Assembly (NCBI GenBank): GCA_002780895.1
Contig: PEUB01000155.1
Span: 1 to 32,154 of the forward strand
Reading direction: 5' to 3'
DNA length: 32,154 nucleotides
Origin: Nitrospirae bacterium CG02_land_8_20_14_3_00_41_53
GTDB taxonomy: Bacteria > Nitrospirota > Thermodesulfovibrionia > Thermodesulfovibrionales > SM23-35
Part shown: one piece after another, positions 1-32,154 of the stretch
Layout of the letters: the number at the start of each line of letters is the position of its first letter
Position numbering within the stretch: the first letter of the stretch is position 1
Notes under the pieces: model-generated
Databases searched by the model: none
Told to the model about the DNA's origin: nothing
Seen by the model: only the letters and a program-made list of their open reading frames with translations
Translations under genes and position numbers: made by a program

Positions 1-457
1 CGAGTTCTTGCATAGCAAAGCCTATCGAGTAAATGACATGCGTTGTTCCTGAAACCCAAATAGTTCCGTTTGGTTTTAAAGCCCTCTGGCAAGCCTTAAG
101 CCAATTAAGATTAAATTTATGATTTTCCTCTACCCCTTTGGATTTGTCCCATTTGCCTTTATTTACAGAAACCATTTTGCCTGCATGGCAGGTAATGCCT
201 CCATTTGAGAGAAAATAAGGAGGGTCTGCAAAAATCATGTCAACGCTGTTTTCTCTTGCCTGATTCAATATCTCGATGCAATCGCCTTTGAGAAGTCTTA
301 TTGAATGCACTCTATTGTCATAGTAAATTGTGAAAGGTTTTTTCTTGTTGTTATTACTGTAGGAGGCTGTTTCCTCAGAAACATAAAATTCGAGAGAATT
401 GCTTAATGAGCTATAATTTATTGATTTACTATTAAGTGTATTTGGCTTTCTTGACAT
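1..457 (-). CDS. DNA adenine methyltransferase, beta class (partial, runs off left edge)
   Basis: Reading the minus strand from an ATG at 457 gives about 152 codons without a stop to the window edge. The key motif is DPPYFLSNGG at residues 78-87: DPPY is catalytic motif IV of amino-methyltransferases, followed by ITCHAGKMVSVNKGKWDK and WLKACQRALKPNGTIWVSGT. Motif IV lying near the N-terminus, before the SAM-binding motif I (expected off the edge), is the beta-class order seen in HinfI/DpnA/MboII-type enzymes, which methylate adenine in a short site. Residues 1-45 are a low-complexity Ser/Asn-rich leader, so a later start is possible. No restriction enzyme is visible; it could lie to the left, or the enzyme could be an orphan. 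Family call is firm, specificity unknown. Confidence 0.85.
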   Translation of the reverse strand, partial: MSRKPNTLNSKSINYSSLSNSLEFYVSEETASYSNNNKKKPFTIYYDNRVHSIRLLKGDCIEILNQARENSVDMIFADPPYFLSNGGITCHAGKMVSVNKGKWDKSKGVEENHKFNLNWLKACQRALKPNGTIWVSGTTHVIYSIGFAMQEL

Positions 458-550
458 AGATTACTTTAGCATATTTATTGACAGAATTTAAAATGGGGCG
501 GTCCATAAATTCGATGCAGTTAGCTTGGTACAGCCATACCCCATACTTGT

Positions 551-613
551 CCTTGACGGGGGGTTTTCCCTATCCCCTCCCACTTGACGGGGGAGGGTTA
601 GGGTGGGGGTGTT
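551..613. repeat. G/C-rich dispersed palindromic repeat, copy A
   Basis: A C-tract/G-tract element between the methyltransferase and the M28 peptidase. It contains CCCTATCCCCTCCC followed closely by GGGAGGGTTAGGG, an imperfect hairpin, flanked by two short TTGACGGG motifs. It resembles in composition and layout the copy inside alr at 11010-11059. A 66-codon open frame crossing it has no protein-like features. The rest of the gap 458-659 shows nothing else I can support. Confidence 0.6.
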
Positions 614-659
614 TGATAATAAATTCAACAAGTTCCATGATTATATTATTAAGAATCGC

Positions 660-1580
660 TCAATTTAGGTATAAGTAATTTTGATTACTAAGTTTTAGTA
701 TAACACTAACTACAGCCTTAGTGACATTAACGATAAAACTGAAATCGAGTGTTTCATGTTTATCTTGGTGAGTGTGGTAATGAGGATTTCTGAACATGGC
801 TGTATCAGTCAACATAAGTGCTGGGTAACCATAATCCCAGAATGAGGCATGGTCGCTAAACCGTGTTTCAGGGATAATGCGACCTGATAAGGGCACTTTA
901 TAGGAAACGAAAATGAGTTCAGGGACATATTCGCTGGCTATACTGTGGAAGGCGTTCATGATGGCCTTAGACCCTCGGTTTGCAATAACGCCAAGGAAAT
1001 CGCCTCTTTTTGGTACAGGCATTCTCACAAAAAACGGAACAGTCTGACTCCCTTCTGCCCTGTCTGTATATCCAACTGACTCAAGAATGAATACAGCTTC
1101 ATATCTTTTCTTTTGTCTCTTTGCATCTTGGGCAAAATGGTTGCTGCCAATTAAAAAATTTAGAGTCTGAGGTTGCGGCTCTTCGAGGGTAAAGGCAACA
1201 AATTGTACAGTTCTTTCCAGTTTCTGCTTGCTCAATATATTTGCTGCTTCAAGTAATACTGCTACTCCGCTTGCATTATCATCAGCACCAGGGCTTCCCC
1301 ATGCAGCATCATAGTGGGCACCTAAAAGGATCCATTCCTTCTCTTCATCAATGCCTTCCATTGTAGCTATGATGTTCCTGTAAGTTCTTCCATAGAAGGG
1401 CACTTCCTGACTTTCCACCTTAAGGTTAAAGGAGCGTAATGTCTCTTCAATAAATTTAGCCTTTTCCTCAAGGGTATCGTAATTCTCCCATGCATGGCGC
1501 AATCCTTCTATTGCATAGACATATCTTTTAAGCCTTTCTATGTTTACCTCTGAAGCTATACTATGGATATGAGATGACAT
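660..1580 (-). CDS. M28 family zinc aminopeptidase-like protein
   Basis: A metallopeptidase of the M28 (aminopeptidase Y/S) fold that would remove N-terminal residues from peptides using two zinc ions. Recognisable ligand motifs run in the expected order: GAHYDA (His/Asp), GADDNASGVAVLLEAA (bridging Asp), FTLEEPQ (catalytic Glu-Glu), and a distal RFSDHASFWDYGYPALMLTDTA plus HYHTHQD region carrying the last ligands. I place the start at the ATG at 1580 (MSSHIHS) because AAGG lies 8 nt upstream; a TTG at 1604 would add eight residues. No signal peptide or membrane segment is visible, so it is probably cytoplasmic. The final residues (SNQNYLYLN) read into AT-rich sequence. Substrate unknown. Confidence 0.82.
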   Translation of the reverse strand: MSSHIHSIASEVNIERLKRYVYAIEGLRHAWENYDTLEEKAKFIEETLRSFNLKVESQEVPFYGRTYRNIIATMEGIDEEKEWILLGAHYDAAWGSPGADDNASGVAVLLEAANILSKQKLERTVQFVAFTLEEPQPQTLNFLIGSNHFAQDAKRQKKRYEAVFILESVGYTDRAEGSQTVPFFVRMPVPKRGDFLGVIANRGSKAIMNAFHSIASEYVPELIFVSYKVPLSGRIIPETRFSDHASFWDYGYPALMLTDTAMFRNPHYHTHQDKHETLDFSFIVNVTKAVVSVILKLSNQNYLYLN

Positions 1581-1657
1581 TGCTGGATTCCTTATCTTTT
1601 GCAAATAAATTATTGTTTAAAAAGACACTCAACAAAGGAGTAAATGTTTTCCATTAC

Positions 1658-1891
1658 TTACATATAAAACCATTCCATCGTCTTCTCTATATAATATATT
1701 CTATGCGTATATCCATCACTCCCTTTAACTTTGAAGAACCTTTTCCTTTCCCTGTTCACGAAACCTTCTTCAATCCACATATCCAGAATTTCTACAACCT
1801 CGATTTTTTCATTATGGAGAGTAAATGCCCTCGGGCTCTCCTCACCTCGATAATTCGAACAGGCAATTACCTCAATCCTTTCATCAGGCAT
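1658..1891 (-). CDS. small conserved hypothetical protein (77 aa)
   Basis: I do not recognise a named family. The 77-residue product is charged and soluble, with a compact alternating pattern (IEVIACSNYRGEESPRAF, KIEVVEILDMWIEEGFVNRERKRFFKVKGSDG, HRIYYIEKTMEWFYM) that looks like a small alpha/beta protein rather than a chance frame; the FFKVKGSDGYTHRIYY stretch suggests a beta hairpin. The opposite-strand frame of similar length has no protein-like character. No strong ribosome site precedes the ATG. It lies upstream of the M28 peptidase on the same strand with a gap of about 80 bp, so it may be co-transcribed with it. Function unknown. Confidence 0.6.
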   Translation of the reverse strand: MPDERIEVIACSNYRGEESPRAFTLHNEKIEVVEILDMWIEEGFVNRERKRFFKVKGSDGYTHRIYYIEKTMEWFYM

Positions 1892-1935
1892 ACTAAAGTA
1901 TAACAGAATATGCCACTCCTCTAAAAAATTCTGAT

Positions 1936-2102
1936 TTACCTGACATCGGCACCCTCAAGCTTACTGAGTCTTTTTGAAAGCGAACGTACTTCTTTATTTA
2001 ATTTTCAATATCGTCTTTAGTTGGTAAATTCATTTTCTTGAGGGTCTTAGTTACAAGTTCAGAAATATTTTTGCTTAATTGCTCAGAGGTTTTCCAGCCT
2101 CC
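1936..2102 (-). pseudogene. phasin-like gene remnant (frameshifted, N-terminally truncated)
   Basis: Directly after alaS the minus strand reads WKTSEQLSKNISELVTKTLKKMNLPTKDDIEN, then TAA; dropping one base at about 2000 restores LNKEVRSLSKRLSKLEGADVR and a stop at 1936-1938. The joined peptide has the PTKDDIxxLNxxVxxLxxRLxxLE signature of phasin-type polyhydroxyalkanoate-granule proteins, which end in a short coiled coil. The frame is closed by TGA just upstream at 2103-2105, so the N-terminal half is missing. Either the gene has decayed or there is an assembly indel plus a larger deletion. Seen: two adjacent frames with one continuous heptad-like pattern. Inferred: phasin ancestry. Confidence 0.45.
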
Positions 2103-2116
2103 TCACTTATGACTCA

Positions 2117-4729
2117 TTAGTGTCTTTTAATTATATCGTATAACGCTTCAAGGGCATTATCCAGTTTTTCAATATCTTTTGTGCCACCTTGTGCCATCTC
2201 AGGTTTGCCGCCACCTTTTCCACCTGCGATTATGGAAATACTCTTTACTATCTCCCCTGCATTATATCTATCCTTCAGATCCTTTGTTACCATACAGACT
2301 ATTGCAGCCTGACTATCTATTACTGAGGAGACAACAATAATACCTGACTTAAGACGCTCTTTTATATTATCGGCTAAAAGGCGAAGTTCAGTTGGATTAA
2401 GACCATCCTGCCTTATTTTCACAACCTTTACCCCATCAAATTCATGTGCCTCTTTTAATGCCTTTGATATTGTATCTTTGGTGGAGCCAGTTTTGAGTTT
2501 CTGAATTTCCTTTTCCATTGACTTCATATCATTGAGGAGCTTTTCTACTTTCTCAAGTGGTCTTTCTGATTTCAATAATCCCTTTATTGAATCAAGCTCG
2601 GTTTCTTTATGCTTGAGATAATCAAAGGCAGATTTTCCTGTCATAGCTTCAATTCTTCTGATACCAGAGGCAACGCTGCCTTCTGATAGAATTACACAGG
2701 GACCTATCTCACCTGTTGCCTTGCAGTGTGTGCCACCGCAGAGTTCTTTACTGAAATCGTCAACTGAGACAACCCTCACAGTTTCACCATATTTCTCACC
2801 AAAAAGTGCAACGGCGCCCGTTTTGGTTGCCTCATCAATTTTCATAATGTCTGTTTCGACAGGAAGATCCTCAAGTATTTTTTCGTTTATTAGATCTTCA
2901 GTCCTCTTTATCTCATCATACTGCATTGCATCGAAATGGGTAAAATCAAACCTTAGTCTCTCAGGAGATACAACAGATCCAGACTGTTTAACATGATCAC
3001 CAAGAACTATTCTTAATGCCTTGTGAAGAAGATGAGTAGCTGTATGATTTCTCATAATAGCTCTTCTCCTGTCTGTATCAACCAAACAGGTAACCTTATC
3101 GCCTTTAGTAATCTTTCCTTTCTCTATTTTTACATAGTGAAAATAAAGATGAGGATATGGTTTTTTAGTATCAAGGACTTTTATATAGGAGCCTTCTGAT
3201 TCTATTGTTCCAGTATCACCAACCTGACCCCCAGATTCACCGTAAAAAGGTGTCCTATCGAGGATTACCTCGCCTTCATCACCTTCTGTCAATTCATTCA
3301 CTAAACCATCATTCTTAAAAATATCAACAATTACAGCTTCTGCTTTTAAACTATAATATCCTACAAACTCTGATTGTGCGTGTTCACGCATTTTTACTTT
3401 TATTGACGGAAGGGTGATATCTATCCGTCCTTCTTTTGACCTTTTTTTCTGTAACTCCATCTCTCTTTGGAACCCTTCTTCATCAAACTTTAAGCCTGCA
3501 TCTATTACCATCTCTCTTATCGAGTCAGGATGAACGCCACGAGAATCATAAAGCCTGAAAGCTACTTCTCCAGGAAAAACATTTTCACCTTTTTTCTTCA
3601 ATTTTGAGATTTTCTCAGCAGTAAGACCCTGTTCATCAATTTTCATATACTGTTCTTCTTCTATCTTGAGAAGTTTTTCGGTCCTTTTCCTTTCATCTGC
3701 AATTTCTGGATAGATATCACCCATTACATTAATAACAGAATCAATCAATTTGTGAAGACATGGTCCGTGCATGGTAAGAAGCCTTGCATGTCTTGATGCC
3801 CTTCGGATTAATCTCCTCAATACATAACCTCTCCCTTCGTTTGAAGGTACAAGGCCTTCTGAAAGAAGAAAAATAGTTGCGCGTATATGATCAGCAATAA
3901 CCCTGATAGATACATCTGTCTCGCGTAATAAACCGTACTTTACATTTGAGAGAGCAGAAATATCTTTAATAATTGGTTCAAACAGGTCTGAGTTAAAATT
4001 GCTTGTCTTGCCCTGAAGAACTGCGCTGATTCGCTCAAGACCCATTCCTGTATCTATACTTGGTTTTGGCAAAGGTGTAAGTTCTCCATTTTTATCTCTG
4101 TTAAATTGCATAAATACAAGGTTCCAGAGTTCAAGAAACCTGTCGCAATCGCATCCAACAGCACATTCAGGCCTGCCGCATCCTATGTCTCTTCCCTGGT
4201 CTATTATTATCTCAGAACATGGCCCACATGGGCCTGTATCGCCCATCTGCCAAAAGTTATCTTTTGCGCCAAGCCTTGCTATTCTTTCATCAGGAAGTCC
4301 TATCAGCTCAGACCAGAGTTTTGCAGCCTCATCATCTTTCTCATATATAGAGATATAGAGCTTTTCCTCCGGCAATTTAAACCATTCAGTTAAAAGCTCC
4401 CAGCTAAAAAGGATCGCATCTTTCTTAAAATAATCACCAAAGGAGAAATTGCCGAGCATCTCAAAGAAAGTATGATGTCTTGTGGTATGTCCAACGTTCT
4501 CAAGGTCACTATGTTTCCCTCCAGCCCTCATACACTTCTGGCATGATACAGCACGCTTATAAGGACTTTTTTCTTCTCCGAGAAAAATTGTTTTAAATCG
4601 AACCATCCCGGCATTAACGAAAAGCAAGGTAGGGTCATTCCATGGAATAAGGGGTGAACTCGGGAATATCTTGTGACCTTTGGATTTAAAGTACTCTAAA
4701 AATGCAGTTCTAATCTCCAGGCTCTTCAT
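2117..4729 (-). CDS. alaS: alanine--tRNA ligase
   Basis: Charges tRNA-Ala with alanine and edits mischarged Ser/Gly in the cytoplasm. At 870 residues it is full length. The N-terminal class II catalytic core includes the motif around ENVGHTTRHHTFFEMLGNFSFGDYFK, followed by the tRNA-recognition region. The editing domain carries NHTATHLLHKAL (HxxxH) and CGGTHC, the zinc/editing site. A central coiled coil (KGLLKSERPLEKVEKLLNDMKSMEKEIQKL) leads to the C-Ala domain with GGKGGGKPEMAQGG near the end. The ATG at 4729 is immediately preceded by AAAGGG. It is the last gene of the recA-pilT-recX-lipoprotein-alaS run; recA-recX-alaS adjacency is common in Gram-negative bacteria. Confidence 0.98.
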   Translation of the reverse strand: MKSLEIRTAFLEYFKSKGHKIFPSSPLIPWNDPTLLFVNAGMVRFKTIFLGEEKSPYKRAVSCQKCMRAGGKHSDLENVGHTTRHHTFFEMLGNFSFGDYFKKDAILFSWELLTEWFKLPEEKLYISIYEKDDEAAKLWSELIGLPDERIARLGAKDNFWQMGDTGPCGPCSEIIIDQGRDIGCGRPECAVGCDCDRFLELWNLVFMQFNRDKNGELTPLPKPSIDTGMGLERISAVLQGKTSNFNSDLFEPIIKDISALSNVKYGLLRETDVSIRVIADHIRATIFLLSEGLVPSNEGRGYVLRRLIRRASRHARLLTMHGPCLHKLIDSVINVMGDIYPEIADERKRTEKLLKIEEEQYMKIDEQGLTAEKISKLKKKGENVFPGEVAFRLYDSRGVHPDSIREMVIDAGLKFDEEGFQREMELQKKRSKEGRIDITLPSIKVKMREHAQSEFVGYYSLKAEAVIVDIFKNDGLVNELTEGDEGEVILDRTPFYGESGGQVGDTGTIESEGSYIKVLDTKKPYPHLYFHYVKIEKGKITKGDKVTCLVDTDRRRAIMRNHTATHLLHKALRIVLGDHVKQSGSVVSPERLRFDFTHFDAMQYDEIKRTEDLINEKILEDLPVETDIMKIDEATKTGAVALFGEKYGETVRVVSVDDFSKELCGGTHCKATGEIGPCVILSEGSVASGIRRIEAMTGKSAFDYLKHKETELDSIKGLLKSERPLEKVEKLLNDMKSMEKEIQKLKTGSTKDTISKALKEAHEFDGVKVVKIRQDGLNPTELRLLADNIKERLKSGIIVVSSVIDSQAAIVCMVTKDLKDRYNAGEIVKSISIIAGGKGGGKPEMAQGGTKDIEKLDNALEALYDIIKRH

Positions 4730-4764
4730 CCCTTTCCCTTACGGGTCTTAGACATGGTTATTCA

Positions 4765-5088
4765 CTAATATTTAATATATATCAATTTACCGTCAAAGAA
4801 TAAGAGAAGCCTTGATCCTACCACTCCCATTGTGCCTGTTGTAGAATAAATCCATTCTTCCCTTGCCTTTCCATCAAACGATTCAAGGATTTTTATAGAA
4901 TCAGGAGAACCCCATGTATACCTTACCTGCTCCTGCGTCATACCGAGGTTAACCGCGCCCTTTCTTATATTCTCCTGGATATTGGGAGGAAAACTCTTTA
5001 TCTCCTCTTCCGAGTATCGTATTGACTTTGTACAGCCTGCCTGTAAAAGAAATAATAAGGCTACGATTAATAAAACAGCATTTTTCAT
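4765..5088 (-). CDS. BamE/SmpA-like outer-membrane lipoprotein
   Basis: A 107-residue predicted lipoprotein. Residues 1-18 are a basic-hydrophobic signal sequence ending QAGC, so Cys19 would be lipidated; Gln rather than Leu at -3 is a mild departure from the usual lipobox. The mature part contains GMTQEQVRYTWGSPDSIKI and EEWIYS...LLFFDGKLIYIKY, the helix-then-beta pattern of the SmpA/OmlA (BamE) fold, which in BamE supports outer-membrane protein assembly. It is too short and diverged to equate with BamE itself. The start is supported by GAGGAG, supplied by the last recX codons. It sits between recX and alaS with a 2-bp gap to recX. Confidence 0.72.
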   Translation of the reverse strand: MKNAVLLIVALLFLLQAGCTKSIRYSEEEIKSFPPNIQENIRKGAVNLGMTQEQVRYTWGSPDSIKILESFDGKAREEWIYSTTGTMGVVGSRLLLFFDGKLIYIKY

Positions 5089-5090
5089 TT

Positions 5091-5561
5091 CTAATCCTCC
5101 TCCTTAAAGGTTTTATCTTTCAATACCGTCATTATTGTTTCGATAGAATAGCCTCTTCTAAGGAGAAGATTATGTAATCTTCTCCTTGCGGTCTCTGGAG
5201 AATAATCCCTGTAAGACTTAAACTTTTTATCCACAAGTTTTCCGGCATTCTCAATATCCTCGTTTTCATCCTGGCTGAATACCATGTCAACAATCTCACG
5301 AGGTATACCTCTGTTGAGCATAAATCTCCTCGCTCCATATTGACTGAGCAATTTTGTTTTAAGTGCCTCTCTTTTCAGGGTTTCAGCTAATGCCCTATCG
5401 TCGATGAGCCCTATATGTTTAAGATAGTTTATTGTAGAAGAAGCCACAGGTTTAGTGAAACCTTTTTTTTTGAGTCTTTCTTTTAGTTCCTCTTCGCTTC
5501 TTCCTCTGTAGCTCAGGAGCTTCAAGGCATATTGTCTTGCCTTATCGTGCAAACCTATCAA
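5091..5561 (-). CDS. recX: regulatory protein RecX
   Basis: RecX binds RecA filaments and inhibits recombinase activity. The 156-residue product shows the family's repeated three-helix modules: ARQYALKLLSYRGRSEEELKERLKKKGF, then YLKHIGLIDDRALAETLKREALKTKLLSQYGARRFMLNRGI, then a C-terminal module ending RRRLHNLLLRRGYSIETIMTVLKD. Start is TTG at 5561, overlapping the 3' end of pilT by 20 nt; no better ATG follows before the first conserved module, so translational coupling to pilT is likely. The intervening pilT gene separates it from recA, but all three are on one strand and closely packed. Confidence 0.92.
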   Translation of the reverse strand: MIGLHDKARQYALKLLSYRGRSEEELKERLKKKGFTKPVASSTINYLKHIGLIDDRALAETLKREALKTKLLSQYGARRFMLNRGIPREIVDMVFSQDENEDIENAGKLVDKKFKSYRDYSPETARRRLHNLLLRRGYSIETIMTVLKDKTFKEED

Positions 5562-6681
5562 TTTTCATCTTGTCCTTCTCAGCAGGTTCTTCAAATGTAA
5601 GGTCGCTTGTGGACTGGATGCCTTTTACCTTGAGTGCAAAATCATCAGGATTAGTGGCCCCTCTTATCGCCTCTTCATAAGTTATGAGCCCTGACTTAAA
5701 AAGGCTGAAGAGAGAATGATCAAAGGTCTGCATGCCGTAATACATTATACCTTGTGCAAGTACATCAGGGATCAATCTGGTTTTATCCGGATCGAGGATA
5801 CAGTCTTTTATTGTTGTCGTTGCTACAAGAACCTCAACTGCTGGAACTCTTCCTTTGCCGTCTGCCCTCGGCATAAGCCGCATAGATATAATACCTTTTA
5901 GAACCGATGCAAGTTGCATACGCACCTGTTTGTGTTGATAAGGAGGGAATACAGAAATAATTCTATTGATCGTCTCGGTAGCATCTATTGTATGGAGGGT
6001 ACTTAAAACAAGATGACCTGTCTCAGCAGCAACAAGCGCAGTCTGGATAGTCTCGAAATCACGCATCTCCCCAACAAGTATTACATCAGGGTCCTGTCTG
6101 AGGGCCTGCCTCAATGCCTTACTGAATGACTCTGTATCGCTTCCTATCTCCCTCTGGTTGACTATGCTTTTTTTATCCATGTGAAGATATTCTATAGGGT
6201 CTTCGATAGTTATAATGTGTTCTGTCCTCATAGTATTTATCAAGTCTATCATTGCAGCAAGGGTAGTTGATTTTCCACTACTGGACGTTCCAGTAACAAG
6301 AATTAAACCTCTTCGTTCCATACAAATCTTTTTAATAATCTCAGGGAGGAACAATTCCTCAATTGAAGGTATCCTCATCGGGATAACCCTGAAGACAACC
6401 CCTATTGTTCCTCTCTGTATGAAAATATTGCATCTAAACCTTCCAAGTCCGGGAACACTGTAGGCAAGGTCAATATCATTTTTTTTCTTGAATATCTCAC
6501 TCTGTCCCGGTGTCATGACAGAGAAGGCTATCTTCATCGTATCTTCCTGGCTTAATCTCTTCTCTGATGTAAGGGGGGTAAGCTCTCCGTAGATCCTGAG
6601 TATCGGCGGTGAACCAACCTTTATATGAAGGTCTGAGGCACTTAATGAATGTGCCTTTTCCAAAAGCTCATTGATATCCAT
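5542..6681 (-). CDS. pilT: type IV pilus retraction ATPase, PilT/PilU family
   Basis: A hexameric cytoplasmic ATPase that depolymerises type IV pili for twitching motility and DNA uptake. The 379-residue sequence has the N-terminal PAS-like domain (residues 1-100: ASDLHIKVGSPPILRI), Walker A GTSSSGKST (131-139), the Asp box IEDPIEYLH (159-167), Walker B-type DPDVILVGEMRD (197-208) and the His box GHLVLSTLHT. The C-terminal region (GMQTFDHSLFSLFKSGLITYEEAIRGATNPDDF) has the retraction-ATPase pattern; the AIRNLIREGK motif of classical PilT is not obvious (TTIKDCILDPDKTRLI), so PilU is a possible alternative. The ribosome site GAGGAGG is made of the last recA codons. Other pilus genes are not in this window. 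Confidence 0.92.
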   Translation of the reverse strand: MDINELLEKAHSLSASDLHIKVGSPPILRIYGELTPLTSEKRLSQEDTMKIAFSVMTPGQSEIFKKKNDIDLAYSVPGLGRFRCNIFIQRGTIGVVFRVIPMRIPSIEELFLPEIIKKICMERRGLILVTGTSSSGKSTTLAAMIDLINTMRTEHIITIEDPIEYLHMDKKSIVNQREIGSDTESFSKALRQALRQDPDVILVGEMRDFETIQTALVAAETGHLVLSTLHTIDATETINRIISVFPPYQHKQVRMQLASVLKGIISMRLMPRADGKGRVPAVEVLVATTTIKDCILDPDKTRLIPDVLAQGIMYYGMQTFDHSLFSLFKSGLITYEEAIRGATNPDDFALKVKGIQSTSDLTFEEPAEKDKMKIDRFAR

Positions 6682-6683
6682 GA

Positions 6684-7682
6684 TTACCTCCTCAGGTTGC
6701 AGGACTCAATAATTTTACTCTCAATCTCTTTTGAAACCTCTATGTTATTTTTCAAAAACTCTTTTGCATTTTCTCGGCCCTGACCTATTCTGTTGCCGCC
6801 ATAGCTGTACCATGCACCTGATTTTTCGATGATGCCCTTTTCAACACCAAGATCTACAATCTCTCCAACCCTTGAAATCCCTTCATTGAAATATATATCG
6901 AACTCGGCCTGTTTAAAAGGAGGAGCGATCTTATTTTTTACTACTTTAACCCTTACCCTTCCGCCTACGGTCTCCTGATTGTCCTTAATGTTTTCTATCC
7001 TTCTTATATCAAGTCTCATGGAAGAGTAAAATTTGAGCGCTGTTCCCCCTGTTGTTGTCTCACGGCTTCCAAACATAACGCCGATCTTCATCCGCATCTG
7101 GTTTATGAATACAACAGTTGTCAGAGATTTTGATATTGCAGCAGTCAGTTTTCTTAATGCCTGACTCATAAGCCTTGCCTGGAGTCCTGGGAGGGAATCA
7201 CCCATCTCCCCTTCTATTTCTGCCCTGGGTACAAGGGCAGCAACTGAATCTATTACGATAATATCCACAGCTCCGCTTCTTACGAGTGACTCTGTAATCT
7301 CAAGGGCCTGCTCTCCTGTATCAGGCTGTGAGACAAGAAGGTCTTCTATTTTAACACCGAGTTTTTTTGCATAATTGATATCGAGTGCATGCTCTGCATC
7401 AATGAAAGCAGCAATACCTCCGCCTATCTGTGCTTGTGCAATGGCGTTTAAAGCCAGGGTTGTTTTACCTGAGGATTCAGGACCGAATATCTCTATAACC
7501 CTGCCTCTCGGATATCCCCCAACCCCTGTTGCAATATCAAGGACTAGAGAGCCGGTAGGGATTACATGGATACCTTCGACAACACCTTCTGCTCCAAGAC
7601 ACATGATAGCGCCTTTACCAAAATTCTTTTCAATCTGTGTAATAGCCATCTCAAGTGCCTTAACCTTATCTTTATTAATCAT
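6684..7682 (-). CDS. recA: recombinase RecA
   Basis: Forms filaments on single-stranded DNA, drives strand exchange and triggers SOS repressor cleavage. Walker [10 protein letters not shown] is at residues 67-75; Walker B region [24 protein letters not shown], loop L1 ([18 protein letters not shown]), the [13 protein letters not shown] signature and loop L2 ([16 protein letters not shown]) all follow in order. At 332 residues it is shorter than E. coli RecA (353) because it ends in basic SCNLRR and lacks the acidic C-terminal tail that dampens activity in E. coli. ATG at 7682 has a strong GGAGGAAGG site. No clear LexA-type operator is visible in the upstream gap, which is largely filled by a repeat element. 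Confidence 0.98.
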
Positions 7683-7713
7683 CCTTCCTCCATATAGTAT
7701 TTTAATAATCTGC

Positions 7714-7793
7714 TCTGGATTCCCGTTTTCACGGGAATGACGGACACGAAGAAAATGAATAACAGGTCATTCCTGCGGAAGCAGGAATCCAGA
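7714..7793. repeat. 80-bp palindromic intergenic repeat (TCTGGATTCC...GGAATCCAGA)
   Basis: A compound element bounded by perfect 10-bp inverted ends, TCTGGATTCC (7714-7723) and GGAATCCAGA (7784-7793). Inside are two hairpins: ATTCCCG TTTTCA CGGGAAT (7719-7738) and ATTCCTGC GGAA GCAGGAAT (7769-7788). It occupies most of the gap between thpR and recA. When translated it gives the peptide SFLRKQESR, which I recognise as a frequent misannotation product of this repeat class in environmental genomes. A related sequence is present near 15828-15896. Confidence 0.8.
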
Positions 7794-7807
7794 CAAGTTT
7801 TAATCCT

Positions 7808-8389
7808 TTATGTGGTTTTCATCTTTTCCTGCCCAAAAGGTATCTCGTATAAGCAGCTATACTCGGCCCCTTTAGGTTTTAATTCGCTCTTCATCAGTTT
7901 TATACTTTCAACATTAATACTTCCAAAGTCTCTATCTTTAAAATTATCAAGTTCATTGATCAGATTTGTTACCCCTTTCTGAGAACGCACCCGTCCAAGT
8001 GTTAAATGGGGGTTAAATCCTCTATCTTCTTTTTGATAGCCTAACAATACCATAGAATCTTCAATGTCCTTTTTAAGTTTCTTAAGTATTTCTGAATCTT
8101 CCACTCCTACCCAGATTACCCTCGGGTATCTTCTATTTGGAAATACCCCTATATTACATATTTTAATATAAAACGGCTTGTAAGATAAAACAATGTTAAT
8201 AAGAGATTCTCTTAGTTCAGGTAATAAGCCTTCTGAAGTATTACCGAGAAACTTAAACGTAATATGAAGGTTTTCATATATTACCCACTTTACATCCACA
8301 TTGTATTTTTTAAATATTTCAATAAGCTCGCCGATGTCTCTTTTTATTGGCTCGGGTATCCCTATTGCTATAAAACACCTCAGGTGCAT
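7808..8389 (-). CDS. thpR: RNA 2',3'-cyclic phosphodiesterase (2'-5' RNA ligase family)
   Basis: A member of the 2H phosphoesterase superfamily, which opens 2',3'-cyclic phosphates on RNA and can reversibly form 2'-5' links. The two diagnostic HxT motifs are present, HITF at residues 42-45 and HLTL at 128-131, in an otherwise typical 193-residue protein starting LRCFIAIGIPEP and containing VGVFPNRRYPRVIWVGV-like sequence (residues 80-97). It follows pgpA by about 30 bp on the same strand and precedes recA. In many Gram-negative genomes pgpA, cinA, thpR and recA cluster; here cinA is absent from the cluster. Confidence 0.93.
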   Translation of the reverse strand: MHLRCFIAIGIPEPIKRDIGELIEIFKKYNVDVKWVIYENLHITFKFLGNTSEGLLPELRESLINIVLSYKPFYIKICNIGVFPNRRYPRVIWVGVEDSEILKKLKKDIEDSMVLLGYQKEDRGFNPHLTLGRVRSQKGVTNLINELDNFKDRDFGSINVESIKLMKSELKPKGAEYSCLYEIPFGQEKMKTT

Positions 8390-8423
8390 ATTCGGAATTC
8401 TGAAATCCTTGTTACGAGCTCTA

Positions 8424-8876
8424 CTAAATAGGCTTCCATGTTCTTAAAATTTGTAAGATTAAATTTGTATATAAGGCTGCAACAATGTCGTCTGCCATTA
8501 TACCTTTCCCTCCGCTTAAAACAGAACCTATTTTTTTAATAGGGAACGGTTTTAGTATATCGAAAAATCTGAATAAAAAAAAGGCCATCAGGGCATAACC
8601 AGTGGTAACTGGAATAAAGAGTACAGAAAAGAGATAACCGCAAAATTCATCTATGACTATATGTCTGCTGTCCTTATCATTCATGACCTTTTCAGCGTGA
8701 TGAGAAGATATAGTGCCAATTGGGATGATAATAAACAGTATAGTCAAGTGAACAAAAACAGATGGTTTTAAAAAAATGAAGAAAACAAAAGCAGCTAAAG
8801 ACCCAAAGGTTCCGGGTGCAACAGGGAGATAACCTGTGAAACCAAGGGTGGCAATGTGTTTGAATATAATACCCAT
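8424..8876 (-). CDS. pgpA: phosphatidylglycerophosphatase A
   Basis: Integral membrane enzyme that dephosphorylates phosphatidylglycerol phosphate to phosphatidylglycerol. The 150-residue protein has the PgpA hallmarks: GTFGSLAA after the first amphipathic segment (GYLPVAPGTFGSL), the acidic motif HIVIDEFCGYLFSV, FRFFDILKPFPI, and the C-terminal GGKGIMADDIVAALYTN. Four hydrophobic segments are visible. It lies 8 nt downstream of osmC on the same strand. Its product pathway complements the CDP-alcohol transferase at 30050-30616 in supplying anionic phospholipids. Confidence 0.95.
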   Translation of the reverse strand: MGIIFKHIATLGFTGYLPVAPGTFGSLAAFVFFIFLKPSVFVHLTILFIIIPIGTISSHHAEKVMNDKDSRHIVIDEFCGYLFSVLFIPVTTGYALMAFFLFRFFDILKPFPIKKIGSVLSGGKGIMADDIVAALYTNLILQILRTWKPI

Positions 8877-8884
8877 TATTCGCT

Positions 8885-9304
8885 CTATTCACTAACAATT
8901 TTGTAAGAAAAGCTTATTTTTGCAACGCCTTCAAGAGTTGCCTTAACAGAGCAATATTTATTCATTGACAGGTCAATCGCCTTTTTTACTGCATCTTCTG
9001 ATATATTTCTGCCTTTTACAACAAACTCTAAGTTTATCGCTGTAAATTTTTTGGGATAGTCTCCAGCCTGTTCACCTTTTACATTTACCTCAAAACCTGT
9101 TAGATCCTGTTTCTTCTTTTTGAGGATCGAGACAACATCCATTCCTGAACATCCTCCTATCCCTATAAGAAGCAGCTCCATTGGCCTTGAGGCAGTATTA
9201 TATCCGCCGACCTCAGGATTACTATCCATAACTATCGCATGGCCTGATGATGCTGTTCCTACAAATTGAAGCCCTTGTATATATGTTACCTTTGCATTTG
9301 TCAT
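8885..9304 (-). CDS. OsmC/Ohr family protein
   Basis: A 139-residue member of the OsmC superfamily, which reduces organic hydroperoxides with two cysteines. The conserved elements are GYNTASRPMELLLIGIGGCSGMDVVSILKKKK with Cys in the GGC motif (peroxidatic cysteine) and the second cysteine in MNKYCSVKATLEG. It belongs to the YhfA-like branch rather than classical Ohr, so physiological substrate is uncertain. The ATG at 9304 has a strong AAAGGAGG site and a near-consensus promoter upstream (9331-9359). It starts the run osmC-pgpA-thpR-recA. Confidence 0.93.
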   Translation of the reverse strand: MTNAKVTYIQGLQFVGTASSGHAIVMDSNPEVGGYNTASRPMELLLIGIGGCSGMDVVSILKKKKQDLTGFEVNVKGEQAGDYPKKFTAINLEFVVKGRNISEDAVKKAIDLSMNKYCSVKATLEGVAKISFSYKIVSE

Positions 9305-9330
9305 TTCTTAACCTCCTTTAGAGTTTAGTT

Positions 9331-9359
9331 AATTTATTCGAGATGGGTATGTTTGTCAA
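9331..9359 (-). promoter_or_regulatory. sigma70-type promoter for the osmC operon
   Basis: On the minus strand TTGACA (9354-9359), a 17-nt spacer and TAAATT (9331-9336) lie about 27 nt upstream of the osmC start codon. The -35 is a perfect consensus and the -10 differs at two positions. Confidence 0.7.
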
Positions 9360-9388
9360 GAAATCATAACATTGACTTTTGCCTTGTA

Positions 9389-9417
9389 TTGAAAGTAATT
9401 TTTGAATAAACTATTAT
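9389..9417 (+). promoter_or_regulatory. sigma70-type promoter for the mobA-tatA-alr-mla operon
   Basis: TTGAAA (9389-9394), a 17-nt spacer and TATTAT (9412-9417). It is the best match in the divergent gap and would leave a 5' leader of roughly 95 nt before mobA. Confidence 0.55.
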
Positions 9418-9465
9418 AAAACTATAAGGTATATATATGTTTATTTTCGACTTTTAGATAAGATT

Positions 9466-9481
9466 AACTTGTTCACAAGTT
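9466..9481. promoter_or_regulatory. 16-bp palindrome in the mobA leader
   Basis: AACTTGT TC ACAAGTT is a perfect 7-bp inverted repeat with a 2-nt centre, located downstream of the predicted mobA promoter and upstream of its start. Size and symmetry fit an operator for a dimeric regulator; no regulator is identified. Confidence 0.35.
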
Positions 9482-9519
9482 GAGATTATTAATTATATAA
9501 GTTATAAAGGTTATATGGT

Positions 9520-10110
9520 ATGGATGCCATTATCTTGGCTGGTGGAGAAAATAAAAGGTTTCCGGTGATAAAGGGATTCCTTGAGATAAGCAGTAAGAGG
9601 ATTATAGAGAAAAATATAGAACTCCTCAAAGGGATATTTGATAGAGTTATTATAAGCACCAATAACCCGGAACTCTATTTCTATCTCAGTGTCCCGATGG
9701 TTGGAGATATAATTGGATACAGAGGACCCATGACCGGAATATTTTCAGCATTAACCATTCCAGAGGTCTCAGGGATCTTTGTAACAGCGTGTGATATGCC
9801 TTTTATAAATACCATGCTTATAAAATATATCGTCGATAAATGGGAAGAGAGATGGGATGCTGTAATTCCCATCTTTGATAAAAAACCTCAACCCCTTCTT
9901 GGCATTTATTCAAAAAGAATTGATAAGAGGATGGAGCAAAGTATAAAAAATGGGGAAAGGAGCTTGAGGAGATTTTTGCAAGGGATAAACGTTCTTTATA
10001 TTAATGAGGATGAGCTGAGGGAAATAGACCCGGAAGGAAGGTCTTTTATAAACATAAATACCATGGAAGATTTTCAGAAAGAGATAGGAGGGAATATATG
10101 TTTGGTTTAG
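9520..10110 (+). CDS. mobA: molybdenum cofactor guanylyltransferase-like NTP transferase
   Basis: Transfers GMP onto molybdopterin to give the guanine dinucleotide form of the cofactor. The 196-residue protein has MobA motifs: the nucleotide loop [10 protein letters not shown] (residues 5-14), [17 protein letters not shown], the metal-binding TACDMPFIN, a [10 protein letters not shown] substrate segment and the terminal [10 protein letters not shown]. The usual catalytic Lys appears as VIKGF. ATG at 9520 follows AAAGG with 9-nt spacing. Its last 13 nt overlap tatA. Pairing with a Tat subunit makes sense because cofactor-loaded molybdoenzymes are exported folded through Tat. A broader nucleotidyltransferase role cannot be ruled out. 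Confidence 0.85.
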
Positions 10111-10316
10111 GAATGCAGGAGTTGGTTATTATACTGATAATAGTCCTTGTTCTGTTTGGTGCAACCAGGCTACCGGAAATAGGAAAGGGCATAGGCCAGG
10201 CTATAAGAAACTTCAAGAAGGCTACGTCAGAGCCTGACGAAATAGATGTGACGCCCAAGAAAACTGTATCTCAGGAAAAGAAAAAAGAAGAGACAGAAAA
10301 AAAAGAAGGTGAATAG
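10098..10316 (+). CDS. tatA: Sec-independent translocase subunit TatA/TatE
   Basis: Pore-forming component of the twin-arginine pathway, which moves folded proteins across the inner membrane. The 72-residue sequence has the canonical layout: short N-terminus MFGLGMQE, one transmembrane helix ([13 protein letters not shown]), the hinge [21 protein letters not shown] amphipathic helix, and a charged Lys/Glu-rich tail. AGGAGG precedes the ATG. The gene is wedged between mobA (13-nt overlap) and alr (8-nt overlap), so it is translated as part of this operon. Confidence 0.96.
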
Positions 10317-11508
10317 AGGAGCCGTTGCAGAGATTAATCTATCGGCGATAGCGCATAATCTCCAGTCTGTCAGAAAGATTGTCAAAAACCGACCAGTAAT
10401 TGCTGTGGTTAAGGCCGATGCATACGGTCACGGCGCTATGGAAGTTTCAAAAAAATTGTTTAAGGAGAACATCTCTTTCATAGCGGTAGCATTTACAGGA
10501 GAGGCTATAGAACTCAGAGAGGCAGGTATCAAAGCCCCGATAATCGTATTATTTGACACTGGAGAAATAAAGGATTTTTTTGATTTTAAGCTCATTCCAG
10601 TTATCTATAATGTGGATACTGCATTGTCTTTCTCGGCTGAAGCAAAAAAAAGAAATACTATAATAAAAGTCCATGTGAAGATTGATACCGGTATGGGGAG
10701 GATGGGATTAAACGGCAATTATATTGCCAGAGATTTAATAAAAATATCAGAGATGGATGGTATAGAACTAACAGGACTTTTAAGCCATTTTTCAGAGGCT
10801 GATCTCTCAGACAGGTCATATGCAGTTCTACAGCTTAACAGGTTTAATAAAATTAGAGAAACAATCTCCGGAAAATTAAAAAGAAAATTCTTCTCACATA
10901 TAGCGAACAGTGCGGCTGTCCTTACCTTTGAAGATGCACATCTTGATGCAGTAAGACCAGGGCTTATGCTTTATGGGTATTCGCCCATTAATCAGAAATC
11001 AGAAGTCAGCCCCCCCACCCATCCCTCCCCCTCGAGGGGGGAGGGCGAGGGTGGGGGTGAAGACTCCGAACCCCGCACCACGAGCCCCGAACTTATAAAC
11101 CTGATACCTGCGATGAAAATCAAGACTAAAATCCTCTGTATAAGAAGCTTTCCCTCTGGTTCGCCAATAAGCTACGGAAGAACGTTTATAACAAAAAGGC
11201 CGAGCAGAATAGGAGTGCTTCCGCTAGGATACGCTGACGGGTATAGCAGGTTTTTTTCAAATAATGCAGAAGTACTTGTGAAAGGAAAACGAGTACCTGT
11301 TGTTGGCAGGATATGTATGGACCTGACAATGATTGACATCACAGATGTCAAAGATGTTAGGGGAAACGATGAAGTAATAATTCTCGGAAAACAGGGGAAA
11401 GAGTCAATAACAGCTCAGGAACTTGCATATAAAGCAAATACTATATCATATGAAATCCTGACATCTCTCGGTAATAAATCAAAGAGAATTTATGTTGAGA
11501 CTCATTGA
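10309..11508 (+). CDS. alr: alanine racemase with an in-frame repeat insertion
   Basis: PLP enzyme interconverting L- and D-alanine for peptidoglycan. [10 protein letters not shown] (33-42) carries the PLP lysine Lys35; [16 protein letters not shown], the ARPGLMLYG-type segment [12 protein letters not shown] and GYADGYSR with the catalytic Tyr (about residue 307) are all present, ending [15 protein letters not shown]. Start is GTG at 10309, overlapping tatA; no ATG offers the conserved [13 protein letters not shown]-terminus. The 399-residue length exceeds the usual 360-375 because residues about 232-262 ([21 protein letters not shown] and following) are encoded by a G/C-rich palindromic repeat inserted between the two domains. 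The frame is intact and the enzyme is probably functional. Confidence 0.95.
11010..11059. repeat. G/C-rich palindromic repeat copy B, inside alr
   Basis: A C-tract run followed by CCCTCGAGGGGG and G-tracts forms a near-perfect hairpin centred on CTCGAG at 11031-11036. It is contained in frame in alr and encodes a Pro/Gly/Ser/Glu-rich loop absent from the normal enzyme. The arrangement is like copy A at 551-613. Confidence 0.75.
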
Positions 11509-12265
11509 GTTAATAGGAAGGACAATTATCAGGTTTTCTGAAGAACTCGGTAAGATACTAATCCTGCTATTTTTAACAATAAAACAGTTAATACTTCCTC
11601 CACTTGAGATAAGAAATACTTTCAAACAGATGCTTGAGATTGGAGTTAGGTCTTTGCCAGTTGTTTTGATAACAGCTATCTTTACAGGGATGGTCTTTGC
11701 CCTGCAAACCTTTACGGGCTTTAAAAGGTTTGGTGCGGAGGCACTTGTGGGCACTGTCGTCGCCATGTCCATGACGAGGGAACTCGGCCCTGTCCTTACA
11801 GGTCTTATAGTTGCAGGCAGGGCTGGTGCTGCAATGGCAGCAGAATTGGGCACGATGAGGGTAACAGAGCAGATAGACGCACTCGAAACATTGGCAACAA
11901 ATCCAATAAAATATCTCGTTGTACCAAGATTTATAGCAGGAATGTTTATGTTACCTGCACTTGTTGCAGTTGCTGATATAACAGGCATAATAGGTGGCTA
12001 CTTCGTAACGGTTGGACTCTTTGATACAAGTTCTATAGTCTACTGGAAAAGGACCTGGGATTATTTAGAGTTTAGCGATATTTACAATGGCCTGATAAAA
12101 TCCTGTTTTTTTGGTGCGAGCATTGCTCTTGTAAGCTGCTATAAAGGCTTTTATACAAGGGGAGGGGCTGAAGGTGTTGGAAAGGCAACAACAGGGGCAG
12201 TGGTTTTGTCGTCTATGACAATACTCATATCTGACTACTTTCTTTCAGCATGGTTATTTAAGTGA
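11492..12265 (+). CDS. mlaE: lipid transport permease MlaE
   Basis: Inner-membrane permease of an MCE-type ABC transporter moving phospholipids between the inner membrane and the outer membrane. The 257-residue protein has an N-terminal amphipathic region, then the MlaE core: SLPVVLITAIFTGMVFALQ, MTRELGPVLTGLIVAGRAGAAMAAELGTMRVTEQIDAL (the coupling segment to the ATPase), and further membrane helices ending ILISDYFLSAWLFK. The ATG at 11492 lies within alr (17-nt overlap), so the two are coupled. Followed by mlaF (4-nt overlap). Confidence 0.96.
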   Translation: MLRLIELIGRTIIRFSEELGKILILLFLTIKQLILPPLEIRNTFKQMLEIGVRSLPVVLITAIFTGMVFALQTFTGFKRFGAEALVGTVVAMSMTRELGPVLTGLIVAGRAGAAMAAELGTMRVTEQIDALETLATNPIKYLVVPRFIAGMFMLPALVAVADITGIIGGYFVTVGLFDTSSIVYWKRTWDYLEFSDIYNGLIKSCFFGASIALVSCYKGFYTRGGAEGVGKATTGAVVLSSMTILISDYFLSAWLFK

Positions 12266-13041
12266 TAGAGATTATAAATCTGCATAAGTCTTTTGGTAAA
12301 AACCATGTGCTCAGGGGCATTAACCTTAATGTTGAAAAAGGCGAGAGCATGGTTGTTATTGGCGGGAGCGGCTCTGGCAAGAGTGTTCTTTTAAAACATA
12401 TTATTGGTATATTAAAACCTGATGATGGTAAGGTACTCATAGATGGTATTGATATAACAGCACTAAAGGAGAATGAACTCTATGAAGTAAGGAAAAAATT
12501 TGGTATGCTTTTTCAGATGTCTGCACTCTTTGATTCTATGAGTGTATGGGAAAATGTGGGCTTTTCACTTCTAAGATTTAAAAAGATAAATGAAAACGAG
12601 GTAAGGTCTATTGCAATCGAAAAACTAAGATTAGTAGGCCTTGCAGGGGTTGAAGATATGATGCCATCAGAACTATCCGGCGGCATGAAGAAGAGGGTAG
12701 GGCTTGCAAGGGCTATTGCACATGAGCCTGAGATACTCCTGTATGACGAGCCTACAACCGGGCTCGACCCTATTATGGCAGATGCGATAAACGACCTTAT
12801 CGTGGAGATGAAAAGACGCCTTTCAGTTACTTCTATTGCCATAACACATGATATGAACAGTGCATATAAGATTGCTGACAGGATTGCCGTGCTTTATGAT
12901 GGAAAGATAATCGACACAGGAACTCCTGACGAGATTAAGAATACGCAAAACCCCGTGGTAAGACAGTTTATAACAGGAAGTGCGATAGGCCCAATAAGGT
13001 TAGAAGGAGTACATTATGAGAAGACTTTCAACAGAACTTAA
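12262..13041 (+). CDS. mlaF: lipid transport ATP-binding protein MlaF
   Basis: Cytoplasmic ATPase of the Mla transporter. Walker A IGGSGSGKSVLL (about residues 33-44), Q-loop MLFQMSALFDSMSVWENVGF, signature ELSGGMKKRVGLARAIA, Walker B EILLYDEPTTGLDP and the switch His in AITHDM are all present. The substitution of LSGGMKKRV for the generic LSGGQ motif is typical of this subfamily. GTG start at 12262 in a GTGA overlap with the mlaE stop. The C-terminus overlaps mlaD by 26 nt. Confidence 0.97.
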   Translation: MIEIINLHKSFGKNHVLRGINLNVEKGESMVVIGGSGSGKSVLLKHIIGILKPDDGKVLIDGIDITALKENELYEVRKKFGMLFQMSALFDSMSVWENVGFSLLRFKKINENEVRSIAIEKLRLVGLAGVEDMMPSELSGGMKKRVGLARAIAHEPEILLYDEPTTGLDPIMADAINDLIVEMKRRLSVTSIAITHDMNSAYKIADRIAVLYDGKIIDTGTPDEIKNTQNPVVRQFITGSAIGPIRLEGVHYEKTFNRT

Positions 13042-14446
13042 GGTCGGATTTTTTGCTGTCATAGTTATTATGATACTGGCCTTCATGACATTTAAGGTTG
13101 GCGGTCTTGAGTGGATAAAAAAAGAAGGATACATAGTCTACGTTTACTTCAATAACATCGCTGGTCTTGACGAAAAGACAAAGGTCAGGATTGCAGGCGT
13201 AGATGCAGGGGTAATAGAAAAAATAGGGCTTAAAGACGGTGTGGCTAAATTAACCATAAAGATGGATAAGGGCATTCAACTTTTCAGTGATGCAAGCGCT
13301 TCTATCAAGGCGACAGGTCTTTTAGGAGACAAATACCTTGATATAAAAACTGGTTCTGAGAAGCCAACCCTAAAAAATGGAGATACCATAAAAAATGTTA
13401 TGGAAATAGTAGACCTCGATGATATGGTCCGTAACCTTTCAAATGTATCAGCAAATATGAATACCCTTGCAACCTCTCTTAACGAAGCCCTCGGCACAGA
13501 TGAGGCAAAGCGCGCCTTGAAGGATACGGTGCTGAATTTAAGTGACATTACTGCAAATCTCAGCGAGACAATATCAGTAAACGACAAAAAAATGAGAAGG
13601 GTTCTTGACAATATTAATAACGTCACCGCATCAATAAATGACCTTATAGAAAAAAACAAGGTATCTGTTACAGACTCTATAAGTAACATAAAAGGTTTCT
13701 CTGCATCTTTAAGGGAAGAAGGCCCTCAACTTGTGGCAAGCCTTAATAAGGCTACCAGAGAACTGAGGGCCATGGTCGAAGAAAACAGGCCATCTTTAAA
13801 AAGGGCAACGGAGTCGATAGACAAAATTGCCGAGAAGATTGACAAAGGAGAGGGCACCCTCGGCAAACTTGTAAAGGATGAGAGATTGTATGAGTCTATA
13901 AACAAGGCGGCAGAGGGAATAGACAGAACCGTATCAGCAGTAGAAAGGTTCAGGACATTTATAACCTTCCAGGCTGACTATCTTACAAAACCAAAGGATG
14001 TTAAGGGTTATTTTTATGTTACGCTTCAGCCAAGACCTGATAAATATTATATCCTTGGTGTAGTAGGAACAGGCACGCCGACGAGCACTAAAGAAAAAGA
14101 GATAGAATTTACAGCCCAGTTTGCAAAGAGGGTTAAGGATACTGCATTAAGGATAGGACTCACAGAAAACACATTCGGCATTGGCGGAGACTATTTCTTT
14201 AATAAGGACAGGGGTAAAGTAACTACAGATATATGGGATTTTTCTAATGATGAGGAAGGCTCTAAAAGCCCGCATGTTAGAGTTGGCGTAGATTATTTTA
14301 TTTTCAAGAATTTATTTGTGTCAGCTGGTGCTGACAATATCCTGAACAAGAAATGGCGCGGCGGTTATGCAGGAATAGGGCTGCGGTTTGAGGACGAAGA
14401 CTTCAAATACCTCTTTGGAACCATTCCAAGGGTGTCGTTAAAGTAA
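13016..14446 (+). CDS. mlaD: MCE-domain protein MlaD with long C-terminal beta-rich extension
   Basis: Membrane-anchored lipid carrier of the Mla system. Residues 8-29 are a transmembrane anchor; residues about 38-113 form the MCE domain (VYFNNIAGLDEKTKVRIAGV, ATGLLGDKYLDI). Residues about 120-310 are helical with many Asn/Ser/Ala heptads (LSNVSANMNTLATSL, IESIDKIAEKIDKGEGTLGKLVKDERLY-like segment), as in long MCE proteins that form periplasmic tunnels. Residues about 317-476 are beta-rich with alternating aromatic strands (GYFYVTLQPRPDKYYILGVV, VRVGVDYFIFKNLFVSAGAD, GYAGIGLRF), resembling part of an outer-membrane barrel. E. coli MlaD is about 183 residues, so this is a much longer type. AGAAGGAG precedes the ATG. 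Confidence 0.93.
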   Translation: MRRLSTELKVGFFAVIVIMILAFMTFKVGGLEWIKKEGYIVYVYFNNIAGLDEKTKVRIAGVDAGVIEKIGLKDGVAKLTIKMDKGIQLFSDASASIKATGLLGDKYLDIKTGSEKPTLKNGDTIKNVMEIVDLDDMVRNLSNVSANMNTLATSLNEALGTDEAKRALKDTVLNLSDITANLSETISVNDKKMRRVLDNINNVTASINDLIEKNKVSVTDSISNIKGFSASLREEGPQLVASLNKATRELRAMVEENRPSLKRATESIDKIAEKIDKGEGTLGKLVKDERLYESINKAAEGIDRTVSAVERFRTFITFQADYLTKPKDVKGYFYVTLQPRPDKYYILGVVGTGTPTSTKEKEIEFTAQFAKRVKDTALRIGLTENTFGIGGDYFFNKDRGKVTTDIWDFSNDEEGSKSPHVRVGVDYFIFKNLFVSAGADNILNKKWRGGYAGIGLRFEDEDFKYLFGTIPRVSLK

Positions 14447-14493
14447 AACTATAAGTTACTGATAGGTCATAAGTATGAAGACATTGATTATAA

Positions 14494-14571
14494 AATCCCT
14501 TCTAACCTCCCTTTGCCAAAGGGAGGGAAATTACCCCTCTTTAGCAAAGAGAGGCGAGGGGAGATTTTTCA
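14494..14571. repeat. palindromic repeat copy C, intergenic
   Basis: Two hairpins in the 200-bp gap between mlaD and the next gene: CCTCCCTTT GCC AAAGGGAGG (14506-14526) and CTCTTT AGC AAAGAG (14537-14551), inside flanks AAAATCCCTTCT and GGGGAGATTTTT that are complementary to each other in outline. It matches the layout of the copies inside recO and the tRNA nucleotidyltransferase gene. It could also act as a terminator for the mla operon. Nothing else is recognised in 14447-14632. Confidence 0.7.
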
Positions 14572-14648
14572 ATAATGTCGTTTTACTAATAACCGCCTTA
14601 GTAATTAATTTGTTTGAAGGTATTTTCAGATGAAAGGAGGTGACTAAG

Positions 14649-15044
14649 ATGAGGATTCCTTTTATGAAGCATGTGACGTGGTATCTCGTTATAGCGATGT
14701 TTATAATAGGCATTGCACCGAGAGTAGATGCAGGACTTGCACCGTCAGAGATAATTGCACTAACACAGATAGACAGGACTGCTGACCTTGTAAAAATCCA
14801 GAAAGTCCTGGAGGTAAAAGCAATAAGTGAAAGGCTTATGCAATTCGGGCTCACACAGGATGAGGTTCAGAAAAGACTTATACAGCTCAGCGACCAGCAG
14901 ATTCATCAGATTGCACTTCAATTAGATGATCTCAAGATTGGACAAGACGATGTCCTCGCAGTAATCATTGCATTGCTTTTTATTGCGATACTCGTTGTCG
15001 TGCTGCTGAAGCTTACAGGACATAAGGTTATTGTAACGAAGTAA
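14649..15044 (+). CDS. PA2779-like exported small membrane protein
   Basis: A 131-residue protein matching the layout of the PA2779 family of unknown function: an N-terminal signal-like hydrophobic segment (WYLVIAMFIIGIAPRVDAG), a polar helical middle with LAPSEIIALTQIDRTADLVKIQKVLE and a LMQFGLTQDEVQKRLIQLSDQQIHQIALQLDDL repeat of short helices, and a C-terminal transmembrane helix (AVIIALLFIAILVVVLLKL). I take the ATG at 14649 because AAAGGAGG (14633-14640) sits 8 nt before it; a GTG at 14640 lies inside that site. It is followed by a C39-fold lipoprotein of the PA2778 type, its usual partner. Function unknown. Confidence 0.75.
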   Translation: MRIPFMKHVTWYLVIAMFIIGIAPRVDAGLAPSEIIALTQIDRTADLVKIQKVLEVKAISERLMQFGLTQDEVQKRLIQLSDQQIHQIALQLDDLKIGQDDVLAVIIALLFIAILVVVLLKLTGHKVIVTK

Positions 15045-15064
15045 AAAAGATAATAGAGCCTCAC

Positions 15065-15118
15065 ATACTTATCTATCTATGAAATACTTGCACAACTTTT
15101 TCATAGATAGATAAGTAT
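15065..15118. repeat. perfect 20-bp inverted repeat between PA2779-like and C39 genes
   Basis: ATACTTATCTATCTATGAAA (15065-15084) is followed after a 14-nt spacer by its exact reverse complement (15099-15118). The arms are A/T-rich with a tandem TCTA/TAGA pattern. It could be a stem-loop terminator or attenuator (no strong T-tract follows), or a paired operator. Confidence 0.7.
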
Positions 15119-15125
15119 TGATGTT

Positions 15126-15734
15126 ATGTATATTTGTATGATGAAGGAAAAAGATAGAAGGCAAAGATATCGAAAAATGAGAAGTTTTATTTTACGTCCT
15201 TATTCTTTTATTCTCATTATCGTCGTTTTATTATTGCATTCATGTGCTACCACTAATGAAATACCAGAAGCTAAGCATCTTCGCATTATAGAAAATGTTC
15301 CTTTCTATCCACAGGAGACCTATCAATGTGGTCCGGCGTCCCTTGCCGGTGTATTAAACTACCAGGGAGTTAATATCACCCCTGATAACATTGCAAAAGA
15401 GATATTCAGCGAATCTGCAAGAGGGACATTAAATATTGATATGATCCTTTATACACAGAGAATGGGATTGAATGCGACTCAGTATAGAGGCAGTATAGAG
15501 GATCTTAAAAAGAATATAGAGTCTGGCTACCCGATTATTGTCCTTGTTGATTTTGGCTTTTCTCTGTATCAAGTAAACCACTTTATGGTTGTTGTCGGAT
15601 ATAATGAAAATGGTGTGATAGTAAATTCTGGCAGGGATAAGGACAAGTTTATCTCTGAGAAAGATTTTATAAAGGCATGGGAGAGAACAAAGTTCTGGAC
15701 ACTTTTGATAAAACCAGTAAGTAGTAACCAGTAA
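15126..15734 (+). CDS. PA2778-like C39-family cysteine peptidase lipoprotein
   Basis: Predicted lipoprotein with a papain-like C39 fold. Residues 24-40 are hydrophobic and end LLHSC, giving a lipidated Cys40. The peptidase motifs are ETYQCGPASLAGVL with nucleophile Cys68 and oxyanion Gln63 or Gln67, NHFMVVVGY with His152, and VNSGRD with Asn167/Asp171. The fold is shared with bacteriocin-maturation proteases, but here it has no transporter domain and would face the periplasm. Several starts are possible (15126, 15138, 15141, 15177); the last gives a more compact signal peptide. In Pseudomonas the PA2778 type carries a C-terminal TPR; here the TPR is a separate downstream gene. Confidence 0.8.
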   Translation: MYICMMKEKDRRQRYRKMRSFILRPYSFILIIVVLLLHSCATTNEIPEAKHLRIIENVPFYPQETYQCGPASLAGVLNYQGVNITPDNIAKEIFSESARGTLNIDMILYTQRMGLNATQYRGSIEDLKKNIESGYPIIVLVDFGFSLYQVNHFMVVVGYNENGVIVNSGRDKDKFISEKDFIKAWERTKFWTLLIKPVSSNQ

Positions 15735-15775
15735 ACAGTACGTAGTAAAAAAAATAAAATAAAGATATATTGAGA

Positions 15776-15920
15776 GTCTCATAATAAAATGGACATTCAT
15801 AGGTTTATCAATGTCATTGATCTGTCATGCCCGCAGGTCGTAAACGGGCATCCAGAGGTTTTCTGGATTCCCCGGTCAAGCCGGAGAATAAAATAAACAT
15901 TGTATTGATTATTATGAGAC
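15776..15920. repeat. 145-bp MITE-like element with 12-bp terminal inverted repeats
   Basis: GTCTCATAATAA (15776-15787) and its exact reverse complement (15909-15920) bound a segment that contains a nested palindromic array: TGCCCG/CGGGCA (15829-15850), ATCCAG/CTGGAT (15850-15868) and CCGG TCAAG CCGG. The nested part shares the TCATGCCCG and TCTGGATTCCCC signatures with the element at 7714-7793. No coding capacity and no convincing target-site duplication. It fills the gap between the C39 and TPR genes. Confidence 0.6.
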
Positions 15921-15930
15921 GATTAATAAA

Positions 15931-16389
15931 ATGAGAACTAAGAAAATATTTATCTACTTATTACTGACTACTTACTTCCTGCTGTTGTGTGCTTGTGCTT
16001 TTCCGAGGATAATAGTGCTTGATGACCCATTAAGTCCGGAAGAACACCTTAATCTAGGTGTAACCTATGAAAAAAATGGTGAACTTGATAATGCACTAAA
16101 AGAATATCAAGTGGCATCAAAGAAACTTCCTGTAGCATATCTCTACATGGGTAATATTTATTTCCAGAAAGACGAATTTGACGAGGCAGAATCCTGTTAT
16201 AAAAAAGCCATAAAAAAAGAGCCGGAGAATGCCGATGCTTATAATAACCTCGCCTGGCTTTATTTTATTGAGAGAAAAAACCTTGATGAGGCGGAAAGGC
16301 TTGTGTCGAAGGCTATAGAGCTAAACCCTGCAAAAAAGAATATCTACCATGATACACTTGATAAGATAAGAGCCTTTAAAAACCCATGA
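15931..16389 (+). CDS. TPR-repeat lipoprotein
   Basis: A 152-residue protein with a signal sequence (IFIYLLLTTYFLLLCAC) whose lipobox ends in Cys20 or Cys22. Three tetratricopeptide-type helical repeats follow: EEHLNLGVTYEKNGELDNALKEYQVA, VAYLYMGNIYFQKDEFDEAESCYKKAI, and ADAYNNLAWLYFIERKNLDEAERLVSKAIELNP. Such repeats form protein-binding scaffolds; it is likely periplasmic and lipid-anchored. It follows the PA2779-like and C39 genes, and because the Pseudomonas PA2778 protein combines C39 and TPR in one chain it probably partners the C39 lipoprotein. A strong hairpin terminator lies about 55 bp downstream. Confidence 0.85.
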   Translation: MRTKKIFIYLLLTTYFLLLCACAFPRIIVLDDPLSPEEHLNLGVTYEKNGELDNALKEYQVASKKLPVAYLYMGNIYFQKDEFDEAESCYKKAIKKEPENADAYNNLAWLYFIERKNLDEAERLVSKAIELNPAKKNIYHDTLDKIRAFKNP

Positions 16390-16444
16390 CCCCTATGGAT
16401 AGTTGGTTCATATTTTTTGCTCTCTTAAGGGGTTACCGTCTTAC

Positions 16445-16490
16445 AACCCAAACCCACATGAGCCTTCTCATGTGGGTTTGGGTTGGTTTT
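16445..16490 (+). terminator. rho-independent terminator after TPR gene
   Basis: A perfect 18-bp stem (16445-16462 with 16467-16484), CCTT tetraloop and trailing GGTTTT. It closes the PA2779/C39/TPR unit. The open frame through this hairpin (16386-16595) is not a gene. Confidence 0.8.
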
Positions 16491-16563
16491 GAGCAGACAA
16501 GTCTGCGCATAATGTTTTTAATCACTTGCTTAAGATTCTTTCTTATTTTAACAATAAATATCC

Positions 16564-16592
16564 TTGACTACCCTGACCCATTACAATATGAT
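16564..16592 (+). promoter_or_regulatory. sigma70-type promoter for the ferritin-like gene
   Basis: TTGACT (16564-16569), 17-nt spacer, TATGAT (16587-16592), each one base from consensus, about 50 nt before the ferritin-like start codon. Confidence 0.75.
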
Positions 16593-16641
16593 TAATGATT
16601 GAATAAAATAATTTGTACTCTTATTAAAACAGGAGGAAATT

Positions 16642-17499
16642 ATGAAAAAGCGTGAACTGATTACACTCTTGAATAAGGACATTGCAGATGAACATGCTGC
16701 TATTATCCGTTATCTTGTACACGGTTGGCTGGAAGGTGAAGATACACCATTGGGAGCCAGTCTGCTATCGCGCTCCAGAGAAGAGATGTGGCACATGCAC
16801 TGGCTGGGGATGATCATAAGCCAGCTGGGCGGAGAACCGAATTTTACACCAGCCCCATACCCCTACGATCCGACTAACAGGGCTACAATATTCAAATCAT
16901 ACGTCGAATATGAGGAGAGGCTTATACCCCACTATAATGCAGAGGCAGATATGGTGGACGACTTGCATATCAAGCGTGTCTTACAGAGAGAGGCATGGGA
17001 ATCGGCCATTCATGCCAGAAAGTTTCAGAGAATACTGGAGAAATTACGTCCTGAAAAAGCTAAGGGTGTTCCAGGCGGAGAGCTTGAATTACCAATGGAA
17101 TTCCTCAACAGGTTGCAGGAAGAGGTAACAGACAAGTATAATGAGATGGTGCAGCACATTCGATATTCCTGGGTTTTTCAAAAAAAAGGTCTTCTATCAT
17201 GGCAGCTCATGGATCAGGCCATGGGAAAAATGAAACAGATTGCACATTTCGCAGAGGATATAGGCGGGAACGGTATCTCACCTCTGTTTAATCCTGGCCA
17301 GATAGATAAAAGTACAGCTATCAGTAAGGCTCTCAAAAAAGCTATGAATGATGTCAGAGCAGCTCGAGAGAGGCATATGAAATTAAGAGAGGACAACGAA
17401 ATTAAAAAACATGGGGGCATTGTCATTAATCTTGACCTCACTCTCCAGCAAGAGCAGTATCAGGGATCAGAACTGGAAGATATGGGTAAAAAGAAATAA
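16642..17499 (+). CDS. ferritin-like (bacterioferritin-type) protein, two helical-bundle halves
   Basis: A 285-residue predominantly helical protein. The N-terminal half has a bacterioferritin-type diiron pattern: IADEHAAIIRYLVHGWL (Glu, helix A), SREEMWHMHWLGMIISQLGGEP (Glu-Glu-x3-His type, helix B), YVEYEERLIPHYNAEAD (helix C) and REAWESAIHARKFQRIL (Glu/His, helix D). The second half repeats helical segments (DKYNEMVQHIRYSWVF, MDQAMGKMKQIAHFAEDIGG) that resemble another bundle with fewer obvious ligands. It may store or oxidise iron or handle oxygen stress, but the ligand set is read by eye. Strong AGGAGG site; its TAA overlaps the ATG of the RNA helicase gene by 1 nt. Confidence 0.75.
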   Translation: MKKRELITLLNKDIADEHAAIIRYLVHGWLEGEDTPLGASLLSRSREEMWHMHWLGMIISQLGGEPNFTPAPYPYDPTNRATIFKSYVEYEERLIPHYNAEADMVDDLHIKRVLQREAWESAIHARKFQRILEKLRPEKAKGVPGGELELPMEFLNRLQEEVTDKYNEMVQHIRYSWVFQKKGLLSWQLMDQAMGKMKQIAHFAEDIGGNGISPLFNPGQIDKSTAISKALKKAMNDVRAARERHMKLREDNEIKKHGGIVINLDLTLQQEQYQGSELEDMGKKK

Positions 17500-19076
17500 T
17501 GTATAGAAGCTTTTCCGAGTTTGGTATTTCCGATGAAATCTTAACCTCGATTTCCGATATGGGTTTTGAAGAACCTACCCTCATACAAAAATTAGCCATT
17601 CCCATTGCCCTTAGAGGAAGGGATATTATAGGGCAGGCGCAGACAGGCACAGGCAAAACAGCAGCTTTTGGCATTCCCATAATCGAGCAGGGGGTAAAGA
17701 TCAAAAGCAAGAACCCGTATGCCATCATCCTTGACCCTACAAGGGAACTTGCCGTTCAGGTCGCGCAGGAGCTGAACAAAATCGGTGTAAGAAAAGGTAT
17801 TCGATCCCTGCCGGTTTACGGCGGCCAGTATATTGAGGTACAGATAAAAAGTCTCCATAAAGGAGTTGACATTATAGTAGGTACACCGGGGCGTGTAATA
17901 GACCATATCCGGCGTAAAACTCTCATCTTAAAAGACATCAAGATAGTTGTCCTCGATGAGGCAGATGAGATGCTTAATATGGGTTTTATCGAAGACATTG
18001 AAAAGATATTCAAAGAAATCCCAGCTAAAAGGCAAACCATGCTATTTTCAGCCACAATGCCCAAAGAAATTCTCCGCATTGCCAGAAATTATATGAATAA
18101 GCCTGAACAGGTCGGTGTTGATGCAGCAGAGATGGTCGTAGCAAAAATAAAGCAGGCCTTTTACGAAGTAAAGGAAGAAGACAAGATAAATGCCCTTACC
18201 CGACTTCTTGATGTGGAAGTCCCGTCTCTTACTCTTGTTTTCTGCCATACAAAAAGAGAAGTAGACGAGGTCTCAGGAAAACTTCAGCAAATGGGTTATT
18301 CAGCAGGCGCCATTCATGGTGGTTTTACCCAGTCCCACAGGGACGAGATGATGCATAAATTCAAAAATGGCGACATAGATATTCTGGTTGCTACAGATGT
18401 AGCAGCGCGCGGGTTAGACATCCCTGATATTTCTCATGTCATCAACTACAGCATACCGCAGGACCCCGAGAGCTACATTAACAGAATAGGCAGAACAGGC
18501 AGGGCAGGAAAATCTGGTATCGCCATTACCTTTGTTACTCCAAGAGAATATCGTCAGCTAAGGCTTATAGAGAAGTTCGCTAAGACACTGATAAGCAAGG
18601 CAAAGCTTCCTACTAAAGAACAAGTCAAAAAGGCAAGAGAAAAAGAAATCAGCTCCAGTCTTGAAGAATTGATAAACGAAGGAAAACACACCAACTATTA
18701 CCCACTGGCAAACAGGCTTTTTGAAAAATATTCTCCAGAGGACGTCTCAGCCGCAGCTTTAAGCATGCTTTTTGGCGAGGCGGAAGTAGAGGATATCGAG
18801 GAAGAAGTTACATACCCTGCCTCAAGAAAGGATTTCGTACGGCTTTTTATGACCGTTGGAAAGATTGACAAAATCAAAGTAGGCGACATAGTGAAGTCCA
18901 TCTCAGCTGAGGCGGGTATCCCAGCCAGGAAGATAGGCAGCATCGCTTTATTTGATAAGTTCAGTTTTGTAGAAGTCCCGGCAAATCTGGCAGATAAGGT
19001 TATCGTGGCTATTAATAACAGTATGATGAAGGGTAGAAAGGTAAGAATTCAGCATGCTAAGAAAAAGGAAAGGTAG
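17499..19076 (+). CDS. deaD: DEAD-box ATP-dependent RNA helicase (CsdA/DeaD type)
   Basis: Unwinds RNA duplexes, typically in ribosome assembly and cold adaptation. Motifs in order: Q motif GFEEPTLIQ, motif I AQTGTGKT (47-54), PTREL, DEAD (153-156), SAT (184-186), motif IV LVFCHTKREV, ATDVAARGLDIP, and motif VI at 329-336 (NRIGRTGR). The C-terminal region RLFMTVGKIDKIKVGDIVKSISAEAG...FSFVEVP is the DbpA-type RNA-binding domain, placing it with CsdA rather than RhlE. Motif VI usually starts with His; here it is Asn329. Expression is coupled to the ferritin-like gene by a TAATG overlap. Confidence 0.96.
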   Translation: MYRSFSEFGISDEILTSISDMGFEEPTLIQKLAIPIALRGRDIIGQAQTGTGKTAAFGIPIIEQGVKIKSKNPYAIILDPTRELAVQVAQELNKIGVRKGIRSLPVYGGQYIEVQIKSLHKGVDIIVGTPGRVIDHIRRKTLILKDIKIVVLDEADEMLNMGFIEDIEKIFKEIPAKRQTMLFSATMPKEILRIARNYMNKPEQVGVDAAEMVVAKIKQAFYEVKEEDKINALTRLLDVEVPSLTLVFCHTKREVDEVSGKLQQMGYSAGAIHGGFTQSHRDEMMHKFKNGDIDILVATDVAARGLDIPDISHVINYSIPQDPESYINRIGRTGRAGKSGIAITFVTPREYRQLRLIEKFAKTLISKAKLPTKEQVKKAREKEISSSLEELINEGKHTNYYPLANRLFEKYSPEDVSAAALSMLFGEAEVEDIEEEVTYPASRKDFVRLFMTVGKIDKIKVGDIVKSISAEAGIPARKIGSIALFDKFSFVEVPANLADKVIVAINNSMMKGRKVRIQHAKKKER

Positions 19077-19196
19077 AAGACAACTAGAAAGACTATTCAA
19101 AATCACTAATATGACCCTCTTGCCTGAAAATTATAGCAACCCAACAACTCAATAAAAATGGTAAAATATTTAAAAATCAACGAGGAGGTGTAAACT

Positions 19197-19376
19197 ATGG
19201 AAACTTTAAAGCAAGAGGCAATTAGGGTTATTTCAAAACTACCTGATACTGCAAACATTGACGATATTATGTATGAGCTTTATGTGATTGATAAAGTCAA
19301 AAAAGGAAGAGAAGCAGCAGAACGTGGTGACACGATTTCTATTGAAGAATTAAAAAGAGAAATGCAAGCGTGGTAG
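19197..19376 (+). CDS. antitoxin of a ParE/RelE-type addiction module (59 aa)
   Basis: A short reading frame, ATG at 19197 with a strong GAGGAGGTG site (19182-19190), encoding METLKQEAIRVISKLPDTAN then DDIMYELYVIDKVKKGREAAERGDTISIEELKREMQAW. This is the usual small-antitoxin layout: a helical dimerising part followed by a positively charged, toxin-binding tail with a GxxAxxxGxxxSxEELKxE pattern. Its stop overlaps the toxin start by 7 nt, the normal order for such pairs. An extended -10 (TGGTAAAAT, 19159-19167) lies just upstream. Confidence 0.85.
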   Translation: METLKQEAIRVISKLPDTANIDDIMYELYVIDKVKKGREAAERGDTISIEELKREMQAW

Positions 19377-19669
19377 AATGGACTGGCCCTGCAAAACAAG
19401 ATTTAAAATTGGTTCATGATTACATCGCAAGGGATTCTAAATTCTACGCAGAAAAGGTATCACTTGAAATCATTGAGAAATCCGAAAAATTAAATATCTT
19501 CCCTGAAATTGGTAGAATCGTTCCAGAAATAGGCGACCCTAAGATTCGAGAGTTGTTGATATATTCCTATCGTCTTATTTATGAAATATTTCCCGATAAG
19601 ATTGCGATACTTGCATTAATTCATGGCAAAAGAGATTTTTCAAAAATAAATTTGGAAGGTAGAAGATAA
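19370..19669 (+). CDS. ParE/RelE-superfamily toxin
   Basis: A 99-residue toxin of the ParE/RelE fold. Diagnostic features: WTGPAKQDLKLVHDYIARDS at the N-terminus, an inner helix, KLNIFPEIGRIVPEIGDPKIRELLIYSYRLIYEIFPDKIAILALIHGKRDF, which is the typical P-x-x-GR...RELLIxxYRLIYE...HGxRDF ending. The ParE branch (gyrase inhibitor) fits better than the RelE mRNA interferase branch but cannot be settled by eye. GTG start at 19370 inside the antitoxin gene. Its stop lies within the shared terminator with acs. Confidence 0.88.
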   Translation: MVEWTGPAKQDLKLVHDYIARDSKFYAEKVSLEIIEKSEKLNIFPEIGRIVPEIGDPKIRELLIYSYRLIYEIFPDKIAILALIHGKRDFSKINLEGRR

Positions 19670-19718
19670 TAAATGAACAACCCTGCGGTCTCTGCCGCAG
19701 GGTTGTTCATTTATTATC
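19665..19718. terminator. bidirectional terminator, perfect 24-bp stem
   Basis: Arms 19665-19688 and 19695-19718 are exact reverse complements with a 6-nt loop TCTCTG; the core is CAACCCTGCGG/CCGCAGGGTTG with A/T-rich outer arms that give T-tracts in both directions. The stem includes the stop codons of the toxin (19667-19669) and of acs (19714-19716), which converge here. Confidence 0.92.
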
Positions 19719-21621
19719 TTATCATCTTTTTAAATTCTTCATAGGCCGTTTTTATTTCCTCTACCGAGGCTTCATCCTCTAAGGTTGTAACATCTCCGAT
19801 GGGTTTATCCTGAACAATTGCTTTCAATATCCGCCTCATAATCTTGCCAGACCTTGTTTTTGGAAGTTTTTCGACAAAGTAAATCTCCTGAGGTGTAGCA
19901 AATGGACCTATCTGTGTACGGATGCTATCAATTATCTTCTTTTTAAGGCTATCATCAGGATTATACCCTTGTTTCAGTATCACAAATATGACGATTGCCT
20001 CTCCTTTTATGGGGTCAGCCATACCTACTACCGCAGCTTCTGCGGCAAAAGGTGTTGCAACAACTGCACCCTCAATCTCTGCTGTACCTATCCTGTGCCC
20101 GGCTACTTTTAATATCTCATCAGCCCTTCCCAACAGCCAGAAATATCCTTCTTCGTCCTTCATTGCATAATCTGCTGTGTAATACATGCCTTTAAATTTT
20201 GACCAGTATGTTTCTTTGTAACGATCCGGGTCTTCATAAATCCCCATCAACATGCCGGGCCAGGGCTTTTTTATTACCAAATAGCCTTTCGTTCCAGGAG
20301 GCACAGGATTCCCTGTGTCATCTACTACTTCTGCATCAATACCGGGTAAAGGCAAGGTTGCTGAACCTGGCTTAAGTGGGACAAGTTCCAGGCCGGGAGA
20401 AGGTGATATCATCATACCTCCGGTTTCTGTCTGCCACCAGGTGTCAACTATAGGACACCTTTCATTACCGATATTCTTGTAATACCACTCCCATACTTCC
20501 GGGTTGATAGGTTCACCAACAGTTCCCAATATCTTTAAGCTGCTTAAATCATGTTTCTTAATCCATTCTTCCCCATAGCGTATGAACATCCTGAGCGCTG
20601 TTGGCGAGGTGTAAAAGATTGTAACCCCGTATTTTTCTATAATCTCCCACCATTTATCCAGATAAGGAAAATCCGGTGCCCCTTCGTATATAACAATCGT
20701 TGCACCGTGGAGTAATGGCGCATATACTATTGCTGAGTGCCCTGTGACCCAGCCAACATCCGCAGTGCACCAATAAATGGATTCATCTGATATGTCGAAA
20801 ACCCACTTATATGTCGCATAGTTGTAAACCAAATATCCGCCTGTAGAGTGGACGATCCCTTTAGGTTTTCCCGTGGTACCTGATGTGTAGAGTATATACA
20901 ATGGATGGGTAGATTCTACAGGCTCAGGTTCCACATAGTTTTCAGCATTCTTTAATAATTCATGATAAAGTAAGTCCCGACCTTCCTCTATCTTTACCTC
21001 TTTTTCGGTTCTTTTTATTAATACTACCTTTTTAATAGATGGAGTAAGCTTTAATGCATTATCAACAATATCTTTAAGGGGAACAAATTTTCCTCTTCTT
21101 ATACCAAAGTCAGCGGTTATCAAAACCTTTGCCCGTGTATCATTTATCCTGTCTGCTAATGCCTGACTGCTGAATCCTGAGAATACAACAGTATGAATAG
21201 CGCCAATCCTAACTGTTGCGAGCATTGAAAACACAAGCTCGGGGATCATTGGAAGGTATAAAACTACTATATCACCTTTTTCTACGCCGATTTTTTTCAG
21301 GACAGATGCTAACTTATTTACTTCCCTATGCAACTGGACATAACTAAATGATTTTGTATTCCCTTGTTCGTCTTCCCAGTATATTGCTACTTTATTCTTA
21401 CGCCATGAATGTAAATGAGCGTCAATACATCCATAAGAGGCATTAAGCATACCGCCGACGAACCATTTTGCAAACGGCTCATCCCAGACGAGAACCTTTT
21501 CCCAGCGTTTAAACCAGGGGATTTTCTCTGCTTCTTTCTCCCAGAAGCTCTCTAAGTTTGCAATTGCATTCTTTTGAAATTCAAGATATCTTTTTGTAGG
21601 ATAAAACTTTTTCCCTTCCAT
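19714..21621 (-). CDS. acs: acetyl-CoA synthetase (AMP-forming)
   Basis: Activates acetate to acetyl-CoA through an acetyl-AMP intermediate. The 635-residue protein has the ANL-superfamily motifs: P-loop YTSGTTGKPKGIVHSTGG, WWQTETGG, YYTADYAMKDEEGYFWLLGRADE, the hinge and VAGHRIGTAEIE, and the acetylatable catalytic Lys at about residue 593 in KTRSGKIMRR. VDTWWQTETGG with Trp fits acetate rather than longer acids. GAGGTGAT precedes the ATG at 21621. It is a single-gene unit, converging with the toxin-antitoxin pair and diverging from the aminotransferase. Confidence 0.96.
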   Translation of the reverse strand: MEGKKFYPTKRYLEFQKNAIANLESFWEKEAEKIPWFKRWEKVLVWDEPFAKWFVGGMLNASYGCIDAHLHSWRKNKVAIYWEDEQGNTKSFSYVQLHREVNKLASVLKKIGVEKGDIVVLYLPMIPELVFSMLATVRIGAIHTVVFSGFSSQALADRINDTRAKVLITADFGIRRGKFVPLKDIVDNALKLTPSIKKVVLIKRTEKEVKIEEGRDLLYHELLKNAENYVEPEPVESTHPLYILYTSGTTGKPKGIVHSTGGYLVYNYATYKWVFDISDESIYWCTADVGWVTGHSAIVYAPLLHGATIVIYEGAPDFPYLDKWWEIIEKYGVTIFYTSPTALRMFIRYGEEWIKKHDLSSLKILGTVGEPINPEVWEWYYKNIGNERCPIVDTWWQTETGGMMISPSPGLELVPLKPGSATLPLPGIDAEVVDDTGNPVPPGTKGYLVIKKPWPGMLMGIYEDPDRYKETYWSKFKGMYYTADYAMKDEEGYFWLLGRADEILKVAGHRIGTAEIEGAVVATPFAAEAAVVGMADPIKGEAIVIFVILKQGYNPDDSLKKKIIDSIRTQIGPFATPQEIYFVEKLPKTRSGKIMRRILKAIVQDKPIGDVTTLEDEASVEEIKTAYEEFKKMIR

Positions 21622-21696
21622 AAATTATCACCTCAAATAACATCAATTTGCTTGATTATTCCCGTAGCCTTGCTATATTACCTTTTATATTAAATT

Positions 21697-21725
21697 ATTA
21701 TAGCTAAAGTCTTCAAAGTTCAAAA
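21697..21725 (-). promoter_or_regulatory. promoter for acs
   Basis: On the minus strand TTTTGA (21720-21725), 17-nt spacer and a perfect TATAAT (21697-21702), about 75 nt before the acs start codon in the divergent gap. For the opposite direction an extended -10, TGTTAAAAT (21747-21755), may serve the aminotransferase. Confidence 0.6.
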
Positions 21726-21792
21726 TAGTTTTCTTTAATCGTGTTGTGTTAAAATCTTAAAAATCTGAATCCATCAGGGGAGTGTTTGTTTT

Positions 21793-22983
21793 ATGCTTTC
21801 AAATAGGGCAAGTAAGATTAAACCATCGCCAACACTTGCAATAGATGCAAAGGCAAAAGCAATGAAGGCAGAGGGAGTTGATATTGTCAGTTTTGGTGTA
21901 GGTGAGCCAGACTTTGACACCCCTGACAATATAAAAGAGGCTGCAATAAAAGCAATAAGAGATGGTTTTACAAAATATACCCCTGTAGGAGGTATAGACC
22001 CTTTAAAGGATGCGATTATAGAAAAGTTCAGGAAAGACAACAACCTTAATTATATGCGTGATGAGATTATTGTTTCATGCGGTGCAAAACACAGCCTCTA
22101 CAATATCGCCCAGGCATTATTCGGTCCTGGCGATGAGGTCTTAATCCCATCACCTTACTGGGTCTCATATCCTGAGCAAGTTGTGCTTAATGATGCGATT
22201 CCTGTTTTTGTAAAGACATACGAAACTGACTCCTTCATAGTTAAACCTGAGGCGATTGAATCTCATATAACCAAAAAGACAAAGGCATTAATCCTGAATT
22301 CACCATCTAATCCTACTGGTCTGACGTATAACAAGAAGACTTTAGAAAGAATTGCTGAGATTGTCCTGAAGCATAATCTTTATGTAATATCTGATGAGAT
22401 TTATGAGAAACTCCTCTATGATGGAGTTCTGCATTTTAGCATTGCATCGCTTGGCAATGATATAAAAAATAAAACAATTGTTGTGAATGGACTATCAAAG
22501 GCCTATGCTATGACAGGCTGGAGGATCGGTTATGCTGCAGGTCCAAAAGAGATAATAAAGGCTATGACGAATATACAGAGTCAGTCAACGTCCAATCCCA
22601 CATCCATAGCTCAGAAGGCAGCTATTGAGGCAATTACAGGACCCCAGGATTTTATTAACATAATGTTTGCTGAATTCGACGTAAGGAGGAAGTTTCTTAT
22701 CAATGAACTAAATTCTATCCATGGCATAAGCTGTCTTACTCCAACAGGGGCTTTTTATGCGTTTCCTAATACATCCAGGCTTTACAGCAAATCTATTGAC
22801 AACAGAAAAATATCATCTTCGTCAGACCTTGCCCTATACCTACTTGAAAGAGCAAATGTTGCCCTTGTTCATGGAGAAGCCTTTGGCGATGACAATTACA
22901 TAAGGCTCTCTTATGCAATACCTATTGACGAGATAAAAAAGGGTGTGGAGAGGATTCGGGAGGCAATAGGTAAGCTCAAATAA
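21793..22983 (+). CDS. aspC: aspartate aminotransferase (class I PLP aminotransferase)
   Basis: PLP enzyme transferring the amino group between aspartate and 2-oxoglutarate. The 396-residue protein begins LSNRASKIKPSPTLAIDAKAK and shows FGVGEPDFDTPDNI, YTPVGGIDPLKDAI, PSPYWVSYPEQ, NSPSNPTGLTY (substrate-binding Asn), SDEIYEKLLYDG (PLP-binding Asp and Tyr), NGLSKAYAMTGWRIGY (Schiff-base Lys) and the C-terminal RLSYA (carboxylate-binding Arg). These mark the prokaryotic subgroup Ib; some members also accept prephenate. AGGGGAG precedes the ATG. It starts a same-strand run with era about 30 bp downstream. Confidence 0.92.
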   Translation: MLSNRASKIKPSPTLAIDAKAKAMKAEGVDIVSFGVGEPDFDTPDNIKEAAIKAIRDGFTKYTPVGGIDPLKDAIIEKFRKDNNLNYMRDEIIVSCGAKHSLYNIAQALFGPGDEVLIPSPYWVSYPEQVVLNDAIPVFVKTYETDSFIVKPEAIESHITKKTKALILNSPSNPTGLTYNKKTLERIAEIVLKHNLYVISDEIYEKLLYDGVLHFSIASLGNDIKNKTIVVNGLSKAYAMTGWRIGYAAGPKEIIKAMTNIQSQSTSNPTSIAQKAAIEAITGPQDFINIMFAEFDVRRKFLINELNSIHGISCLTPTGAFYAFPNTSRLYSKSIDNRKISSSSDLALYLLERANVALVHGEAFGDDNYIRLSYAIPIDEIKKGVERIREAIGKLK

Positions 22984-23012
22984 CAGATAAAATATCTGCC
23001 AAAACAATTAAT

Positions 23013-23903
23013 ATGACTAATAACGATTTTCGTTCAGGTTATGTATCCATTATTGGACGTCCTAATGTAGGTAAATCCACACTCCTGAATTCTATTATGG
23101 AAGAGAAGATTGCAATTGTCACACCAAAACCACAGACAACAAGAAACAAAATCATCGGGATAAAAACGCTTCCTGATGCACAGATTATATTCATAGATAC
23201 ACCAGGAATTCACAGGCCAAGGCATAAACTCGGTGAAACAATGGTTAGAACTGCGCTGGAAGCATTAAACGAAGTAGATGTTATTTTATTCATGGTTGAG
23301 CCTCATGAACCGGGGAAGGGAGATAGGGCTATAATTGATTTACTGAAAAGAGTTCGGTCTCCTGTCTTTCTCCTGATAAACAAAATAGATATTGTCAAGA
23401 AGTCAGACCTCCTCCCTCTCATAGATCACTTCAAAGGACGCTATACTTTTAAAGAGATAATCCCTATCTCTGCAATAAAACAGGATGGAATCAGTCTGCT
23501 TATAGAAAGAATCTGCGACTATCTTCCACAAGGACCAAGGTATTACCCTGACGATTTTATAACTGACCAACTGGAAAGATTTATGGTCTCCGAGATAATC
23601 AGAGAGAAGGCCATGGATATGACAGAGGAAGAGCTGCCGCATTCAGTTGCTGTTGAAGTTGCTGACTGGGAAGAGAGGGAAGACGGCCTTGTATCCATCA
23701 GTTGTAATATTTATGTTGAAAGAGAAGGGCAAAAAGCTATAATAATAGGTAAGAGAGGAGCGATGCTAAAGTCGATAGGGAGCGCTGCAAGGGTTGATAT
23801 AGAAAAGCTCCTTAATACAAAGGTATTTCTTGAGTTATGGGTAAAGGTTAAGAAGAACTGGAGAAATGATAAACAATTATTGAACAAATTGGGGTATAAA
23901 TAA
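23013..23903 (+). CDS. era: GTPase Era
   Basis: Essential GTPase that binds the 3' end of 16S rRNA during 30S assembly. The 296-residue protein has GRPNVGKSTLLN (G1), PQTTRNKIIG (G2), DTPGIHRPRHKLGE (G3), NKIDIV (G4) and SAI (G5), then the type 2 KH domain with IIGKRGAMLKSIGSAAR for RNA binding. No strong ribosome site precedes the ATG. Its TAA is immediately followed by the ATG of the bifunctional nuclease gene, so the two are probably coupled. Confidence 0.98.
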   Translation: MTNNDFRSGYVSIIGRPNVGKSTLLNSIMEEKIAIVTPKPQTTRNKIIGIKTLPDAQIIFIDTPGIHRPRHKLGETMVRTALEALNEVDVILFMVEPHEPGKGDRAIIDLLKRVRSPVFLLINKIDIVKKSDLLPLIDHFKGRYTFKEIIPISAIKQDGISLLIERICDYLPQGPRYYPDDFITDQLERFMVSEIIREKAMDMTEEELPHSVAVEVADWEEREDGLVSISCNIYVEREGQKAIIIGKRGAMLKSIGSAARVDIEKLLNTKVFLELWVKVKKNWRNDKQLLNKLGYK

Positions 23904-24356
23904 ATGTTAATACAGATGAAGGTTGAGGGTCTGTTATTCGATCCTCGCAGTAATATGTATATCATGCTTTTGAAGGAAATTGATGGTAATGGTACCCTTC
24001 CAATATGGATTGGCAAACCAGAGGCTGATTCGATAGCTCTCGCATTAGGGAGGGTTGAAACACCAAGACCTTTAACTCATGATCTTATAAAAAATATTAC
24101 TGACAGCCTGAAGCTCAGAATAACAAAAATCATAGTAACAGAGCTTCAGGACAATACATATTATGCACTTGTCTGTCTTAACGATGGTAAGAAAGAGACC
24201 TTTGTAGATTCAAGACCGAGTGATGCTGTAGCAGTAGCGCTAAGGGCCAATGCACTTATATTTGTAGAAGACAGCATATTGGAGCAAAAAAGCGCTGACG
24301 AGCTTGAGGAATGGCTCAAAAATCTCAAACCAGAAGACTTCGGGAATATAATATAA
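23904..24356 (+). CDS. bifunctional nuclease (DUF151/BFN) family protein
   Basis: A 150-residue protein of the BFN family, first described in Thermotoga and in plants as a nuclease acting on DNA and RNA. Family features: LPIWIGKPEADSIALAL, RPLTHDLIKNI, ITKIIVTELQDNTYYALV and SRPSDAVAVALRANALIFVEDSIL. The acidic and His residues proposed for catalysis lie in these segments. ATG directly follows the era stop, and its own stop shares a base with the recO start, so era-BFN-recO is one unit. Physiological role unclear in bacteria. Confidence 0.92.
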   Translation: MLIQMKVEGLLFDPRSNMYIMLLKEIDGNGTLPIWIGKPEADSIALALGRVETPRPLTHDLIKNITDSLKLRITKIIVTELQDNTYYALVCLNDGKKETFVDSRPSDAVAVALRANALIFVEDSILEQKSADELEEWLKNLKPEDFGNII

Positions 24357-25228
24357 TGCTTCACAGGACAGAAGGTATTGTCTTAAGAACAATTCCCTTT
24401 GGCGAAGCAGACCTGATAGTTACATATCTTACTCCTGATTTTGGACTTCTAAAAACCTTTGCAAAAAGTCCTCGCAAGATTAAAAGTAGATTTGGAAGCA
24501 GCCTTGAGCCACTTACACGCTCAAGGATATCATTCTGGGGCAAAGAAGATGCAGCCCTGCCGAGATTGACACAGTCGGATATCATCCATCCATTCCAGTG
24601 GATAAGAGATACCCTGGATTGTTTTTTGAAGGTATCAGAGATAATTGAGCTTACCATAAACTTTATCCCTGAGAGAGATGCTAATAAGAAAGTTTATTCT
24701 TTACTTCTAAATACATTACAAGCCATCGAAAATAATCTATCCTCACACATTCCTTCTTGTGAAAGCGTCAGAACATCTCGCACCCCCCTTTGGAAAAGGG
24801 ATAATTCCCCTCAGTCCCCCTTTAGTAAAGGGGGATTTAAGGGGGATTATAAAGAGGGTAAGGTGGTATTTTCAGATGAGAATTTATTGATAAATCACTA
24901 CAAAATAAAATTTCTTAAGTTTGTTGGATATGCCCCTAAGCTTGACGCCTGTGGAAGATGCGGGAAAAGCGGACATTCTTTTTATATATCCCATGGCTCT
25001 ATCTTATGCGAAGCATGTGCAAAAGGGATTGACTTGCCAATAAGACTTTCCGGGGCAGTTTTAAAACTCTATACCGACCTGCTTACGTGGGATGCTGTTA
25101 TGATAAAACGAATAAAACCTTCAGACAAGCTTCTTTCAGAGCTTTCGGACATAATAAATGTGCATATAAAATACATACTCGCTAAACCATTAAAGTCCGA
25201 GGCATTTATTCATTCGATAACCAGATAA
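24356..25228 (+). CDS. recO: DNA repair protein RecO with an in-frame repeat insertion
   Basis: RecO loads RecA onto SSB-coated DNA in the RecFOR pathway. The start is ATG at 24356 in a TAATG overlap; MLHRTEGIVLRTIPFGEADLIVTYLTPDFGLLKTFAKSPRK is the typical OB-fold N-terminus. A zinc-ribbon (CGRCG...CEAC) and helical C-terminal domain follow. The 290-residue length exceeds the usual 240-260: residues about 140-165 (TPLWKRDNSPQSPFSKGGFKGDYKEG) are encoded by a palindromic repeat lying between the helical domain and the zinc ribbon. The frame is intact and the domains around it are complete. Confidence 0.93.
   Translation: MLHRTEGIVLRTIPFGEADLIVTYLTPDFGLLKTFAKSPRKIKSRFGSSLEPLTRSRISFWGKEDAALPRLTQSDIIHPFQWIRDTLDCFLKVSEIIELTINFIPERDANKKVYSLLLNTLQAIENNLSSHIPSCESVRTSRTPLWKRDNSPQSPFSKGGFKGDYKEGKVVFSDENLLINHYKIKFLKFVGYAPKLDACGRCGKSGHSFYISHGSILCEACAKGIDLPIRLSGAVLKLYTDLLTWDAVMIKRIKPSDKLLSELSDIINVHIKYILAKPLKSEAFIHSITR
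24781..24850. repeat. palindromic repeat copy D, inside recO
   Basis: A C-rich/G-rich element containing the 19-nt core CCCCCTTTAGTAAAGGGGG (within 24815-24835, a perfect hairpin with loop AGT) plus flanking CACCCCCCTTTGGAAAAGGG and a downstream GGGGGATT. The same 19-nt core occurs inside the tRNA nucleotidyltransferase gene at 31744-31764. Confidence 0.85.
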
Positions 25229-25243
25229 TATAAACGCATTAAA

Positions 25244-27340
25244 ATGCTTGATAACTTTTTTAACCCAAAATCAATTGCAGTCATCGGTGCGTCAAGGACA
25301 CCGGGAAAGGTGGGTTATGATATTCTTAAAAACACGATTCAGTATGGCTATCAGGGAGCTGTTTATCCCATTAACCCAGGTGCATCAGAAATTTTAGGTG
25401 TGAAGACATATCCTTCCATTCTTGATGTTCCTGGTAAAATTGATTTAGCAGTAGTAGTTGTACCTTCAAAAAATGTGATGGAAGTCATCGAGCAATGCGG
25501 GGCCAAAAAGATAGATTCAGCTATAATCATAACCGCCGGGTTTAAAGAAAGTGGGATAGAAGGTGCAAAGCTGGAAAATGATCTGGTTAAAAAGGCAAAA
25601 GAAGCAGGAGTCAGATTTATAGGTCCTAATTGTCTTGGTGTAATTGATACCCATTCAGGGATTAATGCCTCGTTTGCAGCAGGTATGCCTGCCAAAGGAA
25701 GCATCGGATTTTTCTCTCAATCAGGTGCACTCTGCCTTGCTGTTCTTGATCGTGCCTTGCCTGAAGATATAGGGTTTTCAAAATTCATAAGTATGGGAAA
25801 CAAGGCCGATATATCAGATACAGACATTATGCTTGCCCTATCTGAAGATGATAATACAAAGGTAATTTTGGGATACATTGAAGGAGTCAATGATGGCAGA
25901 AGGTTTATGGAGGTTGCCAGTCAGGTCTCAAAAAAGAAGCCTCTTATTATACTGAAATCTGGTATTACCAGCTCAGGGGCTAAAGCAGCATCTTCTCATA
26001 CCGGGGCACTTGCAGGCAGGGAGGCTGCCTTTGATTCTGCATTCAAGCAAAGCGGTGTTATTCGAGCACATACCATAGGTGAACTTTTTAATTATGCCAT
26101 CGCCTTTGCCAATCAGCCTCTGCCCAATGGTCCCAATGTTGCTATCGTAACTAATTCTGGAGGGCCGGGGATTTTAGCAGCAGATGCCTGTGATAAGTCG
26201 GACCTACAGCTTGTTTTATTACATAAGGAAACAACAGATGAACTCAGAACTTTCCTGCCGCCTGTTGCCTCGTTTTACAATCCAATTGACATCATGGGAG
26301 ACGCAGGTGCAGAGAGATATGAAAAGGCTCTTTATACAGTATTGCAAGATGAAAAGATACAGGGAGTAATGGTACTTCTGACACCAACAGCTGTAGTAGA
26401 TGTAGAGGCTACAGCAAAGGCAGTAGTAAATATTGCCAATTTAGTTGACAAACCCATCCTTACCTCATTCATGGGGAAGAAAAGTGTTGAATCCGGTTCA
26501 AAGATCCTTATGAAGTACAATATCCCAAATTACAGTTATCCAGAAGAGGCTGTTTCCGCTTTAAATGCCATGTATCGGTACCATGTCTGGATAAACAGAC
26601 CTGAGAAGACATATCCTCATTTTGATGGTTTGAAAGATAAGGTAACCCAAATCTTTGAAGAGGTTAAGGAAGAAAATCGTGAGCGTTTAAGCGAATCGGA
26701 AGTTCATGAGGTTTTAAATACATACGGATTCAGACAGCCAAAAAGTTTGATAGCCAGGACCTCGGAAGAGGCTGTAGCCGCTTCTAAGGGGATTGGTTAC
26801 CCTGTGGTCATGAAAATAATTTCACCACAGATTATCCATAAAAGTGATATAGGCGGCGTCAGGATTAATCTAAATAAGAAAAAGGATGTGGAGAACGCGT
26901 TCTTTGATATTACGACCCATGTTAAAAACATCATGCCTACTGCCAATATATATGGCGTGATGATTCAGGAGATGATACCAGGTGGGAAAGAGGTGATTGT
27001 AGGCATAACAAAAGATGCCCAGTTCGGGCATATGATTATGTTCGGACTGGGCGGGATTTATGTGGAGGTTTTAAAGGATATTTCTTTCAGAATTACACCA
27101 TTAAGCCAGGAGGATGCTCATGAAATGATCCGGGAAACAAAAACCTTTCCGCTTTTGCGGGGGGTTAGAGGAGAGGCTGAGACTGATATCGAGGCCATTG
27201 AGAAATCCTTATTAATTTTATCGCAACTGGCCTTGGATTTTCCTCAGATTATCGAGGCTGATATCAACCCGCTTCTGGTTAAAAAGCGAGGAGAAGGTGT
27301 AGTTGCTATTGATGCACGGTTTACAATAGGGGGTGACTAA
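25244..27340 (+). CDS. acetate--CoA ligase (ADP-forming), fused alpha-beta
   Basis: Interconverts acetyl-CoA, ADP and phosphate with acetate, CoA and ATP, a phosphohistidine enzyme common in archaea and some anaerobic bacteria. The 698-residue chain has the CoA-binding Rossmann domain (FFNPKSIAVIGASRTPGKVGYDIL), two ligase-CoA domains with GFFSQSGALCLAVLD and AASSHTGALAGREAAFDSAFKQSG (the likely active His), and a C-terminal ATP-grasp subunit (VMKIISPQIIHKSDIGGVRINL, MIQEMIPGGKEVIVG, FGLGGIYVEVLKDISFRITP, EADINPLLV). It may also accept other short acids. It ends 1 nt before the downstream ATG. With acs the window offers two acetate/acetyl-CoA routes. Confidence 0.95.
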   Translation: MLDNFFNPKSIAVIGASRTPGKVGYDILKNTIQYGYQGAVYPINPGASEILGVKTYPSILDVPGKIDLAVVVVPSKNVMEVIEQCGAKKIDSAIIITAGFKESGIEGAKLENDLVKKAKEAGVRFIGPNCLGVIDTHSGINASFAAGMPAKGSIGFFSQSGALCLAVLDRALPEDIGFSKFISMGNKADISDTDIMLALSEDDNTKVILGYIEGVNDGRRFMEVASQVSKKKPLIILKSGITSSGAKAASSHTGALAGREAAFDSAFKQSGVIRAHTIGELFNYAIAFANQPLPNGPNVAIVTNSGGPGILAADACDKSDLQLVLLHKETTDELRTFLPPVASFYNPIDIMGDAGAERYEKALYTVLQDEKIQGVMVLLTPTAVVDVEATAKAVVNIANLVDKPILTSFMGKKSVESGSKILMKYNIPNYSYPEEAVSALNAMYRYHVWINRPEKTYPHFDGLKDKVTQIFEEVKEENRERLSESEVHEVLNTYGFRQPKSLIARTSEEAVAASKGIGYPVVMKIISPQIIHKSDIGGVRINLNKKKDVENAFFDITTHVKNIMPTANIYGVMIQEMIPGGKEVIVGITKDAQFGHMIMFGLGGIYVEVLKDISFRITPLSQEDAHEMIRETKTFPLLRGVRGEAETDIEAIEKSLLILSQLALDFPQIIEADINPLLVKKRGEGVVAIDARFTIGGD

Positions 27341-27341
27341 A

Positions 27342-28415
27342 ATGATTTCTTTATATGTAGGTTCTACATCAGGATATTCTGGCAAGAGTTTGGTATCTAT
27401 GGGATTAGGTCATAAGTTTAAAAAGGACGGATTCAGGGTAGGTTATTTTAAGCCAGTAGGTATTCTGCCTATCAAGGTTGATAATGTTCTGACTGATAAT
27501 GACGCCTGGCGCATTTACAGGGTGCTCGAGCTAAAAGATCCTATAGTTGATATATGTCCTGTGGTATTGACACAAGAACTTGCAGTAAAAGGTTATCTAA
27601 AGGATGTTAAGGGTCTTCTTGGAAAAATTGAAAAATCCCACCAACGGCTATCTGGAGATAAAGACATTATGGTAGTCGGTGGCTATGGCAGTATATATAC
27701 CGGCGGTGTACTGGGCATCCAGGGTCTCAAGGTGATAAGGCGCCTTAAGGCAAAGGTTGTAATCGTGGTTAAGTATGAGGGTGAATATATTGTGGATTAC
27801 GTCCTGCAAGCAAAAAAGGACCTTAATAGTAAGTTTATAGGTGTAATACTGAATAAAGCAACTCCTGAATATAAGCAGGGAATAAAGGATTATATTGTCC
27901 CTTTCCTAAAAAGGAAGGGTGTAGATATTATCGGTATCATACCATACGATTCTATAGTGGGTTCTATTACAGTAGAAGAATTGAATGACATGCTCGGGGG
28001 TAAGGTTTTATGCTGCCATGATAGGCTTAACAATCTGGTGGAGCATTTTTTAATCGGGGCTATGCAGGTGGACAAGGCTATTGATTATTTTAAAAGGACA
28101 AGGAATAATGCAGTTATTGTGGGAGGCGACAGATCTGATATCCAACTATCCGCAATAGAATCTGACACCGAGTGCCTCATTCTTACCGGTGATCTATATC
28201 CCAGTGAGATTATTATATCCAGGGCAGAACAGAAAAATATACCTATTCTTGTGGTAAGGGATGATACATATAGCGTTGCCAAGAAATTAGAAAGACTTTC
28301 TGTAAGGTTAAGGTTGCGCGATAAGGCTAAAGTAGCCCGCGGTATGGACCTGGTTACAGAAAATATAGACTTCCCGTTACTCTATAAAAAGCTTGGAATA
28401 AAAATCGGGCAATAG
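27342..28415 (+). CDS. DRTGG-domain / phosphotransacetylase N-terminal (BioD-like) family protein
   Basis: A 357-residue protein of the COG0857 type. The N-terminal half has the P-loop-like GSTSGYSGKSLVSMGLGHKF and a BioD-like fold (KPVGILPIKVDN; VILNKAT, IIGIIPYD); the middle is a DRTGG-like domain (SITVEELNDMLGGKVLCCHDRLNNLVEHFLIGAM, VGGDRSDIQLSAI, ECLILTGDLYPSEIIISRAEQKNIPILVVRDDTYSVAKKLE). The catalytic phosphotransacetylase domain is absent, so it is not an active transferase; such proteins usually sit next to ADP-forming acyl-CoA ligases and may sense a metabolite. ATG at 27342 fits AGGGGGTGA; a GTG nine bases earlier lies inside that site. Confidence 0.82.
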   Translation: MISLYVGSTSGYSGKSLVSMGLGHKFKKDGFRVGYFKPVGILPIKVDNVLTDNDAWRIYRVLELKDPIVDICPVVLTQELAVKGYLKDVKGLLGKIEKSHQRLSGDKDIMVVGGYGSIYTGGVLGIQGLKVIRRLKAKVVIVVKYEGEYIVDYVLQAKKDLNSKFIGVILNKATPEYKQGIKDYIVPFLKRKGVDIIGIIPYDSIVGSITVEELNDMLGGKVLCCHDRLNNLVEHFLIGAMQVDKAIDYFKRTRNNAVIVGGDRSDIQLSAIESDTECLILTGDLYPSEIIISRAEQKNIPILVVRDDTYSVAKKLERLSVRLRLRDKAKVARGMDLVTENIDFPLLYKKLGIKIGQ

Positions 28416-28454
28416 CATATCATAAACCCTGTCCCCACTTTATTGAAATTTTAC

Positions 28455-28483
28455 TTGACATTGCGAGGAGTTTGATATATAAA
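28455..28483 (+). promoter_or_regulatory. near-consensus promoter for the HTH/inositol unit
   Basis: TTGACA (28455-28460), 17-nt spacer, TATAAA (28478-28483). Predicted transcription starts about 28489-28490, exactly at the ATG at 28490, so the transcript may be leaderless. No ribosome-binding site is visible between promoter and ATG. Confidence 0.75.
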
Positions 28484-28489
28484 CTCTGC

Positions 28490-28906
28490 ATGGAGATTTC
28501 TTTAAATCTAAAAGGTTTTTTCTGCCCTAATGAATCTTGTGGAGACCATGGGGAAAAAGGACTTGGGAATATTGTCCTTTATCAGAAATATGGAAGGAAT
28601 CATAGAAGGCTCCTTAAATGTAAGACTTGCAATTTTAGATTCTCCGAAAGGCATAGCACATTCTTCTTCGGTTTACATACAAAGGAATCTAAGATAAAAG
28701 AGGTTATATCCCATCTTTTAGAAGGTATGAGCTTCAGAGAAACTGCAGCTGCAGCTAATATAGATAAAGATACTGTACAGAGGATATGGAAGAGATTTGT
28801 ACTTTATTGCGAGGAATCAATGGACAGTTTATTGAAGGAGTTTAATATAAAACTTGAAGACCTTATAATGCTTTTATATAAGAGGATTCAAAAGAGAACG
28901 AAATAA
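28490..28906 (+). CDS. IS1/InsA-like zinc-finger plus HTH protein (domesticated or truncated transposase)
   Basis: A 138-residue protein from the ATG at 28490; an upstream TTG at 28472 lies inside the promoter. It carries a zinc-ribbon-like CPNESC...LLKCKTCNFRFSERHSTFFFGLHT, then a helix-turn-helix, EVISHLLEGMSFRETAAAANIDKDTVQRIWKRF. This is the N-terminal DNA-binding half of an IS1-type transposase. The ending NIKLEDLIMLLYKRIQKRTK resembles the entry to the DDE catalytic domain but stops there, so catalysis is lost. No terminal inverted repeats were seen. Its stop is 3 nt before the inositol-phosphate synthase ATG, so it is either a domesticated regulator or a relic left in front of that gene. 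Confidence 0.7.
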   Translation: MEISLNLKGFFCPNESCGDHGEKGLGNIVLYQKYGRNHRRLLKCKTCNFRFSERHSTFFFGLHTKESKIKEVISHLLEGMSFRETAAAANIDKDTVQRIWKRFVLYCEESMDSLLKEFNIKLEDLIMLLYKRIQKRTK

Positions 28907-28909
28907 AAA

Positions 28910-30013
28910 ATGGATAAGATTAAAGTTGCGATTGCCGGAGTTGGAAATTGTGCCAGCTCATTAATTCAAGGGATTGAATATTACAAAGCATTAGGTGAAG
29001 GTCATCCGGACGGGCTTCTCGGCCTGATGCATTATACCCTCGGAGGATATAAACCAGCCGATATCCAGTTTGTGGCTGCATTTGATATAGACCAGAGAAA
29101 AGTAGATAAGCCGCTTAAAGAAGCTATCTTTGCCCCCCCAAATTGTACAAAGGTATTTAATAATAATCTCCCTGACTTTCCTGTAACTGTTATGATGGGG
29201 AATGTCCTTGATGGCGTATCGCCTCATATGGAGGACTATCCAGAAAAACGCAGGTTTATTATTGCAAGAAAAAAGCCGTGTGATGTTCTAAAGGTTCTGA
29301 AGCAAAGCGGAGCCGAAATACTTCTCAGCTACCTGCCTGTCGGCTCTGAAAAGGCAACAGCATTTTATGCAGAGGCATGCCTTGAAGCAGGTGTCAGTTT
29401 AATTAACTGTATTCCTGTTTTTATCGCATCCAACAAATCATGGGCAAAGCGCTTTAAAAATAAAAAGATTCCTATAATCGGAGATGATATTAAAAGTCAG
29501 ATAGGAGCTACAATCATTCACCGGAATCTAACGAGGTTGTTTGAAGATAGAGGTGTAAAGATAGACAGTACATACCAGTTGAATGTTGGAGGCAATACTG
29601 ATTTTTTGAATATGTTAAACCGAACCAGATTAAAGTCGAAAAAGATTTCAAAGACAGAGGCTGTGCAATCTCAACTCCAGAATCCACTGGAAAATGAAAA
29701 TATCCATGTGGGACCATCCGATTATGTCCCGTGGCTTATGGACAATAAGATATGTTTTCTCAGGATGGAGGGTAGAGGATTCGGAAATATACCAATAAAT
29801 CTTGAGATGAGACTTTCAGTTGAAGATTCTCCAAACAGCGGAGGTGTTGTTATAGATGCAATAAGATGTTGCAAAATAGCACGTGATAGAAGGGTAGGGG
29901 GAGTGCTTATATCTCCATCAGCATATTTTATGAAACATCCGATGGTCCAGTTCCATGACGAAGATGCAAGGGATATGGTAGAAGAGTTTATACAAGGAAA
30001 GCGAGAGAGGTAA
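28910..30013 (+). CDS. ino1: inositol-3-phosphate synthase
   Basis: Converts glucose 6-phosphate to 1L-myo-inositol 1-phosphate with bound NAD. The 367-residue form is the short bacterial/archaeal type (eukaryotic enzymes exceed 500). Motifs: NAD-binding VAIAGVGNCASSLIQGIEYY, VAAFDIDQRKVDKPL, SYLPVGSEKATAFYAEACLEAG, NCIPVFIAS, GDDIKSQIGATI and QLNVGGNTDFLNM, which contribute catalytic lysines and NAD contacts. It lies between the zinc-finger/HTH protein and the CDP-alcohol transferase, a pairing that feeds inositol phosphate into phospholipid synthesis. Confidence 0.95.
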   Translation: MDKIKVAIAGVGNCASSLIQGIEYYKALGEGHPDGLLGLMHYTLGGYKPADIQFVAAFDIDQRKVDKPLKEAIFAPPNCTKVFNNNLPDFPVTVMMGNVLDGVSPHMEDYPEKRRFIIARKKPCDVLKVLKQSGAEILLSYLPVGSEKATAFYAEACLEAGVSLINCIPVFIASNKSWAKRFKNKKIPIIGDDIKSQIGATIIHRNLTRLFEDRGVKIDSTYQLNVGGNTDFLNMLNRTRLKSKKISKTEAVQSQLQNPLENENIHVGPSDYVPWLMDNKICFLRMEGRGFGNIPINLEMRLSVEDSPNSGGVVIDAIRCCKIARDRRVGGVLISPSAYFMKHPMVQFHDEDARDMVEEFIQGKRER

Positions 30014-30049
30014 CAGTAAAACCAGTTAGCATTATCAAAGTTCAATGTT

Positions 30050-30616
30050 ATGCTTAGTGCTAAACTTGGGCATTTTCTTGATAGTCCGCTCAGTCCGATT
30101 GTAAAACGAATTCCATTAAGTCCAGATACCCTCACAATAATCGGTTTTCTTATAACGGTAATTGCAGCCCTTGTTATTCCTCTTAACATCAAACTTGGCG
30201 GTATATTAATTTTAATAGGCGGAATGTTTGATATACTTGATGGCATAGCTGCAAGAACAAGAGGAAAGACTACCAGATTCGGTGCATTCCTTGACTCAGT
30301 ACTCGACAGATATTCTGATGCATTCCTTTTCCTCGCCATTGCTTGGTATCTTGCTGAAAAAGGTAACCACACAGGAGCACTGCTCAGCCTCGGTACATTA
30401 GTTGGTGCTTTTTTGATAAGTTATACAAGGGCAAGGGCAGAGGGCCTCGGAGAATCATGTCATACAGGGATTATGGAAAGGCCAGAACGAATTATCCTCT
30501 TAATATTCGCAACCTTAACTGGATGGCTTGTCCCGGTATTATGGATTATGTTGATACTTACACATATTACAGTCATTCAGAGGATTTATCATGTATGGAG
30601 GCAGATGAATCGGTGA
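30050..30616 (+). CDS. CDP-alcohol phosphatidyltransferase, phosphatidylinositol-phosphate-synthase-like
   Basis: Membrane enzyme that joins CDP-diacylglycerol to an alcohol headgroup. The 188-residue protein has the complete signature D64-G65-x2-A68-R69-x8-G78-x3-D82-x3-D86, and five or six hydrophobic helices. Early residues KRIPLSPDTLTIIGF are typical of the family. Next to inositol-3-phosphate synthase the most economical reading is synthesis of phosphatidyl-myo-inositol phosphate (or the archaetidyl equivalent); PgsA or a cardiolipin-type enzyme cannot be excluded by motif alone. It starts 36 nt after the ino1 stop and has no strong ribosome site. Confidence 0.88.
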   Translation: MLSAKLGHFLDSPLSPIVKRIPLSPDTLTIIGFLITVIAALVIPLNIKLGGILILIGGMFDILDGIAARTRGKTTRFGAFLDSVLDRYSDAFLFLAIAWYLAEKGNHTGALLSLGTLVGAFLISYTRARAEGLGESCHTGIMERPERIILLIFATLTGWLVPVLWIMLILTHITVIQRIYHVWRQMNR

Positions 30617-30677
30617 GAATGCCGAGCTTAAGGCATTCAATCCAGGGAAGGCCCTCTCAAGCCATGCCGGGTCATTA

Positions 30678-30705
30678 TTAAAAAATCTACAATCCCTTAA
30701 AAGGG
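30678..30705 (-). terminator. possible terminator downstream of tRNA-Gly
   Basis: On the minus strand TCCCTTTTAAGGGA is followed within 8 nt by TTTTTT. The stem is only five to six base pairs, so this is a weak candidate. Confidence 0.35.
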
Positions 30706-30710
30706 AGTGA

Positions 30711-30785
30711 TGGAGCGGGCGGCGGGATTTGAACCCGTGACCTTCAGCTTGGGAAGCTGACACTCTACCGCTGAGTTACGCCCGC
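30711..30785 (-). tRNA. tRNA-Gly (anticodon CCC)
   Basis: Minus strand folds as a full cloverleaf: acceptor GCGGGCG/CGCCCGC, D arm AACTC-AGCGGTA-GAGT, anticodon stem TCAGC/GCTGA around loop TTCCCAA (anticodon CCC at 30751-30753), T arm ACGGG-TTCAAAT-CCCGC. The discriminator is U and the 3' CCA is encoded (30711-30713). It reads GGG codons. Confidence 0.97.
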
Positions 30786-30794
30786 AATACTAAT

Positions 30795-30823
30795 TTTATA
30801 AATCATACCTGTCCAAAAGTCAA
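30795..30823 (-). promoter_or_regulatory. promoter of tRNA-Gly
   Basis: Minus strand TTGACT (30818-30823), 17-nt spacer, TATAAA (30795-30800), ending 9 nt before the mature tRNA 5' end. Confidence 0.75.
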
Positions 30824-30901
30824 GGAAGGTTCTACAATAACAGCAATTCTCGGTAAAATTTTCCTCAAATCCTTTACAATAACCATTTCACAAAAGATTA
30901 T

Positions 30902-32146
30902 ATGTTAATATTTACCATGATACTTTCACATTACGAGCTCAAGACTAAGATACTCGCAGAGAGATATAACTCAATCATCTTCGAGGTTGGAAAGAATAGA
31001 GATTTATACCTTGTTGGTGGTTATATTCGCGACATTTTTAGAGGCATACATTCTCCAGATAGAGATTATATTGTTAGCGGAGACATAAGAACATTTGTTA
31101 AAGAAATCAGAAAAGTTATTGGGGGCACTCTAGTCAAATTCAAAAAGGGAGACATGATAAGGATTGCCTTTAAAGATGGTCTCACATTTGATTTTTCAAA
31201 ACTTATTGGTACACTTAAAGAAGATTTGTCAAAAAGGGATTTTACCATTAATGCAATCGCTTGGTCACCCGAAAAAGAAATTATAGACCTTTGTAATGGA
31301 CTGGAGGACTTAAAAAGGAAGCGAATACGTTCTCTATCAAGTGAAAACTTAATTTCTGATCCCCTGAGAATGCTCAGAGCCTACAGGTTTGCGGCTGAAA
31401 TAAACGGTTCAATAGAAAAAGGAACGCGTGATTCAATAAAAACACTGAATAATAATATTAAAAAGGTATCTTCTGAAAGAATAACTTTAGAACTTTTCAA
31501 TTTGTTAAACTCAAAACATTCAGCAAGGTATCTGAAGATGGCACTTTCTGATGGACTCTTAACTGATATTTTATCCATTCCCTATAGAAACTTAGAGCGC
31601 AGCATTAAAGAAATTTCTAAACTCGAACAAACTACAATTAATAAACTTCCATCAAAAATTCAAGCTTTACTTAAAAGGATATTTTCTCAAAACCTTACAT
31701 ATAAAGGATTGTTCTGCCTGGAGCTTTTAATAATCCCCCCACACCCCCCTTTAGTAAAGGGGGGCAGGGGGGATTTTCAGGTAAAAATTAAGATGAGCTC
31801 TGCTATCAATAAACGCTTAGAATTGAGCCATAAAGGTATCAAGGAGCTAAAAAGAAAAGGAGTTGACTTGAAGAATAGATTGTTCGACATATTTTTAATA
31901 TCAAAAGAAGCAGCGCCTGACATCCTGATTATAAAAGGTAGGTTAGATTTGATAAAAGATTACCAAAGGTTTAAGAGAATTTGGAATAAGGGGTTTTTAA
32001 GCTCTGAAGATATAATTAGCATTACAGATGTTAAGCCAGGCCCAAAACTTGGGAAAATCATAATAGAATTAAAGAGGGCTCAATTTGAGGGTAGAATAAG
32101 GTCTAAAAGGGCAGCGATAAAATTTATAGAAAAGCTTCGTGGTTGA
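30902..32146 (+). CDS. tRNA nucleotidyltransferase/poly(A) polymerase family protein with repeat insertion
   Basis: Class II nucleotidyltransferase that adds or repairs the 3' CCA of tRNA, or part of it. Motifs: YLVGGYIRDIFRG with PDRDYIV (catalytic DxD), KRDFTINAIAW, DLCNGLEDLKRKRIRSL, SDPLRMLRAYRFAAE (nucleotide-selecting Asp and Arg) and SSERITLELFNLL. The Glu that usually precedes the Asp-Pro-Leu-Arg motif is Ser. The C-terminus ends GKIIIELKRAQFEGRIRSKRAAIKFIEK. Residues about 277-292 (IPPHPPLVKGGRGDF) come from a palindromic repeat. Whether it is a full CCA-adding, CC- or A-adding enzyme cannot be read here; the neighbouring tRNA already encodes CCA, consistent with repair. Start may be ATG 30902 or 30917. 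Confidence 0.88.
   Translation: MLIFTMILSHYELKTKILAERYNSIIFEVGKNRDLYLVGGYIRDIFRGIHSPDRDYIVSGDIRTFVKEIRKVIGGTLVKFKKGDMIRIAFKDGLTFDFSKLIGTLKEDLSKRDFTINAIAWSPEKEIIDLCNGLEDLKRKRIRSLSSENLISDPLRMLRAYRFAAEINGSIEKGTRDSIKTLNNNIKKVSSERITLELFNLLNSKHSARYLKMALSDGLLTDILSIPYRNLERSIKEISKLEQTTINKLPSKIQALLKRIFSQNLTYKGLFCLELLIIPPHPPLVKGGRGDFQVKIKMSSAINKRLELSHKGIKELKRKGVDLKNRLFDIFLISKEAAPDILIIKGRLDLIKDYQRFKRIWNKGFLSSEDIISITDVKPGPKLGKIIIELKRAQFEGRIRSKRAAIKFIEKLRG
31732..31775. repeat. palindromic repeat copy E, inside tRNA nucleotidyltransferase gene
   Basis: AATCCCCCC (31732-31740) and GGGGGGATT (31767-31775) flank a perfect hairpin, 31744-31764, containing CCCCCTTTAGTAAAGGGGG with loop AGT. The whole element is about 44 bp, in frame, and shares its 19-nt core with copy D in recO. 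Confidence 0.88.
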
Positions 32147-32154
32147 ACTCCTCC

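Follow-up and report, generated by a model that had tools for sequence, protein, structure and literature searches.

Palindromes that form part of protein-coding genes are known mainly from Rickettsia and Wolbachia. The palindromic elements of these bacteria (RPEs in Rickettsia) are inserted in frame into unrelated genes, and different repeat groups occupy identical or nearby positions in orthologous genes (PMC10969869, PMC3767692). RPEs are 100–150 bp long, and nearly half of the first 44 were located in genes (PMC3767692). RPE-4/6 have been classed with intragenic REPs (PMC3733652). Bacterial MITEs, which are short and non-autonomous and have terminal inverted repeats, give rise to occasional in-frame fusions (PMC10969869). 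A search of the open-access literature (subscription papers were outside its scope) revealed no description of the 44-nt family in Nitrospirota which we report here.

The family was encountered in a contig of Nitrospirae bacterium CG02_land_8_20_14_3_00_41_53 (PEUB01000155.1, 32 154 nucleotides, analysed over its whole length and referred to as the window). It resembles RPEs in being inserted in frame into unrelated protein genes, with 78 of 100 copies in ORFs and with empty sites in relatives. However, its length of 44–45 nt does not agree with the ∼100–150 bp of RPEs, it uses four to five reading frames with 78% of ∼100 copies in ORFs, it is hosted by Nitrospirota, Nitrospinota and others, and its arrangement is also different; this comparison is based on the published description of RPEs. 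With the GTAG/CGTC-tagged REPs, some of which are intragenic (PMC3733652), it shares the short high-copy hairpins, but it lacks the tag, no copy flanking a Y1 gene was found among 20 loci, and it is mostly genic rather than intergenic. The 9-nt perfect terminal inverted repeats, the short and non-autonomous nature and the in-frame copies are reminiscent of MITEs, although the element is shorter and no target-site duplication was detected in the flanks of the 44-nt unit. Its behaviour matches that of RPEs and of intragenic REPs. As its length is not that of RPEs, the tag is lacking and none of the Y1 loci examined carries a copy, we assign it to neither RPEs nor RAYT-REPs.

The copy in the CCA-adding type nucleotidyltransferase gene has the sequence AATCCCCCCACACCCCCCTTTAGTAAAGGGGGGCAGGGGGGATT, a double hairpin of two nested inverted repeats (Table 1). 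As single-stranded RNA it has a folding energy of -32.8 kcal/mol (z = -4.6). Its 9-nt ends, called exactly inverted in the preliminary description, are perfect reverse complements. The host ORF matches PF01743 (PolyA_pol head domain, E 2.8e-17) and PF12627, shows 41–66% identity to its orthologs within the family and reads through the element in frame as ...LELLIIPPHPPLVKGGRGDFQVKIKMS.... A 19-nt core shared with recO and read there in another frame had also been claimed, and both points hold: CCCCCTTTAGTAAAGGGGG is exact at 24816–24834 (recO) and 31745–31763 (cca-type gene), with 0.01 matches expected in the window by shuffling, and the resulting peptides are NSPQSPFSKGGFKGDY and LELLIIPPHPPLVKGGRGDFQVKIKMS, respectively. 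In recO the insert comprises ∼45 aa, and nearly the whole stretch is missing from most relatives. The cca insert occupies a loop that is variable in every relative, the net gain in the ortholog comparison being only ∼5–8 aa. With its loop already variable among relatives, the cca copy is not the best example of insertion.

Table 1. Positions of the palindromic elements, their parts and their host genes in the window.
Feature	Position	Strand	Remarks
44-nt palindromic element	31732..31775	+	in CCA/poly(A)-polymerase-type gene; peptide IPPHPPLVKGGRGD
Left outer arm AATCCCCCC	31732..31740	+	exact reverse complement of 31767–31775
Inner hairpin CCCCCCTTT-AGT-AAAGGGGGG	31744..31764	+	nested between outer arms
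Right outer arm GGGGGGATT	31767..31775	+	pairs with 31732–31740
3' tail TTCAGGTAAA of cca element	31776..31785	+	one mismatch to tail TTCAGGTGAA
Host gene of CCA-adding type: nucleotidyltransferase of 414 aa with PolyA_pol head domain	30902..32146	+	Pfam matches
46-nt sister element	24803..24848	+	in recO; peptide NSPQSPFSKGGFKGDY
Degenerate half-hairpin CCCCCCTTTGGAAAAGGG	24783..24800	+	adjoins recO element; within longer recO insert
Host gene recO	24356..25228	+	PF11967 and PF02565 (RecO_N and RecO_C) in same protein
Second, unrelated palindromic family (CCCTCCCCCTCGAGGGGGGAGGG type)	11011..11065	+	inside alanine racemase ORF 10252–11505; 17-residue peptide

The window contains further repeats. 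The copy of the CCCTCCCCCTCGAGGGGGGAGGG-type family in the alanine racemase gene lies between the two domains of the protein, and the family is also represented at 575–611. At 7707–7800, paired GGATTCCCG...CGGGAATGAC palindromes are located outside long ORFs; they may resemble a type of repeat found widely among bacteria. Two hairpins with 26-nt arms at 19663–19720 (100% complementary) and 15065–15118 (92%), also outside long ORFs, are possibly transcription terminators.

The exact core CCCCCTTTNGNAAAGGGGG is present in 100 copies in the genome to which the window belongs (2.0 Mb, 159 contigs), the reversed control in none. All 100 copies were fetched together with their flanks. With a minimum ORF length of 150 aa, 78 copies are in frame within ORFs, compared with 85% of random positions (p = 0.07); for ORFs of at least 250 aa the values are 73 copies and 74%. 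The element is distributed almost as though genes were no obstacle. Several hosts carry two copies per ORF (loci L020, L024, L028 and L043). Likely hosts include TrpB, MurD, AroA, GlmU, DapF and MutL. Host ORFs were called by length alone; matching to Pfam or solved structures covered the cca-type gene, recO and TrpB, and the other names (MurD, GlmU, MutL etc.) come from conserved motifs recognised in the translations. A codon-bias classifier for gene context proved too weak and was replaced by ORF length plus homology. Genic copies in this genome comprise 49 asymmetrical 44-mers versus 14 45-mers, non-genic copies one 44-mer versus nine symmetrical 45-mers. A rule of 44 versus 45 nt for genic copies fails elsewhere, 91 of 115 45-nt copies in other genomes being genic. 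Several copies (L020, L024, L038, L072) are bordered by short tandem repeats such as AGTCAAAAGTC / TCAGAAG, and repeats of this type occupy the same protein loops in orthologs from other genera.

The reading frames of the genic copies are restricted. The common A-first loops introduce a stop into one forward and one reverse frame, leaving the common form open in four of six. The genic copies are distributed over the frames as follows: f0 26, f2 22, r2 16, r0 11, f1 3 and r1 0; all three f1 copies have the loop GGA, which opens f1. Among the 22 non-genic copies, read through their own stops, only two resemble disrupted genes, both in closed frames. Apparent disruptions of genes in closed frames amount to at most 2 of 80, where one-third would be expected (p = 7e-12). 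The restriction can be accounted for by the loss of truncated genes alone, and the loops and frames of the copies in this genome give no sign of a sequence open in every frame by design. The earlier proposal that the element is open in at least two frames is correct for the open frames and cannot be extended to all, one forward and one reverse stop occurring at the loop. As an argument for spread it is weak, because any short stop-poor palindrome would have two open frames. The stop-codon test suggested at the time came out in favour of the proposal, the common loops closing only two of six frames and genic copies sitting in open ones.

Comparison with relatives reveals real insertions. TrpB has 19 additional residues relative to three of four orthologs, with 85–90% identity over the searched segment, and alignment to the best-matching solved TrpB-type chain leaves an 18-residue gap at the same place while the remainder aligns. 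A Gfo/Idh-type protein has 18 additional residues relative to four relatives; GlmU and MurD exceed their orthologs by 20 and 21 residues, respectively; D-aminoacylase has inserts of 11–27 residues at two sites. At the DNA level, comparison of the congeners G084 and G088 revealed two genic copies that are absent as stretches of 75 and 60 nt, each divisible by three. Genome G055 was left out of this DNA analysis, most of its copies lying outside long ORFs in composite elements. The idea of an element spreading through coding sequence is supported by the genome-wide copies together with these empty sites; related-genus orthologs and a congener without the insert are what the proposed empty-site comparison yielded.

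Very probably, the element is a small non-autonomous mobile palindromic repeat that is kept in apparently functional genes in tolerated loops and frames and translated with the protein. Such a repeat of ∼44–45 nt, in which the arms AATCCCCCC/GGGGGGATT enclose an inner CCCCCCTTT-NNN-AAAGGGGGG hairpin and which sometimes forms part of longer mosaics, would spread selfishly, would be moved in trans by an enzyme and would insert into the genome roughly according to how much sequence is available. Genic copies in Nitrospirota would persist if the full length of the insert is divisible by three, if the frame avoids the stop codons of the element and if the site is a variable loop, in most cases presumably at the protein surface, that tolerates a Pro/Gly-rich peptide of ∼15–25 residues. 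The insert would then be translated within the protein, typically as NPPxPPxxKGGxGGF. Since the tail TTCAGGTGAA is common to ∼20 copies of the 44-nt family, and mosaics with the same parts exist in some other genomes, certain subfamilies may have a mobile unit that exceeds 44 nt.

The same sites are used more than once. Of 69 ortholog sites examined, 10 hold a hairpin of the same type; a small number of loci from one genome enter this count twice. As the relatives hold at most ∼31 exact-core copies each, ∼0.1 occupancies would be expected by chance, according to a rough estimate. In HemH and DapF, other genera have the element at an identical position and in an identical phase, as shared descent would allow, and a common origin has been argued for RPE-4/6/7 (PMC3767692). 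A single ancestral insertion per gene, passed on vertically and then diversified, could account for such cases. As an alternative to repeated insertion it is nevertheless unlikely: in DagK, NnrD and D-aminoacylase the copies of relatives from other genera are in another reading phase, the AroA loop of three relatives is filled by an unrelated palindrome-derived peptide of 15 residues, and the site is cleanly empty in four relatives for the Gfo/Idh-type protein and in three of four for TrpB. The palindrome behind the AroA peptide is that found at 11011–11065 and in several fetched loci, and its peptide is also present in the AroA and RecJ proteins of relatives. Because the same loops are elsewhere empty, differently framed or filled by an unrelated palindrome, the alignments favour permissive loops that are re-used by repeated insertion, with some inheritance.

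How the repeat is moved was approached via its flanks and the transposase genes. No excess of matching flanks indicating a target-site duplication was detected for k = 2–6 beyond isolated single copies, and the true ends may sometimes lie beyond the 44 nt; the conserved flank consists only of a T on either side. Mobilisation by a genome-encoded RAYT (Y1 tyrosine transposase), which would make the element a REP/REPIN-type repeat, would agree with short hairpins in high copy number and with the detection of PF01797 in 19 of the 20 family genomes, the genome studied having seven matches. We consider it quite improbable, as none of 20 Y1 (RAYT-type) loci from six genomes contains the element core, whereas RAYT genes are typically flanked by REPs (PMC3733652). 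Moreover, Y1 genes are also present in relatives without any copies, and the foot of the hairpin carries neither a GTAG nor a CGTC tag.

The very stable fold and the symmetry of several intergenic copies might suggest that the hairpin functions as a nucleic acid (as a terminator, an mRNA stabiliser or a binding site for proteins) and is under selection for its structure. This is very improbable, since most copies are genic and in either orientation, which is ill-suited to termination, and since copy numbers range from 0 to 139 among related genomes. Chance, low-complexity sequence or an assembly artefact, suggested at most by the simple C- and G-runs and by the draft state of the genome (159 contigs), is refuted by the counts, with a reversed control of zero throughout the phylum survey and the element in many independent MAGs.

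Among 296 Nitrospirota genomes sampled, 77 contain exact-core copies, between 0 and 139 per genome, with widely differing numbers inside one genus; the reversed control was zero in every genome. The exact 45-nt form was found in MAGs named as Nitrospirota, Nitrospinota, Deltaproteobacteria, Aminicenantes and Methylomirabilota. Collections of plasmids and phages contained no match to the element, and an origin from either was set aside for this reason. In the named MAGs, copies are located in ORFs in 72 of 86 cases for Nitrospirota, 6 of 7 for Nitrospinota and 3 of 17 for Desulfobacterota-type genomes. The difference between the first and the last group is significant (Fisher p = 2e-7), the fractions for random positions being 83% and 73%. 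Because the Desulfobacterota-type copies are mostly outside ORFs, coding residence is a property of the lineage as well as of the element, and is not intrinsic to the repeat sequence. In genome G055 (L322, L327, L331), larger mosaics, for the most part located outside long ORFs, combine the element with CACAAAGGACAATGAAAAT and ATTTTCAGGTGAA modules.

It is possible, though we remain doubtful, that in related Nitrospirota the same permissive loops of core enzymes are entered time and again by several unrelated palindrome families, which thus provide a continuing and general route of protein change, while Desulfobacterota copies stay mostly outside genes. If this is true, coding sequence would be targeted, or insertions into it tolerated, in a lineage-specific manner. 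An abundant family in widespread environmental bacteria offers an independent test of whether shared sites are hotspots or relics of one insertion. Hotspots of separate insertion are favoured here, because the same sites are found empty, differently framed and with unrelated fillings. For annotation, the finding is a warning that stretches of the type NPPxPPxxKGGxGGF in such proteins derive from repeats.
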